Positions 1 through 64,000 of a DNA stretch of 64,000 nt are shown one piece after another. Numbering within the stretch: position 1 is the stretch's first letter; each line of letters begins with the position of its first letter. This stretch comes from Verrucomicrobium sp. (lineage in GTDB: Bacteria > Verrucomicrobiota > Verrucomicrobiia > Methylacidiphilales > GAS474). Where the stretch lies: the NCBI GenBank assembly GCA_028283855.1, contig JAPWJX010000004.1, positions 97,394 through 161,393 of the forward strand, written 5' to 3'. Position numbers and translations under genes: made by a program. The notes under the pieces are model-generated. The model saw only the letters and a list, made by a program, of their open reading frames with translations. It searched no databases and had not been told where the DNA came from.

Positions 1-1191
1 TTCGCGCTCCTCGGGGGAGAGGGCGCCGTCGCTGTCGATCTCGTGGAAGCGGGTGATGAGGTCGGGCGGATTGAAGTAGTGCGGGTCGTTCGGGGAGAGG
101 AAGAGGCGGCCCCGCTCGGAGAGGTCGGCCTCGTGGTTGCGCTCGTCCATGGAGAAGAGCAGCTCTTCCTTGAGGGCGTAGAGCTCCGTGCGGCGGGCAT
201 CCTGGTAGAGGGAGAGCTCCGCGTTGTCCATCAGGCGGCGGACTTCCGGTTCCTCGATCAGCTTCATCAGCTGCTTGTTGGAGGGCATGCCCACCTTGAT
301 CTTGAAGAGGATGCGGCCGACTTCCGGCCCGGCGTTGCCGGCGGCGATGGCCTTCTGCGCCTCGTCGGCCAGGCGGGCCAGCTCGACGGCCTGCGTCTGG
401 ACCAGGCGGGCGACGGGGCCCTTGTACTTCTCGTAGCTGGCGGCGTGGGAGACGGTGGCCGGGCCGGAGATGATGAGGGGGGTGCGGGCCTCGTCGATGA
501 GGATGCTGTCCACCTCGTCGACGATGGCGTAGGCGTGGCCGCGCTGGACCTGGTCTTCCTTGCGGGTGGCCATGCCGTTGTCCCGCAGGTAGTCGAAGCC
601 CATCTCGCTGTTCACGCCGTAGGTGATGTCGGCGGCGTATTGGGCGCGGCGCTCCTGGGGGGGCTGGTCGTGCTGGATGCAGCCGACGGTCAGGCCCAGG
701 AAGCGGTAGATCTCGCCCACCCACTCGCTGTCGCGGGCGGCCAGGTAGTCGTTGACCGTCACCACGTGGACGCCGTGGCCGGTGAGGGCGTTGAGGTAGG
801 CGGGCAGGGTGGCGACGAGGGTCTTGCCCTCGCCGGTGGCCATTTCCGCGATGCGGCCGGAGTGGAGGACCATGCCGCCGATCAGCTGCACGTCAAAGGG
901 GATCATTTCCCACGCCAGCTCGTGCCCGCGGACCTTCACGCGGCGCTTGGCCTCGGTGAAGCGGCGGCAGGCGCTCTTCACGGCGGCGAAGGCCTCCGGC
1001 AGGAGGTCGTCCAGGGATTCGCCGCGCTTCAGGCGCTCCTTGAATTCCAGGGTCTTGGCCTGGAGCTGCTCGTCGGAGAGGGAGCGGTAGCCTTCCTCGA
1101 TCTGGTTGATCTTCTGGACGACGGGCCAGAGCTTCTTCACCTCGCGCTGGTTCTTGGAGCCGAGGACTTTCTTAACGATCCATTTGATCAT
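1..1191 (-). CDS. secA: Preprotein translocase ATPase SecA (3' end outside window)
   Basis: This is the motor ATPase that pushes unfolded preproteins through the SecYEG channel at the inner membrane. The window holds the N-terminal 397 codons, running off the left edge. The protein begins [13 protein letters not shown]. The Walker A of nucleotide-binding domain 1 reads MATGEGKT. The DEAD-type box is in [14 protein letters not shown], followed by LIISGPA, all diagnostic of SecA. The preprotein cross-linking domain follows. The ATG at 1191 has no clear Shine-Dalgarno sequence. It is the third gene of a minus-strand run after the HtrA-like protease and an SGNH hydrolase, with a 48-bp gap upstream. 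Family assignment is certain; only the C-terminal part is missing. Confidence 0.97.
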
Positions 1192-1239
1192 GGGAGGGGG
1201 CAATCTAGGGCCCTTTTGGGGGCCTAAACAACATGAAAA

Positions 1240-1899
1240 CTAGGCCCACTCGAACCCGAGCGCCTCCAGGAAGGCGCGGGCGATGAGCAGGTGGCCGGTC
1301 TGGTTGGGATGGATGCGGTCCCATGCCAAGGTGGCGGGGTGGAGGTGTTTGAGAGCCGGGGCGAAGGCGGCTTGGGTGTCGACGAAGACGGCGCGGTGGC
1401 GGGCGGCGAGCTTCTTCACCACGGCGCCGTAGCGGTCCATGAGGGCGCGCATCGGCTCTTTGGGATTGGGCTCGATGAAGAAGGGGGCGGCCAGGATGAG
1501 GCCGCCCTTCAGCCGGGGCTTGGTCTTGCGGATGAGGGCGTCGAGGGTCTTTTCGTATTCGGCCAGGAGGACGTGGGTCTCCGTCCGCTTTGGGCTGTCG
1601 AACTGCCGCCAGACGTCGTTGATCCCGATCAAAATGGAGAGCCAGTCGGGCCGGTGGGCCAGGACGTCGGCCTCCCAGCGGGCCTTCAGGTCGCGGACGG
1701 TGTTCCCGCTGACGCCCATGTTGAGGACGCGGATCTTGTCGGCGGGGCGGTAGGCGCCGAGGGTGGCGTCGATCAGCGCCACGTAGCCGCGGCCCAGCTC
1801 GTCGCCGGGCCCCTCCGCGTAGGGGCGGGCGCGCTGCGCGTCGGTCGTCGACGCGCCGATGAAGAGGACCTTGCTGCCGGGGCGGATGCGGAAGTGCAT
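1240..1899 (-). CDS. SGNH/GDSL-family hydrolase
   Basis: A 219-residue SGNH-fold esterase/acetylhydrolase with no signal peptide, so probably cytoplasmic. Block I reads FIGASTTD with nucleophile Ser17 (GAS instead of the usual GDS). Block II Gly is in NMGVSGNT, block III is IGINDVW, and the catalytic Asp-His pair is in WDRIHPNQTGH near the C-terminus. All four SGNH blocks are therefore present. The start lies 1 bp after the stop of the upstream HtrA-like gene, which implies cotranscription. The substrate cannot be read from sequence. Relatives include carbohydrate acetylesterases and lysophospholipase-type enzymes. Confidence 0.85.
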   Translation of the reverse strand: MHFRIRPGSKVLFIGASTTDAQRARPYAEGPGDELGRGYVALIDATLGAYRPADKIRVLNMGVSGNTVRDLKARWEADVLAHRPDWLSILIGINDVWRQFDSPKRTETHVLLAEYEKTLDALIRKTKPRLKGGLILAAPFFIEPNPKEPMRALMDRYGAVVKKLAARHRAVFVDTQAAFAPALKHLHPATLAWDRIHPNQTGHLLIARAFLEALGFEWA

Positions 1900-1900
1900 C

Positions 1901-3001
1901 TTAGCGCGCTTTCAGGGTCACCGCTTGGCTGTTGCGCAGGACGAAGGCGCCCTGCCGCTTCACGGTGGCGATGGTGAAGGAGACGGAATCGCCCGGCTTC
2001 ACGCCGCGCAGCTGGCGGGGCAGGGAATCGGTGTCCACGATCGGCACGGTGCCGACCTGCACCAGCAGGACGCCCGTGGGGATGCCCACGGCGGCGGCGG
2101 GGCTGCCCTTCACGACGTCGGAAACCAAAAGGCCGCTGGTGCTGGGCAGGCCGAAGGCCTCCGCCAGCTCCGGCGTGACGGCCTGGAGCCCCAGGCCGAA
2201 GCGGTCCCGCACGATGTCGGTCAGGGGGACGGGTTTCGGAGCGGGCTTTTCCCCCTTGGCGATGGCGATGGCGTCGGCCGCCCAGGCGCCGACCTTGGCG
2301 CCGGGAATGGCGAAGCCGATCGACTCGATCCCCGCGCCGGTCGTCTTGGCATTGGAGAGGCCGACGAATTTTCCCTCGATGTCGACGAGCGCGCCGCCGC
2401 TGTTGCCGGGGTTGATGGCGGCGTCGGTCTGGAGGAGGCCCTCGATGGGCCCGTCGGACGTTTCGACCCGGCGCTCCTTGGCGCTGAGGATGCCGGAGGA
2501 GACGCTGCTCTGGTAGCCGATGGGGTCGCCGATGGCGACGACGGTTTCCCCCAGCAGGTTCGGGGAGAGGTCGGCGGGGGCCAGGCTCAGGTAGGGGAGG
2601 GGCTTCTTGGCGTCGACCTTGAGGAGGGCCAGGTCGGCGTCCTCGTCGGCGTCCAGGAGCTGCGCGGGCAGGCTGGTGCCGTCGGTCAGGACCACCTTGA
2701 TCTTCCCCTTGTCGTCGGCGCGGCCGACGATGTGGGCGCAGGTGACGATGTAGCCGTCCGGGGAAATGAGGACGCCGGAGCCGAGGGTGGAGAGCTTCTG
2801 CCGCACGTTGTAGTAGCGGCCGAAGAACTGGTCGAACGGGTCGGCGACCTGCCGCTGCACGACGCGCTCGCTGTAGATGTTCACCACGGCGGGGCGGGTT
2901 TTTTCCACGACCTTGACCAGGGGCTCGTCGGCGGGGGTGAGGGCGTGGGCCTGGGGGAGGAAAAAGAGGGTCGCCAGGACGGCGGCGATTCGTAGTTTCA
3001 T
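1901..3001 (-). CDS. HtrA/Deg-like periplasmic serine protease with PDZ domain
   Basis: A secreted trypsin-like S1C protease of 366 residues. Residues 1-20 form a signal peptide ending AHA. The catalytic triad is His90 (VTCAHIVG), Asp123 (DADLALLKV) and Ser201 (NPGNSGGAL). A single PDZ domain covers roughly residues 250-360 and carries a GLLVSDVVKGSPAAAVG-type ligand loop. DegP/DegQ have two PDZ domains, so the one-PDZ DegS-like architecture is closer, although there is no membrane anchor beyond the signal sequence. The family degrades or senses misfolded envelope proteins. Its start codon is only 11 bp from the divergent DUF2851 gene, so promoters must overlap coding sequence. It leads the run SGNH hydrolase-secA. 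Confidence 0.9.
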   Translation of the reverse strand: MKLRIAAVLATLFFLPQAHALTPADEPLVKVVEKTRPAVVNIYSERVVQRQVADPFDQFFGRYYNVRQKLSTLGSGVLISPDGYIVTCAHIVGRADDKGKIKVVLTDGTSLPAQLLDADEDADLALLKVDAKKPLPYLSLAPADLSPNLLGETVVAIGDPIGYQSSVSSGILSAKERRVETSDGPIEGLLQTDAAINPGNSGGALVDIEGKFVGLSNAKTTGAGIESIGFAIPGAKVGAWAADAIAIAKGEKPAPKPVPLTDIVRDRFGLGLQAVTPELAEAFGLPSTSGLLVSDVVKGSPAAAVGIPTGVLLVQVGTVPIVDTDSLPRQLRGVKPGDSVSFTIATVKRQGAFVLRNSQAVTLKAR

Positions 3002-3012
3002 GGGGAAGTTCC

Positions 3013-4266
3013 ATGGAAGCAGATTTGGCCGCCCGATACCAGACCGTCCGCGCCGCCGCCCCCGCCCGGCCCGACGCGGCGGGGCTCCTGGCCCTCTGGC
3101 TCGACCAGTTCACCGCCCGCCCCCTGCGGGACGAGGCCGGGCGCGCGTGGACCGTCGTCCAGCCCGGCGTGCCGGAGAGCACGGGCGGGCTGCGGCTGGC
3201 GGAGGCCGTCCTGCGTGCGGAGGACGGGGAGCTCCGCTCCGGCCCGGTGACCGTCGGCGGCGCCGCCCCCGCGATCGACCTTCTGGCCGTGGTGTGGGAG
3301 CCGGGGGAAGTTTCCGGCCCGCACGTGGCCCTGCGGGACCAATTGGCCGCGCCGTGGCCGGAGCTGGCCCCGCTGTTGGAAACGCCCGCTCCCGATTTTT
3401 CCGGGGGGTCCGCTCTCTCCGTCGCCGAGCCCCTGCCGCTGGTCCGCGCGGCGGGCCTCTTCCGCCTGCGGCGGAAGGCGCGGCGGCTGAAACTGCGCCG
3501 CCGGGCCGTGGGCCTGCGCCAGCTGTTGTGGGAGGAGCTGGCCGGGGCCCTGGGCTACCACCGGAACCAGGCCCCTTTCCGCCACCTGGCCCGGCGGCTG
3601 CCCGCCTCCCTCCTGGAACCGCTGGAGGCGGGGGACCGGGCGGGCCTTCTCTTCGGCGTCGCCGGGCTCCTGCCGGAGGGGGACCTGCGCGCTTTGCCCG
3701 CGCCCGCGCAGGACGCGGCGCGCATTTTATGGGACCGCTGGTGGAAAGCCCGCGCGGCCTTCGACTACGCCGTGCTTCCCGCCTCCAGCTGGAGCCGGAC
3801 GCAGATCCGCCCCGCCAACCGCCCGGAGCGGCGGCTTGCCGCGCTGGCCGTCCTGCTGCCCCATTTGGACCGGTTGGAGCGGGCGGTCGCCCGGCGGGAC
3901 GCCGCCGCCTTCGCCCGCGTCTGCGCGGAGGCCCACGACCCGTTCTGGAGCCGCCACGCCGCCTGGAAGGGAAAGCCCGCGCCGAAGCCGCTCCTCTTGG
4001 TCGGCGCGGAGCGGCTCGACGACCTGGTCCACAACCTCTTTTGGCCCCTCGTCGCCCAGGAGGATCCGGATGCCGCCGCGGCGGCCTTGGAAGCCCTCCC
4101 GGCGGCGGAAAGCCGCCCGGCCCGCCAGGTGCGGGAGCTTCTCTTTGGTGATGCCCCGGCCCGGCCCCTGCGGCGGGCCCTCTTTCAGCAGGGCCTTTTG
4201 GAACTGCGGCGGGACGCCCCCGGCGCGAAGGCGCTGGAACGGCTGGCGGGGCGCTTTGCCTCTTGA
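3013..4266 (+). CDS. DUF2851 family protein
   Basis: A 417-residue cytoplasmic protein rich in Ala, Arg and Leu. I recognise the DUF2851 pattern: a central block with LGYHRNQAPFRHLARRLP, then LLFGVAGLLPEG, then SSWSRTQIRPANRPERRLAALA. This family is found mainly in Bacteroidetes and Verrucomicrobia and has no established biochemical role. The start ATG at 3013 is 11 bp from the divergent htrA-like start. A small secreted protein gene follows 42 bp downstream on the same strand. Family membership is fairly secure from these blocks; function is unknown. Confidence 0.75.
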   Translation: MEADLAARYQTVRAAAPARPDAAGLLALWLDQFTARPLRDEAGRAWTVVQPGVPESTGGLRLAEAVLRAEDGELRSGPVTVGGAAPAIDLLAVVWEPGEVSGPHVALRDQLAAPWPELAPLLETPAPDFSGGSALSVAEPLPLVRAAGLFRLRRKARRLKLRRRAVGLRQLLWEELAGALGYHRNQAPFRHLARRLPASLLEPLEAGDRAGLLFGVAGLLPEGDLRALPAPAQDAARILWDRWWKARAAFDYAVLPASSWSRTQIRPANRPERRLAALAVLLPHLDRLERAVARRDAAAFARVCAEAHDPFWSRHAAWKGKPAPKPLLLVGAERLDDLVHNLFWPLVAQEDPDAAAAALEALPAAESRPARQVRELLFGDAPARPLRRALFQQGLLELRRDAPGAKALERLAGRFAS

Positions 4267-4308
4267 AATGCCTCTGCGGGGCGGCAAACTGGAGCTTCCT
4301 TCCCGTCG

Positions 4309-4860
4309 ATGAAGCGTGCGGCCTTTTCCCTCTTTTCCTGGGCGTTCCTGGGGTTTTCCGCCTGGGCTGCGCCCGCGACCCTGGCCGGGCTTACCCTGGC
4401 CGTCCCCGCCGGATGGGCGGGCTACGCCTCCACGACGCCCAACTGCCTGGCCGAGTGGGAGGCCGACGGCGACGTCACCGTCTCCGCCTATTATTTCGGC
4501 AGCGCCCATGCCGAGCTGCCCGAAAAGACGCTGGGCCGCTGGGCCAGCACCATGACCACGCCGGAGGGCAACGCCGTCCCCGGCCGCATCAGCACCCGCA
4601 AACTGGGACAGGGGAAAGACACGGTCACCGCCACCGAGATCGACCTCTACGGCACTTACCGCGATCCCTTGGGCGGCCCCGCCCCCGGCCTGCCCGCGCT
4701 GCCCCGGCCCGGCCAGGGCCTTTTGGGCGCGGTCCTCGATTACCCGGGCGGCCCGCTTTATCTTTGCGTGACCGGCCCGGAAGAGGCCGTCCGGGCCCAG
4801 GAACGGGCCTTCTCCCGCATGGTCGACGGGGCGCATCGTGGGCAAAAGGAGATGCCCTAA
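4309..4860 (+). CDS. Secreted protein of unknown function
   Basis: A 183-residue protein with a signal peptide (residues 1-20, MKRAAFSLFSWAFLGFSAWA, cleavage after AWA). The mature part is small, Gly/Pro-rich and without recognisable catalytic motifs. It looks like a PsbP-like or DUF1795-like alpha/beta fold: a predicted beta-rich stretch (LAGLTLAVPAGWAGY) begins the mature protein and resembles proteins starting with a 'vpaGW' motif, but this is only an impression. It sits 42 bp after the DUF2851 gene and 44 bp before the phosphatase-RpiB-GlyA fusion, all co-directional. No function can be assigned. Confidence 0.6.
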   Translation: MKRAAFSLFSWAFLGFSAWAAPATLAGLTLAVPAGWAGYASTTPNCLAEWEADGDVTVSAYYFGSAHAELPEKTLGRWASTMTTPEGNAVPGRISTRKLGQGKDTVTATEIDLYGTYRDPLGGPAPGLPALPRPGQGLLGAVLDYPGGPLYLCVTGPEEAVRAQERAFSRMVDGAHRGQKEMP

Positions 4861-4904
4861 ACGGTTGCGGCGTGGCGGGTTGCGGCTAGCTTAAGGATTC
4901 CCGG

Positions 4905-7094
4905 ATGAAACAGGTCCTTTTTATTTGTACCGGCAACATCTGCCGGAGCCCGATGGCCGAGGGGCTCTTCCGGGACCTGGTGAAGGGGCGCAAGGACATC
5001 CAGGTGGGCTCGGCCGGGATCGGCGCCATCTCCGGCCAGCCGCCCAGCCTCCACTCCGTCGAGGTGATGGAGGAGCTGGGCATCGACATCAGCCGCATCC
5101 GCAGCCGCCCGATCAACGCGGACATGGTCCGCAAGTCCGACTTCATCTTTTGCATGACCTACGGGCACCTCGACTCGATGCTCATGCTCTTCCCGCAGGC
5201 GGCGGACAAGATCTACCTGGTGCGGGAGTTCGAGCCCGGCCTGCCCGTCATCGCCCGCGAAGTGCCCGACCCCATCGGCTGCCCGCGCGACGTCTACCGC
5301 CACGCGCGGGACCAGATCGCCGGGGCGCTTCCCTCCCTCCTCGACTTCGTCCTCCACGCCTCCGCCGGGCCGGAGGAGGCCGTCCCCGGCCGCAAGGTCT
5401 TCCTGGCCGCCGATCATGACGGCGTGGCCCTCAAGGAATCCCTGCGGGACTGGTTCCGCCGCCGGGAAATTTCCGTGGAGGACTGCGGCGCCTTTTCCGG
5501 CGAGGTGGGCGACTACCGCGACTACGCGGGCCGCGTCGCCCGCGCCGTGGCGGAGGGGGACGCCCTCTGCGGCGTCCTCATCTGTGATTCCGGCCTGGGG
5601 CTGAGCATCGCCGCGCACAAGGTGCCCGTCCCCGGGGCCCGCGCCGCCCTCATCGGCGATCCCGCCGCCGCCCGCGCCAGCCGCCGGGACCACGACGCCA
5701 ACATCCTTTGCCTGGCCGCGCGCGGCACCAAGCCGCAGCGGGCCATCGAAATCCTGGAAGCCTGGTTTGAAGCCGGGTTTGCCGCCAACCTCCCACCCCA
5801 ACCCCCGAAGACGATTCAGAAAATGGACTCCCTCTCCCCCGCAAAGAACCACCCGCAGCCGCCCTCCCTCCAGCAGGCCGATCCCCAGATCGCCTCCCTC
5901 ATCGCCAAGGAGGCCGTCCGCCAAGGGGAGAACATCGAGCTGATCGCCTCGGAAAACTTCACCAGCCGCGCCGTCATGGAGGCGCAGGGCTCCTGCCTGA
6001 CCAACAAGTACGCGGAGGGCTACCCCGGCCGCCGCTGGTACGGCGGCTGCGAATACGTCGACGAGATCGAGCAGCTGGCCATCGACCGTGCCAAGCAGCT
6101 CTTCGGCGCGGAATACGTCAACGTCCAGCCCCACTCCGGCTCCCAGACGAACATGGCCGTCTACTTCGCCTTCCTGAAACCCGGGGACACCATCCTGACC
6201 ATGGACCTCTCCCACGGCGGGCACCTGACCCACGGCCACAAGATGAACTTCTCCGGCCGCTTCTACAACGTGGTCCATTACGGCGTGACGGAGAAGACGG
6301 AGACGGTCGACTACGACCACCTGGAAAAGCTGGCCCAGGAACACCGCCCCCGGATGATCACCGCCGGGGCCTCCGCCTACTCCCGCGTCATCGACTTCGC
6401 GCGGCTGGGGAAGATCGCCCAGTCCGTCGGCGCGCTGCTCCTGGTCGACATGGCCCACATCGCCGGCCTCGTCGCGGCGGGCGTCCATCCCTCCCCCGTC
6501 CCGCACGCCGACTTCGTCACCACCACCACCCACAAGACCCTGCGCGGCCCGCGCGGCGGCATCATCCTGGCCAAGGAAAAGTACGGCAAGGAACTCGACT
6601 CCCAGGTCTTCCCCGGCATCCAGGGCGGCCCGCTGGTCCACGTCATCGCCGCCAAGGCCGTCTGCCTGGGCGAGGCCCTGCGGCCCGAGTTCAAGGAATA
6701 CCAGAAACAGGTCGTCCAGAACGCCAAGGCCCTGTGCGAGGGGATGAAGAAGAACGGCTACCGCATCGTCTCCGGCACCACGGAGAACCACCTGATGCTC
6801 GTCGACCTCCGCCCGCACGACCTGACCGGCAAGGACGCGCAGGAAGCCCTGGACCGCGCGGGCATCACCATCAACAAGAACGCCATCCCCTTCGACACCG
6901 TTTCCCCCTTCAAGGCCGGCGGCATCCGCCTGGGCACCCCCGCCGTCACCACGCGCGGCATGAAGGCGGACGAGATGTTCGACATCGCCGACCTGATCGA
7001 CGAGGCGCTCAAGCACCGCGGCCAGCCGGAAAAGCTCGAGGCGATCCGCGTGCAGGTGCGGGACCTCACCGCCCGCTTCCCGCTCCCTTATTAA
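4905..7094 (+). CDS. glyA: YwlE-like low-Mr phosphatase - ribose-5-phosphate isomerase B - serine hydroxymethyltransferase fusion
   Basis: One uninterrupted frame of 729 codons encodes three enzymes. Residues 1-150 are a low-molecular-weight phosphatase: P-loop CTGNICRSP with Cys8 and Arg14, and general acid Asp122 in VPDPIG. Residues 161-305 are RpiB/LacB-type isomerase, with Cys227 in [15 protein letters not shown] and the SRRDHDAN segment. Residues 307-729 are GlyA, which makes glycine and 5,10-methylene-THF from serine; the PLP lysine is Lys544 in [15 protein letters not shown] Pro-rich linker joins RpiB to GlyA, where Met307 (ATG at 5823) matches a normal GlyA start. No stop lies between the domains, so either a true fusion or internal initiation is possible. 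The domain order mirrors Bacillus ywlE-ywlF-(ywlG)-glyA. Ile12 occupies the position where YwlE has Thr11, a residue tied to phosphoarginine versus phosphotyrosine preference. Confidence 0.93.
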
Positions 7095-7106
7095 GCCTGG
7101 GTCGGC

Positions 7107-7976
7107 GTGGCCTTCCTCTCCCTCGTCGTCGCCGTCATCCTTTGGGGCAGTTCCCCCACCGCCATCAAGATGGGCATGGAGGGGGTGGACGGCACCCTCC
7201 TGATGCAGCTGCGGCTGGCTGGGGCGGCGCTGATCTGGCTGCCCCTCCTCCTGCGCTCCGGGCGCGGTCTGCCCCGGGGGGCGGCGCCGGCCTTGTTGGG
7301 CAGCGCCTTCCTCTCCGTCGCCGGGCCGCTTTGGCTCACCTGCATCGGCCTGCGTTACATCCCGGCCTCTACCGCCTCGATCCTCTTCGGCGTCGGGCCG
7401 CTGGCGGCGGTCCTCCTGGGCCATTTCTGCTGGGGAGAGCGGGCCAAGCCGCGGGACTTCCTTTTTTGCGCCTCGATCCTGGCCGGAGTGATGCTGGTCG
7501 TCGGCTGGCCGCGCGACTTCCATTTCTGGGGCTGCCTGCTGGTGCTCTTGGCGCAGGTCAGCTTCGTCTGCAGCGTCCACTGGTCGAAACGGATCATGCG
7601 CGAGGTTTCCAGCGCGGCCTACACCGCGTGGCTGATGGCTTTCGGCGCGCTGTTGTTCCTCCCCTTCACGCTGGGGACGGTGCGGGCCTGGCACTTCGCC
7701 CATCCCTTACGGGACGGCCTGGTCATCGCCTACCTGGCGGCCGGGCCGGGGGCTCTGGCCTACTGGCTTTGGAACCGCGGGGTGCGGGCTCTCCCGGGCG
7801 GCGTGGCAGGCCTCTTTCTGGGCCTGGAGCAGGTGACAGGGATCCTCCTGGCCGCCGCCCTCCTGGGAGAACGGCTGGGACCGCGCACTTTTTGGGGCGG
7901 CGCCCTGGTGATTGTGCCGATCCTGGCGGGCGCTTTTTATCAGTGGCGGCAGCCTCCGGCGGTCATTCCGGATTAG
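7107..7976 (+). CDS. EamA/DMT-superfamily transporter
   Basis: A 289-residue integral membrane protein with about ten hydrophobic segments in two EamA repeats. The first repeat begins VVAVILWGSSPTAIKMG and contains the PASTASILFGVGPL region. The second begins near residue 145 (GCLLVLLAQVSFVCSV) and ends with a LGERLGPRTFWGGALVI segment. This is the drug/metabolite transporter fold, usually exporting amino acids or other metabolites at the inner membrane. The substrate is not readable. The start is GTG at 7107, 12 bp after the glyA stop, which suggests cotranscription with the upstream fusion gene. Confidence 0.85.
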   Translation: MAFLSLVVAVILWGSSPTAIKMGMEGVDGTLLMQLRLAGAALIWLPLLLRSGRGLPRGAAPALLGSAFLSVAGPLWLTCIGLRYIPASTASILFGVGPLAAVLLGHFCWGERAKPRDFLFCASILAGVMLVVGWPRDFHFWGCLLVLLAQVSFVCSVHWSKRIMREVSSAAYTAWLMAFGALLFLPFTLGTVRAWHFAHPLRDGLVIAYLAAGPGALAYWLWNRGVRALPGGVAGLFLGLEQVTGILLAAALLGERLGPRTFWGGALVIVPILAGAFYQWRQPPAVIPD

Positions 7977-8062
7977 GTCGTGTTAACGAACCGGAAGGGG
8001 GCGCGTTGGCCCTAGCTTTTTCCGGGGCATTTCCGCCGGAAATACCCGAATAATAAGAAGCC

Positions 8063-8602
8063 ATGCAAAAGATCCTCTTCGTCGACACGGGCAACAGCGG
8101 CCGGTCCCCCATGGCGGAAGCCCTTTTTCGCCAGCAGCTGGGGAACCGCCTGGATATGGAGGTCTCCTCCGCCGGGACCGCGGTGACCGACGAGAAGGCC
8201 TTCCCGCACGCCGTCACCGTGATGCAGGAGCGCGGCGTCGACCTCTCCGGCCACCGTCCCCGCCAGGTCACGGCGAAGATCCTGAAGGAGAGCGACCTGG
8301 TCTTCTGCATGACCGAGGGGCACCGCGATTCCCTCAGCCACTATTTCCCGGACGAAGCGCACAAGCTCCGCCTGCTCGGGGAGGCGGTTCCCGGCCTGAA
8401 GGCGGAGGCCATGGACGTCAAGGACCCCCATTTCGGTTCCGTCGAGGAATACCGCGCCACCCGCAACGTCCTGCGCGACGCCATGCCCCACGTGGAAGCC
8501 GCCGCCGACAAGGCCGGCCTCTACGCCTCCCTGGCCAACGCCGAGTGGATCCGCATGGCGAAGGATTCCCTGCGGGAGATCCTGCGCGACCAGGTCAAAT
8601 AG
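8063..8602 (+). CDS. Low-Mr phosphatase homologue lacking the catalytic cysteine (pseudophosphatase)
   Basis: A 179-residue relative of LMW phosphatases and YwlE, paralogous to the N-terminal domain of the fusion 3 kb upstream. The P-loop reads VDTGNSGRSP: Asp8 stands where the nucleophilic Cys must be and Gly13 replaces the second Cys. Arg14, Ser15 and the general acid Asp121 (VKDPHFGSVEEY) are kept, as is the FCMTEGH block. About 30 extra residues follow the domain. Without the thiol it cannot form the phospho-cysteine intermediate, so I infer a phosphate-binding or regulatory role rather than catalysis. The frame is intact, codon use is like its neighbours, and an 86-bp gap precedes the ATG. 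Confidence 0.85.
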   Translation: MQKILFVDTGNSGRSPMAEALFRQQLGNRLDMEVSSAGTAVTDEKAFPHAVTVMQERGVDLSGHRPRQVTAKILKESDLVFCMTEGHRDSLSHYFPDEAHKLRLLGEAVPGLKAEAMDVKDPHFGSVEEYRATRNVLRDAMPHVEAAADKAGLYASLANAEWIRMAKDSLREILRDQVK

Positions 8603-8611
8603 GCGGCGCGC

Positions 8612-9577
8612 CTAGGATTGCGCCGCCGGCGCCTGGTTGGGCGCCTCGATGCTTTGCTGCAGCTCCGCCTTGCGGGCGTAGAGGTCCCGGCTGAAGTTTT
8701 GCAGCCGCAGGGTGATCTCATGGCACTTCTGCACGGAATCGGCCAAGCCCGCCACGTGCGCCCGCAGCGGCGACTCGGCCGGGCAGTCAGCCTCCAGGAG
8801 ATAGGCGAAGCCGAGGATCGAGGTGACCTGGTTGGAGAAATCGTGCGCCATCTTTCGCAGCTCGGTGGCGGCCGCCACGTCGTCCGCCAGGGGAAAGAAC
8901 TGCGGCAGGCCGATTTCCCAGTCCGCCCGGCGGGTGATCTTCATGTTGACCCCGTCATTCTGCACCAGGGCCACTGGCCTCCCCAGGAACTCGACGGCGG
9001 CGGTGTCGTCCGTCACGGATTGCCCGGCCGCCTTCACCGCCGCGTAGGCTTCGGAGAGGAGGGAGCGGGAGAAAATCTGCGGCGTCTGCACCGCCCAGAC
9101 CTTGGCGCGGTCCAGCGTGCGCGAGACGGTGCCGTCCGGGTTTGCCTCCTTGAGAGTGTCGATGGAGGGGTGGCCGCAGACGGCGGCCCCGTGCTCCCGG
9201 GCGGCGGCGAAGACCTTGTCGATCAAGGGCGCGTCCAGGAAGGGGCGCGCGCCGTCCTGGATCATGACGTAGTCCAGGCCGGGGTCGACGGCGGCCAGCC
9301 CCGCGGCGACCGAGTCCTGCCGCTCCGCCCCTCCGGGAATGACGCGGATGGGGACGGCGGGATCGGCGGGCAGCAGGGCGGCGACCGCCTCCTCCTTCCC
9401 GGCCGAGGTGACCACGACGACCTGCCGCACCTGCGGGGAAGCCAGGATCCGCTCCAGGGTGATCTGGAAGACCGTCTTCCCGAGAACGGGAGTGAAGAGC
9501 TTGTCGAATCCGAGGCGGCGGCTGGAACCGGCGGCGGCCAGCACCACGCCCAGGCCGTGACCTTGCGCGGGGGCCAT
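8612..9577 (-). CDS. ispD: IspD cytidylyltransferase with C-terminal DHp-like histidine domain
   Basis: Residues 1-225 are 2-C-methyl-D-erythritol 4-phosphate cytidylyltransferase (MEP pathway of isoprenoid synthesis). Visible motifs are the nucleotide-binding VVLAAAGSSRRLG (11-23), the QDGARPF block (107-113), WAVQTPQ (161-167) and a C-terminal NMKITRRAD. IspD normally ends around residue 230. Here residues 232-305 form an extra helical domain with ELRKMAHDFSNQVTSILG, matching the H-box of HDFNN-type histidine kinases, with His245 as the candidate phospho-acceptor. A second helix (residues 272-300) follows, then a short tail. There is no HATPase domain. The gene starts 2 bp after mlaD and is the last of the mlaE-mlaF-mlaD-ispD run. 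Confidence 0.9.
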   Translation of the reverse strand: MAPAQGHGLGVVLAAAGSSRRLGFDKLFTPVLGKTVFQITLERILASPQVRQVVVVTSAGKEEAVAALLPADPAVPIRVIPGGAERQDSVAAGLAAVDPGLDYVMIQDGARPFLDAPLIDKVFAAAREHGAAVCGHPSIDTLKEANPDGTVSRTLDRAKVWAVQTPQIFSRSLLSEAYAAVKAAGQSVTDDTAAVEFLGRPVALVQNDGVNMKITRRADWEIGLPQFFPLADDVAAATELRKMAHDFSNQVTSILGFAYLLEADCPAESPLRAHVAGLADSVQKCHEITLRLQNFSRDLYARKAELQQSIEAPNQAPAAQS

Positions 9578-9579
9578 CG

Positions 9580-10305
9580 CTAGCGGCGCTCCTTGGCGCG
9601 CTCCGAGGCGACGTCCGAGTAGAAGAGGATGCCCCGTTCCCGCAGGTTGGAGATGAAGGCGGAGAGGTCGTTGGCCGTCTTGGGATCGCGCAGGAGGCGG
9701 CCCACGGTGCCCTTGCCGCTTTGGGCTTCCGCCAGGAGGGAGTCGATGCGGCCCATGGCGGAGCGCATGCTCTTGATGGCCTCCCGCAGGTCGGTCGTCG
9801 TCTCCGGAGTCAGCACCTCGTTGTTGAGCTTGGCGGAGATGGAGCGCAGCTCGTTGAGGACGGGCTGGGCCGCGTCCGTCAGGGAGGAAAGGCCCGGCGC
9901 GCGCTGGCCTTCCACGCGGTCCCCGTTTTTCAGGTAGGGCGCGTCGGAATCGGGGATGGGGTCGATCTGCACGTTGCGGTCCCCCAGGATGCCGACTTCC
10001 GCGATGCTGATGCGCGCGTCGCTGCGGATATGAAGGTTTTTGAAGATTTTCAAGTCCACGGAAACGCCCTGGCCGTCCTGCGCCGGGGAGGGGGCGCTGT
10101 TGACGATGCCGATGGGCGCGCCCGCCAACTGGACGTCGGACCCCTTGAGCAGGCCGTCGGCGTTGGGGAAGTGGACGTGGATGGTGTAGGTCTTCGAGAT
10201 CCCCTGGCCGAAGCGGCCGAAGACGATCACCAGGACGGCGATGACCGCCAGGGCGAGGAGGACGAAGACGCCCACTTTGAATTCAAGGCCTTTGTCGTGT
10301 TGCAT
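9580..10305 (-). CDS. mlaD: MlaD-like MCE-domain lipid-transport protein
   Basis: A 241-residue MCE protein anchored in the inner membrane by one helix (residues 12-30), with the MCE domain at about 38-115 (GLLKGSDVQLAGAPIG, then ISIAEVGILGDRNVQI) in the periplasm. A helical C-terminal tail follows, with a segment resembling the alpha-helical needle region of other MCE proteins. In the Mla complex this subunit forms the ring that passes phospholipids between MlaFE and periplasmic carriers. It lies 14 bp after mlaF in an mlaE-mlaF-mlaD order. No mlaB or mlaC is present in the window. Confidence 0.9.
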   Translation of the reverse strand: MQHDKGLEFKVGVFVLLALAVIAVLVIVFGRFGQGISKTYTIHVHFPNADGLLKGSDVQLAGAPIGIVNSAPSPAQDGQGVSVDLKIFKNLHIRSDARISIAEVGILGDRNVQIDPIPDSDAPYLKNGDRVEGQRAPGLSSLTDAAQPVLNELRSISAKLNNEVLTPETTTDLREAIKSMRSAMGRIDSLLAEAQSGKGTVGRLLRDPKTANDLSAFISNLRERGILFYSDVASERAKERR

Positions 10306-10319
10306 AATGGATGGGTCGG

Positions 10320-11084
10320 TTAATTCTCTTCCGCCACGTCGTTCTCATGGGAGACGCCGTGGATGAAGTCCCGGATGACGGGGTCCTGCGATTCCTGCAT
10401 CTCCTGCGGCGTCAGGCGGCAGTAGATCTTTCCCTGGTGGAGCATGGCGATGCGGTCGCCGATGGTGTAGGCGCTTTTCATGTCGTGGGTGACGATCACC
10501 ACGGTGGTGCCCTGTTCGTTGGCGGTGCGGAGGATGAGCTTGTCGATGCTGTCGGAAGTCTGGGGGTCGAGGCCGGCGGTGGGCTCGTCGTAAAGGATCA
10601 GCCGGGGGCGGCTCATGACGGCGCGGGCCAGGGCCACGCGCTTGCGCATGCCGCCGCTCAGGTCGGAGGGCATCTTTTTTTCCTGCCCTTCCAGGCCGAC
10701 GAGGGCCAGGGCCTCCGCCACCCGCCGCTTCACCTCGGAGGCGTGCGGGGCCTTGAAGGCGCCGACGCGCTCCGTCAGGGAGAAGCCGACGTTCTCCCCC
10801 ACCGTCATGGAGTCGAAGAGGGCGCCGTTCTGGAAGACCATGCCCATCTCCTGCCGCAGGGGGATCAGATCCGTCTCCGAAAGGTGGGTCAACTCGGTGT
10901 CCCGGTACCAGACCTCGCCGGAGTTCGGCTTGAGGAGGGCGATGAGGTGTTTGAGCAGCACGCTCTTGCCCCCGCCGCTGCGGCCGATGATGACCAGTTT
11001 CTCCCCCTCGGCGATCTCCAGGTCGACGCCCTTGAGGATCTGCTGCCGCTTGATGGTCTTGTGCAGGTTTTTGACCCGGATCAT
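10320..11084 (-). CDS. mlaF: MlaF-like ABC transporter ATPase
   Basis: A 254-residue ABC ATPase that powers the MlaE permease. Walker A is GRSGGGKS (34-41), the signature is LSGGMRKRVALARA, Walker B is LILYDEPTAGLDP, and the switch His lies in VTHDMKSA. The GMRKR signature variant is typical of MCE-associated ATPases. The ATG at 11084 overlaps the TGA of mlaE (ATGA), so translation is probably coupled. A longer open frame extends upstream of this ATG, but it is antisense-like sequence out of register with mlaE and is not part of the gene. Confidence 0.93.
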   Translation of the reverse strand: MIRVKNLHKTIKRQQILKGVDLEIAEGEKLVIIGRSGGGKSVLLKHLIALLKPNSGEVWYRDTELTHLSETDLIPLRQEMGMVFQNGALFDSMTVGENVGFSLTERVGAFKAPHASEVKRRVAEALALVGLEGQEKKMPSDLSGGMRKRVALARAVMSRPRLILYDEPTAGLDPQTSDSIDKLILRTANEQGTTVVIVTHDMKSAYTIGDRIAMLHQGKIYCRLTPQEMQESQDPVIRDFIHGVSHENDVAEEN

Positions 11085-11914
11085 GTCTTGGAATGGAACA
11101 GGGCGTTGAGAAGGAAGCTGAAGAAGAAGTTGGAGACGAGCACCAGGATGGAGGAGTGGACCGCCGCCTGCGTGGTGGCTTGGCCGACGCCCTCCGCGCC
11201 GTGCCCGGCGGTCAGCCCCTTGTGGATGCTCACCAGGGCGATGATCATGCCGAAGAAGAGCGCCTTCGTCAGGCCGATCCAGATGTTCTTTACCAGGGTG
11301 AACTTGATCATGTTGTGCATGTAGTAGGTCGGGTCGACCTCCATGACCGGCACGGCCACGATCCAGCTGGCCAGGATGCCGATGGCCATGGCCAGGCCCA
11401 CCAGGAGCGGCATGGAGAGGACCAGAGCCAGAAAGCGGGGGACGATGAGGTATTGGGTGGGATAGACGGCCAGGGCCCGCAGGGCGTCGAGCTGCTCCGT
11501 CAGCTTCATGGTGGAGAGTTCCGCCGCGATGGCCGAGCCGACGCGCCCGGCCACCATCAGCGCGCAGAGGACGGGACCCAGTTCCCGGCACATCGCCACC
11601 GCCACGACGGGGCCGGTGGCGGAAGCCATCCCCAGTTCCCGGAACTGGAAGAGAGTCTGCGCGGTGAAGACCGCCCCGGTGAATCCGCCGGTGATGAGGA
11701 CGACGCCCTGGGAGCGAATGCCGCAGAAGAGGACCTGCCGCAGCAGCTGCCTGCAGCGCAGGGGGTAGGTGAAGAGGGTCTGGACGATTTCCTGGAGGAG
11801 AAAGCAAGCGTGGCCCGTCGCCTCGATGAAGGCGATGGTTGCCGCGCCGAATTTGGAGATCAGGTGCGTCACGGAGGGAAACGAAACCTTAATGGCGGTG
11901 GGCCTATTAGACAA
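11081..11914 (-). CDS. mlaE: MlaE-like lipid ABC transporter permease
   Basis: A 277-residue inner-membrane permease of the MlaE/Ttg2B family. It has the N-terminal amphipathic helix, about five transmembrane segments and the hallmark ELGPVLCALMVAGRVGSAIAAEL block that contacts the ATPase, followed by QLDALRALAVYP. It opens the minus-strand operon mlaE-mlaF-mlaD-ispD, which maintains outer-membrane lipid asymmetry in known systems. A strong terminator for clpC lies just upstream, so this operon has its own promoter somewhere in 11915-11950. No clear promoter box was seen there. Confidence 0.93.
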   Translation of the reverse strand: MSNRPTAIKVSFPSVTHLISKFGAATIAFIEATGHACFLLQEIVQTLFTYPLRCRQLLRQVLFCGIRSQGVVLITGGFTGAVFTAQTLFQFRELGMASATGPVVAVAMCRELGPVLCALMVAGRVGSAIAAELSTMKLTEQLDALRALAVYPTQYLIVPRFLALVLSMPLLVGLAMAIGILASWIVAVPVMEVDPTYYMHNMIKFTLVKNIWIGLTKALFFGMIIALVSIHKGLTAGHGAEGVGQATTQAAVHSSILVLVSNFFFSFLLNALFHSKT

Positions 11915-11952
11915 GGCCCCGTATGGCCCGGAAATGGGGGCCGCCCGTCCCT

Positions 11953-11992
11953 GAAAAGAAAAAGGGCGGCGGAGTTTCCTCCGCCGCCCTTT
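11953..11992 (-). terminator. Intrinsic terminator of clpC
   Basis: A perfect 14-bp stem (11961-11974 paired with 11979-11992) closes a GAAA tetraloop when read on the minus strand. It is followed on that strand by TTCTTTTC. It lies 24 bp past the clpC stop and separates the mcsB-clpC unit from the mla operon. Confidence 0.92.
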
Positions 11993-12016
11993 CCAAGCCG
12001 AACCTTCTTTTATCTT

Positions 12017-14542
12017 TTAGGAAGGATTCTCCGCCGCCGTGGCGGCGGGCGCGTCGGGGGCGCCGCCGGTGGGCGTGAAGGTGAGGGCGTCGTCGGTGAC
12101 GTCGACCTCGATGGTCTGGGACTCCTTGAGGGTCCCCTTGAGGAGTTCTTCCGCCAGGGGGTTTTCCAGGTAGCGCTCCACGGCGCGGCGCAGCGGCCGG
12201 GCGCCGTATTGCGGGTCGTAGCCCTTCTCGATGAGGAAGTCGGTGGCGGCCTGGCTGAGCTTGAGCGTGAGCTGGCGGCTTTCCAGGCGGCGGCCCACCT
12301 TGGCCACCTCCAGGTCGACGATCTGCGTCATGTCCGACTTGTTGAGCGAGCGGAAGACGATGATGTCGTCCAGGCGGTTGAGGAACTCCGGCTTGAAGGT
12401 CTTCTTCACCTGCTCGAGCATCCGCTCCTTCATCTGCTCGTAGGTGGCCTCGTCCTTGTTGGAGGTGAAGCCGAGCGACCCCTTGTTGAAGCCGGTGTCG
12501 GCCCCGACGTTGGAGGTCATGAGGATGATGGTGTTCCGGAAGTCGATCTTGCGGCCCAGGCTGTCGGTGACGATGCCGTCTTCCAGGATCTGCAGGAGCA
12601 CGTTCCAGACGTCCGGGTGGCCCTTCTCGATCTCGTCGAAGAGGACGACGCTGTAGGGGCGGCGGCGGACTTTCTCCGTGAGCTGGCCGCCCTCCTCGTA
12701 GCCGACGTAGCCCGGAGGCGAGCCGATGAGGCGGGAGACGTTGAACTTCTCCATGTACTCGGACATGTCGATCTGGATGAGCGATTCGGAGCTGCCGAAG
12801 ACGTGCTCCGCCAGGGTCTTGGCCAGCATCGTCTTGCCGACGCCGGTGGGGCCCAGGAAGATGAAGGAGCCGATCGGCCGCTTCGGGTCCTTGAGGTCGG
12901 CGCGGGAGCGCTGCAGGGCGCGGCCCAGGGCCACGATCGCCTCGTCCTGGCCGATGACCTTGCCCTTGAGCACGTCGGCGACCTGGAGGAGCTTCTCGCG
13001 GTCCTTGGCGGTGACGCGGGAGATGGGCACGCCGGTCCACTTGGAGACGATGTGCATGATGTCGTCCTCGGTCACGCTGACCTCGGCCTCGTCACGCTTC
13101 GTGCGCCAGTTGTGGAGGATGGCCTCCAGCTTGTCCTTGGCGTTCTTCTCCTCGTCGCGGAGGGAGGCGGCTTTCTCGAAGTCCTGGGCCTTGATGCAGG
13201 CGTCCTTGCGGTTCTTGATCTCCGCCAGCTCGCCCTCGATGTCCTTCACGTCGGGCGGGCGCATGGTGGCGGCGATGCGCGCGCGGGCGCCCGCCTCGTC
13301 CATGATGTCGATCGCCTTGTCCGGCAGGAAGCGGCCGGTCAGGTAGCGGTCGGAGAGCTTGGCCGCGGCGACGATGGCCTCGTCGGTGAACTTGGCCTTG
13401 TGGTGCGCCTCGTACTTCACCTTCAGGCCCTGGAGGATCTGGATGGTGTCCTCCACGCTGGGGGCCTCCACGGTGACGGTCTGGAAGCGGCGCTCCAGGG
13501 CGGAGTCCTTTTCGATGTATTTGCGGTACTCGGCCAGGGTGGTGGCGCCGATGCACTGCAGCTCGCCGCGGGAGAGGGCGGGCTTGATGATGTTGGAGGC
13601 GTCCATCGCCCCTTCCGCCGAGCCCGCGCCCACGATGGTGTGCAGCTCGTCGATGAAGAGGATGATGTTCTTGGCCTTGCGGATCTCTTCCATCACGGCC
13701 TTGATGCGCTCCTCGAACTGGCCGCGATACTTGGTGCCGGCGACCATGAGGGCGAGGTCGAGGGTGATGACTTTCTTGTCCCGCAGGAGTTCCGGCACGT
13801 TGCCGGCGGCGATTTCCTGGGCCAGGCCTTCGACGATGGCGGTCTTGCCGACGCCGGCCTCGCCGATGAGGACGGGGTTGTTCTTCGTGCGGCGGCACAG
13901 GACCTGGATGACGCGCTCGATCTCGTTGGAGCGGCCGATGACGGGGTCGAGCTCGCCCTTGCGGGCGACTTCGGTCAGGTCGCGGCCGAAGGACTTGAGC
14001 GCGGGGGTCTTGACCTCCTTGCGGGAGCTGGGGCCGGTGGGCTCGCCGCCGCCGGCGGTCTCGCCCGACTCTTCCTCCCCGCCCGATTCCCCGGCGGAGA
14101 AGTTGGGGTCGAGTTCCTTTAAGATTTCGTTGCGGGCGCGCTCGAGGTCGATCTCCAGGCTCTTGAGCACGCGGGCGGCGACGCCCTCGCCCTCGCGCAG
14201 GAGGCCCAGGAGGACGTGCTCCGTGCCGACGTAGCTGTGGTTGAGCGCCTTGGCTTCCTTACCGGCCAGGGCCAGCACCTTCTTCACGCGGGGCGTGTAG
14301 GGGATGTTGCCGGAGACTTTGGATTCCGGGCCGGTGCCGACCTGCTTTTCGACTTCCGAGCGGACGGTCTCCAGGTCGACGCCCATCTTCTGCAGGACGT
14401 TGACGGCGACGCCCTGGCCCAGCTTGATGAGGCCCAGGAGCAGGTGCTCCGTGCCGACGTAGTTGTGGTTGAAGCGGTCAGCCTCCTTGCGGGCCAAGGA
14501 GAGGACCTGCTGGGCGCGGGGGGTGAAGTTGTTCATGGACAT
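12017..14542 (-). CDS. clpC: ATP-dependent Clp protease unfoldase ClpC
   Basis: An 841-residue Hsp100 unfoldase that feeds substrates to ClpP. It has two Clp N-repeats (residues 1-150, each with the HNYVGTEH or NHSYVGTEH motif). AAA domain 1 has Walker A GEAGVGKT, and a UVR-like middle segment follows ([19 protein letters not shown]). AAA domain 2 has Walker A GPTGVGKT, and GYVGYEEGG and a ClpB-D2 C-terminus follow. The N-repeats are the region that reads phosphoarginine tags in Bacillus ClpC. The start is 3 bp after the mcsB stop, so kinase and unfoldase are cotranscribed. Neither ctsR nor mcsA is present beside it, unlike in Firmicutes. Confidence 0.97.
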
Positions 14543-14545
14543 AAA

Positions 14546-15694
14546 TTAAGAGGTGGACTCGGGGGGGGTGATGCCGCCGGCTCCGTTTAAGGTATGGGTG
14601 TCGGGCGAGGGAAAGTCACGCAGATGTTCGCGGATGAAGTCGGCGCGCAGGCCGTCCCGTTCCTCGGTGGTGAGCTTGCGGTCGTAGTCCATCTGCAGGT
14701 GGGCGGGCTGGGTGCGGATGAGGCACTCGTCGATCTCGAAGCGGCAGGAATCGGGGAAGATTCCCAGGTCGACGCCCAGGCGCATGAGGGAAAGGAGGTT
14801 GAGGGCTTCCTTGGAGGAGATGGCGTAGCCGTAGCGCAGGACGCCGTAGGCGCGGCCGACCTGGTCGGCCACGGCGCGGCCCTTTTCCTGCACCAGCTTG
14901 GTGCGGGCGTTGTCCTCGTGCTCGATGATCTGGTGGATCACCTTTTGCAGGCGCTCGATGATGGCGGACTCGCCCTCGCCCAGGGTCATCTGGTTGGAGA
15001 CCTGGAAGAGGTTGCCCAGGGCCTCGGTGCCCTCGCCGTAGAGGCCGCGCACGGCCAGGCCGATGCGGTTGACCGCCTTGATGATCTGGCCGATCTGCTC
15101 GGAAAGGACCAGGGCGGGCAGGTGGAGCATGACGGAGGCGCGCATGCCGGTGCCGACGTTGGTCGGGCAGGCCGTCAGGTAGCCGATCTGCGGGGAGAAG
15201 GCGAAGTCGAGCTTGGCGTCCAGCTCGCTGTCGATCTTGTCGGCGGCCTTCCAGAGGTTCTTGAGCTGGAGGCCGGCGCGGAAGGTCTGGATGCGGAGGT
15301 GGTCCTCCTCGTTGATCATGACGGAGAGGGTGCGGGGCTTGTTCACGGCCAGGCCGCTGCCGGCGTTCTTCGCGGCGTGCTCCCGGCTGATGAGGTGCTG
15401 TTCGACGAGGACCTGCTTTTCCAGCGGGGTGAAGTGGTCCATCGAGTCGCTCAGGACGGCGTGGCCCATCTCCGGCAGGGAGAGGACGGCGGGCAGGATG
15501 GAGCCGAGGATTTTTTCCCGCTCGGCCTTTTTGGCCCAGCCGGGGAAGGGGTGGCTGTTGAGATTCCGGGCCAGCCGGACGCGGGTGCAGATGACCACGC
15601 GGTTGCTCCCGTTATCACCGCGGAGCCACTCGCTGCTCGACTTGAGCAAATTGGCGATCTTCACCTTAAAAACAGTAGGGCTTTTGGGGAGCAA
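14546..15694 (-). CDS. mcsB: Protein arginine kinase McsB
   Basis: A 382-residue guanido-kinase-fold protein that phosphorylates arginines to mark proteins for ClpC-ClpP in Firmicutes. Visible are CTRVRLARN (ATP-side arginines), the MINEEDHLRIQ loop with catalytic acidic residues, and CPTNVGTGMRAS. The C-terminal RDGLRA (residues 346-351) matches the RDxxRA phosphoarginine-binding allosteric motif of active McsB. McsB is usually about 350-360 residues; the extra length is a short N-terminal and a C-terminal tail. No mcsA activator gene lies adjacent. The gene is followed immediately by clpC and lies 111 bp downstream of lexA. Confidence 0.95.
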   Translation of the reverse strand: MLPKSPTVFKVKIANLLKSSSEWLRGDNGSNRVVICTRVRLARNLNSHPFPGWAKKAEREKILGSILPAVLSLPEMGHAVLSDSMDHFTPLEKQVLVEQHLISREHAAKNAGSGLAVNKPRTLSVMINEEDHLRIQTFRAGLQLKNLWKAADKIDSELDAKLDFAFSPQIGYLTACPTNVGTGMRASVMLHLPALVLSEQIGQIIKAVNRIGLAVRGLYGEGTEALGNLFQVSNQMTLGEGESAIIERLQKVIHQIIEHEDNARTKLVQEKGRAVADQVGRAYGVLRYGYAISSKEALNLLSLMRLGVDLGIFPDSCRFEIDECLIRTQPAHLQMDYDRKLTTEERDGLRADFIREHLRDFPSPDTHTLNGAGGITPPESTS

Positions 15695-15775
15695 TGCAAT
15701 GGGGAAACCCCTCCATTTATTTACTTAGGCAAGTGACGGCGTTGAGCGCCGGCCGCCGCGTCGGGGAGGGAATCC

Positions 15776-15802
15776 AAAGGGAAGACCCAGGGTCTTCCCT
15801 TT
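15776..15802 (-). terminator. Inverted repeat between lexA and mcsB (probable terminator or attenuator)
   Basis: A 13-bp perfect inverted repeat (15776-15788 and 15790-15802, centre A) begins 3 bp past the lexA stop. On the minus strand it ends in TTT and then GGATT, with no long U-tract. It may only partly terminate lexA transcripts and allow read-through into mcsB-clpC. Confidence 0.6.
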
Positions 15803-15805
15803 GCA

Positions 15806-16432
15806 TCACACATAGCTGCGGACGACGCCGACGACGACTCCCTGCACGCTCAGTTCCTCGCAAGGCAGGAGGTCGGGGTAGGCGGGGTTTTCCGCCTTCA
15901 GGAAATAGGCGCCGCGGCGCTGGAGGAGCCGCTTGAGGGTGCATTCCCCGTCGATCAGCGCGGCGACGATGTCGCCCGGGGTGGCCTGCTTTTTTTCGAG
16001 GATGACCAGGTCGCCGTCCTCGATTCCCGCGCCGACCATGCTTTCCCCCTTCACGCGGACGGCGAAGGCCCGGTCCGGGTGGGAGATGCCGACGGTGCTG
16101 GGGACGAAGGAGAGGGTCTCGCGCGCGGCGCCCCCGTCGAAGCGGTCCGGGATGCCCGCCGGGATCGACTCGAAGAGGGGGAGTTGGAAGCCGGAAAGGG
16201 GGGCGGGCTGGGGCTTTTGCCGCAGGGAAAAGAGCCCCCGGGAGCGGGCTTCCCGCAGGATCATCTTGGCCGCCTCCAGCTTTTCCAGGATGTAGGAGAC
16301 GGCGCGCGGGCTGGCGAAGCCGCAGTGGGTCTGGATCTCCCGGATGGTCGGCGGGCGGGCGTGGCGCTCGCTGTAATTCTCGATGAAATCGAGCACCATC
16401 TGCTGGGAGGCGGTCAGGGGGCGGTCGGCCAT
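15806..16432 (-). CDS. lexA: SOS-response repressor LexA
   Basis: A 208-residue repressor of the DNA-damage regulon with an N-terminal winged helix (TASQQMVLDFIENYSE, then PPTIREIQ and SPRAVSYILEKLE). The C-terminal S24 self-cleavage domain has cleavage site Ala92-Gly93 (SIPAGIP), Ser131 in VKGESMVG and Lys167 in ECTLKRL. I place the start at the ATG at 16432. The longer frame back to 16468 begins at a TTG that is itself the -35 box of a near-consensus promoter. An imperfect palindrome over the -10 box suggests autoregulation. It is divergent from the Tiki/TraB-like gene. Confidence 0.95.
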   Translation of the reverse strand: MADRPLTASQQMVLDFIENYSERHARPPTIREIQTHCGFASPRAVSYILEKLEAAKMILREARSRGLFSLRQKPQPAPLSGFQLPLFESIPAGIPDRFDGGAARETLSFVPSTVGISHPDRAFAVRVKGESMVGAGIEDGDLVILEKKQATPGDIVAALIDGECTLKRLLQRRGAYFLKAENPAYPDLLPCEELSVQGVVVGVVRSYV

Positions 16433-16468
16433 ATAATACGATTGTATAATAACTTTTCGGCGTGTCAA
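16433..16468 (-). promoter_or_regulatory. lexA promoter with overlapping palindrome
   Basis: Read on the minus strand, TTGACA (16468-16463) and TACAAT (16446-16441) are separated by 16 bp. An 18-bp imperfect palindrome with 7-bp arms (16433-16439 and 16444-16450) covers the -10 box and is a candidate LexA operator. The predicted transcription start lies about 2 bp before the ATG at 16432, so the mRNA would be nearly leaderless. Confidence 0.7.
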
Positions 16469-16497
16469 GGGGGCTCCGAATAGGTGAATTATCTCTT

Positions 16498-17262
16498 ATG
16501 CCGGTCCTGCCGCCGCCCCCGCCGCCGCTGCCCAACGTCTGCCTGGGAGAGTCTCACGCCAGCGCCACGCATCTGCGGATCGAGACGGACGCGCTGTCCC
16601 GCCTCAAGCCCTGGGGCTACCACATTTTTCTGGCCGAATTGCCCCGGGACGGCCGCGCGGCGGGGGAGCGCTACTTCCGTTCCCCGCGCAGCCGGGGGGA
16701 TTACGAGCAGTTTCTGGCCGCCCTTGTCGACCTGGCCGATCCGGCGCTGCCCGACACGGCGCGGGAGGAGAAGATCGGCCGCCTGGCCGCCTCGGAAACG
16801 ATGGCCCACGGCATCGGCCTGACGGTGAAGGCTTACGACGCGGGTTATCAGATCGAATTCGCCGACGTTCCGTCCCGGCAGTGGCTGGGCCCGGCCATGC
16901 TGATGAAGGAGCGTAACGAGGCGATCGCCGAGCGGATCGCCGCCTTCGACCGGCAGGGCGTCCTGGCCGTCAACGGCGCCAACCACGTGGCCGACCATGG
17001 CGACGGGGCCCGCTCGATCAAGGAAGACCTCCGCGCCGGGGGCCGCGACTGCGAGACTTTCGCCCTCACCATCGGCGGCTGGCGGGCGGACGAGCTGGCG
17101 CCCGGCCTGGGCTGGAAGCGCCCCGCCTTCGACCATGAGGCGGCCAGCGCCGACGAGATCCTCTCCGCCCTGGAGCCCAAGCTGCCGCAAAAGATCCCCT
17201 TCGCCCGTCCGGGCAGGGCGGCGGTTCCCGCTGGCCGGGGAGGCCGTTCGGTGGAAAAGTAA
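16498..17262 (+). CDS. Putative Tiki/TraB/ChaN-superfamily protein
   Basis: A 254-residue protein with a Pro-rich N-terminus (VLPPPPPPLP). Pattern blocks suggest the Tiki/TraB/ChaN (EreA-like) superfamily: an N-terminal LGESHASATHL, a following acidic LAEL, an ERNEAIAERI helix, and a late AVNGANHVADHG motif with His. Known members include metalloproteases, haem-uptake proteins and erythromycin esterases, so the reaction is not assigned. The ATG at 16498 lacks an obvious Shine-Dalgarno. It faces away from lexA across a 65-bp interval holding the lexA promoter and palindrome, so SOS control is possible but unproven. The DCC gene follows 4 bp downstream. Confidence 0.55.
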   Translation: MPVLPPPPPPLPNVCLGESHASATHLRIETDALSRLKPWGYHIFLAELPRDGRAAGERYFRSPRSRGDYEQFLAALVDLADPALPDTAREEKIGRLAASETMAHGIGLTVKAYDAGYQIEFADVPSRQWLGPAMLMKERNEAIAERIAAFDRQGVLAVNGANHVADHGDGARSIKEDLRAGGRDCETFALTIGGWRADELAPGLGWKRPAFDHEAASADEILSALEPKLPQKIPFARPGRAAVPAGRGGRSVEK

Positions 17263-17266
17263 GGCC

Positions 17267-17710
17267 ATGGCCGCGCCTTCCGACCGTTCCGTCGTCGTCT
17301 ATTTCGACGGGGTCTGCAACCTCTGCAACGGTTTCGTCGATTTCCTTGTCCGGCGGGACCGCGCCCGCCGCCTCCGCTACGCGCCGCAGCAAGGGCCGAC
17401 CTACGCCGCCCTCCGCGTCCGCCACCCGGAGCTGCCCCTGCCGGAGAGCGGAGGCCGCTCTACGGAAAACGTGGTCACCGTCGTTACTGAAAATGGGGGG
17501 GAGCGGATCTACCACGCCTCCGACGCCGTCCGCGCCGCCCTGGCGGAGCTGCCTGGCGGATGGGGCCTGCTGCGGCTCTTCGGCATCGTCCCGCGCTTTC
17601 TCCGGGACGGAGTTTACAAGGTAATCGCGCGGAACCGCTACAAGCTCTTCGGCAAGCGGGAGACCTGCCGCCTTCCGTCGCCGGAGGAAAAGGCGCTTTT
17701 CTGGGACTAA
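17267..17710 (+). CDS. DCC (DUF393) thiol-disulfide oxidoreductase-like protein
   Basis: A 147-residue protein of the DCC family. The defining DxxCxxC motif is at the N-terminus (VYFDGVCNLCNGFVDFLV). The following ARRLRYAPQQG and the C-terminal region with RYKLFGKRETCRLP are also typical. The fold resembles thioredoxin and the CxxC suggests redox chemistry, although family substrates are not established. It starts 4 bp after the Tiki/TraB-like gene and is probably cotranscribed with it. The ATG at 17267 gives the normal family N-terminus; upstream codons of the same frame overlap the previous gene. Confidence 0.88.
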   Translation: MAAPSDRSVVVYFDGVCNLCNGFVDFLVRRDRARRLRYAPQQGPTYAALRVRHPELPLPESGGRSTENVVTVVTENGGERIYHASDAVRAALAELPGGWGLLRLFGIVPRFLRDGVYKVIARNRYKLFGKRETCRLPSPEEKALFWD

Positions 17711-17738
17711 GCGGGCGCCGATAGCCGAATTAAGAGGC

Positions 17739-18164
17739 ATGAGCCCCAATGCCTCTCTGAAGGACAAGTCCCCGCGCGGCCTGAGCGGCCGCCTGATCGA
17801 CTGGGGCGCCGCCCGCCTCGACGAGGTCATCGCCGCCGCCCGCGCCGAGATGCGGGAAGGCCCCGCCCGCCGCCAGGAGGCGAAGGAGACGGACCTGCGT
17901 CGCGGCCTCGAGGGCCATCTGGGCAACGTCGTCCGCGCCCGGGAAGGCGTCCTGCGGGAGAGCCACCACCCCGCCCTTTTCGTCCAGGCCAACATCGGCA
18001 GCTTGCGCCGCGCCGCCACCCTGGTGGAGCGCGCGCCGGAGCCGCAGCGCGCGGCCCTGATCGACTTCCTGGAGGAAGCTTTTTCCCGCAGCGACGCGCC
18101 CGTCCGCGCCACCGCCGCCGGGGCCGTCCTGGCCCTCGTCGAAGACCGCCGCCAGGGCCGCTGA
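17739..18164 (+). CDS. Hypothetical protein, helical
   Basis: A 141-residue Ala/Arg-rich protein predicted to be almost entirely alpha-helical. It has helical stretches such as GRLIDWGAARLDEVIAAARA and RAALIDFLEEAFSR, and no signal peptide or membrane segment. I do not recognise the family. It may resemble HEAT-like or small scaffold proteins, but no motif supports this. It starts 28 bp after the DCC gene and ends just before a 10-bp hairpin that precedes the dUTPase-like gene. Codon use matches its neighbours. Confidence 0.6.
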   Translation: MSPNASLKDKSPRGLSGRLIDWGAARLDEVIAAARAEMREGPARRQEAKETDLRRGLEGHLGNVVRAREGVLRESHHPALFVQANIGSLRRAATLVERAPEPQRAALIDFLEEAFSRSDAPVRATAAGAVLALVEDRRQGR

Positions 18165-18170
18165 CCTCGG

Positions 18171-18205
18171 CCCTTGTCTAATCGTCGATTGGCTCTAGAC
18201 AAGGG
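18171..18205 (+). promoter_or_regulatory. Hairpin sequestering the ribosome-binding site of the dUTPase-like gene
   Basis: A perfect 10-bp inverted repeat (18171-18180 and 18196-18205) with a 15-nt loop. Its 3' arm ends in AAGGG, which is the only Shine-Dalgarno-like sequence for the ATG at 18208. The hairpin follows the upstream stop by 6 bp, so it could also act as a weak terminator, but there is no U-tract. Confidence 0.6.
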
Positions 18206-18207
18206 CG

Positions 18208-18579
18208 ATGGACAAACTCGAAGAAATTTTCCGCCTGCAGGCCGAGCTCAACCTGCGCATCGGCGTGGACACCTCCTCCCTGGACGAGGAGGGGAAGGCC
18301 AAGTGGCTCCTCAACTACACCCGCGCCATGAGCCAGGAAATGGCGGAGCTGATCGACAGCGTCCCCTGGAAGTGGTGGGCGAAGTACCAGAAATTCGACG
18401 AGCAGAACGCCCGCGTCGAGGTCGTCGACCTCTTCCACTTCCTCGTCTCCATGGCCCAGGTCCTGGGCATGAGCGCGGAGGACATCTACGCCGCCTACCA
18501 AAAGAAGCACGCCGTCAACGTGAAGCGGCAGGAGACCGGCTACGCCGTCAAGGACCACGACGATTCCCGCCACGTCTGA
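18208..18579 (+). CDS. dUTPase-like all-alpha NTP pyrophosphatase
   Basis: A 123-residue member of the dimeric dUTPase (all-alpha MazG-like) family. The metal-binding EMAELID and the WKWW segment that follows it (QEMAELIDSVPWKWW) are present. The second acidic motif is VEVVDLFHFLVS, and the C-terminal signature has KKHAVNVKRQETGYAVK. The family hydrolyses dUTP to dUMP and PPi, limiting uracil in DNA and supplying dTMP synthesis. It lies between a hairpin covering its ribosome-binding site and tlyA, 15 bp downstream. Specificity for dUTP versus dCTP is not resolved by sequence. Confidence 0.88.
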   Translation: MDKLEEIFRLQAELNLRIGVDTSSLDEEGKAKWLLNYTRAMSQEMAELIDSVPWKWWAKYQKFDEQNARVEVVDLFHFLVSMAQVLGMSAEDIYAAYQKKHAVNVKRQETGYAVKDHDDSRHV

Positions 18580-18594
18580 TCTGATCCGATCCGC

Positions 18595-19356
18595 GTGAAG
18601 AAGATCCGCCTGGACCAGGCCCTGGTGGAGCGCGGCCTCTGCGAATCCCGCGAGAAGGCCCAGCGCGCCATCCTGGCCGGGCAGGTCTGGATCGGCGGCC
18701 ACCGCGCGGCGAAGGCCTCCCAGCCGGTCCTGCCGGAAACCCCCGTGGAGCTGCGCGCCGGGGAGCGCTACGTCAGCCGCGGCGGGGAAAAGCTGGCCGG
18801 GGCGCTGGCCCACTTCGCCATCGCCCCCACAGGCTGGCGCTGCCTGGACGTCGGCGCGTCGACCGGCGGCTTCACCGACTGCCTCCTACAGCACGGCGCG
18901 GCGGCCGTCACCGCGCTGGACGTCGGGCGCGGCCAGCTCCACTGGAAACTGCGGCAGGACCCGCGCGTCGACGCGCGGGAGGGGGTCAACGCCCGCGTGC
19001 TGGACCCCGCCGTCTTCGGCTCCGGCTACGACCTGGCCGTCCTCGACCTCTCCTTCATCTCCCTGCGGCTGGTCCTGCCCGCCGCCTTCGCCCTCCTGCG
19101 GGAGGGGGGCCTTGCCTGCGCCCTCATCAAGCCCCAGTTCGAGGCCGGGCGGAAGCAGGTGGGCAAGGGCGGCATCGTCCGGGACGAGGCCGTGCGGCAG
19201 CAGGTCATCGACGGCCTGCGCCGCTGGCGGGAGGAAATCCTGCCCCGCGCGGAGGACCTGGGCGTCGCCCCCTCCGTCCTCAAGGGGACCGACGGGAACC
19301 AAGAATATCTTTGGGTCCTGCGGCAATCCGGGGTAAGCTCCCCGCCGTCCGCATGA
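18595..19356 (+). CDS. tlyA: TlyA-family rRNA 2'-O-methyltransferase
   Basis: A 253-residue protein combining an N-terminal S4 RNA-binding domain (residues 3-62, LDQALVERGLCESREKAQ) with an FtsJ-like Rossmann methyltransferase. The SAM-binding motif is CLDVGASTGGFTDCLLQ and a later catalytic segment is LALIKPQFEAGR-like (ALIKPQFEAG). TlyA methylates cytidines in 16S and 23S rRNA and is often annotated as haemolysin A. The start is GTG at 18595. The stop overlaps the nadK ATG (ATGA), a common tlyA-nadK arrangement that suggests coupling. Confidence 0.93.
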   Translation: MKKIRLDQALVERGLCESREKAQRAILAGQVWIGGHRAAKASQPVLPETPVELRAGERYVSRGGEKLAGALAHFAIAPTGWRCLDVGASTGGFTDCLLQHGAAAVTALDVGRGQLHWKLRQDPRVDAREGVNARVLDPAVFGSGYDLAVLDLSFISLRLVLPAAFALLREGGLACALIKPQFEAGRKQVGKGGIVRDEAVRQQVIDGLRRWREEILPRAEDLGVAPSVLKGTDGNQEYLWVLRQSGVSSPPSA

Positions 19357-20237
19357 AGATCGGGGTCGTCGCCAACCGCAGCAAGCCGCAGGTTTCCGCC
19401 GTACTGCGGCAGCTCGCCGCCATGGCGGCCGACTACGGCGCCACGCTCCATTTCGAGGCCGCCACCGCCCGCCTGGCCGGGCAGAAGAAGGGCCTGGCCC
19501 TTCCGGCCCTCTGCCGGAAGATCGACCTCCTGGTCGTCGTCGGCGGGGACGGCTCCCTCCTGCGCGTCGTCCATGACATCTACCCCAGCCCCGTCCCCAT
19601 CCTGGGCGTCAACGTGGGCCACCTCGGCTTCCTCACCGCCATCAAGAAGGAGGAAGTCGCCGCCGTCTTCGGCGAGGTCTTCGCCGGGCACCTCCGCTAC
19701 AGCCCGCGCCGCCCCTTCCGGCTGAAGGTCCATTCCCGCGGCCGCGCCCCCCGCGTCATCCCCTGCGCGCTCAACGACATCGTCGCCAACCGCAGCTCGT
19801 CGAGCATGGCCGTCATCCGCGTGGAGGTGGACGGCACCTTCGTCAACGAATACGTGGCCGACGGCCTCGTCGTCTCCACCTCCACCGGCTCCACCGCCTA
19901 CTCCCTGGCGGCGGGCGGCCCCATCCTTTCCCCGGAATCGTGCGGCATCCTGGTCACCCCCATCTGCCCGCATTCCCTGAGCAACCGCAGCCTCCTCCTG
20001 CCCGCGGGCGCGCGGCTGCGCGTCGAGGCCCCGCCCCAGCCCCGGCGGATCGACCTGCAGTATGACGGCGTCGACGGCGGCTCCCTGCGCGCCGGGGATT
20101 GGGCGGAGATCGACGTTGCCGAAAAACCTGTCACACTGGCCTTCCTCAAGCACCGGGACTTCTTCCAAATCCTGCGGGAGAAGCTCAAATGGCGCGGCGC
20201 CGTCCGGGACGAAATCCCCCAGGAGTCCGCCGCGTAG
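19353..20237 (+). CDS. nadK: NAD kinase
   Basis: A 294-residue ATP/polyphosphate-NAD kinase producing NADP+. Motifs are the catalytic VVVGGDGSLLRVV, the NVGHLGFL block, the ALNDIVANR NE-motif and the Gly-rich STSTGSTAYSLAAGGPI. The ATG at 19353 overlaps the tlyA stop by 4 bp; an upstream in-frame start would add 14 residues overlapping tlyA without family support. The protein is cytoplasmic and of normal length. ptsN follows 64 bp downstream. Confidence 0.96.
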   Translation: MKIGVVANRSKPQVSAVLRQLAAMAADYGATLHFEAATARLAGQKKGLALPALCRKIDLLVVVGGDGSLLRVVHDIYPSPVPILGVNVGHLGFLTAIKKEEVAAVFGEVFAGHLRYSPRRPFRLKVHSRGRAPRVIPCALNDIVANRSSSSMAVIRVEVDGTFVNEYVADGLVVSTSTGSTAYSLAAGGPILSPESCGILVTPICPHSLSNRSLLLPAGARLRVEAPPQPRRIDLQYDGVDGGSLRAGDWAEIDVAEKPVTLAFLKHRDFFQILREKLKWRGAVRDEIPQESAA

Positions 20238-20301
20238 CCCGGACTGACAGGCGGGCCGCCCTCTTTCCGTCCGCCGGAAAACAACCCCCCTTTTTTCTCC
20301 C

Positions 20302-20760
20302 ATGCTGATCGCCGACCTCCTCCGGCCCGAGCGCCTCGCGCTCGACCTGCAAAGCGCCACCGGCCCGGAGGCGATCCGGGAGGTTGCCTCCCTCGTCCAG
20401 GACGATCCGGCCATCGTCTCCTTCGACAAGTTCTACGAGCTGCTCCTGGCCCGCGAGCAGCTGGAGTCCACCTACCTGGGCGCGGGCGTGGCCCTGCCCC
20501 ACGCGCGGGCGGCCCACATCAGGGAGATGACCCTGGCCATCGGCCGGAGCAAGGAAGGCGTCCGCTTCACCGGGGCGCCGGAGCCGGTCCACCTCATCTT
20601 CGTCATCGGCACCCCGCAGCGGATGGCCACGGAGTATTTAAGCGTCGTCGGCGGCCTGGCGCGGATGCTCAAAGACGCCCAGGTGCGGGACAGGCTCCTG
20701 GCCGCGCACGACGCGCAGGCCTTCATTGAAGTCCTCGAGGCGGCGGAGAAGAGGTTCTAG
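20302..20760 (+). CDS. ptsN: PTS EIIA-like nitrogen-regulatory protein
   Basis: A 152-residue EIIA(Fru/Ntr)-type domain protein. The phosphorylatable His lies in GVALPHARAAH, and the surrounding LESTYLGAG and HLIFVIGTP strands are typical. EIIA-Ntr proteins act as phosphorylation-dependent regulators, commonly of potassium transport or nitrogen metabolism, rather than sugar uptake. No EIIB/EIIC or rpoN partner lies nearby. The gene follows nadK on the same strand. A 221-bp non-coding interval with palindromes separates it from tRNA-Ser. Confidence 0.85.
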   Translation: MLIADLLRPERLALDLQSATGPEAIREVASLVQDDPAIVSFDKFYELLLAREQLESTYLGAGVALPHARAAHIREMTLAIGRSKEGVRFTGAPEPVHLIFVIGTPQRMATEYLSVVGGLARMLKDAQVRDRLLAAHDAQAFIEVLEAAEKRF

Positions 20761-20810
20761 GCCCGGCACCGCGCCCGCCTGTGGATTCATGCCGAATCCG
20801 TATTGGAATA

Positions 20811-20825
20811 ATACTTTCAAAGTAT
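20811..20825. repeat. 15-bp palindrome in the ptsN/tRNA-Ser interval
   Basis: A perfect palindrome with 7-bp arms (20811-20817 and 20819-20825) around one C, in an AT-rich stretch of an otherwise GC-rich genome. A second hairpin with 8-bp arms lies at 20876-20916. The interval 20761-20981 holds no believable gene; these could be a regulator site and a ptsN terminator. Confidence 0.5.
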
Positions 20826-20981
20826 TTCAGCATGAAGCGGGCATCCCTTACGGTGAGGCGCGCCATGCCTGAACTTTTCCACGCGGCCCTCTCTTCCCGT
20901 CCGGAAGCCGTGGAAAGCGCGGAGGGAAAGGCTTGTCCGGGGCGCGGAAGAGGGGATAAAGTCGCCTGCTTCTTTTCCCCA

Positions 20982-21068
20982 GGACAGGTGGCAGAGCGGT
21001 TGAATGTACCTGACTCGAAATCAGGCGTACGGGTAACCGTACCGAGGGTTCGAATCCCTCCCTGTCCG
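20982..21068 (+). tRNA. tRNA-Ser (anticodon CGA)
   Basis: A class II tRNA of 87 nt. The acceptor stem GGACAGG pairs fully with CCTGTCC (21061-21067) and the discriminator is G. The anticodon stem CCTGA/TCAGG holds the loop CTCGAAA, giving anticodon CGA (21016-21018). A long variable arm (about 21025-21042) and the T-arm GAGGGTTCGAATCCCTC follow. The terminal CCA is not fully encoded (CA follows the discriminator). Confidence 0.97.
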
Positions 21069-21118
21069 CAGTCTTTCCCGCTTCAGGCGGTTCACTCCCC
21101 CCTTTTCTCCTAAAATTT

Positions 21119-22150
21119 ATGAGCAAAAAGACCATGAAAGCAGCCGTCGTCCGTGAATTCGGAAAGCCGTTGACCATCGAGGAAGTGCCCGTTCCGCAGC
21201 CCGGTCCCGGCGAGATCCTGGTCAAGATCGCCGCCACCGGCGTCTGCCACACCGACCTGCACGCGGTGGACGGCGACTGGCCGGTGAAGCCCAACCCTCC
21301 TTTCATCCCCGGCCATGAGGGCGTGGGCCACGTGGCGGCCGTCGGCGCGGGCGTGAACCACCTCAAGGAGGGCGACCGCGTGGGCGTGCCCTGGCTTTAC
21401 ACCGCCTGTGGGCATTGCCGCCACTGTTACGGCGGCTGGGAAACCCTGTGCGAGAGCCAGAAGAACACGGGCTACTCCGTCAACGGCAGCTTCGCCGAAT
21501 ACGTCGTGGCGGACGCGGCCTACGTGGGCCGCCTGCCGGACAACGTGAGCTTCGTGGACATCGCGCCGATCCTGTGCGCGGGCGTCACCGTCTACAAGGG
21601 GCTGAAGGTGACCAACACCAACCCGGGAGACTGGGTCGTCGTCTCCGGCATTGGCGGACTGGGGCACCTGGCCGTCCAATACGCCAAGGCCATGGGGCGG
21701 AACGTCATCGCCGTCGACGTCGACGACGCCAAGCTCGACCTGGCCAAGAAGCTGGGCGCCTCCCTGGCGGTCAACGCGCGCAAGGCCGATCCCGTCTCCT
21801 TCGTGCGGGAGCACACCGGCGGAGCCCACGGCGTGCTGGTGACGGCCGTTTCCCCCAAGGCTTTCGAGCAGGCCCTCGGCATGGTCGGCCGGGGCGGGAC
21901 GGTGGCCCTCAACGGCCTTCCTCCGGGTGATTTCCCGCTGCCGATCTTCGACACGGTGCTCAACGGCGTCACCGTGCGGGGGTCCATCGTGGGCACCCGC
22001 CTGGACCTCCAGGACGCGCTGCGGTTCGCCGGGGAGGGGAAGGTAAAGGCCACGGTCGCCACGGAATCCCTGGAGAACATCAACGACGTGTTCGCCCGCA
22101 TGCACAAGGGGGACATCCAGGGGCGCATCGTGATCGACTTCGAGAACTAG
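21119..22150 (+). CDS. adhP: Zinc-dependent alcohol dehydrogenase
   Basis: A 343-residue medium-chain dehydrogenase that oxidises primary alcohols or reduces aldehydes with NAD(H). Catalytic zinc ligands lie in GVCHTDLHA and GHEGVGHV plus a later Cys. The structural-zinc loop has four Cys in [16 protein letters not shown]. The Rossmann motif is [14 protein letters not shown]. The length and ending (GRIVIDFEN) match propanol-preferring AdhP. It stands alone between tRNA-Ser and a strong terminator, so it is probably a single-gene unit. Confidence 0.93.
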
Positions 22151-22166
22151 GCCTTTGACGCCGCGC

Positions 22167-22208
22167 GGCGGCGGTCCGGTGTGCCCGGGCCGCCGCCTTT
22201 TTCATTTT
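22167..22208 (+). terminator. Intrinsic terminator of adhP
   Basis: An 11-bp GC-rich stem with one G-T pair (22167-22177 with 22187-22197) is followed by TTTTTCATTTT. It lies 17 bp past the adhP stop. Confidence 0.9.
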
Positions 22209-22254
22209 AAGTTTGGCTCCCGCCCTTCCCGTCCCTTACATCCAGGGCTTTATT

Positions 22255-22671
22255 ATGGAAACCACCCTCATTCTCCTGAAGCCCGATTGCGTCACCAAGC
22301 GCCATTGCGGCGACGTCCTGCAGCGCTTTGAAAAGGCCGGCTTCCGCATCCGCGGTTGCAAGATGATGAAGCTGGGCTCCGCGGTCCTGCGCGAGCACTA
22401 CGCCCACATCGCCTCCAAGCCCTTCTTCCCGGAGGTCGAGGCCTTCATGCAGTCCAGCCCCGTCGTCGCCGTCGCCCTGGAGGCGGAAGGCGCCATCGAC
22501 AAGGCCCGCACCCTCCTGGGGCCGACCGATTCAAAGAAGGCCGAGCCCGGCACGATCCGCGGCGACTTCGGCGTCGACGTCATGGTGAACGTGGTCCACG
22601 CCTCCGACTCGGCCGAGGCCGCGCAGGTGGAGCTGGCCCGCTTCTTCCAGGACGGCGAGATCTTCGCCTAA
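22255..22671 (+). CDS. ndk: Nucleoside diphosphate kinase
   Basis: A 138-residue NDP kinase that equilibrates nucleoside triphosphates through a phosphohistidine. Motifs are LILLKPDCV (Lys9), an IRGDFGVDV segment and the catalytic His115 in NVVHASDS. The His-flanking residue is Ala where Gly is more usual, a minor variation. The ATG at 22255 gives the normal length. It is flanked upstream by the adhP terminator and downstream, 17 bp away, by a Yellow/MRJP-like secreted protein gene. Confidence 0.96.
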   Translation: METTLILLKPDCVTKRHCGDVLQRFEKAGFRIRGCKMMKLGSAVLREHYAHIASKPFFPEVEAFMQSSPVVAVALEAEGAIDKARTLLGPTDSKKAEPGTIRGDFGVDVMVNVVHASDSAEAAQVELARFFQDGEIFA

Positions 22672-22688
22672 GGATTTTGCCCCGCTCG

Positions 22689-23765
22689 ATGCGGCTCCTT
22701 TTCCCGGTCCTGCTTTTCCTCTCCGCGCTCCTGCCCTCCCTGCGGGCGGCGGCGGTGGAGGAGGCCTATTCCTCCGCCACGGTTTGGAACGGGGTGACGG
22801 TGGACGACTCCGGCCGCGTCTTCGTCATCTTTCCTCGCATGGAAGGCGGGGAGGGGGTGCGCCTGGCGGAACTGGGGCCGGGCGGGGCGCCCCGCGCCTA
22901 TCCTGACGCGGCTTGGAACGCCTGGAAGCCGGGGGACGATCCGGCGAAGGCCTTCGTCCACGTAAACGCGGCCCGGATCGGGCCCCATGGGGAGCTTTGG
23001 GTGGTCGACACGGGCACGCCGGGCTTCGGCGCGGCGGTGGTGCCGGGCGGCGCGAAGGTCGTCGTTATCGACGTGGCGAAGAACCGGGTGATCCGCGTCT
23101 ACCCGCTGGGAAAAGAGGCGGTCGGCCCTCACGGCTACGCCGACGATATCCGCTTTCACGGCTCCGTGGCCTATCTGACGGACGCGGGCGTGCCGGGCCT
23201 GGTGGTGCTGGATTTGAAGACGGGCAAGACCCGCCGCGTCCTGGACCGCGCCCCCTCGACCACGGCGCGGCGCGCCATGACCGGGGAGGGGAAACCGCTT
23301 CAAACCGCCGACGGGAAGGAAGTCCGCATTCACGCCGACCAGCTGGAAGTCTCGCCCGACGGGGAGTGGCTCTATTTCCAGGCCGCCTGCGGGCCGCTTT
23401 ACCGCCTGGCCACCCGCTACCTGGACGATGTTTTCCTGGACGCCCGGGCGTTGGAAGCGCACGTGGAAAAGTGGGTCGATACGCCCGCGACCGGGGGCAC
23501 CGCGATCGACGCGGCGGGGAACCTTTACGTGAGCGACGTCGATCGGCAGAGGGTTCTAAAAATCGATCCCCAAGGCCGCGTGACGACCCTCCTGGAAGAC
23601 CCGCGCCTCCTGTGGGTCGATGCCATGTGGATCGACAACCGGGGCTTCCTCTGGATGCCCGCGGCGCAGATCAACCGGCTGGCGCCTTTCCAGGCCGGGA
23701 CCGACCGGGTGGAGCGGCCGCTGCGCCTCTTCAAAGCGCAGATCGGCGCGCGCCCGTCACGGTAG
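22689..23765 (+). CDS. Yellow/major royal jelly-like secreted protein
   Basis: A 358-residue protein with a signal peptide (residues 1-20, cleavage near LRAAA) and a beta-propeller pattern. It shows the MRJP/Yellow landmarks: an early WNGVTVDDSGRVFVIFPR strand, LWVVDTGTPG, a GYADDIRF segment and repeated blade-like strands up to NRGFLWMP. The family is best known in insects but also occurs in scattered bacteria; enzymatic role there is unclear, and gluconolactonase-like propellers are related. It follows ndk by 17 bp on the same strand. The ATG at 22689 is the natural start because it yields the signal peptide. Confidence 0.8.
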   Translation: MRLLFPVLLFLSALLPSLRAAAVEEAYSSATVWNGVTVDDSGRVFVIFPRMEGGEGVRLAELGPGGAPRAYPDAAWNAWKPGDDPAKAFVHVNAARIGPHGELWVVDTGTPGFGAAVVPGGAKVVVIDVAKNRVIRVYPLGKEAVGPHGYADDIRFHGSVAYLTDAGVPGLVVLDLKTGKTRRVLDRAPSTTARRAMTGEGKPLQTADGKEVRIHADQLEVSPDGEWLYFQAACGPLYRLATRYLDDVFLDARALEAHVEKWVDTPATGGTAIDAAGNLYVSDVDRQRVLKIDPQGRVTTLLEDPRLLWVDAMWIDNRGFLWMPAAQINRLAPFQAGTDRVERPLRLFKAQIGARPSR

Positions 23766-23866
23766 CGCCGGCAGGGCGATTTGCGCGGGCCGCCCTCCCC
23801 GCTTAGGTATAAATACTGTTATTACAGCCTGGCTTAGGAGGCGGCTTTGTGGGAAACCGGTAATGC

Positions 23867-23884
23867 GCCAATTGCAATATTGGC
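23867..23884. promoter_or_regulatory. Inverted repeat upstream of the SGNH hydrolase gene
   Basis: GCCAAT (23867-23872) and ATTGGC (23879-23884) flank a 6-bp spacer, 23 bp before the ATG at 23908. The 142-bp interval 23766-23907 is AT-richer than its surroundings and holds no gene. A regulator-binding site is plausible. Confidence 0.4.
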
Positions 23885-23907
23885 AAATAACCTTCTGCTT
23901 ACCCCTT

Positions 23908-24648
23908 ATGAAAAACACCTTGATCCTCGGGCTCGCGCTGGTGTGCGGGCTTTTTTCCTTTAACCCGGCCGTCCACGCCCAGGCCAATCCGGCCGCCACG
24001 CCGGAAAGCCGGAACAGCTGGATGGAGAAGCACGAATTGTTCAACCTGGTCCTGAAGAAAAACAAGGGCAAGTTCGACACCGCTTTTCTGGGCGACTCGA
24101 TCACGGAAGGCTGGCGGGGCCGTGCGCAAGACGTCTGGGACAAGACTTTCAGCGCGTATAAGCCGTTCAACCTGGGCATCGGCGGCGACCGGACGGAAAA
24201 TGTCCTGTGGCGCATCGACAACGGGATGTTCGACGAGTTCCAGCCGAAGGCCCTGGTTCTCATGATCGGCACGAACAATCTTTCCAAGAAGCACACGCCG
24301 GAACAGACGGCGGAAGGCGTCCGGGCGATCGTTGACGATATCCATAAGCGTTCCCCCGGCACCAAGATCATCGTGATGGGCATTCTGCCCCGCGGCCAGT
24401 CCGCGACCGATCCGATGCGCGCCCTGGTCCAGCAGACCAACGAGCTGGTCAAAAAGATGGCGGAGGAAAAGGGGCTGGCCTACCTCGACATCGGCCCGAA
24501 GCTGTTGGAATCCGACGGATCGATCACCAAGGATACGATGCCCGATTTCCTTCACCCGACGAAGAGAGGCTATGAGGCGTGGGCGGAGGCCGTGGCCCCC
24601 GTGCTGGCCGCCGACGAGAAGACGACCAGCACCGCCTCCACCGAGTGA
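23908..24648 (+). CDS. Secreted SGNH/GDSL hydrolase
   Basis: A 246-residue exported esterase. A signal peptide (residues 1-24, ending VHAQA) is followed by all SGNH blocks: I FLGDSITEGW, II GIGGDRTENVLWRI, III MIGTNNL and V DFLHPTKRGYEAWA. Sequence resembles platelet-activating-factor acetylhydrolase-like GDSL proteins often found with carbohydrate esterases. The true start is the ATG at 23908; upstream codons of the same frame overlap the previous gene's end. The substrate is unknown. The end lies 64 bp before the flagellin-like gene. Confidence 0.9.
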   Translation: MKNTLILGLALVCGLFSFNPAVHAQANPAATPESRNSWMEKHELFNLVLKKNKGKFDTAFLGDSITEGWRGRAQDVWDKTFSAYKPFNLGIGGDRTENVLWRIDNGMFDEFQPKALVLMIGTNNLSKKHTPEQTAEGVRAIVDDIHKRSPGTKIIVMGILPRGQSATDPMRALVQQTNELVKKMAEEKGLAYLDIGPKLLESDGSITKDTMPDFLHPTKRGYEAWAEAVAPVLAADEKTTSTASTE

Positions 24649-24661
24649 AGTTTTAGGCGGC

Positions 24662-24705
24662 GGGAGGAAAAAGGGCCTGTTTCCTGCTTCCTCCCAGGGG
24701 AGGAA
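24662..24705 (+). promoter_or_regulatory. Mutually exclusive hairpins at the flagellin-like RBS
   Basis: TTCCTCCC (24688-24695) can pair with GGGAGGAA upstream (24662-24669). Its first seven bases can instead pair with GGAGGAA (24699-24705), which overlaps the Shine-Dalgarno GGGGAGG (24697-24703) of the ATG at 24713. The two hairpins cannot coexist, so this is a candidate translational switch. Confidence 0.5.
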
Positions 24706-24712
24706 AAGGCCT

Positions 24713-25501
24713 ATGACGATTCCCACGTCCCAGGCGGCGGGGTCCGCCGCCCAAAACCAATACGTCCGCACGATCCTGGCCATCGCGTCGGGGTCGGCCC
24801 TGGCCTCCGGCGGGGATGCCGCGGGCATCGCGGTCAGCGGCCAGCTCGACGCCCGCAGCGCGCGGCTGGGAGCGGCGGCGAACAATGTCGACGACATGGT
24901 CTCCCTGGCCCAGACGCAGCAGGGATTCCTGCAGGGGGTCCAGGATAGCCTGACCCGGATGAGCGTCTTGGCCCAGCAGGCTTCCAGCAACGTCTTCGGC
25001 GCGGACGCGCAGGCCGCCTACTCGGCCGAGTTCGACAGCCTCAAAAACCAGATCGACCAGGTGACGCAGAACGCCAGCTTCAACGGCCAGCCGCTCTTTT
25101 CCGGCGGCGCGGTGAGCACGACGGTGAACGCGGACGGGACGCAGGACGGCCTTTCCCTGGGTTCCCTGGACACGGGGACGCTGGGCCTCTCCGGCGTTTC
25201 CCTCGACACGCCCGCCGACGCGCAGGACGCGCTGAGCAAGGTGAACGCGGCCTTAAGCTCCGTCACCGGCCGGAGCGCCTCCGTCTCCGCCGACATCTCC
25301 AAATTCAACTTCTACGCCGCCAATATCGGCACGGAGCAGAATAGCGTCCTCTCCGCCAACAGCTCGATTTCCGACGCCGACGTGGCCAAGCAAAGCACCG
25401 CCCTGGCCAGCGCGGGCATCCGCAACCAGCTGGACATGGCCGTGCGCGCGCAGGCCAACCGCAGCGCCAAGAATGTCCTCAATCTGCTGACGTCTCCCTG
25501 A
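24713..25501 (+). CDS. Flagellin-like protein
   Basis: A 262-residue homologue of bacterial flagellin. The N-terminal helical domain contains ASGGDAAGIAVSGQLDAR and a coiled DMVSLAQTQQGFLQGV, and an inner region QNASFNGQPLFSGG is a flagellin hallmark. The C-terminal helix ISDADVAKQSTALAS...QANRSAKNVLNLL is also characteristic. The family-typical opening (about 20 residues) diverges. The variable middle domain is short (about residues 130-190). No flagellar gene lies in the window. A strong Shine-Dalgarno GGGGAGG precedes the ATG. It could be a real flagellin elsewhere served by a flagellar cluster, or a non-motility filament protein. Confidence 0.8.
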   Translation: MTIPTSQAAGSAAQNQYVRTILAIASGSALASGGDAAGIAVSGQLDARSARLGAAANNVDDMVSLAQTQQGFLQGVQDSLTRMSVLAQQASSNVFGADAQAAYSAEFDSLKNQIDQVTQNASFNGQPLFSGGAVSTTVNADGTQDGLSLGSLDTGTLGLSGVSLDTPADAQDALSKVNAALSSVTGRSASVSADISKFNFYAANIGTEQNSVLSANSSISDADVAKQSTALASAGIRNQLDMAVRAQANRSAKNVLNLLTSP

Positions 25502-25590
25502 CGGAGGCGGGCATCGCAAGCAGGGGAATTCTGGCCCATAGGGGGAATTCCCCATGGAAATAACGGGAAAGGCGTGTACATTTTCCCCCG

Positions 25591-26268
25591 ATGCAACCGC
25601 TGCCGCGCCGCCTTTCGACCGACTTTCTCATTCTGAGCGCCGCCGGGGGCGCTGCCGACGCCGCGGGCTTCTTCGGCCTCGACCACGTCTTCACGTCTAA
25701 CATGACGGGGAACGTCGTCCTCTTCGGCCTGGCCCTGGGGCAGACGAAGTGGACGGAAGCCTTCGAGGCGTTCGAGGTGATCGCCTTCTTCATGCTGGGC
25801 GCCTTCATCGGGGCGTGGCTGGCCAAGAAGATCGACCGGCACGACTGGCCCCGGCTGGTCCGGCGGGTGCTCCTGCCGCAAATCGTGCTCATGACGCTTT
25901 TCAGCGTCGCCTGCATGTGGGAGCACTGGGAAGTGGAACACCTGGCCTCCCTCCTGGCGGTGGCCATGGGCCTGCAGGCGTCCGCGATCAACCGGGCCAA
26001 GATGCCGGGCGTGGTCACCACCGCCGTCACCGGAACCATCACCACCATGTCCAACGGCCTGATGGAATTTTTCATGAAGGTCCCCGGCGCGCCGCACGGG
26101 CAGCAGATCGCTTTCCAGTTCGGCGCCGTGTGCTGCTTCTGCCTGGGCGCCCTGGGCAGCGGCCTGCTGACCCTTTACTACGCCACCTGGGTCGGCTGGT
26201 TTCCGACCGTCCTCATCGCCCTCGTGATCCTGCGCAATCTCAACAACGAGCCGGAAAAGCGGGACTAG
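25591..26268 (+). CDS. DUF1275 (YoaK-like) membrane protein
   Basis: A 225-residue protein with about six transmembrane segments. The DUF1275 signature is present: GGAADAAGFFGLDHVFTSNMTGNVVLFGLAL near the N-terminus, a GLQASAINR segment and the TTAVTGTITTMSNG motif. The family lacks an established function, though membrane localisation is clear. It converges on the FTR1 permease gene. Its TAG stop forms part of the left arm of a 20-bp inverted repeat. Confidence 0.88.
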   Translation: MQPLPRRLSTDFLILSAAGGAADAAGFFGLDHVFTSNMTGNVVLFGLALGQTKWTEAFEAFEVIAFFMLGAFIGAWLAKKIDRHDWPRLVRRVLLPQIVLMTLFSVACMWEHWEVEHLASLLAVAMGLQASAINRAKMPGVVTTAVTGTITTMSNGLMEFFMKVPGAPHGQQIAFQFGAVCCFCLGALGSGLLTLYYATWVGWFPTVLIALVILRNLNNEPEKRD

Positions 26269-26447
26269 GGCGCATCTCCATTCAGAGCGCTGCCCCGCCC
26301 CCGTCGTTGCGCGTCCCTTCACCTATTTCTAATTGCCCCCGGGCCCCGCTAGTGAGTCTGAGTCGCCCCTTGAAAGGGGTGCGCTAACGCGCAGGCATTC
26401 GCTTCAGGCCCCCCGGCGCTCCCCATTTCTGAATGGAGATGCGCCCT
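26267..26447. repeat. 181-bp element bounded by perfect 20-bp inverted repeats
   Basis: The left arm (26267-26286) and right arm (26428-26447) are exact reverse complements, separated by 141 bp. The left arm overlaps the DUF1275 stop codon. The right arm lies inside the 3' end of the FTR1 gene, encoding its residues QGASPFR. The loop holds two smaller hairpins (about 26362-26394). No transposase or clear target-site duplication was seen. It may be a MITE-like relic or a shared convergent terminator. Confidence 0.75.
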
Positions 26448-27378
26448 GGGCGGCTTCTCTCCGCGCCATCCAGCGGGAGAGGAAGTAGGAGCCGATCACC
26501 ACGCCGGCCGCCACGGCCTGCGCCGCCAGGCTTTCCGCCGTGGGGAAGAGGGAAAACCAAAGCCCGGCCCAATCGGGGAGCCATCCTTCCAGCCACGGGA
26601 TCTTCGTCGTGGGGATCCAGCCCGCCAGCTGCATTTCCTGCGCCTGCTCGCCGACCATGACCAGGAAGACCAGCCCCAGGAGGAGGCCGGTGACGACGAG
26701 CATCCGCCGGTAGGGCAGGCGGCGATGGGCCAGGAAGGTGAGGACGGCGACGATGCCGGTCAGCAGCAGCCCGATGGCCGCGCCGGCCGCCACCACCCGG
26801 CCGCCAAGCTGCAGGTAGTAGCCCTGGAGGAAGAGGACGATCTCAAACCCCTCCCGGTAGAGGGAGGTGAAGCCGAGCAGCCCCAGGCCCAGGAGGAGCC
26901 GCGCGCCGCTTTCCTCCGCGGCCAGGCGGCGCCGTTCCTTGTGGTGGAGGGCGATCCAGCCGCCCCAGTAGATCTTGTGGAAGAACCAGTTCATGATGAC
27001 CATCAGGACGGCGATGGCCACCAGGCCCGTGGCGGCCTGGAGGTCGAGGGCGGGGACGCTGTCACCCAGGCTGGTGACGATCCGCGCCGCCACGATCCAG
27101 GTCAGCAGGGTGGCCAGCAGCCCCGCGCCGACGCCCCAGAACACCGGCTGTTTGTCGGCGGCCCGGGGGCCGGTCATGCCGGAGGTGAGGGCGGCCAGGA
27201 CCAGCACGCATTCCAGCCCTTCCCGGAAGACGAGAACGGCGATGTTGAAGAGGACGGCGGCGGAGCCCAGGCCGGGCCGGGCGGGGTCGGGCGCGCCGCC
27301 CTGGGTGCAGGCCTGCCAAAGCAGGACGCCGGCGACCAGGAGGAGGCCGGCGGCGGAAAGAAGGCTCTTTAAGCTCAA
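26404..27378 (-). CDS. FTR1-family iron permease
   Basis: A 324-residue polytopic membrane protein with the two REXXE iron-binding motifs of the FTR1/EfeU family, in VFREGLECVL and LYREGFEIVLF. About eight hydrophobic segments are present, including the first (residues 8-24) and one at about 45-65. It takes up iron, usually ferrous or after oxidation by a partner. No efeO/efeB partner is beside it. The last about 14 residues lie inside or beyond the inverted-repeat element shared with the convergent DUF1275 gene, so the C-terminus may have been added or changed by that element. Confidence 0.93.
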   Translation of the reverse strand: MSLKSLLSAAGLLLVAGVLLWQACTQGGAPDPARPGLGSAAVLFNIAVLVFREGLECVLVLAALTSGMTGPRAADKQPVFWGVGAGLLATLLTWIVAARIVTSLGDSVPALDLQAATGLVAIAVLMVIMNWFFHKIYWGGWIALHHKERRRLAAEESGARLLLGLGLLGFTSLYREGFEIVLFLQGYYLQLGGRVVAAGAAIGLLLTGIVAVLTFLAHRRLPYRRMLVVTGLLLGLVFLVMVGEQAQEMQLAGWIPTTKIPWLEGWLPDWAGLWFSLFPTAESLAAQAVAAGVVIGSYFLSRWMARREAAQGASPFRNGERRGA

Positions 27379-27515
27379 GGGAGAGGAGTAAAGGGAAGGA
27401 ACCGCCCGGGCGCTAACGCGGGATTGTCCCCGGCGCGCCGATAATTGCTGCCCGCGGTCAGGGCGGAGGATGAGCGGGGTTTTGCCCGGCGCGGGCCGAG
27501 GGGGTATAAAGGGGC

Positions 27516-28610
27516 ATGGCCCGCGTCATTTTCCACCTGGACATGGACGCGTTCTACGCGTCGGTGGAGCAGCGGGACCGGCCGGAGCTGAAAGGGCGGC
27601 CCGTCATTGTCGGCGCGCCGCCGGACCGGCGCGGCGTGGTCTGCGCCGCCAGCTACGAGGCGCGCCGCTTCGGCGTCCGCTCGGCGATGCCCTCCCGCAC
27701 CGCGGGGCGGCTTTGCCCGGAGGGGGTCTTCGTCCGTCCGCGAATGGAGGCGTATCGGGAGGAGTCCCGCCGGATCATGGCCCTCATCGCGGCGGAAGGG
27801 GCGGAGATCGAGCAGGTCTCCGTCGACGAGGCCTACCTGGACTTCTCCTCCCGCTTTCCCGGCCTGCAGGCCGATGCCGCGCTCCAGGCGGCGGTGCCGC
27901 TGGCCCGCGCGCTGAAGGAGACGATCCGTCGGGAGCGCGGCCTGGCCGCCAGCATCGGCATCGGCGGAAATAAGCTGGTGGCCAAGCTGGCCAGCGATTC
28001 CGGCAAGCCGGACGGCCTCCTCCTTATCCCGGAGCGGGACAAGGCCCTTTTTTTGCGCTCCTTCCCCGTCTCCGCCCTGCACGGGGTGGGGCCGGTGACG
28101 GCGCGGCTGTTGGTGGAGCAGGGTTTGCCGACCGTCGGCCATCTCCAGGACTATGCGGGAGACCTGCGGGCGCTGGTCGGCTCTTTCGCCGGGACGTTGG
28201 CCGCCTTTGCCCGGGGGGAGGACGGCCGCCCGCTGGACCGTGACAGCTTCACCAAGAGCATCAGCAGCGAGACGACCTTCGAGCGGGACAGCGCCGACCG
28301 CCCCCTGCTCCGCGCCGCCCTCCGGGAGCATGCCGCCGACATTGCCGCCAAGCTGGAGAAGGAGGGGCTGGCCGCGCAGACGGTGCAGGTGAAGGTGCGC
28401 TACGGGGATTTCACCACGCTGACCCGGCAGTGGAGCGTGCCGCTGCCCGTGCGCGCCGCCCCGGAAATCTACCGCCTTTCCTGCCTTATCCTGGCCAAGC
28501 ACTGCCTGGTCAATCGCCCGCTGCGGCTTTTGGGCGTCGGCGTCAGTAACTTGTGTCCGCCGGTCCCGCAGCTGGTTTTCCCGTTTATATCAGAAGAACG
28601 GGCGGCTTAG
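27516..28610 (+). CDS. dinB: DNA polymerase IV
   Basis: A 364-residue Y-family translesion polymerase. The two metal-binding acidic motifs are FHLDMDAFYASVE (residues 7-19) and SVDEAYLDF. A thumb helix-hairpin-helix follows (LHGVGPVTARLL), and a little-finger domain ends the protein without a clear beta-clamp peptide beyond PQLVFPFIS. It extends mismatched or damaged templates and is often SOS-induced. I see no copy of the lexA-promoter palindrome in the upstream 137 bp, so induction by LexA is not supported by sequence. It is divergent from FTR1. Confidence 0.95.
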   Translation: MARVIFHLDMDAFYASVEQRDRPELKGRPVIVGAPPDRRGVVCAASYEARRFGVRSAMPSRTAGRLCPEGVFVRPRMEAYREESRRIMALIAAEGAEIEQVSVDEAYLDFSSRFPGLQADAALQAAVPLARALKETIRRERGLAASIGIGGNKLVAKLASDSGKPDGLLLIPERDKALFLRSFPVSALHGVGPVTARLLVEQGLPTVGHLQDYAGDLRALVGSFAGTLAAFARGEDGRPLDRDSFTKSISSETTFERDSADRPLLRAALREHAADIAAKLEKEGLAAQTVQVKVRYGDFTTLTRQWSVPLPVRAAPEIYRLSCLILAKHCLVNRPLRLLGVGVSNLCPPVPQLVFPFISEERAA

Positions 28611-28709
28611 GAAAAACAGTCCCTGCTTAAACTGGGCCAAGGAGTTAGGCAGGGAAAAAATGGGTACTTTTGCTTGCAAGAAGGGAAATGTACCGCTTTA
28701 TTTCCCCAG

Positions 28710-28731
28710 TTGGTGAACTTAATTTCACCAA
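28710..28731 (+). promoter_or_regulatory. Hairpin in the leader of the outer-membrane barrel gene
   Basis: An 8-bp perfect stem (28710-28717 with 28724-28731) and a 6-nt loop lie 26 nt before the ATG at 28758, in an AT-rich 5' region. A TAAGGG Shine-Dalgarno-like run at about 28747-28752 remains outside it. It may stabilise or regulate the mRNA, as in other porin leaders. Confidence 0.45.
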
Positions 28732-28757
28732 TCTTAATTAACAAAATAAGGGAATTA

Positions 28758-29543
28758 ATGAAGCAATACATCCAGGCCCTGATGGCTGCCTTAATCGCCG
28801 TCGTAGTCGCCCAGGTCGCCACGGCCGGGGATAGCAAAGTGTACGATTCCAAGGACACGAAGAACCTCACCGCCGGTGAGAAGTTCGAAGAGTACGCCAC
28901 CGGCTGGAACGTTGAAGTTTTCGGCGGCGCCACGCCCTTCCAGACGGGCACCTTCCGCGCCGGCACTCCGGCCGGTACCGCCAACCTGCACACCGATGAC
29001 CGCATCAACGGCGTCGCGGGCGCCAAGGTCGGCTACGTGTGGAATCCCGGCTGGCACCTGGCCGACGTTCCCGTCCTGCCCTCCCTCGACCTCGAAGGCT
29101 TCTGGACCGGCTACCAGGCCGGTTCCCAGTTCAAGGCCAGCGGCGGCGTTGCCGGCGGCCCCGCCGAGTTCATGACCAATCAGGACATTTACGTCGTCTC
29201 CGTCGACCCGACGGTCAAGTTCCAGCTCGGCCGCTTCCGCCCCTACGTGGGCGTGGGCGTCGGCGCCGCCTACCTGACCGCCGATGGCGGCCACGTGGCA
29301 GCCGGTGGCGCTTCCACCGCCCTGGCCGGTTCCTCCAACGACTTCGCCTTCGCCCTTCAGGGCCTGGCCGGTCTGGAAACCTTCATCAACAAGAACTGGT
29401 CGATCGACATCGGCTACAAGTATCTGAGCCTGCTCAACCCGACCTTCGGCTCCCAGTATGCCGGCGGCGTCCCCGTCAACACCGCCTTCCCGAACTGGTA
29501 CGGCCAGCACATCGTCACGGCCGGTATCAAGTTCTACTTCTAA
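28758..29543 (+). CDS. Outer-membrane beta-barrel protein (porin/OmpW-like)
   Basis: A 261-residue protein with a signal peptide (residues 1-23, cleavage after ATA) and alternating hydrophobic strands typical of a small outer-membrane barrel. It ends GIKFYF, with the terminal aromatic required for BAM insertion. Strand-like segments include AKVGYVWNPGWHL, FRPYVGVGVGAAY and WSIDIGYKYLSLL, which look like OmpW or OmpA-barrel-type sequence. The ligand is unknown. The leader is AT-rich with a hairpin, and a strong intrinsic terminator follows, so this is a monocistronic, probably highly expressed gene. Confidence 0.8.
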   Translation: MKQYIQALMAALIAVVVAQVATAGDSKVYDSKDTKNLTAGEKFEEYATGWNVEVFGGATPFQTGTFRAGTPAGTANLHTDDRINGVAGAKVGYVWNPGWHLADVPVLPSLDLEGFWTGYQAGSQFKASGGVAGGPAEFMTNQDIYVVSVDPTVKFQLGRFRPYVGVGVGAAYLTADGGHVAAGGASTALAGSSNDFAFALQGLAGLETFINKNWSIDIGYKYLSLLNPTFGSQYAGGVPVNTAFPNWYGQHIVTAGIKFYF

Positions 29544-29562
29544 GCCTTTAGAAGCGTAGAAT

Positions 29563-29600
29563 GGCGCGCCTGGGCTTTAATCCAGGCGCGCCTTTTTTTT
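29563..29600 (+). terminator. Intrinsic terminator of the outer-membrane barrel gene
   Basis: An 11-bp stem (29563-29573 with 29582-29592) and 8-nt loop are followed by eight consecutive T (29593-29600), one of the clearest terminators in the window. It ends 3 bp before the crcB start. Confidence 0.95.
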
Positions 29601-29603
29601 GAA

Positions 29604-29999
29604 ATGACCGCACCATTTGCCACCTATCTCTGGATCGCCTGTGGAGGCGCTTTGGGCACCGTCTGCCGTTTTTGGCTGGGGGGTTTCGTCGCGCAGCGTT
29701 TTCCGGTTTTCCCGATGGGCACCCTGATCATTAACGTGACGGGATCGTTCGTCATCGGCCTTTTCGCCTCCCTGACCAGCGGAACGGGGCCCCTTCTGGT
29801 CCCGCCGGCCGTCCGGGCTTTCGTGATGGTCGGAATTTGCGGCGGCTACACCACCTTTTCCTCCTTCAGCCTGCAAACCCTGAACCTGGCCCAGGACGGC
29901 GAGTGGCTGTATGCGGGGCTTAACGTCCTGCTCTCTGTCTTCCTGTGCCTTCTGGCGGTCTGGGGCGGCCATGTCGCCGGCCTCTTTCTGCAAAAATAA
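29604..29999 (+). CDS. crcB: Fluoride ion channel CrcB
   Basis: A 131-residue, four-helix membrane protein of the Fluc family that exports fluoride. The signatures are GGALGTVCRFWLGG in helix 1, GTLIINVTGSFVIG in helix 2 and GICGGYTTFSSFS in helix 3, with the pore Phe residues. The ATG at 29604 starts 3 bp after the T-tract of the upstream terminator. There is no room for a Shine-Dalgarno outside that tract, and no fluoride-riboswitch-like leader was seen. It is followed 5 bp later by DUF190, its usual companion. Confidence 0.95.
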   Translation: MTAPFATYLWIACGGALGTVCRFWLGGFVAQRFPVFPMGTLIINVTGSFVIGLFASLTSGTGPLLVPPAVRAFVMVGICGGYTTFSSFSLQTLNLAQDGEWLYAGLNVLLSVFLCLLAVWGGHVAGLFLQK

Positions 30000-30004
30000 C
30001 CCTT

Positions 30005-30346
30005 ATGCAAATCCCCTCCAGCGCCACCCTCCTGCGGGTCTTCATCGGCGAGTCCGACCGTTGGGAAAACCTTCCCCTTTACGAGGCGATCGTTCAAAAG
30101 GCCCGCGCGGCCGAGCTGGGCGGCGCCACGGTGCTGCGGGGGCAGATGGGCTACGGCGCCAGCAGCCGTATCCACACGGCCAAAATCCTGCGCCTCTCCC
30201 TCGACCTGCCCTTGGTCATCGAGATCGTCGACAGCCGGGAGAAGGTCGAGGCGTTCCTGCCGCAGCTTAAGGAAATGACCCATGGGGGCGGCCTCATCAC
30301 CCTGGAAAAGGTCGAGGTGGCCCATTACGCGCCCCGGAAAGCCTAA
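30005..30346 (+). CDS. DUF190 family protein
   Basis: A 113-residue protein with a ferredoxin-like, PII-type fold pattern: LLRVFIGESDRW, YEAIVQKARAAELGGATVLRGQMGYG and LPLVIEIVDSREKVEAFLPQL. DUF190 proteins are frequently encoded beside crcB, so a role in fluoride resistance or regulation is inferred from context. It starts 5 bp after crcB and is clearly cotranscribed. The ATG at 30005 gives a normal family N-terminus. Confidence 0.9.
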   Translation: MQIPSSATLLRVFIGESDRWENLPLYEAIVQKARAAELGGATVLRGQMGYGASSRIHTAKILRLSLDLPLVIEIVDSREKVEAFLPQLKEMTHGGGLITLEKVEVAHYAPRKA

Positions 30347-30378
30347 CTGGCAGGGTACCTGCTGTTCTGCGCCCCGAA

Positions 30379-31119
30379 ATGAACCCGCCGCCTCTCCAGA
30401 AATGGGCCGCCGCCTATATCTCCCTTTGCGGGGAGACCCCGGCCCCTCAGGGCGCGGTGGAGCATGAGGTCCTGCGCGCGGAAACCAAGGCGGCCCTGGG
30501 CGTCCAGCGGACGCACGATCTCAAAAAGGTGCTGGGCGTCTCCTACCTGGATATGGGCGTGGCCCTTCAGCGGGCGGGCGCGGACAAGGCGGTGATGCGC
30601 CGTTTCGAGGCCGATTTCATCGCGCCCCGGTCCGCCGGGGAAGAGGCGTCTCTGCAAGGCCTGGAAAGCCTGGCGGGGCGCGCCCGGACGATCGACGCCG
30701 CTTTTCTGAAGGAGTGGATCGCTCTGCACGGGCGCCTGCATGAGGGGCAACCGGCCATCCCCGCCGAGATGCGGCGGCGGGAATCCCTTTTCGCCCGCAA
30801 GACGGCCGACATCCTCGGGCCGCTGGGCTGGACCAACACCCGCTTTGAAGGGGAGTTGCGGCGGGCCGGGATGCCCGCCCGCGACCGGCTCCATTACTCG
30901 CTCGCGCTGGAGGGGGTGACCCTGCTGCATAGCGAGGAGAGTCAGGCGCAGCGGGAGAGCCGCCATTTCCGCAGCCGGGAGGAAACCTGGGGGGCCATCC
31001 TTCGGGAGGCCTCTTCCGGCCAGGCCCAGCCGCCGCGCCTTTTCGAGGGGATCGCCTTCCGCCGCGCGGCGGCGGAGTCCGCGCCCGGGGAGAACGCGGG
31101 CCTTATCCAGGACCGCTAG
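30379..31119 (+). CDS. Hypothetical protein, helical
   Basis: A 246-residue soluble protein rich in Ala, Arg and Glu, predicted mainly helical, with no signal peptide, membrane segment or known motif. Segments such as AVMRRFEADFIAPR and RRRESLFARKTADILGPLGW look like ordered helices, so it is probably a real gene with normal codon use. It starts 32 bp after DUF190 and converges on the PEP-CTERM gene with a 4-bp overlap at 31116-31119. I do not recognise the family. Confidence 0.6.
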   Translation: MNPPPLQKWAAAYISLCGETPAPQGAVEHEVLRAETKAALGVQRTHDLKKVLGVSYLDMGVALQRAGADKAVMRRFEADFIAPRSAGEEASLQGLESLAGRARTIDAAFLKEWIALHGRLHEGQPAIPAEMRRRESLFARKTADILGPLGWTNTRFEGELRRAGMPARDRLHYSLALEGVTLLHSEESQAQRESRHFRSREETWGAILREASSGQAQPPRLFEGIAFRRAAAESAPGENAGLIQDR

Positions 31120-31886
31120 GACGCGGAGTCCAGGCCCCGGTATTTCCTGACCAGGGAGCGCCCACGCAGGAGCGCCCATAGCAATCCCGCCCCCAGCATC
31201 GCGCTGGTGCGCGGCTCCGGCACGGCGGAGACGCTGTTGATGCTCAGGCTGGTGAACGAGGTGGAGTTGCCCAGCAGGCCCGCCGCGGTGCTGCCGGTGA
31301 GCGTGAGGACGAACGGGGAGGTGGTGTTAAGGGTGGTGGGCGTGGTGAATTGGAAGGTGCCCGTGGCGGTCCCGCCGAAAAGGTTCAGCAGATTGAGCGC
31401 CCCGCCCAGGATGCCCACACCCGTGCTGGTATCGGCCAGCGTGACGCCGCCCTGGGTCAGGGTGAAGCTCAGGTTGCTGAACAGGCTGACGGCGGCGGCG
31501 CTGGCGGCCGTGATCGTCAGGGCATAGGTGGAGCTGGCGTCAAAGCTGTTGCCGGTGAAGGTTTTGGTGGCGCTGAAGGAGTTGCCGATGGCCAGGACGC
31601 CTCCCCCCGCCAGGATGAAGGAGCCGGGATTGGAGGAGGAGTTGATGGTGAGCGTCTCGCTGTAGACCGCCCCGGCGGAAAGGGTGACGGTGGCGTTCCA
31701 GTTCGGCCCGATCACCCCGTTTGTCGTGTCGCCGAAGAGGAGGAGGCTGGAGGCCGTCAGGGAGGTGCCGCCGGGGTTCGTTCCGGAGAAGGCGTTGGTG
31801 ACGGCGGTGAAGGTCGCTTCGGCTCGCGGGGCGGAGGCGACCCCAAGCAGGGCGGCGCAAAGGGCGAGAGTGAAGGCCTTTTTCAT
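31116..31886 (-). CDS. PEP-CTERM sorting domain protein
   Basis: A 256-residue exported protein. A signal peptide (residues 1-24, ending AEA) precedes a Ser/Thr/Gly-rich, beta-strand body typical of surface proteins. The C-terminus is a PEP-CTERM signal: VPEPRTS, a hydrophobic helix AMLGAGLLWALL and a basic tail RGRSLVRKYRG. Such proteins are processed by exosortase (EpsH/XrtA) and are associated with exopolysaccharide-producing Gram-negative bacteria. No exosortase is present in the window. An inverted repeat lies 30 bp upstream of the start. The gene is divergent from leuC. Confidence 0.85.
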   Translation of the reverse strand: MKKAFTLALCAALLGVASAPRAEATFTAVTNAFSGTNPGGTSLTASSLLLFGDTTNGVIGPNWNATVTLSAGAVYSETLTINSSSNPGSFILAGGGVLAIGNSFSATKTFTGNSFDASSTYALTITAASAAAVSLFSNLSFTLTQGGVTLADTSTGVGILGGALNLLNLFGGTATGTFQFTTPTTLNTTSPFVLTLTGSTAAGLLGNSTSFTSLSINSVSAVPEPRTSAMLGAGLLWALLRGRSLVRKYRGLDSAS

Positions 31887-31915
31887 GGTGTTTGTGGGGT
31901 TGAGGAGAGGAGCCT

Positions 31916-31947
31916 CCTATTTGTTGTACAAAAGTAATACAAATAGG
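31916..31947 (-). promoter_or_regulatory. 9-bp inverted repeat upstream of the PEP-CTERM gene
   Basis: CCTATTTGT (31916-31924) and ACAAATAGG (31939-31947) are perfect inverted repeats around a 14-bp AT-rich spacer, in the divergent interval 31887-32025. The spacing fits a dimeric repressor operator or a leader hairpin. The arm nearest the gene ends in AGG, followed on the minus strand by AGG, a possible distal Shine-Dalgarno. Confidence 0.5.
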
Positions 31948-32025
31948 AAACAAGTCAAGCGGGGAGGGAAAGGGGGGCTTTTCCATTGTCTCTTATGGGG
32001 AAGGGGGATAAGGTTGTTTTTCCTT

Positions 32026-33402
32026 ATGACGCTTACCGAGAAAATCCTGGCTCGGGCGGCCGGAAAGGCTTCCGCCGCGCCCGGGGACAACCTCTGGGTG
32101 AAGGTGGACACCCTCCTGACCCACGACGTTTGCGGTCCGGGGACCATCGGCGTCTTCAAGCGCGAGTTCGGCGCCCAGGCCAAGGTCTGGGACCCGAAGC
32201 GCGTGGTCATCATCCCCGACCACTACATTTTCACCGCCGACTCGATGTCGAACCGCAACGTCGACATCCTGCGCGATTTCGTCCGCGAGCAGGGCCTGCC
32301 CTACTTCTACGACGTGATCGACGACCCGGAGGGCCACTGGCACTTCGACGCCGCGCAGGGCCAGCTCAAGCGCCAATACGGCAAGGGCTTCGCGGGCGTC
32401 TGCCACACCGCCATGCCGGAAAAGGGGCACGTCCGTCCCGGGGAGATCCTCTTCGGCACGGATAGCCACACCTGCATGGGCGGGGCGTTCAACATGTTCG
32501 CCACCGGCATCGGCAACACGGACGCGGGCTTCGTCCTGGGCACCGGCAAGCTGCTGGTGAAGGTCCCGGAGACGATGCGCTTCTTCCTGGAAGGGGCGAT
32601 GCGCCCCGGCGTGATGGCGAAGGACGTCATCCTCCACATCATCGGCCAGATCGGCTTTGACGGCGCCACCTACCGCGCCATGCAGTATGAGGGGCCGGGC
32701 GTCGACTCCCTTTCCATGGACGACCGGATGACCATCGCCAACATGGCCATCGAGGCCGGTGCCAAGAACGGCATCTTCCCGGCCGACCAAAAAACCTTCG
32801 ACTACGTCGAGGCGCGCATCCAAAAGAACGGCACCCGCTCGGAATACGACCCCGTCGAGCCCGACGCCGACCAGACGTTCGTCTACGACACGCGGATCGA
32901 CCTTTCCCAGCTGGAGCCCACCGTGGCCATGCATCCCAACCCGGGCAACCGCGCCCTGGCCAAGGAGCTGGGCAAGGTGGAGCTGGACCGCGCCTACGTC
33001 GGCTCCTGCACCGGCGGCAAGACCTCCGACTTCCTCGCCTTTGCCGAGGTGATCAAGGGCCGCCGCGTGAAGATCGACACCTTCGGCGTGCCCGCCACCC
33101 CGCAGGTCGTCGAGGAGCTGCAGACCACCCAGTGGGACGGCCGCAGCGTCTGGGACATTCTGGAAGGCGCCGGCGTGCAGATGACGGAGAACGCCTCCTG
33201 CGCCGCCTGCCTGGGCGGGCCGGTCGACACCTTCGGCCGCCTGAACAAGCCGATCAAGTGCATCTCCGCCACCAACCGGAATTTCCCCGGCCGCATGGGG
33301 CACAAGGATTCCCAGGTCTTCCTGGCCTCCCCCTACACGGTGGCGGCCTCCGCCCTGACGGGCCGGATCACCGATCCGCGGGAGTTCCTGGCCGCCGCCT
33401 AA
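32026..33402 (+). CDS. leuC: 3-isopropylmalate dehydratase large subunit
   Basis: A 458-residue aconitase-superfamily protein that isomerises 2- to 3-isopropylmalate in leucine synthesis (or acts in the related homoaconitase group). The opening MTLTEKILARAAG, the THDVCGPG segment and the FTADSMSNRN region fit. The three Fe-S cysteines lie in HTCMGG, GSCTGG and CAACLGG. A long upstream frame is not coding; the ATG at 32026 gives the normal family start. No leuD small subunit follows, so it must be elsewhere. A lipoprotein gene starts directly after the stop. Confidence 0.88.
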   Translation: MTLTEKILARAAGKASAAPGDNLWVKVDTLLTHDVCGPGTIGVFKREFGAQAKVWDPKRVVIIPDHYIFTADSMSNRNVDILRDFVREQGLPYFYDVIDDPEGHWHFDAAQGQLKRQYGKGFAGVCHTAMPEKGHVRPGEILFGTDSHTCMGGAFNMFATGIGNTDAGFVLGTGKLLVKVPETMRFFLEGAMRPGVMAKDVILHIIGQIGFDGATYRAMQYEGPGVDSLSMDDRMTIANMAIEAGAKNGIFPADQKTFDYVEARIQKNGTRSEYDPVEPDADQTFVYDTRIDLSQLEPTVAMHPNPGNRALAKELGKVELDRAYVGSCTGGKTSDFLAFAEVIKGRRVKIDTFGVPATPQVVEELQTTQWDGRSVWDILEGAGVQMTENASCAACLGGPVDTFGRLNKPIKCISATNRNFPGRMGHKDSQVFLASPYTVAASALTGRITDPREFLAAA

Positions 33403-33693
33403 ATGAGAGGGGCCTGGCTCTCCTTCTGCCTGGGGGCGGCGCTCCTTTCCGGATGCGCCAGCATTTCCGGAAACGACGCCGCCTTCACCGGCATGACGAA
33501 GGACAAGGCCTCCTTCAGCACCACCGGCCCGGAGCAGATGGTGCCGGACCGCTACCTGCCCGCCGGGACGCGCCTGCGCGTCATCGGCCACGGCGGGGAC
33601 TCAGTCCTCGTCCAATTGGTCGACGGTTCCACCGGCTTCGTGCCGGAGGACAAGGTGACTCTGGCCCCGGACCAGGGGCCGCTTCAGCCCTAG
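33403..33693 (+). CDS. Small lipoprotein, SH3-like
   Basis: A 96-residue lipoprotein precursor. The signal peptide ends in lipobox LLSGC, with lipidated Cys18 followed by Ala-Ser, predicting outer-membrane location by the usual +2 rule. The mature part has a short beta-rich domain with an SH3-like turn (AGTRLRVIGHGGDSVLVQL then VDGSTGFVPEDKV). It begins immediately after the leuC stop with no gap and lies 12 bp before the ATP-grasp gene. It could be transcribed with either; no specific role is evident. Confidence 0.7.
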   Translation: MRGAWLSFCLGAALLSGCASISGNDAAFTGMTKDKASFSTTGPEQMVPDRYLPAGTRLRVIGHGGDSVLVQLVDGSTGFVPEDKVTLAPDQGPLQP

Positions 33694-33705
33694 TCCTGCT
33701 GTACA

Positions 33706-36315
33706 ATGGCGGACGCTTCCGCTAACTCTTCCCGGATGTCCCCTTCCGATCTGCTCTCGAACTACAAGCCGAGGGAGGCCTCCCGCGACGAATGGCGCAC
33801 CGGCAGCCCGGAGACCCGCGGCATCTACGACCATATCGAAGGGGTTCTCTCCCGCTACTCCGCCGCCGAAATGGAGCGGCTGGTCCGCCGCGCGGGGGAG
33901 TTCATGGAAGGGCAGGGGATCACCATCGCCCCGCGCGACGCGGCCGAAGGCGGCCATGGCCAGGTAGAGCGCGTCTTTCCCTTCGACTTCTTCCCCACCG
34001 TCCTCTCCGCCGCCGAATGGACGGAGGTGGAGGCGGGCCTTTCCCAGCGGATGGAGGCGTGGAACGCCCTCCTGCGCGACCTCTACGGCCCGCAGGAGAT
34101 CCTCAAGGCGGGCATCATCCCCTACGACTTGGTCTACGGCGATCCGCGCTACTGCCGGGAGTGCGTGGGCCTCAAGCCGACGCGGGACATCTTCCTTCAC
34201 GTCGCCGCCGTCGACCTCCTGCGGGACGAGGCGGGCCGCTGGGTGGCCTCGGAAGACCAGCTCTCCAATCCCACCGGCGCCAGCTACGCGCTGCAGAACC
34301 GCCGCACGCTGGTCCAGCTCTGCCCGGCCCTGATCGAGGGGCAGCCCGTCCGCCCCGTCCACCACTATCCCACGCGGCTCTTGGAAACCCTCCAGGCGGT
34401 GACGCCCACGGGCCGTTCCACCGCGCGCGTCGTCCTCCTTTCCCCAGGCATCGAGAGCGGCGCCTACTATGACCATGCCTCCCTGGCGCGGCAGATGGGC
34501 ATCCCCCTCGTGCAGGGGGGCGACCTCATCGTCCTGGACAACCACGTTTACCTAAAGACCATCGCGGGCCTGGAGCGCGTGGAGGTGATCTGCCGCCGCC
34601 TGTCCAGCGCCTTCATGGACCCCATCACCTTCGAGCCGGACAGCTTCCTGGGCGTGCCGGGCCTGGTCTCCGCCGTGCGGAAGGGGACGGTGACGATCGC
34701 CAACTCCCTGGGCGCCGACATCGGCGACAACCGCGCCCTCCAGTCCTACCTGCCCGCCGCCATCGAGTTCTACCTCGGGGCCAAGCCGCTCCTGCCCTCC
34801 GTCAAAAGCCACAGCTGCCACGACGTCGACGTCCGCGCGCAGGTCTTCGAGAACTGGGACAACTACCTCGTCAAGACCGCCTACGCGCCGGAGCCCGGCG
34901 GCCCCGGCGGGCTGTGGGTCGGCCGGGAAATGGACGCGGAGGCCCGTGCTGCGCTGCAGGCGCGGATCGAGGAGCAGCCCGCCGCCTACGTCGCCCAGCC
35001 GGCGGTCTCCTTCTCCACCTCCCCCACCTGGAATCCGGCCACCCTTTCCCTGGAGCCGCGCCACGTCGGCCTGCGGGCCTTCGTCCTTCAGCAGGACCGG
35101 CCCGTCGTCACCTCCTGCGTTCTCACCCGCCACGCCTCGCGGGAGGGATCGCTCCTCCTTTCTCCCGGCTCCGGCGGCGGGAGCAAGGACACCTGGATCC
35201 TGCGCGGCCCGCGCCGGGAGGAGGGCACCGCCGAAACGGAGGAGGCCAGCTCGCACGACAACGGACGCCTGCCTCTGGGCAGCCGCACGGCGGAAAGCCT
35301 TTATTGGATCGGCCGCTACGCGGAACGCGCGGAGGGGACCGTCCGCCTCCTGCGCGTCGTCCAGCAGCTGCGGCTGGAAGGGGCCGCCTTCCAGGACTCC
35401 CGCGCCTGGCAGCCGCTGTGGGACGCTTTGGCCAGCGCCACCGGCCACTCCTCCCGCTTCTTCAAGAAGCCGGCCCTGCAGGAGCCGGTCAAGCTGGCGC
35501 AATACATCCTTCTGGACGGCGACAATCCCTCCTCCGCGCTTTCCTGCCTGCGCCGCGTGCGGCGGAACGCGCAGCAGGTGCGGGAAGCCCTGCCGCCGGA
35601 GGTCTGGGCGGTCCTCAACGGCCTCTACCTGAAGCTGGCCGCCGCGGCGGAAAAGGGGAAAGCCCCGGAACTGGTCGAGCGGCTCCAGTCGATGAGCCTG
35701 CAGGACGAGGTCCTCACCGGCCTGGACGAGCTTTCCGGCAGCGTGGAGAAGCACATGCTCCACAACGACGCGTGGCACTTCTGGCAGATCGGCCGCTTCC
35801 TGGAGCGCGCCCTCTTCACCGCCCTGACCATGCGGCAGGTCTTCCTGAAAAGGAGCAACGAGCGGGCCGCGGCGGGCCGCGCCGCGCTGGCGGAGGACGA
35901 CAACCTCGACGCCCTCCTGCGCATGCTGGCCGGCCAATACGCCTACCGCAGCTCCTACCACACGCGGCCCGTCGGCCGCCAGGTGGCGCGCCTCCTTGTC
36001 CAGGACGCCGAGTTCCCCCGCTCCCTCGTCTTCGCCCTGGAGGCGATCCAGGAGGCGCTGCGCGCCACCTTCGGCGCGCGGAAGGTCGATCCCGGCACCC
36101 CGCTCCACTATTGCAGCCATCTTCTTTCCGAACTGAACTTCGCCGACATCGCCGGGTTCTTCCCGGCGACGGCGGAGGAGCGCGGACGCGGGCGCGGAAA
36201 GGGCCTGCCGGAATGGATGGACGGCGTCGTCGAGCGGCTGCTGGAACTGGGGACCCAGGTCTCCGACCACTACCTCAACCACCAGGCGGCCACGCCGGTC
36301 CGGTTGCAGAAATGA
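33706..36315 (+). CDS. Circularly permuted ATP-grasp / alpha-E domain fusion (DUF404-DUF407-DUF403)
   Basis: An 869-residue two-domain protein. Residues about 1-480 are a circularly permuted ATP-grasp, with YGDPRYCRECVGLKPTRD, the LHVAAVDLLRDEAGRWVA strand and the SYALQNRR block. Residues about 523-860 are the helical alpha-E domain, starting AESLYWIGRYAERAEGT. In many bacteria the two parts are separate adjacent genes. ATP-grasp enzymes form amide or peptide bonds, and this set is predicted in the literature to build or modify peptides with transglutaminase partners. The stop overlaps the next gene (ATGA), so all four genes to 40205 form one operon. Confidence 0.9.
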   Translation: MADASANSSRMSPSDLLSNYKPREASRDEWRTGSPETRGIYDHIEGVLSRYSAAEMERLVRRAGEFMEGQGITIAPRDAAEGGHGQVERVFPFDFFPTVLSAAEWTEVEAGLSQRMEAWNALLRDLYGPQEILKAGIIPYDLVYGDPRYCRECVGLKPTRDIFLHVAAVDLLRDEAGRWVASEDQLSNPTGASYALQNRRTLVQLCPALIEGQPVRPVHHYPTRLLETLQAVTPTGRSTARVVLLSPGIESGAYYDHASLARQMGIPLVQGGDLIVLDNHVYLKTIAGLERVEVICRRLSSAFMDPITFEPDSFLGVPGLVSAVRKGTVTIANSLGADIGDNRALQSYLPAAIEFYLGAKPLLPSVKSHSCHDVDVRAQVFENWDNYLVKTAYAPEPGGPGGLWVGREMDAEARAALQARIEEQPAAYVAQPAVSFSTSPTWNPATLSLEPRHVGLRAFVLQQDRPVVTSCVLTRHASREGSLLLSPGSGGGSKDTWILRGPRREEGTAETEEASSHDNGRLPLGSRTAESLYWIGRYAERAEGTVRLLRVVQQLRLEGAAFQDSRAWQPLWDALASATGHSSRFFKKPALQEPVKLAQYILLDGDNPSSALSCLRRVRRNAQQVREALPPEVWAVLNGLYLKLAAAAEKGKAPELVERLQSMSLQDEVLTGLDELSGSVEKHMLHNDAWHFWQIGRFLERALFTALTMRQVFLKRSNERAAAGRAALAEDDNLDALLRMLAGQYAYRSSYHTRPVGRQVARLLVQDAEFPRSLVFALEAIQEALRATFGARKVDPGTPLHYCSHLLSELNFADIAGFFPATAEERGRGRGKGLPEWMDGVVERLLELGTQVSDHYLNHQAATPVRLQK

Positions 36316-37265
36316 AGTTCCGCATCGTCCACACGACGCAGTACGAATACTCGGCCCCCGCCATCGAGTGCTACAGCGAGCTGCGCGTGCGGCCCCGCAA
36401 CACCCTGCGCCAGGTCATCACCGACCATGTGACGGAGGTCGTCCCCCGCGTGCCGCTGGAGGTCTTCGTCGATTACTGGGGCAACTGGGGAGAGTCCCTC
36501 TCCGTCCCCTTCCGCCACCAGCGTCTCTCCGTCACCTCCCGCTGCACGGTGGAGACAAGGCCCTTTCACGATCCCATCGGCGGCCTCGACCTCTCCGTCA
36601 GCGAGGCGGCCCACCTCTGCCTGCCCAAGCGCCGGGAGCTGTACGATTTCCTGATGCCCTCGGAGCTGGTCCAGATCCCCCCGGAGGTGGAGGAAATGGC
36701 CCGCGTCCACCTGCCGCCGCAGGCCTCCTTCACCCCGTCCATCCTGGCCCTCAACGAATACATCTACCGCAATTTCAAATACCAGCCCGGCGCCACCACC
36801 GTCAGCACGCCGGTGGCGGAGGTGATCGCCAAGCGGCGCGGGGTCTGCCAGGACTTCGCCCACCTCTTCATCGCCGTCCTGCGCGCGGCCGGGATCCCGG
36901 CCCGCTACGTCAGCGGCTACATCGAGACCGAGTCCCAGGCGGAGGCCTCCCAGGCCGGGCACGACCTGCTGGCCCGCCACGGGGGGAGCAAGGCCCGCGA
37001 TCCGTTGAACGACCCCCTCGTCGGCGCCACGGCCAGCCACGCGTGGCTCGAGTTCTGCGCGCCGAACGGGATCTGGGTCGGCATCGACCCGACGAACAAC
37101 ATGCTGGAGAGCGAGCGGCACGTGCAGATCGGCATCGGCCGGGACTACGCCGACGTGCCGCCCCTGCGCGGCGTCTTCAAGGGGGCGCGGAAGCAAGTCC
37201 TCTCCGTGAAGGTCACCGTGGCCCGCACCCCCGGGGAGGACGCCGATCCGGCGGCGCTCATCTAG
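36312..37265 (+). CDS. Transglutaminase-like protein (first)
   Basis: A 317-residue protein with an N-terminal bacterial transglutaminase-like domain (MKFRIVHTTQYEYSAP start, beta-rich) and a core transglutaminase/papain-like fold. The catalytic triad is visible: Cys in KRRGVCQDFAHLF, His in ATASHAWLEFC and Asp in VGIDPTNN. Such enzymes hydrolyse or form isopeptide or amide bonds. It starts inside the preceding stop (ATGA) and is followed 10 bp later by a second, shorter transglutaminase. No signal peptide, so it acts in the cytoplasm. Confidence 0.92.
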   Translation: MKFRIVHTTQYEYSAPAIECYSELRVRPRNTLRQVITDHVTEVVPRVPLEVFVDYWGNWGESLSVPFRHQRLSVTSRCTVETRPFHDPIGGLDLSVSEAAHLCLPKRRELYDFLMPSELVQIPPEVEEMARVHLPPQASFTPSILALNEYIYRNFKYQPGATTVSTPVAEVIAKRRGVCQDFAHLFIAVLRAAGIPARYVSGYIETESQAEASQAGHDLLARHGGSKARDPLNDPLVGATASHAWLEFCAPNGIWVGIDPTNNMLESERHVQIGIGRDYADVPPLRGVFKGARKQVLSVKVTVARTPGEDADPAALI

Positions 37266-37275
37266 GACGAATCCC

Positions 37276-38121
37276 ATGCGCCTCCGCATCCGCCACCACA
37301 CCGTCTACCGCTACGCGGAGGCCGTCTCCTTCGGGCCGCATCACCTGATGCTCCGCCCCCGGGAAGGGCATGAGCGGGTGATCGAAAGCTCCCGCCTCCT
37401 GGTCAGCCCCGCGCACACCCTGCGCTGGCGCAGCGACGCCTACGGAAACTCCGTGGCCATCGCCGACTTCTCCACCCCGTCCGAGGTGCTGCAGGTGGAG
37501 AGCGAGGTGGTGGTCCGCCAGCTCGTCTCCAACCCCTTCGACTTCCTCCTCGACCCCCACGCCGTCTCCTTTCCCTTTTCCTATGACGCCGGCGAGCGGG
37601 CCGATCTGGAGCCCTGCCTGGAACCCCTTTACCCGGACGAGGCGGAGATCGTCCGCGACTGGCTCGACGCCGCCGCGCCCGCGCCGCCCGTGGAGACGCT
37701 CGCGTTCCTCGACGCGCTCAACCAGGCCATGCGGCGCGACTTCCAATATCAGCGCCGGGAAGAGCCGGGCGTGCAGACCCCGGCGGAGACGATCGCCAAG
37801 CGCAGCGGCTCCTGCCGGGACTACGCCACCCTCTTCCTGGAGGCTTGCCGCCAGGCGGGCTTGGCCGCCCGCTTCGTCAGCGGCTACGTCTACAATCCCA
37901 ACCACGACCACGGCTCCACCCACGCCTGGGCGGAGGTCTACCTCCCCGGCGCGGGCTGGAAGGGCTATGACCCGACGGCAGGCCTCCTGGCCTGCGAGAT
38001 CCACGTCCCCGTCGCCGTCGCCCGCCATCCGGCGGCCGCCGCGCCCGTCGCCGGGGTCTTCTACGGGCCGGGCCGCTGCCTGGGGATGGACGTGACGGTG
38101 CAGGTAAAGGAGGTGGCGTGA
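37276..38121 (+). CDS. Transglutaminase-like protein (second)
   Basis: A 281-residue paralogue of the preceding protein, starting MRLRIRHHTVYRYAEAV. The triad is intact: Cys in KRSGSCRDYATLF, His in GSTHAWAEVYL and Asp in KGYDPTAG. In many bacteria a transglutaminase of this type is the N-terminal half of an about 1100-residue DUF2126 protein. Here it is a separate gene whose stop overlaps the DUF2126 GTG start (GTGA), so the fusion is split but translation is probably coupled. Confidence 0.9.
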   Translation: MRLRIRHHTVYRYAEAVSFGPHHLMLRPREGHERVIESSRLLVSPAHTLRWRSDAYGNSVAIADFSTPSEVLQVESEVVVRQLVSNPFDFLLDPHAVSFPFSYDAGERADLEPCLEPLYPDEAEIVRDWLDAAAPAPPVETLAFLDALNQAMRRDFQYQRREEPGVQTPAETIAKRSGSCRDYATLFLEACRQAGLAARFVSGYVYNPNHDHGSTHAWAEVYLPGAGWKGYDPTAGLLACEIHVPVAVARHPAAAAPVAGVFYGPGRCLGMDVTVQVKEVA

Positions 38122-40205
38122 CGACGCTCGCCCAGGTGGGCCGCGCGGTCGACGCCGCCTTGGCCCGCTCCGGCGTCGCCGTCACCGTCGGCGGGGAGCC
38201 GACTTTCATCGCCGCCGACCACCGGCACGCGGAATGGAACTTCGACGCCCTGGGGCCGGAGAAGCTGGCCTACGGCCGCCGCTTTGCCGCCGCGCTGCGG
38301 CGCAAGCTGGCCCCCGGCTGCCTGGTGACCCACACGATGGGCAAGCAGTATCCGGGCGAGCCGCTGCCGCGCTGGGCCATTGGCCTTCATTGGCGCAAGG
38401 ACGGCAAGCCGCTGCTGCCGGGGAAGGGAATCGCCTACCGCCTCGACCGCGCGGGCCTGCAAAAGCCGGAGGCCGCCGCGCGGCTGGCCCGCGCGCTGCC
38501 CGCGCTCCTCAAGCTCAAGGCGAAGCCCTTGCCCGCCTTCGAGAATCCGCCGGGGAAAAAGCCCGCCGGGTGGGTGCTGCCGCTGGACGGCGGCGCGGGC
38601 GCGTGGACCTCGCCCGCGTGGAAGCTTCCCGGGCCCTGCCTCCTTTGGCCGGGGCAGAGCCCCCTGGGCCTGCGCCTCCCGCTGGGAGAGCTGCCGCCGG
38701 AGACGCCGCGCCGCGCGCTGACGGTGGAGACGCGGGATGGGGAGCTTTCCGTCTTCCTGCCCCCGGTGGAGAAGCTGGAGGATTACCTCGACCTGCTGCG
38801 CGCCGTACGCGCGGCGGCGGGCGGGGAGAAGCTGCTCCTCGAGGGCTACGCGCCCCCTTCCGGGGAGGAGCTGGTGCGGCTCAACGTCATCGCCGATCCG
38901 GGCGTCCTGGAGGTGAACCTGCCGCCCGCCGCCCTCCAGGCGGAGGCCGACCGCTTCATCGACGCGCTCTACGCCGCCGCGCCCGCCTGCGGCCTGCGGC
39001 CCTGGAAATACCAGTTCACGGGCCGGAAAATCGGCACCGGCGGCGGCGCGCACATCCTCCTGGGCGGGCCGAAGGCGGAGGAGAGCCCCTTCTTCCAACG
39101 CCCCCGGCTCCTGCCCAGCTTCGTCCGCTTCCTCCAGCGCCACCCTTCGCTCTCCTACCTCTTCACGGGCCTCTTTACCGGGCCGTCCTCCCAGGCACCG
39201 CGCGTCGATGAGTCGGCCTACGAGGTGCCGTATGAATTGGAGATCGCCCTGCGTGGCGTCGAGGCGATGCGCCCGCCGGTCGACAAGCCGCTCCTGGACC
39301 TGATGCTGCGCAACCTCCTCATGGACACGGTGGGCAACACCCACCGCGCGGAGATCAGCGTCGACAAGCTGTGGAACCCCTTTGCGCCGAACGGGTGCCT
39401 GGGGCTGGTCGAGTTCCGCGCCTTCGAGATGCCGCCGGAGCCCGCCATGCTCCGGGCCGCGGTGACCCTCCTGCGCGCGCTGGCGGCGGCCTTTCTGGCC
39501 CGGCCCTACGGCCTGCCGCTGAAGCGCTGGGGGGAGGCCCTGCACGACCGCTACGCCCTGCCCGTTTTCCTCAAGCGGGATTTCCAGGAGGTCCTGGCTT
39601 TCCTTCAGCGCGCGGGCTTCGCGCTGGAATGGGAGCACTTCGCGCCGTGGTTCGAGTTCCGCTTCCCGGTCATCGGACGGCTGGCCCACGCGGGCCGGGC
39701 GATCGAGTTCCGCCAGGCCATCGAGCCCTGGCCCGTCCTGGGGGAGCAGCCCGCGGGGGGAGGGACCTCCCGGATCGTCGACGCCTCCACCGACCGGCTC
39801 CAGGTGCGGGTGCCGGACGCCGCCTGGGCGCGCCGCTTCCGCCTGCTGGCGGCGGGACGCCCCGTCTCCCTCCAGGCCGATCCGGAGGGGGAGGCCCTCC
39901 TGGGGGCGGTCCGCTACCGGATGTTCCATTCCCTGCCCAGCCTTCAGCCCCATCTTCCGGCGCAGTCGCCCCTCCTTTTCGAGTGGGTGGAGGCGGCGAC
40001 GGGACGGACGGTGGCGGCCTGCTCCCTGCTGAACTGGCGCCCCGGCGAGCAGCCCTATGACGGCTTGCCCCAGACCGACCGGGCCGCCCTGGCCCGGGTG
40101 GCGGAGCGCTTCGTCCCGGCCCCGAAGGCCCTGGGCCGCGTCCATCCGGCGGCCGGAAAGCCCGCCCGCTGCGGCCGCTACACGACCGACCTGCGGCTTT
40201 CCTGA
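38118..40205 (+). CDS. DUF2126 family protein
   Basis: A 695-residue protein beginning with the DUF2126 landmark GVAVTVGGEPTFIAAD and KLAYGRRFAAALR. Further conserved blocks are KQYPGEPLPRWAIG, a GGGAHILLGG motif, and HPSLSYLFTGLFTGPSSQAPRVDE. DUF2126 is distantly related to circularly permuted amidoligase folds and is normally fused to a transglutaminase; here that domain is the separate upstream gene. The GTG start at 38118 overlaps its stop. Function is unknown, predicted to be in peptide or amide-bond formation. It ends the operon; a convergent gene follows. Confidence 0.9.
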   Translation: MTTLAQVGRAVDAALARSGVAVTVGGEPTFIAADHRHAEWNFDALGPEKLAYGRRFAAALRRKLAPGCLVTHTMGKQYPGEPLPRWAIGLHWRKDGKPLLPGKGIAYRLDRAGLQKPEAAARLARALPALLKLKAKPLPAFENPPGKKPAGWVLPLDGGAGAWTSPAWKLPGPCLLWPGQSPLGLRLPLGELPPETPRRALTVETRDGELSVFLPPVEKLEDYLDLLRAVRAAAGGEKLLLEGYAPPSGEELVRLNVIADPGVLEVNLPPAALQAEADRFIDALYAAAPACGLRPWKYQFTGRKIGTGGGAHILLGGPKAEESPFFQRPRLLPSFVRFLQRHPSLSYLFTGLFTGPSSQAPRVDESAYEVPYELEIALRGVEAMRPPVDKPLLDLMLRNLLMDTVGNTHRAEISVDKLWNPFAPNGCLGLVEFRAFEMPPEPAMLRAAVTLLRALAAAFLARPYGLPLKRWGEALHDRYALPVFLKRDFQEVLAFLQRAGFALEWEHFAPWFEFRFPVIGRLAHAGRAIEFRQAIEPWPVLGEQPAGGGTSRIVDASTDRLQVRVPDAAWARRFRLLAAGRPVSLQADPEGEALLGAVRYRMFHSLPSLQPHLPAQSPLLFEWVEAATGRTVAACSLLNWRPGEQPYDGLPQTDRAALARVAERFVPAPKALGRVHPAAGKPARCGRYTTDLRLS

Positions 40206-41546
40206 TCAGGGCAGCGCGGCAATCGGCTGGGAGACGGCCTGCCGGTAGAGGTCCGGAAACTTCTTTTCCAAGGCGGTCAATTTTTCGGCGACCGGCGCGG
40301 CGGGGAAATACCGGCCTAAGGCAGTCAGCGCCTGGCGGTAGGAGCGGATCGCGTCGAGGGTTTCCCCGGCCTGCTCCTGCTTTTCCCCCACCAGGAAGGA
40401 ATGGAGGGCGCGCAGATCCTCCTGCACCCAGGAGGAGCCGGTGGGTGGGTAGAGTTCGGAATAAGCCTGAAGGTCTTTCCGCAGGAGGCTCCACTCCTTC
40501 TTCTTTTGGTCGTCGGCCGCCAGCCGCAGGAGATAGCCCATGGCATCTTCTTCCGCCTTGGGGGCGGGGGCGTCGCTCCGGTCGAGCAGGGCGGCGGCCA
40601 GCTTGAGCCGGAGCTCCCGTTGCAGCGCGGGCGTGGTGCCTGGATCGCCGGAACGATCGGAAAAAAGGGTGTTACCCCGGAGCTGCAAAAGGGCCTGCTC
40701 ATAGTCCCCCTGCTGATAACATTGGTAGGCACGCAGCAGCTGGGTGAGGGTTTGGAGTTTTTCCTCGGTGGCGGGGGAGAAGCTCGATCGATTCGCCGCC
40801 CGCAGCTGCGCGATGGCGGACGGGAGATCGTCCAGGGTCTTCGGCTCCGGCAAAGAGAGCGGCAATACGGGCGATACGGCGCCTCTGGTGGGTTGGGAGG
40901 GCTGAGAGGGAGAGCTGGTTTGTTCGAGGAGCCAGGAACGCGGGATGGGCATGAAGTTGGGAGAGCCGCCGGCCAGGCTGTGCAGGATATCACGGGCCTC
41001 CGCGTTGTTGCCGGTTTGCAGGGCGACCAGGTAGCCCTGCCACCGCTGCACGTATTGGATCGCGGCGTTAAGTTCGTTGCGGAGGGGGGCGACGTCCGAA
41101 ATGGATGAGTCCCGATTCTGGACGGCCCCCAGCGTGGAGAGAATGAGGTCGAACGAGGCGGGGTTTTTTTCCTTGGCGTCGCGGGACGCGGCGACCGCAT
41201 CGGAGGCGCTTTTCAGGGCGGTCTGCGCCTCCCGCACCCATACGTCGCGCCGGGCGGTCACGGTCTTGGAGATCTCGGCGGAGAGGGCCGCGGTGGCCTC
41301 CAACATGGCGGGGGAGGGGTCGAGCCGGGTGATATTGTTGATCGCCGTGCGGGCTTGGGCGTAATTGCTTTCCCGGAGGGCCTGGCGAAGGTGGTTCAAT
41401 GGACTGGGGAAAACGGCCCCATCGGTTCGGGCGGTGGCCTCTACGGCTTTGAACAGTGCGTCGAAAGGATCGGCCTCCGTTTCGGCGAAGGCCGAGGCGG
41501 CCGTCATGATGAGTATGCAAAACCTCAAAGCCCAATATTTCCCCAT
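40206..41546 (-). CDS. Secreted protein with helical repeats (TPR-like)
   Basis: A 446-residue exported protein with a signal peptide (residues 1-21, ending AFA). The mature protein is helical, with TPR-like stretches (AYQCYQQGDYEQALLQLR and AIRSYRQALTALGRYF) and a Pro/Ser-rich middle (residues about 205-230). A role in scaffolding or envelope assembly is possible but not supported by any motif. It begins immediately downstream of the DUF2126 stop on the opposite strand (no overlap) and is divergent from tatA. I do not recognise a named family. Confidence 0.65.
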   Translation of the reverse strand: MGKYWALRFCILIMTAASAFAETEADPFDALFKAVEATARTDGAVFPSPLNHLRQALRESNYAQARTAINNITRLDPSPAMLEATAALSAEISKTVTARRDVWVREAQTALKSASDAVAASRDAKEKNPASFDLILSTLGAVQNRDSSISDVAPLRNELNAAIQYVQRWQGYLVALQTGNNAEARDILHSLAGGSPNFMPIPRSWLLEQTSSPSQPSQPTRGAVSPVLPLSLPEPKTLDDLPSAIAQLRAANRSSFSPATEEKLQTLTQLLRAYQCYQQGDYEQALLQLRGNTLFSDRSGDPGTTPALQRELRLKLAAALLDRSDAPAPKAEEDAMGYLLRLAADDQKKKEWSLLRKDLQAYSELYPPTGSSWVQEDLRALHSFLVGEKQEQAGETLDAIRSYRQALTALGRYFPAAPVAEKLTALEKKFPDLYRQAVSQPIAALP

Positions 41547-41629
41547 GGCTGCCTCCTGGTTGGTGAAACGCAGGTTACGTGACCGAGCCCTTCCTTTACA
41601 AGGCGGAAAGCCGCCATTACAGTTCCCTT

Positions 41630-41950
41630 ATGCACGCCGACGGCTTGTTCCTGGCCCTTCTTCCCCATGGGCTCGACTGGGTTTGGATCGTTCTCATCGT
41701 TCTCCTCCTCTTCGGACCGAAGAAGCTGCCGGAGCTGGCGCGCGGCCTGGGCAAGAGCCTGGGCGAGTTCAAGAAGGCGAAGGCCGACTTCGACCAGGAA
41801 CTGAAGCAGAGCATGCAGACGCCGCCTCCTGCCGGGACGGCGGGCACGACGGTCGCGACGAGCGTCGTCGTCGATCCGGCGGAAAAGCCGGTCACCCTTT
41901 CTCCGCCGCCCGCGCCGCTTCCCGAGGGGAAGCGGGACCCGCAGGCCTGA
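41630..41950 (+). CDS. tatA: Twin-arginine translocase subunit TatA
   Basis: A 106-residue TatA/E-type protein that forms the pore of the Tat export system for folded proteins. After a short hydrophilic start, the membrane helix (WVWIVLIVLLLFGPKKLPELARGLG) carries the FGPKKLPE hinge, followed by an amphipathic helix and a Pro/Ala-rich tail. I chose the ATG at 41630; a GTG at 41579 in the same frame would add 17 residues not typical of TatA. No tatB or tatC is beside it. It is divergent from the secreted helical protein gene. Confidence 0.9.
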   Translation: MHADGLFLALLPHGLDWVWIVLIVLLLFGPKKLPELARGLGKSLGEFKKAKADFDQELKQSMQTPPPAGTAGTTVATSVVVDPAEKPVTLSPPPAPLPEGKRDPQA

Positions 41951-41959
41951 TCCTCCGCG

Positions 41960-43201
41960 CTATTGCAGCACCTTGTCGGTCGGGAGGAACCCGCCCGGCT
42001 TGATGATGAGGTCGGTGCTCTTGTTCGCCTCGATGGCGAAGGGGACCACGGCCCAGGCCTCTTCCTCCCCCTTGCGGACGGGCACCCATAGCAGGTAATT
42101 GCCCGGCGGATATTTTCCGTTCTCCTCCAGGTGGTCCCAGGTGAAGCGCCCTTCCGGCGTGAGGGGGAGTTTTTCCAGGACGTTGCGCTGCGGGATCTGG
42201 ACGACCTGCGCGGTGTAGACCTTGCGCTGCTCGGAGATGTTGGTGCGGACGGCGGCGGTTTCGCTCTCCAGGGTCTGGGCCTCGGACTGGAGGGGGGCTT
42301 GCTGCTCGTCCGTGTCGGCGATGGAGGCGTTGCGCCGGTCGATGCGGGTGCGCAGGCCGTCGAGGTGGCCGCCGAGGCCTTGGCGGATGTCGTCCGCCTT
42401 CTTCTTGAGGGCGTTACGCCGGGCGTCGTACTCTTTCTCGTAGGCGTGCCAGTCGGCCAGCTGCTGTTCCAGCCAGGTGCGCTCGGCGGGGGCTTTCACC
42501 GTGGGGGGCGGGTTGTAGAGGGAGAGGCGGAAGCTGTTTACCCAGATGTCGGGGAAGGGCTGCTTTGGGTCGAGGTCGGGGGAGAGCTTGAGCTGCGCGG
42601 CGCGCGCGGCGAGCTGTTGGCGGAATTCCTCCATCTTCGCGGCGTATTCGGCGTCCAGAGCCTTGCCGTCATGGGCCCAAAGGGCGTCGGCTTCCTGGCG
42701 GGTGTGGGAGACGGCGGCCTGGATGTCGCTTTGGATGCGGTCGATTTCCTGGGAGTAGAGCCGCTTGCGCTCGTCCAGGCCGCTGAGGTCCCCATGGACG
42801 CGGCGGAGGTTTTCTTCCTTGTCGCGGAGGTCTTCCTCGTAGGGGGCGAGGGCGCGGGCGGCTTCCTCCCGCAGGGCGCGGAGGTCGCCGGAGAAGTCGC
42901 GGACGACGCAGGCCTCCCGGGGCAGGGTGTAGCCTTCCGGGGCGATGACGAGGCCCTGGACCTGCGTCTGCCGCCAGGTCCAGCCCGCCGCCCAGCCCAG
43001 GAATGCCAGGGAGGCGATGGCGGCGACGCGCAGGAAGGCGCGGAATCCCCGGTTGGAGGGGATGGGGGATGAATGGGCCGCGGCGGGGGGCGTGGCGGAG
43101 GGGCGCGGGGAGGGCGCGGGGGTGCGGGCCTGCCGCCGCTGGCGGGCCAGGAGCGGCTGCGGCTTCTTCGGCGTGCCGGAATCGGGGGAGGGAGCGCTCA
43201 C
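41960..43201 (-). CDS. Membrane-anchored coiled-coil protein
   Basis: A 413-residue protein with a Pro/Ala/Ser-rich N-terminal tail, one membrane helix (about residues 55-75) and a long extra-cytoplasmic coiled coil (about 105-330, for example SQEIDRIQSDIQAAV and DADDIRQGL-type heptads). A C-terminal beta-rich segment resembling a carboxypeptidase-like or PEGA-like fold follows (GRFTWDHLEENGKYPPG). The GTG start at 43201 overlaps the chorismate mutase stop (GTGA). It is the last gene of the trpS-scpA-scpB-chorismate mutase unit. A structural or chromosome-envelope role is conceivable from context only. Confidence 0.65.
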   Translation of the reverse strand: MSAPSPDSGTPKKPQPLLARQRRQARTPAPSPRPSATPPAAAHSSPIPSNRGFRAFLRVAAIASLAFLGWAAGWTWRQTQVQGLVIAPEGYTLPREACVVRDFSGDLRALREEAARALAPYEEDLRDKEENLRRVHGDLSGLDERKRLYSQEIDRIQSDIQAAVSHTRQEADALWAHDGKALDAEYAAKMEEFRQQLAARAAQLKLSPDLDPKQPFPDIWVNSFRLSLYNPPPTVKAPAERTWLEQQLADWHAYEKEYDARRNALKKKADDIRQGLGGHLDGLRTRIDRRNASIADTDEQQAPLQSEAQTLESETAAVRTNISEQRKVYTAQVVQIPQRNVLEKLPLTPEGRFTWDHLEENGKYPPGNYLLWVPVRKGEEEAWAVVPFAIEANKSTDLIIKPGGFLPTDKVLQ

Positions 43202-43962
43202 GCGGTTTCGCTGGTGAAGAAGGTGCCCAGGGGGATGGCGCCGGGGAGTAGGCGCAGCCCGGCCTTGCCGACGCGCGGCCCGGCGTCGACCAGGTAGCGC
43301 CCCCACCCCGCGGGTTGGAGGAGGGAGCCGGCGGCGCGCAGGCGGCGCGCGGCGGCGGGGGAAAGGGGGGCCAGGAAGAGGCGGCGCGGCTTGGCGCTGT
43401 CCCCGGCGGGCGCGGGCTCCTCGGCGGCGTCGCCCGGTTCCAGGAGGTAGAAGAGCTCATGGTCGCGGCCGGGCACGCGGACCTCGCCGCAGGCGCGCAG
43501 GCCTTTCATGGAGGCGGGGCCGTGCTTGGCCAGGGCCTCGGCCAGGTCGGGGGCGGAGCAGACGGCCACGTCGGCCTTTTTCCGCCGCAGGGCGGCGCAG
43601 AGGGCGGTCCAGGAGGCGGCGGGCAGGTAGCTTTCCCCCGCGCCGAAACGGTACCACGCGGTGAGGAGGGCGGCGCCGCCGTCTTCCAGATAGCCGACCA
43701 TGACGCGCTTTTGCCGCGCGCGGGAGCTGGAGAAGATTTCCCGGTAGATGGCGCGGAGGTCGGCGGCGGGCAGGGGGCCGCGGCCGCGCTTGGTTTCCAG
43801 GTGGCGGAGGAGGAACTCCTCCCGCTCCGGGGTGAAGGAGGGGCGGCCGGCCTTCCGCTTGAACTGGCCGACGCGGATGGAGAGGCGCGTGCGCGTGTTG
43901 AGAAGCCGGATGATCTCGGCGTCGACTTTTTCGATCTGCGCGCGCAACGCGGCCAGCGTCAT
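43198..43962 (-). CDS. Chorismate mutase with degenerate prephenate-dehydratase-like C-terminus
   Basis: Residues 1-85 form an AroQ-type chorismate mutase: LRAQIEKVDAEIIRLL, then TRTRLSIRVGQFKRKAG with the active-site Arg and Lys, and TPEREEFLLRHLE. Residues 88-250 look like a decayed prephenate dehydratase region: a GYLEDGGAALLTAWYRFG start resembles the usual G-x-G-T-[FY]-S strand, but the catalytic TRF and conserved ESRP motifs are absent. It overlaps both neighbours by 4 bp (scpB upstream, coiled coil downstream), so it is in their operon. It may supply chorismate mutase activity only. Confidence 0.75.
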   Translation of the reverse strand: MTLAALRAQIEKVDAEIIRLLNTRTRLSIRVGQFKRKAGRPSFTPEREEFLLRHLETKRGRGPLPAADLRAIYREIFSSSRARQKRVMVGYLEDGGAALLTAWYRFGAGESYLPAASWTALCAALRRKKADVAVCSAPDLAEALAKHGPASMKGLRACGEVRVPGRDHELFYLLEPGDAAEEPAPAGDSAKPRRLFLAPLSPAAARRLRAAGSLLQPAGWGRYLVDAGPRVGKAGLRLLPGAIPLGTFFTSETA

Positions 43963-44831
43963 GGGGTTTCCGGCGTGGGTTCTTCCTCGCGGGCGGGTTC
44001 TGCCTCGGCTTCAGCCTCGGCATCGGTTTCGAGGCCGTCGCTCTCCGTTTCCGGATCGGCGGCGGCCTGGGGCTCCTCGTCGTGGACGGGAGCCTCCTCC
44101 GCGGCGGCGTCCCCGCCTTCCTGCGGCTGGGTTTCCATTTCGGCGGGGGAGGCCGCGGGCGTGGGGACGTGGCGCAGCTCGGCGGCGTTGGGCAGCTCGT
44201 CCAGGGTGCGCAGGCCGAAGAGTTCCAGGAATTCCTGGGTCGTCTCGTAGAGGAGGGGGCGGCCCGGCGTGTCGGAGCGGCCCGCCAGGCGGATGAGGCG
44301 GCGGTCCTGCAGGGTGGCGACGACGCCGTCGACGGCGACGCCGCGCACGGCCTCGACGTCGGCGCGGGAGATGGGCTGGCGGTAGGCGATGATGGCCAGG
44401 GTTTCCATGGCGGGCTGGCTCAGCTTGGCGGGTTTCGACTCGTCGAAGAGGCGGCGGACCCACGGGGCGACTTCCGGGCGGGTGCCCAGGCGGAAGCCGC
44501 CGCCGACTTCCTGGATCCACAGGCCGCGGCTTTCGGCGGCGTAGGAGTCGGCCAGGAGGGCCAGGGCCTCGCGGACCTGGGCCTCGGTGGTGCCGGCCAA
44601 GGGGTTGGCCTCGGTCGCGGCCCCTTCCAGGACGAGGATTTCCTCCCCTTCCGGAGCGGGGGCGGGGTTTTCTTCCCCTTCGGCGGCCTGGGCTTCGGCG
44701 GGGCTGGGGCCGGCGGCCTCCGCGCCGCGGGCGCAGTAGGCGGCCAGCTGCCGGGCGGTGAGGGGCTTCGGCGCGGCGAAGAGGAGGGCCTCCAGCACTT
44801 GGGCCAGGGTGGGGGAAGGAGCGTCGTTCAT
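43959..44831 (-). CDS. scpB: Segregation and condensation protein ScpB
   Basis: A 290-residue kleisin-associated winged-helix protein, partner of ScpA and SMC in chromosome condensation. The N-terminal winged helix (LAQVLEALLFAAPKPLTARQLAAYC) is followed by a Glu/Ala-rich insertion at about residues 35-75. The second winged helix contains ALLADSYAAESRGLWIQEVGGGFRLGTRPEV, and SQPAMETLAIIAYRQPISRADVEAVRG is the strongest ScpB signature. A long acidic C-terminal tail is present. It follows scpA by 24 bp and overlaps the chorismate mutase gene. Confidence 0.95.
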   Translation of the reverse strand: MNDAPSPTLAQVLEALLFAAPKPLTARQLAAYCARGAEAAGPSPAEAQAAEGEENPAPAPEGEEILVLEGAATEANPLAGTTEAQVREALALLADSYAAESRGLWIQEVGGGFRLGTRPEVAPWVRRLFDESKPAKLSQPAMETLAIIAYRQPISRADVEAVRGVAVDGVVATLQDRRLIRLAGRSDTPGRPLLYETTQEFLELFGLRTLDELPNAAELRHVPTPAASPAEMETQPQEGGDAAAEEAPVHDEEPQAAADPETESDGLETDAEAEAEAEPAREEEPTPETP

Positions 44832-44855
44832 GGAAAAATGAGGCGGTGGAGTCTC

Positions 44856-45620
44856 CTACGCGGCGGGGGCTTTGACGAGTTGAATCTCGCCGAAGACCTC
44901 CTCCTGGACGGCGGCGACTTGGCCCAGGCGGATCAGCTCCAGCAGGGCCAGGAAGGTGACGACGATTTCCTGGCGGCCCGCCCCCTCGGAGAAGAGGGCG
45001 TGGAAGCGGACGGCCTCGCCCGCATCGACGAGGCGCTGGATGTGGACGATCTGGCCGCTGACGGTGAAGTTCTCCTGCTTGGGCGCCAGGTCGATGCCGG
45101 TCTGGAGGCGGGAGAGGACTTTCTGGAACGCGCCCAGGAGGTCGAAGAGCTCGGCGCGGCGGAGCGGGGGCAGGCCGTTGGAGGTCAGCACGGTCTTGGG
45201 ATCGAAGCCGGCGCGGTAGGTGGCGTCCTGCTTGTCCCAGCGGCCCTGGAATTCGACGGCGGCGTCCTTGAATTTCTTATACTCCACCAGGCGGCGGATG
45301 AGGTCCCAGCGCGGGTCGGAGGCGTCCTCGTCCTCTTCCTCCGGCGGCAGCTGGTCCTGGGGCAGGAGGCGGCGGCTCTTGATGTAGAGGAGGGTGGAGG
45401 CCATGACCAGGAATTCCCCGGCCAGCTCCAGGTTGAGCATCTGCATGACCTTGAGGGTTTCCAGGTACTCGTGGGCGATTTTTTCGATGGGGATCTGGTA
45501 GATGTCCACCTCCTCCTTGCGGATGAGGTAGAGGAGCAGGTCGAGCGGCCCCTCGAAGACGGGGAGGCTGACCTTCAGGTCGGTGTGGAGGCCGGAAGCG
45601 GCGTCGGAGGAGTCGCTCAT
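44856..45620 (-). CDS. scpA: Segregation and condensation protein ScpA
   Basis: A 254-residue kleisin subunit of the SMC-ScpAB condensin. The N-terminal region VSLPVFEGPLDLLLYLIRKEEVDIYQIPIEKI is the classic ScpA signature, with a coil/linker and a C-terminal winged helix (GQIVHIQRLVDAGEAVRF, TFLALLELIRLGQVAAVQEE). It lies 10 bp after trpS and 24 bp before scpB, the standard arrangement in this group. The protein is cytoplasmic and of normal length. Confidence 0.95.
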   Translation of the reverse strand: MSDSSDAASGLHTDLKVSLPVFEGPLDLLLYLIRKEEVDIYQIPIEKIAHEYLETLKVMQMLNLELAGEFLVMASTLLYIKSRRLLPQDQLPPEEEDEDASDPRWDLIRRLVEYKKFKDAAVEFQGRWDKQDATYRAGFDPKTVLTSNGLPPLRRAELFDLLGAFQKVLSRLQTGIDLAPKQENFTVSGQIVHIQRLVDAGEAVRFHALFSEGAGRQEIVVTFLALLELIRLGQVAAVQEEVFGEIQLVKAPAA

Positions 45621-45630
45621 GGGAATTCGG

Positions 45631-46593
45631 TTAGAGGCCGACGGCGCGGCGAGCCGCCTCCAGGGTGGGCTGGGCCAGGGCGCGGGCGCGGGCGGCGCCG
45701 TCCGCCAGCACGTCGTCGACGTGGTTCGGGTCGGCGGAGAGGGCGGCGTATTTCTCCCGGATGGGGGCGAAGTAGGCGTCGAGCTTGGCCAGCAGCTCTT
45801 TCTTGTAGTCGCCGTAGCCGCGGCCGCCCTTGGCCATGTCGGCGGCGTAGGCGGCGGCTTCCTCCGGCGTGGCGACCAGGGAGTAGAGGGAGACGAGGGT
45901 GGAATCCTCCGTCGGCTTCGGCGCCTCGACGGGGGTGGAGTCGGTCTTGATGCCCATGACGGCCTTGGCGAAGCGCTTCGGGTCGCCGAAGAGGTCGAGG
46001 GTATTGCCGTAGGACTTCGACATTTTCTGCCCGTCGGTGCCGGGGATGACGCCCGCCGTTTCGGAGATGTCGGGCTCCGGCACCTTGAAGACGGGGCCGA
46101 ATTGCTCGTTGAACTTGATGGCGATGTCCCGGGCGACTTCCAGGTGCTGTTTCTGGTCCTTGCCCACGGGGACGCGGTCCGCCTGGTAGAGGAGGATGTC
46201 CGCCGCCATGAGGACGGGGTAGGCGAAGAGGCCGTGGCTGGTGGGCAGGCCGCGGGCGGTCTTGTCCTTGTAGCTGTGGCAGCGTTCCAAAAGGCCCATC
46301 GGCGTCACGCAGGAGAGGAGCCAGGCCAGCTCGGTCACTTCCGGCACGGCGCTCTGGCGGAAGAAGAGGGACTTTTTGGGGTCGAGGCCGCAGGCCAGGA
46401 AGGCCAGGGTCACCTCCCGGATGCTGCGGCGCAGCGCGGCGGGATCGTGGACGGAGGTCAGCGCGTGGTAGTCTGCGACGAAGTAGACCGCCTCCACCCC
46501 CGGTTTCTGGTAGGCGACCCCCCGCTGGATCATGCCGAAGTAGTTGCCCACATGGATGTCGCCCGAGGGTTGGACACCGGAAAAAACGCGCAT
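45631..46593 (-). CDS. trpS: Tryptophanyl-tRNA synthetase
   Basis: A 320-residue class I aminoacyl-tRNA synthetase that charges tRNA-Trp. Its HIGH-like motif is in SGDIHVGNYFG, the KMSKS motif is GQKMSKSYGN, and LLYQADRVPVGKDQKQHLE is a TrpRS-specific block. I set the start at the ATG at 46593; a longer frame to 46629 has no family support. It heads the operon with scpA, scpB, chorismate mutase and the coiled-coil gene. The length is normal for a bacterial enzyme. Confidence 0.95.
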   Translation of the reverse strand: MRVFSGVQPSGDIHVGNYFGMIQRGVAYQKPGVEAVYFVADYHALTSVHDPAALRRSIREVTLAFLACGLDPKKSLFFRQSAVPEVTELAWLLSCVTPMGLLERCHSYKDKTARGLPTSHGLFAYPVLMAADILLYQADRVPVGKDQKQHLEVARDIAIKFNEQFGPVFKVPEPDISETAGVIPGTDGQKMSKSYGNTLDLFGDPKRFAKAVMGIKTDSTPVEAPKPTEDSTLVSLYSLVATPEEAAAYAADMAKGGRGYGDYKKELLAKLDAYFAPIREKYAALSADPNHVDDVLADGAARARALAQPTLEAARRAVGL

Positions 46594-46683
46594 CGGGGGA
46601 GATTGCCGCAGGGTCGCGGGCCTGTCCACCAGATAGCCGCTTGTGTTCCGTTAACTTTTTAAATAATTAATAGCATTAGCAGA

Positions 46684-48696
46684 ATGGCGATTCCTACGAG
46701 CTTCCGGCGGGTTTGTGCGATGCTTTGCCTCGCGTTCCTGGCCGTCCCCCGCTACGCCGACGCAGACCTGCCGCGTTTCCCGAAAGACTTGGCCCAGCCG
46801 GTCCTGGGCGCGCGCATCCGCGTCGACGCGACGAGCGGCCTTCGCCTGCCCGGCAATTTTCCCACGCCTCTGACCCTTTCCGGCGGGCAGGACGCCACGG
46901 CGCTATTGCAGGAGGGGTTTGAGGGGCTGGTCTTTTCCGCCGGGACCCACCGGCTCACCATCACCCTGCCGTTTCCGCAGGTGGTGGAGAAGGTGGCCCT
47001 TCTCAACCAAGGCACGGAGGGAACCTTCACCGTCTCCGTCAGCAACTCTGATCCCAATCTCCTGGGCCCGCCGCAGGCGCCGCGGATGGAGGAAGCCCTG
47101 CGCGGCCCGCACGAGGTCAACGCGGCGGTCTTTACCCCGCAGGCGGTCACCTTCGTCCAGGTGGAGCTGCGGCTGGCGAAGCCGGGGGCGATCGCGCGCC
47201 TGACCGTCTACGGCCGCGCCTCCGAACTCGATTACGGCCTGCAGACGCCGGAGAAGGAGGCGGCCCCGTCCGTGCCGCAGAAGCTCCTCAACGTCGCCTC
47301 CCTGGGCGCGGGGGCGCGCCCGGCGCGCGTCAGCTCCGGCGCGGCGGGGGCTGATCCGCTCAACGCGCTGAGCGAGGCGCTGGGCACGCCCTACGCCTTC
47401 CAGGCCACCGACCGCTCCGCGGAACTCGACGTCGACCTCCACGCCCCGCGCCGCGTGGAGAAAGGCGTCCTCTACCTCTCCGCCCCGGCCAGCCGCGTCG
47501 ACCTGATCCGCATTTCCCCGACCGGGCCCCCCGATCCGCCGCAAGGGGAGGTGAAGCTCTCCCGCTTCCACGGCAATGTCTCCACCGTCAGCCTGGATGG
47601 CTCCAGCGAGAAGTCGGCCGAACTGGGCTTCCGCCTCCAGCCCGGCCAGGTGGTGCAGACGGGATGGAACTCGATGGCGGAACTCGAAGTCGACGGCCAG
47701 TCCCTCGTCCGCCTGGGGCCGAACACGAGCCTCTCCTGCCGCAAGGAAGAGAACGGACTGACCTTGAGCCTCCTGCGCGGCAGCGCCCTGTGGCAGGTCT
47801 ACCAGCCCGGCGCGGGACCGCTGCGGCTGGTGACGCCCTCCGCCCAAGCGGTGCTCCCCACCCGCGGGCCCTCCGTCACCGTCGCCACCGTGCAGCTGAC
47901 CGGAGAGAGCGACGTCGAGGTCCTCGCCTGCGGCATCGACGGCGTGCCCGCCCGCTCCCTGCCCACCGGGGAGACGGTGAGCCTGCGCGCGGGGCAGCGG
48001 GCCAACTTCGGCGTGGGCACCCTTTCCCCCATCCGTTTCGACGTCGTTTCCGTCTCCGACGAGTGGAACGGCGCCGCGTGGGGCGCGGTCCTGGGCGGCC
48101 TGCATGACGGGGCGGAGCGGGCGTTTGCCCCCGGGGGCATGGCCGGATTCACCGCGGGGCTCGTCGGCGGGACGATCCTTTCCTCCGTCACCATCCCCGC
48201 CGGGTTGCAGGAGGTGACGCTGCCCTTCAAGGAACAGTCGCTGGAGGCCGTCGCCTACCGCGTCACGCCGTTGGGCGACTCCGTCGAGCCGGTCGTCATC
48301 GTGAAGGCGGGCCTCTTCGGCCTCTACGATCTCCAGGCCTGCACGGTGACGTACAAGGGCCAGCCGCTGGTGTCCGCGCCGCCGCCCGCCACCGGCGCGC
48401 CGCTCAAGCCCTCCCGTCCCGGCCTGGCCTCCCCCTCCGCTCCTCCCCCGCCCGCGGGGACCAAGCCCGCCCTGCCTCCGCCGCCGCAGGCCAACATCCC
48501 GACCGCGCCCGCCGTCGGCATCGCGGTGCCGGACACGGCCACGCCGCAGGCGAACATCCCCGTCGCCCCGGCCGTCGGCATCGCCGTGCCGGAGAAAACT
48601 CCCCCCCGCGCCATTCCCGTCACCCCCGCCACGACGAATGATCCGGAGACGGAAATCATCCTCCACCAGGGGGAGAGAGCGCCTTCTCGACGGTAA
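46684..48696 (+). CDS. Secreted FecR-like protein with C-terminal repeats
   Basis: A 670-residue exported protein. A signal peptide (residues 1-28, ending ADA) precedes two beta-rich domains, possibly including a discoidin-like segment (TFTVSVSNSD). A FecR-like region at about 300-420 contains LELEVDGQSLVRLGPNTSLS-type strands and ELEVDGQSLVRLG. A Pro/Ala-rich tail from about 560 contains two tandem repeats of about 19 residues, each with QANIP[TV]APAVGIAVP. The upstream 90 bp is AT-rich (46650-46680) and may hold the promoter. No enzymatic motif is visible; a cell-surface role is inferred. Confidence 0.65.
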   Translation: MAIPTSFRRVCAMLCLAFLAVPRYADADLPRFPKDLAQPVLGARIRVDATSGLRLPGNFPTPLTLSGGQDATALLQEGFEGLVFSAGTHRLTITLPFPQVVEKVALLNQGTEGTFTVSVSNSDPNLLGPPQAPRMEEALRGPHEVNAAVFTPQAVTFVQVELRLAKPGAIARLTVYGRASELDYGLQTPEKEAAPSVPQKLLNVASLGAGARPARVSSGAAGADPLNALSEALGTPYAFQATDRSAELDVDLHAPRRVEKGVLYLSAPASRVDLIRISPTGPPDPPQGEVKLSRFHGNVSTVSLDGSSEKSAELGFRLQPGQVVQTGWNSMAELEVDGQSLVRLGPNTSLSCRKEENGLTLSLLRGSALWQVYQPGAGPLRLVTPSAQAVLPTRGPSVTVATVQLTGESDVEVLACGIDGVPARSLPTGETVSLRAGQRANFGVGTLSPIRFDVVSVSDEWNGAAWGAVLGGLHDGAERAFAPGGMAGFTAGLVGGTILSSVTIPAGLQEVTLPFKEQSLEAVAYRVTPLGDSVEPVVIVKAGLFGLYDLQACTVTYKGQPLVSAPPPATGAPLKPSRPGLASPSAPPPPAGTKPALPPPPQANIPTAPAVGIAVPDTATPQANIPVAPAVGIAVPEKTPPRAIPVTPATTNDPETEIILHQGERAPSRR

Positions 48697-48705
48697 GGGG
48701 TTGAT

Positions 48706-48727
48706 TTTTACGCAAACCCGCGTAAAA
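48706..48727 (+). terminator. Hairpin after the FecR-like gene
   Basis: An 8-bp stem (48706-48713 with 48720-48727) and 6-nt loop lie 9 bp past the stop. The outer pairs are A-T-rich and no U-tract follows, so termination is uncertain. Confidence 0.5.
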
Positions 48728-48773
48728 TTGGAGACAGGTGTCCGTTAACGTATGGCGGATGCCTAGGCTTTCC

Positions 48774-49787
48774 ATGAAACGCTTGCTCACCGTTCTCTGC
48801 GCCGCGGGCCTCTGGCAGGGCGTGCTCCACGCGGAAGACGTCGTCATCTACCGTCCCCAGCTCGACGACGCGCCGCGCGCCCCCCGCGCCGTCGCCGTCG
48901 CCTTGCCGGCTGCGGCCGTTCCGGCGCTCCCGGTTCCCGATCCCGCCCCGGTCGAGGCCAAGGCCGTGTCGGAGGAGGCGCTCCCCGCCACGCATCGCGT
49001 GGCCAAGGGGGAAACCCTCTTCAGCATCGCCAAGCGGTACCAGCTGCCCGTGGCCGATTTGCGCGAGGCCAACGGCTACCAAGGCACGCCGACCCTCCGC
49101 GTCGGCCAGGTCGTGAAGCTTCCCTCCGCCCGCGCGGTGGCCGTGGCGGCTCCCGCTCCCGCCGCCGTTCCGGCCAAAAGCGCCGCGGCCGAGCTGGCGG
49201 CGCCCACGCAGCTCGCCTACCAGCGGAAATTCATCGACGAAACCCGCGCCGTGGCCAAGCAGGGCGTCTCTTACAACGAGCGGTGGATGCCCTCCGGCCT
49301 GGGCCTGGAAACCGCCAAGGGGTGGGTGATGGACTGCTCCAACACCGCTCGCTACCTCTACAAGAAGGTGGCCGGCATCGACCTGCCCCGGACCGCTTCC
49401 GACCAATACGCCGCGCTCAAGGAAAAGGGCCTGGCCTGGACCGCGCCGAAGGAGCTCGACGCGCTGGAACAGAAGCTGGAAGTCGGCGACATGCTCTTCT
49501 GGGAGAACACCTACAACTCCCACCGGAATCCGCCCGTGACCCACGTCATGATCTACCTGGGGAAGAACAAGAAAGGAGAGTGGCTGATGGCCGGCTCCCA
49601 GCAGGGGAGCGGTTTTTACAACACCTCCGGCAGCGGGCCGGACATCTACGTCTTTAAGCCGAACCGGGCCGCCGGGGGCTATTCCACGAACCTGGGCTTC
49701 ACCCACGTGAAGGGCCGGTTCCGCTTCTACGGGCGTCCTCTTCTGCAAAAGGACACCGCGCCGACGGCCGAGTTGGCTTCTCGCTAG
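48774..49787 (+). CDS. LysM and NlpC/P60-like cell-wall hydrolase
   Basis: A 337-residue exported protein. The signal peptide (1-20, ending LHA) is followed by a Pro/Ala-rich linker, a LysM peptidoglycan-binding domain (RVAKGETLFSIAKRYQLPVADL, about residues 75-120) and an NlpC/P60-like domain. Cys188 in MDCSNTARYLY and His257 in VTHVMIYLG are the catalytic pair. It likely cleaves peptide cross-links in peptidoglycan. The ATG at 48774 gives the signal peptide; an upstream GTG does not. It is monocistronic by spacing. Confidence 0.88.
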   Translation: MKRLLTVLCAAGLWQGVLHAEDVVIYRPQLDDAPRAPRAVAVALPAAAVPALPVPDPAPVEAKAVSEEALPATHRVAKGETLFSIAKRYQLPVADLREANGYQGTPTLRVGQVVKLPSARAVAVAAPAPAAVPAKSAAAELAAPTQLAYQRKFIDETRAVAKQGVSYNERWMPSGLGLETAKGWVMDCSNTARYLYKKVAGIDLPRTASDQYAALKEKGLAWTAPKELDALEQKLEVGDMLFWENTYNSHRNPPVTHVMIYLGKNKKGEWLMAGSQQGSGFYNTSGSGPDIYVFKPNRAAGGYSTNLGFTHVKGRFRFYGRPLLQKDTAPTAELASR

Positions 49788-49876
49788 GCTGTTATATCTT
49801 CTTTTTGGGCGTTTCTCCCCTAGCGGGTTGGGGATTTCTTGGTACGCTTAAACTCCAAAAAGGAGAATAGGAACTT

Positions 49877-50107
49877 ATGGCCGCATCCGCACTGTCCCGG
49901 GAAAGCCTCCGTCTTCCCAAAGAGTTGAACGTCCCGGCGAAGATCCGGCAGGAGCACGAGGCTGGTTTGACGGCCTATTTCGCGGGCCATTTGGAGGAGT
50001 CTTATTCCCACATCGCCGCCATCCTCCGCCATTACGAGGACGTGGAGGAGACGGTGCCCGCGCCCTGCGGACAGCTCTACTTCGCGCTCCTGGCGCGGGA
50101 GGTCTAG
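49877..50107 (+). CDS. Small protein, paralogue of the gene at 51014, ending at an in-frame amber codon
   Basis: A 76-residue protein preceded by a good Shine-Dalgarno (AAGGAG, 49860-49865). It shares a clear pattern with the protein at 51014: VPxxIRxE, a short helix, then EXYSHIAAILRHY (here) versus EAYSHLAAVLEHY. I do not recognise the family. It ends at TAG (50105-50107). The same frame continues open to 50467, and the continuation resembles the paralogue's C-terminus (for example KSKIYLEGAEA versus KAAVFLEALEA). The TAG may thus be a disabling or read-through codon. Confidence 0.6.
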   Translation: MAASALSRESLRLPKELNVPAKIRQEHEAGLTAYFAGHLEESYSHIAAILRHYEDVEETVPAPCGQLYFALLAREV

Positions 50108-50467
50108 ACGGTTGGAGCCTTTTCTGACCTGCCGGCTGCTCTTCACTCCGGAAAATCTAAAATATATTTGGAAGGCGCCGAGGCATTGTTGGGGACGGCG
50201 TTCACCGTTTTTGATTCTTTTCGCTTCAGAGAGAAAAGCGAGTCGGGCAAAGAAATCCCCCCCCTCGGGAAGAAGCTCAATGGTGTTCTCAACCATGGCT
50301 TAAATATTCTGTCTGATATCTACGATAAAAAAATGGCGGAGGTGGAAGGGGAAAGAGTCGCGCAGGCGAACAAGCAGGCTGAATTGGGACCGATCCAAGG
50401 AGCGGCGCGCTCGGTTCAGGGGGTGTCTCCCCAAAAAGAGGAAGCCCGCTGCGCGCGGCGTTCGTGA
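50108..50467 (+). pseudogene. Continuation of the amber-interrupted small gene
   Basis: The frame of the 49877 gene stays open for 119 codons after its TAG and reads like real protein: FSDLPAALHSGKSKIYLEG, then LNHGLNILSDIYDKKMAEV and a Gln/Ala-rich helix. It contains more A/T at third codon positions than its neighbours. It runs into remnants of the SDR gene, which provide its last residues. No independent start with a ribosome-binding site is obvious; a TTG at 50168 is possible. I interpret it as the C-terminal half of a broken or read-through gene. The gap 50468-50663 holds only SDR remnants and no gene. Confidence 0.45.
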
Positions 50468-50600
50468 AGAAAGCCGCCAGCCCCATGATGAAGCCGGGGA
50501 TGCCCGTCCCTTTCAGGTGGGCAGGATCAGAAATCCGGCGACCGAGCCGACGTTGACCACCGCCCCGTGCCCGCGTTTTACCATGCGGGGCGGGAAGGCG
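50447..50600 (-). pseudogene. Degenerate SDR gene fragments (duplicate of the gene at 51349)
   Basis: Three blocks match the intact SDR gene downstream. 50447-50500 corresponds to its 3' end (residues around GFVMGLAAFFTNAA; here GFIMGLAAFFTNAA). 50501-50515 corresponds to about 51638-51653. 50517-50590 corresponds to about 51719-51795 (MVKRGHGAVVNVGSVAGF here versus MVRRGRGTVVNVGSVAGF). The joins suggest internal deletions between short direct repeats such as GCGCGGC. The frame is broken, so this is a pseudogene from a local duplication. Confidence 0.8.
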
Positions 50601-50663
50601 GAGAGGTTGGTTTTTGTCTCCTTTTTTGCCATACCATGGCATGCGTAATGCTGGTTTCCTCTC

Positions 50664-51014
50664 ATGAAGATCACTCCAGCGCAGGTCCAGGATGCGACGC
50701 AGCAGGTAGACGCCAACGGGGGCCGTGAGCGCGGCGTTTTCCAGAAGCTCAAGGAGAACTTTTTGGACAACATGCGTGACGGAGATGAGGTTCGAAAGCT
50801 TGCCTACGGCGTCGGCTTGGCCGGAGCGGTGGCTGGAATCTACGCCACGCCGATCGGCTGGGGCGTGACGGCGGGAGCTGGATTGGTGGCGGTGGGCTCC
50901 AAAGCGGCGGAAGCCTATCCCCACATGCGGCGCGCGATCGGGAGGATGGAGCACCGGCACTCCCTGGGTCTTCCCCTCCTTCAGCGGCCGCCGGAATCGG
51001 CCCAGGAGCGCTGA
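50664..51014 (+). CDS. Small protein with Gly/Ala-rich hydrophobic hairpin
   Basis: A 116-residue protein with a basic, helical N-terminal half (KLKENFLDNMRDGDEVRKL) and a central hydrophobic Gly/Ala-rich stretch (about residues 47-82, containing AYGVGLAGAVAGIYATP and GWGVTAGAGLVAV). This could insert in a membrane as a helical hairpin with glycine-zipper spacing. The C-terminus is basic. The ATG overlaps nothing upstream, while its stop overlaps the next start (TGATG). I do not recognise the family. The small-membrane-protein/companion arrangement resembles toxin-immunity or bacteriocin-like pairs, but no motif supports that. Confidence 0.55.
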   Translation: MKITPAQVQDATQQVDANGGRERGVFQKLKENFLDNMRDGDEVRKLAYGVGLAGAVAGIYATPIGWGVTAGAGLVAVGSKAAEAYPHMRRAIGRMEHRHSLGLPLLQRPPESAQER

Positions 51015-51352
51015 TGGCTTCCCTGCCTAAGGAAGGCGCCGCGGGCGCTGATTGGGTGGCGGACGAGTCCGTGCCGGAAATCGTCCGGCTGGAATATGCG
51101 GCCACGCTGGAAGCGTTCCGCAGCGGCAAGCGTTCTGAAGCCTACTCGCACCTGGCCGCCGTCCTGGAGCATTACTGCCAGACGCAGGAAGATTTGCCGC
51201 CGCCGGTGGAGGAGCTTTACACGAGTATCCTGCTCGCCGACGCCACGCAGGAAGGGGAGCCTTTTCTGAAGGAGATCCTGGGGGAGGAAAAAGCCGCCGT
51301 CTTCCTGGAAGCCCTGGAAGCGGCGAAGAAAAAAGGCGAAAAAGGCGCTTAG
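51014..51352 (+). CDS. Small acidic protein paired with the 50664 gene
   Basis: A 112-residue acidic, helical protein, paralogous to the N-terminal product at 49877: VPEIVRLEYAATLEAFRSG, then EAYSHLAAVLEHYCQTQEDLP. Its C-terminal helix (KAAVFLEALEAAKKKG) resembles the interrupted continuation of the other copy. The start overlaps the 50664 stop (TGATG), so the pair is translationally coupled. The end overlaps the convergent SDR gene by 4 bp. Its family and function are unknown. Confidence 0.6.
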   Translation: MASLPKEGAAGADWVADESVPEIVRLEYAATLEAFRSGKRSEAYSHLAAVLEHYCQTQEDLPPPVEELYTSILLADATQEGEPFLKEILGEEKAAVFLEALEAAKKKGEKGA

Positions 51353-52182
51353 GACGCCTTCCGCTGCGCGCGGCACTGGGCCACGGTGGTCCGGTAGGCC
51401 AGGCGGCGCAGCCAGAGCGGCGCGGCGTTCGTGAAGAAGGCCGCCAGCCCCATGACGAAGCCGGGGGTGATTCGCAAATTTCCTTTTTCCGCCGCGCGGA
51501 GCGATTCGGCCACCGCCTGCCCCGCCGGGACGCGCGTGATGCGCGGCGAGCCCATGGCGCGGCCCGCGCCGGGCGTGCGGTAGGCGACCTCTGAAAACTC
51601 CGTGGGCACCGGTCCGGGGCAGACGGCGGTGACGGTGACGCCCGTCCCTTTCAATTCCCAGGCCAGGGCCTCCGAAAAGCTGTTCACGTAGGCCTTGGTC
51701 GCCGCGTAGACGGCGAAGGTGGGCAGGGCCAGGAATCCGGCGACCGAGCCGACGTTGACGACGGTGCCGCGCCCGCGCCGCACCATGCCCGGCAGGAGGG
51801 CGCGGGTCAGTACGGTGAGGGCTTCCACGTTGACGCGCAGCATGGCGTCCAGCCGTTCCGGGGCGGCGGTTTCAAAGAGGCCGATGTCCCCCAGGCCCGC
51901 GTTATTCACCAGCAGGTCGGGGCGGAGGCCCGCCTCCTCCAGCATGCCGCCCAGGGCGGCGACGGAGGGCGGGTCGGCCAGGTCGGCGGTGAAGGTGTGG
52001 AGGGTCAGGGCCGGGTGGGCGGCTTTCAGTTCCCCGGCCAGCGCGGCCAGGCGGTCGGCCCGGCGCGCGGTGAGGATGAGGATGCCGCCCTCCAGGCGGG
52101 GAGCCAGCTGCCGGGCGAATTCCGCGCCCAACCCGGCGGAGGCGCCGGTCAGGAGCGCGGTCCAACCGGCGAAGCGGCTCAT
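51349..52182 (-). CDS. Short-chain dehydrogenase/reductase
   Basis: A 277-residue classical SDR. The cofactor motif is TGASAGLGAEFARQLA near the N-terminus, NNAG in LLVNNAGLG, and the catalytic residues Ser-Tyr-Lys in VNVGSVAGF and YAATKAYVNSF. A C-terminal segment PGFVMGLAAFFTNAA follows, typical of SDRs acting on lipid-like substrates such as the DltE/YqjQ group. Substrate is unknown. It starts directly after pyk on the minus strand and converges on the small-gene pair. A decayed partial copy lies 0.8 kb away at 50447-50600. Confidence 0.92.
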   Translation of the reverse strand: MSRFAGWTALLTGASAGLGAEFARQLAPRLEGGILILTARRADRLAALAGELKAAHPALTLHTFTADLADPPSVAALGGMLEEAGLRPDLLVNNAGLGDIGLFETAAPERLDAMLRVNVEALTVLTRALLPGMVRRGRGTVVNVGSVAGFLALPTFAVYAATKAYVNSFSEALAWELKGTGVTVTAVCPGPVPTEFSEVAYRTPGAGRAMGSPRITRVPAGQAVAESLRAAEKGNLRITPGFVMGLAAFFTNAAPLWLRRLAYRTTVAQCRAQRKAS

Positions 52183-53586
52183 TTACTTGATGATGTGGAG
52201 CTGGACGGAGTCGACGCGCTGGCCCTGGATCTGCATGTCGGTGACGAAGACGAGCTTGTCCCCCGGCTTCACCAGGTTGCGGGTGCGCAGCAGCTTCTCG
52301 GCGGCGATGACGGTGTCCTGCGGCGCTTCCGGGAAGGGGAGCTGGAAGGGGCGGACGGCGTAGTTGAGGGTCAGGCTGCGGCAGACGCCCTCTTCCGGCG
52401 TGAAGGCGTAGATGAGGGAGCACTTCGGCCGCATGCTGGCCGTGTTGGCGGCGAGCATGCCGGTGCGGGTGAAGACGCAGATGGCGGTGGCGCCCGCCGC
52501 GTCCGCCAGGCGGACGGCGGCGGAGACGACGCGCTGGGAGTCGGTCGTCGGCACGATGCCGTCCGGGTAGCCCGCGCCGCCGCTGCGCTCGGTGCGCTCG
52601 GCGATGCGGTTGAGCACCTCGACGCATTCGAGGGGGTAGGCGCCGACGGTCGACTCGCCGGAGAGCATGACGGAGTCGGCCTGCTCGAAGACGGCGTTGG
52701 CCACGTCGGTGATCTCGGCGCGGGTCGGCATCGGGTTCTGGATCATGCTTTCCAGCATGTGGGTGGCCACGATGACGGTCTTGAACTGCTGGATGCAGGC
52801 TTTGACGATGCGGCGCTGGATGATGGGCAGCTCCTCGTAGGGAACTTCGATGCCCAGGTCGCCGCGGGCGACCATGACGCCGTCGGAGGCCTCGATGATC
52901 TCGTTGAGGTTCTTGACCGCCTGGTGGTCCTCCACCTTGGAGATGATGCGGACGCGTTCTGCCCCCTTGGTGGTGAGGAGCTGGCGCAGGGTCTGGACGT
53001 CGTTGGCCTCGCGGACGAAGGAGAGGGCGATGTAGTCGATGCCGCACTCCAGGCCCAGGTCGATGTCGTTCAGGTCCTTGGTGGTGAGGGCGGGGAGGTT
53101 CACCTTCACGCCGGGGAGGTTCACGTGGCGGCGGCTGCTCATCACGCCGGGGGTGAGGACTTCGCAGTGGAGAACGTCCTTTTCCTTGGAAAGGGCCTTC
53201 ATGCGGATGACGCCGCTGTCGACCAGGACGACGTCGCCGATGGAGATGTCGTCGATGAAGTCGTCATAGTTGATGCTGACGTGGAGGCCTTCCGCCTTGG
53301 CGCCGCGCACGGTGAAGGCGAATTTGTCGCCCGCCTTCAGGGTGATCTTTTCCGCCAGTTCGCCGGTGCGGATTTCCGGCCCCTGGGTGTCCAGGAGGAG
53401 GCCGACGTGGAGGCCCAGCTCCGCGCTGATGGCGCGGATGTCCTTGGTGACGCGGCGCACGGTGTCGTACTTCGCGTGGGACATGTTGATGCGGAAGATG
53501 TTCACACCCGCCTGCATGAGCTGGCGGAGGCGTTCGGGGGACTCGGAGACGGGGCCGAGGGTGGCGATGATTTTGGTGCGGCGCAT
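52183..53586 (-). CDS. pyk: Pyruvate kinase
   Basis: A 467-residue glycolytic kinase forming pyruvate and ATP from PEP. Motifs are IIATLGPVSESPERLRQLM at the N-terminus, NMSHA, the catalytic SKVEDHQAV region and MVARGDLGIEVPYEELP, plus the metal/PEP-binding TRAEITDVANAVFEQAD. The length is normal with no extra C-terminal PEP-binding domain. It lies 5 bp after aspS and directly before the SDR gene, in the minus-strand run hisS-aspS-pyk-SDR. Confidence 0.97.
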   Translation of the reverse strand: MRRTKIIATLGPVSESPERLRQLMQAGVNIFRINMSHAKYDTVRRVTKDIRAISAELGLHVGLLLDTQGPEIRTGELAEKITLKAGDKFAFTVRGAKAEGLHVSINYDDFIDDISIGDVVLVDSGVIRMKALSKEKDVLHCEVLTPGVMSSRRHVNLPGVKVNLPALTTKDLNDIDLGLECGIDYIALSFVREANDVQTLRQLLTTKGAERVRIISKVEDHQAVKNLNEIIEASDGVMVARGDLGIEVPYEELPIIQRRIVKACIQQFKTVIVATHMLESMIQNPMPTRAEITDVANAVFEQADSVMLSGESTVGAYPLECVEVLNRIAERTERSGGAGYPDGIVPTTDSQRVVSAAVRLADAAGATAICVFTRTGMLAANTASMRPKCSLIYAFTPEEGVCRSLTLNYAVRPFQLPFPEAPQDTVIAAEKLLRTRNLVKPGDKLVFVTDMQIQGQRVDSVQLHIIK

Positions 53587-53591
53587 GGAGA

Positions 53592-55355
53592 TTATACTTT
53601 CGTTTGGATGTGCAGCTCCTTGAGCTGCCGGGGGGTGGCGGGAGAGGGGGCGTTCATGAGCAGGTCGCGGCCGTTCTGGGCCATGGGGAAGGCGATGACC
53701 TCCCGGATGCTCGATTCCCCGGAGAGGAGCATGAGGATGCGGTCGATGCCGGGCGCGTTGCCGCCGTGGGGCGGGGCGCCGTGCTTGAAGGCGTTGATCA
53801 TGCCGCCGAAGCGGGCGTCGACCACGGAGGGATCGTAGCCCGCGATGGCGAAGGCCTTGTACATGATTTCCGGCACGTGGTTGCGGATGGCGCCGGAGGA
53901 GACCTCGTAGCCGTTGCAGACCAGGTCGTATTGGTAGGCCAGGAGGGTCAGGGGGTCCTGCTTCTCCAGGGCTTCCATGCCGCCCTGGGGCATGGAGAAG
54001 GGGTTGTGGGAGAACTCGACGGCGCGCGTCTCCTCGTTGAACTCGTACATCGGGAAGTCGACGATCCAGGCGAATTTGTAGATGTCCTTTTCCCCGACGC
54101 CGAGCTGCTCGGCGATTTTCACGCGCATGGCGCCGAGGACCTTGGCGGCCTTCGCCTCATTCGCGTCGGCGGAGAAGAAGAGGACCGATTTGCCGCCCGC
54201 CAGGGCCTTGATGGCTTCCGCGGCGGCGCCGGTCATGAACTTGGCCACGGGGCCGGTCAGCTCGCCGTTCTCCACTTTCACGTAGGCCAGGCCGGGTGCG
54301 CCGAGCTTCTTGGCCTCTTCCTGGAGGGCGTCGAACCAGGAGCGGGGCTGGTCGAAGGCCTGCGGAAAGGCCATGGCGCGGACGGTCTTGCCCGCGAAGG
54401 CCTTAAAGTCGCTCTGGGCGAAGTGGGCGGTCAGGTCGGTGATCTCGACCGGGATGCGGAGGTCGGGCTTGTCGGTGCCGTACTTCAGGAGCGATTCCTT
54501 GTAGGGAATGCGGAGGAACTTGCCGCCGACGTCGTTGATCTTCCACTCCGGCTTGAATTCCTGGAAGAGGGGGACGAAGAGCGCCTCCATGGCGGCGAAG
54601 ACGTCGTCCTGGGTGACGAAGCTCATCTCCACGTCGAGCTGGTAGAATTCGCCCGGGGTGCGGTCGGCGCGGCCGTCCTCGTCCCGGAAGCAGGGGGCGA
54701 TCTGGAAGTAGCGGTCGAAGCCCGCGACCATGAGGAGCTGCTTGAACTGCTGCGGCGCCTGGGGCAGGGCGTAGAACTCCCCCGGGTAGATGCGGGAGGG
54801 GACCAGGAAGTCCCGCGCGCCTTCCGGGGAGGAGGAGGTGAGGATGGGGGTCTGGAATTCCAGGAAGCCCAGGTCGATCATCCGGCGGCGGATGCTGGAG
54901 ATGACCTTGGAGCGCAGCACGATCGTCTCGTGCAGCTTGGAGCGGCGGAGGTCCAGGAAACGGTATTTGAGGCGGGTTTCCTCCGGGGTGATGTCTTCCG
55001 GGAAAACGTTCATCGGCAGCGGCTCGCACGCGCCGAGGACTTCGTAGCCGCTCACCTCCACCTCCACCTCGCCGGTGGCCAGGGCGGGGTTGAGGGTCCC
55101 TTCCGGGCGGTGGCGGACCTGGCCGTCCACCTGGATGACGGTCTCCTTCTGCAGGTGGGAGAGGGCGTCCTGGAAGGGGGCGCTGGGCGGGATGACGACC
55201 TGGGTGACGCCGTGGTGGTCGCGCAGGTCGATGAAGAGGACGCCGCCCAAGTCGCGCTTGTTATGGATCCAGCCCGCCAGGCGGACGGTCTCCCCGGCGT
55301 TTCCGGCGCGCAGGGCGTTGCAATGATGGGTGCGGTACATGGAGGGGGCCGACAT
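53592..55355 (-). CDS. aspS: Aspartyl-tRNA synthetase
   Basis: A 587-residue class IIb synthetase. It has an N-terminal OB-fold anticodon-binding domain ([23 protein letters not shown]), class II motif 2 ([16 protein letters not shown]), a bacterial GAD insertion (about residues 285-420) and motif 3 (GIDRILMLL). Gln/Asp discrimination between the bacterial aspartyl and aspartyl/asparaginyl types cannot be settled by eye. The ATG at 55355 overlaps the hisS stop (TAATG); a second Met five codons later is an alternative start. Confidence 0.96.
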
Positions 55356-56593
55356 TAGGGGAGGAGCGCCGGGGGCGGCAAGGCTTCCCGCAGGGAGGCG
55401 CGGGGCACCTCTTTTTGCGTCCGGGCGGCCAGGTCCTTCACTTCGACGAGGCCCTGCTCCGTCTTGGCGTCGACGATGACGGCGCAGCGGGCGCCGCGCT
55501 GCTCGGCCGCCTCGAACTGTTTGCGCACCTTGGCGTCGGGGGAAAGGGAGTAGTCGACGGACCAGCCCGCTTCCCGCAGTTCCTGGACGAGGCCCAGGGC
55601 GGCGGGGCGGTAGGCCTCGTCCGGGACGACGACGTAGACGTCGCACGAGGCGGGCGCCTCGGAAAGGAGGCCGCGTTCCTTGAGCAGGTCGGTCAGGACG
55701 ACGTCCCCCATGCCGAAGCCGATGGCGGGCAGGGGCGCGTCGCCCAGCTTGGAGAGGAGGTCGTCATAGCGGCCGCCGCCCGCGATGGCGCGGAAGGCGC
55801 CCTTGCGGTCGAAGGCCTCGAAGACGACGCCGGTGTAGTAGGCCAGGCCGCGGACGATGCGGAAGTCGACCTTGGCGTAGCCGCCCAGGCCGCGCGCGGC
55901 CAGCCCGGCGCTGATGTCGGAAAGGGGCTGCCAGGCCGCGCCGTTTTCCAGGACGTCGAAGACTTCCTCCGGCTTGAGGCCGACGGAGGCGAGGCGCTCG
56001 GCGATCTTTTCCTTCGGCTCCCGCTCGGACTTGTCGATGGCCTGGAAGACCTCGTACCAGTCCTTTTCCGGCACGGCGCGGGCGGTGAGGAAATCGGTCC
56101 AGAAGCGGCGGTCGCTCAGGCGGATGACGAAGTCTTCCTCCGTCAGGCCCAGGCCGCGCAGCGTGTCGATGAGGAGGGCGATCAGCTCGACGTCGGCCTC
56201 CGTGCCGCCCTCGCCCAGGATGTCGCAGTTGAGCTGGAAGTGCTCCCGCAGGCGGCCCTTTTGGGTCCGCTCATAGCGGAAGACCTGGGGGATGGAGAAC
56301 CACTTCAGCGGCTTGCGCAGCTGCTGGTGCCGGGCGGCGACCATGCGGGCCAGGGTGGGCGTCATCTCCGCGCGGAGGGCCACGGCGCGCTCCCCCTTGT
56401 CGACGAAGTGGTAGAGCTGGCCGACCAGCTCGTCTCCCGACTTCTTCTGGTAGAGCTCCAGCGGTTCGAGGGGCGGGCCGTCGTATTCGACGAAGCCGTA
56501 TCGGCGGGCCGTCTTCCGCCAGCGACTGACCAGCGCGTGGCGGAAGGCGAAGTCTTCCGGATAAAAGTCCCGGAAGCCGGGAAGGGACTGCAC
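55355..56593 (-). CDS. hisS: Histidyl-tRNA synthetase
   Basis: A 412-residue class II synthetase charging tRNA-His. Motif 1 contains [13 protein letters not shown], followed by the histidine-binding loop region ([11 protein letters not shown]), motif 2 ([17 protein letters not shown]) and HisA-type signatures [14 protein letters not shown] and GGRYDDL, then the C-terminal anticodon domain. It precedes aspS with a TAATG overlap, a frequent bacterial hisS-aspS arrangement. It starts 9 bp after the IHF/HU gene. Confidence 0.96.
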
Positions 56594-56602
56594 TACCGGA
56601 CC

Positions 56603-56929
56603 TTAGGCCTTGGGAGACTGCTCGGCGGCCATCGTCTCCGTGAGCTTGGAGAGCATGGCCTTGAGTTCCTTGCCGGGCTTGAACTTGATGACGGCGCGGG
56701 GCGGGATGAGGATGTCCTTTTCCGGCTTGTTCGGGTTGCGGCCGACGCGCGCCTTGCGCATCTTCACCTCGAAGACGCCGAAGTTGCGCAGCTCGATGGT
56801 CTGGCCCTTGGCCATGCTTTCCGCAAAGGAGTCGAGGAGCTTCTGGACGACTTTCATCACCTCTTGTTGGACGAGGCCGGTCTCGTCACTGATGCGCACC
56901 ACTAAATCTCTTTTGGTCAGGTTGCTCAT
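56603..56929 (-). CDS. IHF/HU-family DNA-binding protein
   Basis: A 108-residue nucleoid protein. The family signature is RNFGVFEVKMRKARVGRNPNKPEKDILIPPRAVIKFKPG, with the DNA-inserting Pro in GRNPNKP. The C-terminal tail after about residue 92 is slightly longer than usual. It resembles IHF-alpha more than HU but the distinction is not certain. The ATG at 56929 matches the family start; a TTG two codons upstream is less likely. It heads the minus run with hisS, aspS and pyk, divergent from metG across 72 bp. Confidence 0.93.
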   Translation of the reverse strand: MSNLTKRDLVVRISDETGLVQQEVMKVVQKLLDSFAESMAKGQTIELRNFGVFEVKMRKARVGRNPNKPEKDILIPPRAVIKFKPGKELKAMLSKLTETMAAEQSPKA

Positions 56930-56964
56930 AGTCAAACGCTTATGAAGTCCGATCCGCCGGGGGA

Positions 56965-56991
56965 TTGCAAGCTATAAAAAAAGCGTATTAT
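56965..56991 (+). promoter_or_regulatory. metG promoter candidate
   Basis: TTGCAA (56965-56970) and TATTAT (56986-56991) with a 15-bp spacer. The predicted start lies near 56998, leaving only about 4 nt of leader before the metG ATG at 57002, so a leaderless mRNA is possible. The 72-bp interval is shared with the divergent IHF/HU gene. Confidence 0.45.
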
Positions 56992-57001
56992 CTCCCTGCC
57001 C

Positions 57002-58510
57002 ATGCCCCCCCGCTATTTCCTGACGACGGCCATCGATTACGTCAACGGCCGGCCCCATCTGGGCCACGCCTATGAGAAGATCCTGGCCGACGTCCTGGTC
57101 CGCTACCATCGGAGCCTGGGGGAGGAGGTCTTTTTCCTGACCGGCGTCGACGAGCACGGGCAAAAGGTCCAGCAATCGGCCCAGGCAAAGGGGATGGCCC
57201 CCCAGGCCTTCTGCGACGGGATGAGCGCCCATTTCCGCTCCCTCTGGGAGAAGCTGGGCCTCTCCTTCGACCGCTTCGTCCGGACGACCGACGCCGCCCA
57301 CAAGGAGGTGGTCCGCCGCTTCCTCCAGCAGCTCCACGACAAGGGGGAGATCTATTTCAAGGAGCACGAGGGCTTCTACAGCACGCGGCAGGAGCAGTTC
57401 GTCACGGAAAAGGACATGGTCGACGGCCAGTGGCCGGAGATCTTCGGCGAGGTCGTCCGCACGAAGGAGCCGAATTACTTCTTCAAGCTTTCCCAATACC
57501 AGGACTGGCTGCGCGATTACGTGCAGAGCCATCCCGAGTTCGTCTTCCCCTCCTTCCGCCGGAACGAGGTGCTGGCCGCCCTGGAAAAGCCCCTGGGAGA
57601 CCTCTGCATTTCCCGGCCGAAGAGCCGCCTGGAATGGGGAATCCCGCTTCCCTTCGACGAGGACTACGTCACCTACGTCTGGTTCGACGCCCTCATCAAC
57701 TACATCTCCTACGCCGACTACGATAAGCCCGATTCGAAGTGGCCGGCCGACGTCCACGTCATCGGCAAGGACATCCTGGTCCCCGCCCATGCCGTCTACT
57801 GGCCGATCATGCTCAAGGCGCTGGGGCAGGAACTGCCGAAGCAGCTCCTCGTCCACGGCTGGTGGATGAACCGCGGGGCGAAGATGAGCAAGTCGGTGGG
57901 CAACGTCATCGACCCGGAGCCCTACATCGAGAAATTCGGCGCCGACGCCCTCCGCTACTTCGTCATGCGGGAGATGGTCTTGGGCCAGGACGCCGACTTT
58001 ACCGACGAGCGGCTCCTCCAGCGTTACCAGAGCGACCTGGGCAACGACCTGGGGAACCTGGTGCAGCGCTCCCTCTCCATGATCCACCGCTACCGGCAGG
58101 GCGTCGTCCCCGCCGTGGCGTGCGACGCCGGCCTGGCGGACGAGGCCCCCGTGGCCGCCTACAAGGAAGCGATGGCCACCGGCCAGACCCACCTGGCCCT
58201 CCAGGCCGTCTGGCAGCTGGTGCAGAAGGCCAACCAATACGTGGAGCAGACCGCCCCGTGGAAGCTGGCGAAGGAGGAGGCGAACGCCGCCCAGCTCGAC
58301 ACCGTGCTGGCCAGCCTGGCGGAAACCGTCCGCCGTTTGGCCATCCTCATCGGCGCGGTGCTGCCGGAGACGTCGGCAAAGATCTTCGCCCAGCTCGGCC
58401 TTCCCGCCGAGACGCTGCTGGAAAAGGCGGCCTGCGGGACGAGCCTCCACGGCCGCACCCTGGGCCAGCCCCAGCCCCTCTTCCCCCGGCTGGAAGAGCC
58501 GAAGGCCTAG
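57002..58510 (+). CDS. metG: Methionyl-tRNA synthetase
   Basis: A 502-residue class I synthetase. The HIGH-like motif is in VNGRPHLGHAYEKILADV and KMSKS in GAKMSKSVGN. The connective-peptide zinc knuckle is absent: the region around FYSTRQEQFVTEKDM has no Cys pair, so this is the zinc-free type. It also lacks the C-terminal Trbp111 tRNA-binding domain. It is divergent from the IHF/HU gene. Its last 4 bp overlap the convergent hypothetical gene on the minus strand. Confidence 0.96.
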   Translation: MPPRYFLTTAIDYVNGRPHLGHAYEKILADVLVRYHRSLGEEVFFLTGVDEHGQKVQQSAQAKGMAPQAFCDGMSAHFRSLWEKLGLSFDRFVRTTDAAHKEVVRRFLQQLHDKGEIYFKEHEGFYSTRQEQFVTEKDMVDGQWPEIFGEVVRTKEPNYFFKLSQYQDWLRDYVQSHPEFVFPSFRRNEVLAALEKPLGDLCISRPKSRLEWGIPLPFDEDYVTYVWFDALINYISYADYDKPDSKWPADVHVIGKDILVPAHAVYWPIMLKALGQELPKQLLVHGWWMNRGAKMSKSVGNVIDPEPYIEKFGADALRYFVMREMVLGQDADFTDERLLQRYQSDLGNDLGNLVQRSLSMIHRYRQGVVPAVACDAGLADEAPVAAYKEAMATGQTHLALQAVWQLVQKANQYVEQTAPWKLAKEEANAAQLDTVLASLAETVRRLAILIGAVLPETSAKIFAQLGLPAETLLEKAACGTSLHGRTLGQPQPLFPRLEEPKA

Positions 58511-58893
58511 GCCTGTTCCGGTGCGGCATGCGCGCGGACGGCCATCTCGTCGAGGCGCGCGGCGTATTCGGGGGCGTGGCGGAAGCTGTGGGCCACCTCG
58601 GCCAGGATTTCCTTCCCCTCCGGACCTTGGAGGCTTTCCAGGGTCTGGATCAGGGCGGCTCCGGCGGCCAGGGAGGTTTCGTTGCGGGCGGGCGCGGCCA
58701 CGGCGTCGCGGACGGTCTTGCCCAGGAAGTAGACGAAATCGCGCCGGGTGCCGCGGATCGGGCCTTCGCCCAGGACGGGCAGGTCGACGGCGACGGGCCG
58801 TCCGGCGGCGGCGTCGAGGATCTGGCTTTCCGTGGGGCGGGGCAGGCCGCCCAGGAAGAGGACGCCGTCTTTGAGAAGGGCGGATTGGCTCAT
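58507..58893 (-). CDS. Hypothetical protein, small
   Basis: A 128-residue soluble protein, Ala/Leu/Glu-rich, with no signal peptide or recognised motif. The N-terminal half contains short beta-like strands (LKDGVLFLGGLP, VAVDLPVLGEGP) and the C-terminal half is helical (AALIQTLESLQGPEGKEILAEVAHSF). It converges on metG with a 4-bp overlap and lies 21 bp downstream of the ATG-oriented amidase gene's end. Codon use is normal. I do not recognise a family. Confidence 0.6.
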   Translation of the reverse strand: MSQSALLKDGVLFLGGLPRPTESQILDAAAGRPVAVDLPVLGEGPIRGTRRDFVYFLGKTVRDAVAAPARNETSLAAGAALIQTLESLQGPEGKEILAEVAHSFRHAPEYAARLDEMAVRAHAAPEQA

Positions 58894-58914
58894 GGTTTCT
58901 TCTGTAGAATTCGG

Positions 58915-60174
58915 CTATTGGGGGGCCGGTTTTCCTAAATAGGCGATGACGGCGTCGGCGACGGCCTGGCCGTATTCGGAAAAGAGGCTGGGTTGGCGTT
59001 TCCCCGCGACGAGCTTGAGGCCGTCGTAGTCTCCCGCCTCGATCCGGGCGTAGGCATCCCTGGCGTTCATGTAGGGCCCCTCGACGAAGACGACGGGGCC
59101 GGGGAAGGCCCGGTTGGCCAAAAGGTTGCGGGCGTAGACGCAGGGATTGGGGCCGACGCGGCGGACGGCGGGCCAGTCCTGGTAGGTTTCCGGCGGGTAG
59201 TCCGGCCAGACTTTCTGGAGGTTCTTCGCCACCAGGGCGGCCAGGGCGGCCTCTTCCGGGGCGGTCCCTTCCAGCAGCTTGCGGACGAGGCCGAAGCGCT
59301 CGTCCTCGTAGGCGATCTCGTCCGGGCCGTATTGGCCGTGGACGAAGACGACCAGGCGGCTCTGGGGGACGAAGTCGGGACGGTAGGGGCTGCCCCAGGG
59401 GGCGGCGTTGAAGTGGATGCAGAGGGTCAGGTCGGGCCGGAGGGCGGCGACCCGCTTGGCCCGGGCGTCGATCTCCGCCGTGCGGTAGAAGAGCTTCTCC
59501 GCCTCCACGTCGATCTGCCGTTCCAAAAGCGGCTGCGGCAGGAGGGAAAGGGGATGCCCGTTTTCAAACAGGGCCTGAAGGGCGGGCCCGCGCAGGTCCT
59601 CCGGGCGGAGGGAGGTGACGGGCTCCTCGTCCTTCTTCGTCCAGACGACGCGGAAGCCCGCCTGCAGGAGGGCGGCCTCGATCCGGCGGCAGGCCAGGAG
59701 GTTCAGCTTGGCTTCCAGGACGGGGAGGTCGTGGTCGATCTGGAAGAAGCGCTCTTCCATGTGGGCCCAGGGGCCGCCGATGTGGCCGGGGTCCAGGCAG
59801 ATGACCGGGGGATGACCGGGTTCCCGGCGGGGGGAGGGGCGGCGGTCCCCCTCCGTGGCGAAGGCGAGGCGGTAACGGGGAGTCAGTTTTCCGTCGTCGG
59901 CGTAGAAGACGATCTCTCCCGCGTCCTCCTCCGCGTAGCGGCGGAAGGCGGCCAGGCTGGCCGGGGTGGTGGCGTAGAGGGCCTTCAGCCGGGAGTCGAA
60001 CTCCTCCCGGGTGACGGTTTTCTGATAGGGATCGAGCTGGGCCCAGACGGGCGGCCGAGCCAGGGGGGTGAGCTTGGCGCCGCCGTTCGGCGCGGCCTGC
60101 GCGGCGGCGGCTCCGCAGAGAAGCGCCGCCAGCAGGGCGAGGCTAGTTCTTGCTCTTGTTGGTATTGTTAACAA
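58915..60174 (-). CDS. N-acetylmuramoyl-L-alanine amidase (Amidase_3)
   Basis: A 419-residue exported peptidoglycan amidase. A signal peptide (residues 1-28, basic start then a hydrophobic core ending AAQAA) follows a TTG start at 60174; no better start lies downstream. The Amidase_3 domain has zinc ligands His (LDPGHIGG), Glu (LEAKLNLLACRR) and His (CIHFNAA), and a late catalytic Glu in VVFVEGPYMN. An N-terminal domain of about 100 residues precedes it. It overlaps the upstream secreted-protein gene by 32 bp. It cleaves the amide bond between muramic acid and the stem peptide. Confidence 0.88.
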   Translation of the reverse strand: MLTIPTRARTSLALLAALLCGAAAAQAAPNGGAKLTPLARPPVWAQLDPYQKTVTREEFDSRLKALYATTPASLAAFRRYAEEDAGEIVFYADDGKLTPRYRLAFATEGDRRPSPRREPGHPPVICLDPGHIGGPWAHMEERFFQIDHDLPVLEAKLNLLACRRIEAALLQAGFRVVWTKKDEEPVTSLRPEDLRGPALQALFENGHPLSLLPQPLLERQIDVEAEKLFYRTAEIDARAKRVAALRPDLTLCIHFNAAPWGSPYRPDFVPQSRLVVFVHGQYGPDEIAYEDERFGLVRKLLEGTAPEEAALAALVAKNLQKVWPDYPPETYQDWPAVRRVGPNPCVYARNLLANRAFPGPVVFVEGPYMNARDAYARIEAGDYDGLKLVAGKRQPSLFSEYGQAVADAVIAYLGKPAPQ

Positions 60175-60733
60175 AGGGCTTGAACTGCATCTCCAAGATG
60201 CGTCCGTCGGTGGCGGAAACCCGGGCGTAGCCGATGTATTCTTCCTTGCCGTTGTTATCGACGTAGATGCGGAGGCGCCACACCGGCTCGCGCAGGCTTT
60301 GGTCGCGGGAGAGGTCGTAAAGGACGCTGCTGAGGGTGTAGGGCTTCAGGAGGTTGGTCTGGGCCAGGATGTTGAGGGCCTTGTCCGAGTCGACTTTCAG
60401 CGTGGAGGGATCGATGACCTCTTCCAGCTTGTAGGCGGCCAGGCGGAGGTTCCCCAGGTCGAAGTAGCCTTCCTGGATGCCGGTGACGGAGTTGCCGGTG
60501 AGGGTGACGAGGCGGCCGTTCTGGCTGGCCATCTCATCATAAAAAACGAAGTGCCAGACGTCCGGCGTCAGGTTGGAGGTGCTGCGGTCGCCCCGGACGA
60601 GGACCAGCCGCTGCTGGGCGCCGACGGGCACTTGCTTGGAGGCGACGGCCTCCGCCTGGAAGGCGCTCAAGGGAGCGGCGTGCAGGGGGGCTGCGAAGGC
60701 GGCCAAGACCAGGAGGCAAAAAAGGTGTCTCAT
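60143..60733 (-). CDS. Secreted protein of unknown function
   Basis: A 196-residue exported protein with a signal peptide (residues 1-19, ending LHA). The mature protein has beta-strand patterns (QRLVLVRGDR, WRLRIYVDNNG) and a C-terminal SATDGRILEMQFKPF that resembles PepSY-like repeats, without clear family membership. It is followed by the amidase gene with a 32-bp overlap, so the two may act together in the envelope. The start ATG at 60733 is preceded by a weak AAAGGTG-type Shine-Dalgarno. Confidence 0.6.
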   Translation of the reverse strand: MRHLFCLLVLAAFAAPLHAAPLSAFQAEAVASKQVPVGAQQRLVLVRGDRSTSNLTPDVWHFVFYDEMASQNGRLVTLTGNSVTGIQEGYFDLGNLRLAAYKLEEVIDPSTLKVDSDKALNILAQTNLLKPYTLSSVLYDLSRDQSLREPVWRLRIYVDNNGKEEYIGYARVSATDGRILEMQFKPFVNNTNKSKN

Positions 60734-60798
60734 GCGGGGTGGAGCTTAATGCCTGTCTAAGATTTGGCAAGGGCCGTCCGGCGGGGCATATTTCCGGC

Positions 60799-61846
<1,048 letters not shown>

Positions 61847-61864
<18 letters not shown>

Positions 61865-62701
61865 GTCTTTGAAGAGGGGGGCGTCGTCCTCGTCGTCGTC
61901 GTCCTCTTCCTCGATCTGGCGGCGCAGGGCGCGGGAGACGAAGGGGCGGAAGAAGCCGTAGAGCAGGTAGGAGACGAAGACCACCGCCAGCATCCAGTGG
62001 TAGTAGACGATGGTCAGGAAGAGGAGCGCCACGGTGGCGATGAATTTCCCCAGGGAGTGCTCCGTGCGGAGGCTGAATCCCTTGAAGCTCGGGTACTTGA
62101 ACCGGCTGAACATCATGATCGAGAGGAAGAAGAGGAGGGCCGCCAGGAGGTATTTGCCCCAGCCGCGCTCCAGCTCCCGGTCCGTCTCATAGTAGTAGAG
62201 CATGAGGAGGGTGATGGAGGAGACGAGGCCCGCCGCCGCCGGGATGGGGAAGCCGGTGAATTCCTTGCTGGCTCCGGGCACGCTGGGGAGGGAGGCGTGG
62301 ACGTTGAAGCGGGCCAGGCGGAGCGCGCCGCACATCAGGTAGAAGGCGGCCAGGATCCAGCCCAGGCGGAAGGGGATTTCCTTCAGCACGATTTCGAAGA
62401 CGAGGAGCGCCGGGGCGACGCCGAAGGAGACGATGTCCGCCAGGGAATCGAACTCGCGGCCGAAGGGGCTCTCCGTGCCGCCGCGCCGGGCGACCTGCCC
62501 GTCGAGCATGTCGAAGATGCAGGCGTAGAGGATGAAGGTGAGGCTCGACTCGTAGATCTGGATCCAGTTCTCGCCGCCGCCGGAGCGGTCGATGGTGCCC
62601 TGGAAGATGCGGAGCACGGCCAGGAAGCCGCAGATCAGGTTGCCCGCCGTCATCAGGTTCGGCAGGAGGTAGATCTTGTGGGGGGGATGGTTCGGCTTCA
62701 T
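61847..62701 (-). CDS. pssA: CDP-diacylglycerol-serine O-phosphatidyltransferase
   Basis: A 284-residue integral membrane CDP-alcohol phosphatidyltransferase that makes phosphatidylserine from CDP-diacylglycerol and serine. The catalytic motif is DGQVARRGGTESPFGREFDS followed by LAD, matching DGxxAR-x8-GxxxDxxxD. About seven hydrophobic helices follow, then a highly acidic C-terminal tail (EEEDDDDEDDAP). It lies 13 bp before psd, which uses its product. Its C-terminal end overlaps the end of the convergent epimerase gene by 18 bp. Confidence 0.94.
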
Positions 62702-62714
62702 GGGGTCCGGAGCG

Positions 62715-63365
62715 TTAGGGCCAGCGGGCGATGGGCGTCTCGGCGCCCTTCACGCGGTCGCCAACCTGGACCAGCACGGAGCAGTCGACGGGCAGGAAGA
62801 GGTCGGTGCGGGAGCCGAAGCGGATCATGCCCAGGTGCTCGCCGCGGTAGACCTCGTCCCCGGCCTTCTTCCAGGGGACGATGCGGCGGGCGATGAGCCC
62901 GGCGATCTGCCGGATGACGACGGGGCCGCGCCCCGTTTCCAGGAGCCAGTCCTGGTGCTCGTTGGCCAGGTGGGAGGCCTCGTCCCGGACGTCGAGGAAC
63001 TTGCCCGGGGTGTGGACGGTCTTCTTGATGATGCCGGGCCAGGGGACGCGGTTGACGTGGACGTCGAAGACGGAGAGGAAGACGGAAACGCGCAGGCAGG
63101 GCCCCAGGTCGAAGGGGGACTGGTCGAGCCGCTCGACGTGGGTGACCAGGCCGTCGGCGGCGGAGGTCAGGACGGCCTCGTCCGCGTCGGAGGCGCGGTA
63201 GGGATCGCGGAAGAAGTAGAGGACGAAGGCGCAGGCCAGCGCCAGCAGGCCGGTGACGATCCAGGCCAGTGCCGCCGGCAGCAGGCTGGAGAGGGAGAAG
63301 CTGCCCACCAAAAGGAGGAGCAGCGGAAGCAGGAAGCGGAGGCTTTCTTGGCGGGCCGTTTTCAT
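62715..63365 (-). CDS. psd: Phosphatidylserine decarboxylase
   Basis: A 216-residue short-form decarboxylase converting phosphatidylserine to phosphatidylethanolamine. Two N-terminal membrane helices (residues 10-50) precede the catalytic domain with LYFFRDPYR, VFDVHVNRVP and the self-processing site IRFGSRTDLFLP, where Ser becomes the pyruvoyl group. This is the archaetidylserine-decarboxylase-like small class. I set the start at ATG 63365; a longer frame to 63404 lacks support. It follows thrB by 31 bp and precedes pssA by 13 bp; the two form the PE pathway. Confidence 0.94.
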   Translation of the reverse strand: MKTARQESLRFLLPLLLLLVGSFSLSSLLPAALAWIVTGLLALACAFVLYFFRDPYRASDADEAVLTSAADGLVTHVERLDQSPFDLGPCLRVSVFLSVFDVHVNRVPWPGIIKKTVHTPGKFLDVRDEASHLANEHQDWLLETGRGPVVIRQIAGLIARRIVPWKKAGDEVYRGEHLGMIRFGSRTDLFLPVDCSVLVQVGDRVKGAETPIARWP

Positions 63366-63396
63366 GAAGCCCACCTTTCTAGGGAGTCTTGCCGAC

Positions 63397-64000
63397 TTAA
63401 ACAAGGCCGCGATTGTCCGCCTGGGTCACGAAGGTCCGCGCGCCGATGCCCGCCTTCCTGGCCGCCCGGAGCATGGCGGCCGCGATTTTCTCCGAGTCCT
63501 TAAGGGTCAGGGCCATGAGGGTGGAACCGGCGCCGCTCAGGTAGAAGCCGAGGGCTCCGGCTTTCAGGGCCGCTTCCCGGACGGCGTCCCAGCCGGGGAG
63601 GAGCTTGGCCCGGTAGGGCTGGTGGAGGCGGTCGTCGAAGAGGCCGGGCAGGGCCTCGTATTCCTGGGCGGCGAAGGCGGCGGTGAGGAGGGCGGTGCGG
63701 CCGACGTTGGCCACGGCGTCGGAAAGGGGGACCTTCTTCGGCAGGACGGCGCGGGCCTTCTTGGTCGGCAGCTCGAAGTCGGGGACCAGGCCGACGAAGC
63801 GGAGCCGGGGCGCGACGGGGGCCAGGAGGTAGCGCTTCCCCGCGCAGGCGGCGAAACCGCCGTGGAAGGCCGGGACGGCGTTGTCCGGATGCCCTTCCAA
63901 TTCGACGACGAGGGCCAGGAGGCGCGAGTCCGGCAGGGGCTCGCCCGCCAGGCGGTTGAGCCCGGCGGCGACGCCCAGGCGGACGGTGACGCTGCTCCCC
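63397..64000 (-). CDS. thrB: Homoserine kinase (5' end outside window)
   Basis: A GHMP-family kinase fragment of about 200 codons, extending past the right edge. Visible are the GHMP motif region with GSSVTVRLGVAAGLNRLAG, the diagnostic ELEGHPDNAVPAFHGG, and the C-terminal FYLSGAGSTLMALT motif near the substrate site. The enzyme phosphorylates homoserine for threonine synthesis. The N-terminal ATP-binding half lies outside the window, so the start is unknown. It is followed by psd 31 bp downstream on the same strand. Confidence 0.94.
   Translation of the reverse strand, partial: GSSVTVRLGVAAGLNRLAGEPLPDSRLLALVVELEGHPDNAVPAFHGGFAACAGKRYLLAPVAPRLRFVGLVPDFELPTKKARAVLPKKVPLSDAVANVGRTALLTAAFAAQEYEALPGLFDDRLHQPYRAKLLPGWDAVREAALKAGALGFYLSGAGSTLMALTLKDSEKIAAAMLRAARKAGIGARTFVTQADNRGLV

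Follow-up and report, generated by a model that had tools for sequence, protein, structure and literature searches.

We found that the 64,000-nucleotide stretch of Verrucomicrobium sp. DNA analysed here (the window) encodes a 729-residue protein which is, at a probability of roughly 0.6, an SHMT (GlyA) carrying a tethered low-molecular-weight phosphatase (LMWP) on a folded RpiB isomerase spacer that is predicted to be non-catalytic. The three-domain fusion itself has been known since 2008, because Hou et al. (2008) described the M. infernorum protein Minf_1669 as combining an SHMT domain with homologues of LMW phosphatase and RpiB, which they interpreted as linking the serine and pentose phosphate pathways (PMC2474590). 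Minf_1669 resembles the window protein in combining these three domains in one verrucomicrobial protein, a likeness drawn from its published description; the passages of that paper devoted to Minf_1669 are silent on loss of RpiB residues, isomerase redundancy and chains without RpiB. Among open-licence papers only this one was found to describe the fusion, and a decayed RpiB domain was mentioned in none that we found. What is new here is the state of the middle RpiB domain.

An earlier note on this DNA, made from the letters alone, had proposed that an LMW phosphatase, RpiB and GlyA share a single frame, and this is borne out: the three encoded Pfam domains (LMWPc; LacAB_rpiB, PF02502, 116 bits; SHMT) all score over cut-off, and Cys8, Ile12, Arg14, Asp122, Cys227, Met307 and Lys544 all lie where the note had placed them (Table 1). 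The phosphatase domain has the CX5R P-loop and catalytic Asp of its family, and the C-terminal part is a whole SHMT domain with its PLP lysine, scoring 645 bits against a curated NCBIfam cut-off of 335. It is like GlyA in this respect and unlike plain GlyA in bearing phosphatase and RpiB-like arms at its N-terminus. A fold search with the whole model listed SHMT chains only, and the window's genome (2.56 Mb, 9 contigs) gave no second SHMT match when searched with the whole protein. The three-domain layout, which the note had suggested looking for in related genomes, recurs in 47 of the 62 genomes of the window's order as one stop-free frame covering nearly the whole query; in the remaining 15, SHMT matches were partial, split or absent, in some cases on fragmented contigs. 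Because the unbroken frame recurs in this way, we ruled out a sequencing error or chance frame. Each of the best 120 among 1439 database relatives combines LMWPc, RpiB and SHMT by precomputed Pfam assignment, and the relatives listed include the verrucomicrobial names Verrucomicrobium sp. GAS474, Methylacidimicrobium and LW23.

Table 1. Features of the fused gene (window positions).
Feature	Position	Strand	Basis
729-aa open frame: LMW phosphatase + RpiB + SHMT (GlyA)	4905..7094	+	ORF and Pfam; only SHMT match found in genome
LMW phosphatase domain, residues 4-145	4914..5339	+	Pfam PF01451, 104 bits
P-loop CTGNICR: Cys8, Ile12 (PX5), Arg14	4926..4946	+	sequence
Asp122, general acid position	5268..5270	+	sequence
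Linker between phosphatase and RpiB	5340..5396	+	pLDDT <50 at residues 154-162
RpiB domain, residues 165-293, active site degenerate	5397..5783	+	signature DHCSHDHL (final letter is residue 296) vs DHC[ST]NHNR
Cys227, retained, at E. coli Cys66 position	5583..5585	+	signature reading
Asp262, at E. coli His99 / L. donovani His102 position	5688..5690	+	alignments
Linker replacing RpiB tail GGRHERR	5784..5867	+	no Arg in residues 294-321; pLDDT <50 at residues 293-316
Met307 codon, inside RpiB-SHMT linker	5823-5825	+	sequence
SHMT domain, residues 322-698	5868..6998	+	Pfam, 571 bits
PLP lysine Lys544 in TTHKTLRG	6534-6536	+	sequence; invariant in 44 aligned

The note had also read an RpiB domain with Cys227. 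The cysteine is indeed present, but the degenerate active site around it had been missed. We scored eight RpiB positions (Asp, His, Cys, Ser/Thr, Asn, His, Asn, Arg), of which four are altered in the window, including the His99 position (to Asp) and the tail Arg (to Leu); DYR stands in place of DYP, and the GGRH tail is gone, with no Arg in residues 294-321, a stretch where relatives have GGRHERR. PF02502 homology and the fold persist, and the domain folded alone still models as RpiB. In an NCBIfam comparison that covered the window protein, the domain falls under the PRK05571 and TIGR01120 cut-offs and over that of TIGR00689. In L. donovani RpiB, C69S and H102N abolish all activity, opening of the sugar ring is ascribed tentatively to the His that is His102 there and His99 in E. 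coli, and docking has two Arg anchoring the phosphate (PMC4783025). Unlike T. maritima, C. thermocellum and E. coli RpiB, the window domain has lost the His99 position and the tail arginines, and to judge from these residues it is probably a folded but inactive isomerase. Weak activity is possible, since Asp170, His171 and Cys227 are kept.

We then compared the eight positions across genomes with RpiB beside SHMT, excluding rows in which more than two positions were missing. Outside the window's order, at most one position was changed in 144/145 genomes; 143 showed no departure at the positions read, one (G448) misses a single position and one (G117) is degenerate. Inside the order, at least two positions were changed in 32 of 37 genomes, window included. 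By family, the domain was degenerate in f1 (2/2), f4 (1/1), f5 (2/3), f7 (13/13), f8 (6/6) and f9 (8/8), and intact in f3 (3 genomes) and f6 (1 genome). In one genome, assembled as a single contig (G026, C1:687607-689807, locus L055), the fused gene falls into two overlapping frames that part within the degenerate RpiB; the break may be genuine or a sequencing error.

The middle domain also diverges faster than its neighbours in several of these families. Between the window's genome and G006, amino acid identity was 74% for LMWP, 43% for RpiB and 80% for SHMT, with dN/dS values of 0.36, 0.66 and 0.31, respectively (our own Nei-Gojobori script). Relative to SHMT, RpiB and LMWP divergence was 2.87 vs 1.32 in f1, 2.35 vs 1.06 in f7 and 2.22 vs 1.15 in f8; the LMWP values for f7 and f8 compare with 1.4 to 3.3 in 16 intact families. 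The RpiB/LMWP divergence ratio was 0.75-1.3 in 12 of these 16, with RpiB faster in f94 (2.0), f99 (2.2) and f23 (1.5) and slower in f41, and degenerate f9 showed no RpiB excess over LMWP (1.07). In close f7 pairs, dN/dS was 0.06-0.21 for RpiB and 0.02-0.12 for LMWP, and for degenerate RpiB the close pairs within f7 and f9 spanned 0.03-0.21, with 0.48 in f5. On these dN/dS values, the degenerate RpiB is relaxed and yet not drifting freely.

Decay of the fused RpiB coincides with the presence of a second ribose-5-phosphate isomerase (Rpi). Of 179 genomes sampled from the class, 172 gave an RpiB match (PF02502) and 8 an RpiA match (PF06026), and we tabulated redundancy for the 122 in which the locus was read, leaving out the other 57; assemblies are not all complete, and a count of genomes with no other Rpi found may miss some. 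Every genome with a degenerate fused RpiB carried another Rpi (25 present, 0 absent). With an intact RpiB, another Rpi was present in 28/87 and none was found in 59/87, the latter including two genomes (G158, G205) with RpiB as a separate frame adjoining SHMT. Where the SHMT gene came without RpiB, another Rpi was present in nine and none was found in one (G334). The difference between degenerate and intact gave a Fisher p of 1.5e-10, uncorrected for ancestry; within the order alone, a second Rpi was present in 25/25 degenerate vs 1/4 intact genomes (p 0.001). Five f9 genomes have no second RpiB, yet RpiA was present in 5/5. Calling a domain degenerate at cut-offs of 1, 2, 3 and 4 changed positions left 1, 0, 0 and 0 degenerate genomes without another Rpi, the one being G448. 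In a pair test on the tree, the sign test was not significant (nine pairs on starred branches, of which about 0.7 differed in both traits), and the test is weak because it holds too few independent contrasts. Redundancy does not force decay, as the 28/87 intact genomes with another Rpi demonstrate.

In some relatives the middle domain is absent altogether. Twenty genomes (nine, nine later confirmed, and G011 and G013) have an LMWP-SHMT chain in one frame with no RpiB, and all 20 carry another Rpi. One genus (g6, in f5) contains two of these states: RpiB is degenerate in G009 and G010, and by eye in G012, while congeners G011 and G013 have frames of 610 and 611 aa with LMWP and SHMT only, whose tail resembles the RpiB end of G012. 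LMWP and SHMT are separate frames in G503 and G488, each with another Rpi, and G334 has a plain SHMT with no RpiB or RpiA found. One locus (G501) ended at a contig end, and L111 was left out because G270 was already represented by another locus.

These observations suggest a sequence of events in which the fused isomerase would once have been active in the chain, would have become dispensable when another ribose-5-phosphate isomerase was present in the cell, and would then have decayed or been lost, with the phosphatase still attached to SHMT. That phosphatase and SHMT are functionally coupled is something we infer. The least certain steps are that the phosphatase may act on phospho-marks of SHMT or of its one-carbon neighbours, and that the SHMT dimer with its pseudo-RpiB may serve as a platform for it. 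A more specific version, which we consider quite unlikely, holds that the fused isomerase, after a second one had become available, was either retained by selection as a pseudoenzyme hinge, structural or sugar-phosphate-sensing, or deleted, with the phosphatase controlling one-carbon metabolism in cis.

The phosphatase arm is probably active, a prediction from its catalytic residues: Cys8, Arg14 and Asp122 are kept in 196/196 genomes. It belongs to the same family as the arginine phosphatases YwlE and PtpB, sharing CX5R and the DP motif, and differs from them in being fused and in having Ile rather than Thr at PX5. Thr at this position steers YwlE to phosphoarginine (pArg) and Ile toward pTyr, and in PtpB the T11I exchange raised pNPP hydrolysis (PMC8001253); by that rule the window's phosphatase arm, with Ile12, would not be of YwlE type. 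Across the 196 genomes the residue was I in 73, T in 61, V in 50, S in 9, L in 2 and A in 1, and the note's judgement that the preference of the domain is ambiguous holds. The best PDB matches of the phosphatase domain were 4egs, 4pic, 1zgg and 4kk3, the last three being YwlE. The top match, 4egs (102 bits), is a phosphatase chain deposited as RpiB and, unlike the window protein, without SHMT; to judge from that name, it may derive from an LMWP-RpiB fusion. When proteins of 165-525 aa were sought elsewhere as two-domain LMWP-RpiB fusions, many proved to be partial copies of the three-domain fusion.

The window also encodes McsB next to a ClpC-like ATPase (12017-15694, minus strand), a pair familiar from Firmicutes. 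McsB scores 415 bits with NF002194 (cut-off 385) and stays below the thresholds of four further McsB models; the ATPase has Clp_N, AAA and UVR matches and two GTEH motifs, a motif that belongs to the pArg-docking sites in B. subtilis ClpC. Kinase and ATPase of the McsB-ClpC system are thus both in this genome, and an McsB match was found in 358/387 genomes of the phylum (E up to 1e-10, some weak). The residue at PX5 was tried as a marker of McsB and rejected: it does not track McsB, being T in 54, I in 32, V in 14 and S in 6 of 106 McsB-positive genomes.

The window's genome has two other LMW phosphatase matches. One, 1 kb downstream of the fusion, is a second YwlE-like protein of 179 aa (8063-8602, plus strand), sharing 42% identity with the phosphatase domain of the fusion and having Asp for the catalytic Cys (DTGNSGRS); this exchange is unique to it among the 38 of 50 database matches read, itself included, and the protein may be a pseudophosphatase. 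The other, on contig C7, consists of two adjacent frames that resemble arsenate reductases by eye. Two side observations are an IspD with about 100 C-terminal residues beyond the Pfam domain (8612-9577, minus strand), and P0157 (276 aa), another fusion of the LMW phosphatase family, with Sua5/YrdC and LMW phosphatase domains (precomputed Pfam).

It is possible, though less likely than not, that the phosphatase arm serves instead as the eraser of McsB phosphoarginine marks, the role of YwlE, and that fusion to SHMT merely secures its expression. The McsB-ClpC pair in the window, the frequency of McsB in the phylum, the YwlE structures among the best matches and the lost catalytic Cys in the YwlE-like neighbour are all consistent with such a role. 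Arguing against it are Ile at PX5, the very exchange that shifts YwlE from pArg toward pTyr, the occurrence of I or V there in 37/37 genomes of the order, and the failure of PX5 to follow McsB.

The fusion might also be read as an operon relic, its parts joined for co-expression only and without mutual influence. The order of the domains presumably equals the Bacillus gene order ywlE-ywlF(rpiB)-(ywlG)-glyA; the 16 kb of a Bacillales locus (L005) contained a different LMW phosphatase, with neither an RpiB nor an SHMT match. Relatives showed five arrangements: all three domains in a single frame, RpiB-SHMT preceded by its own LMWP gene, LMWP-SHMT lacking RpiB, RpiB beside SHMT, and LMWP beside plain SHMT. 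Since loci were chosen from the best listed matches to the query, these counts are not frequencies. LMWP and RpiB-SHMT frames parted by one stop were common, in a sample noted to favour split pairs because joined matches rank higher. The four architecture labels require 14 changes on a quick tree built from 104 SHMT rows, and a stop codon separating LMWP from RpiB-SHMT distinguishes the sister rows G228 (C15, L127; split) and G436 (C21, L128; fused); fusion state can therefore flip easily, as a mere relic would allow. SHMT itself was found in 371/387 genomes of the phylum (E up to 1e-60), singly in 365 and twice in six. We nevertheless regard the relic as rather unlikely, given that phosphatase and SHMT share a frame in the 20 genomes without RpiB (they are separate in G334, G503 and G488) and that in f7 and f8 LMWP and SHMT are conserved to a similar degree.

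That all three domains are active in the window protein, with the pentose phosphate and serine/one-carbon pathways coupled through it as suggested for Minf_1669 (Hou et al., 2008; PMC2474590), is improbable. The window does keep Cys227 and the Asp-His pair, but half of its signature positions are changed, its tail is without Arg, and a stand-alone RpiB with a GGRHARR tail lies on contig C3 of the same genome. Outside the window's order, where the signature is kept in 144/145 genomes and no other Rpi was found in 59/87 intact class genomes, fully active fusions are likely on these residue and gene counts.

Finally, the note's suggestion that Met307 could start a separate GlyA fared poorly, and it is very improbable that GlyA is additionally made on its own from there: an ATG is present and the column is M in 21/52 fused genes, but it is otherwise mostly I, L or V and corresponds to the hydrophobic position ending the RpiB tail GGRHERRVxK, which makes Met307 an unlikely start. 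A Shine-Dalgarno core preceded this column in 4/24 start-codon rows (at six other internal Met columns, 0 to 32 rows), in a test that is weak because the core precedes even the first-Met column in merely 6/38.

Among living relatives, one domain of the fusion thus exists in three states, intact, degenerate and absent, and its decay accompanies the presence of a second isomerase. Where it is gone, a phosphatase-SHMT chain is left, in a phylum where McsB is common. Our preferred reading, of an SHMT with a tethered phosphatase on a probably non-catalytic isomerase spacer, predicts that genomes in which no other Rpi was found would depend on the fused RpiB, and that the others would not.
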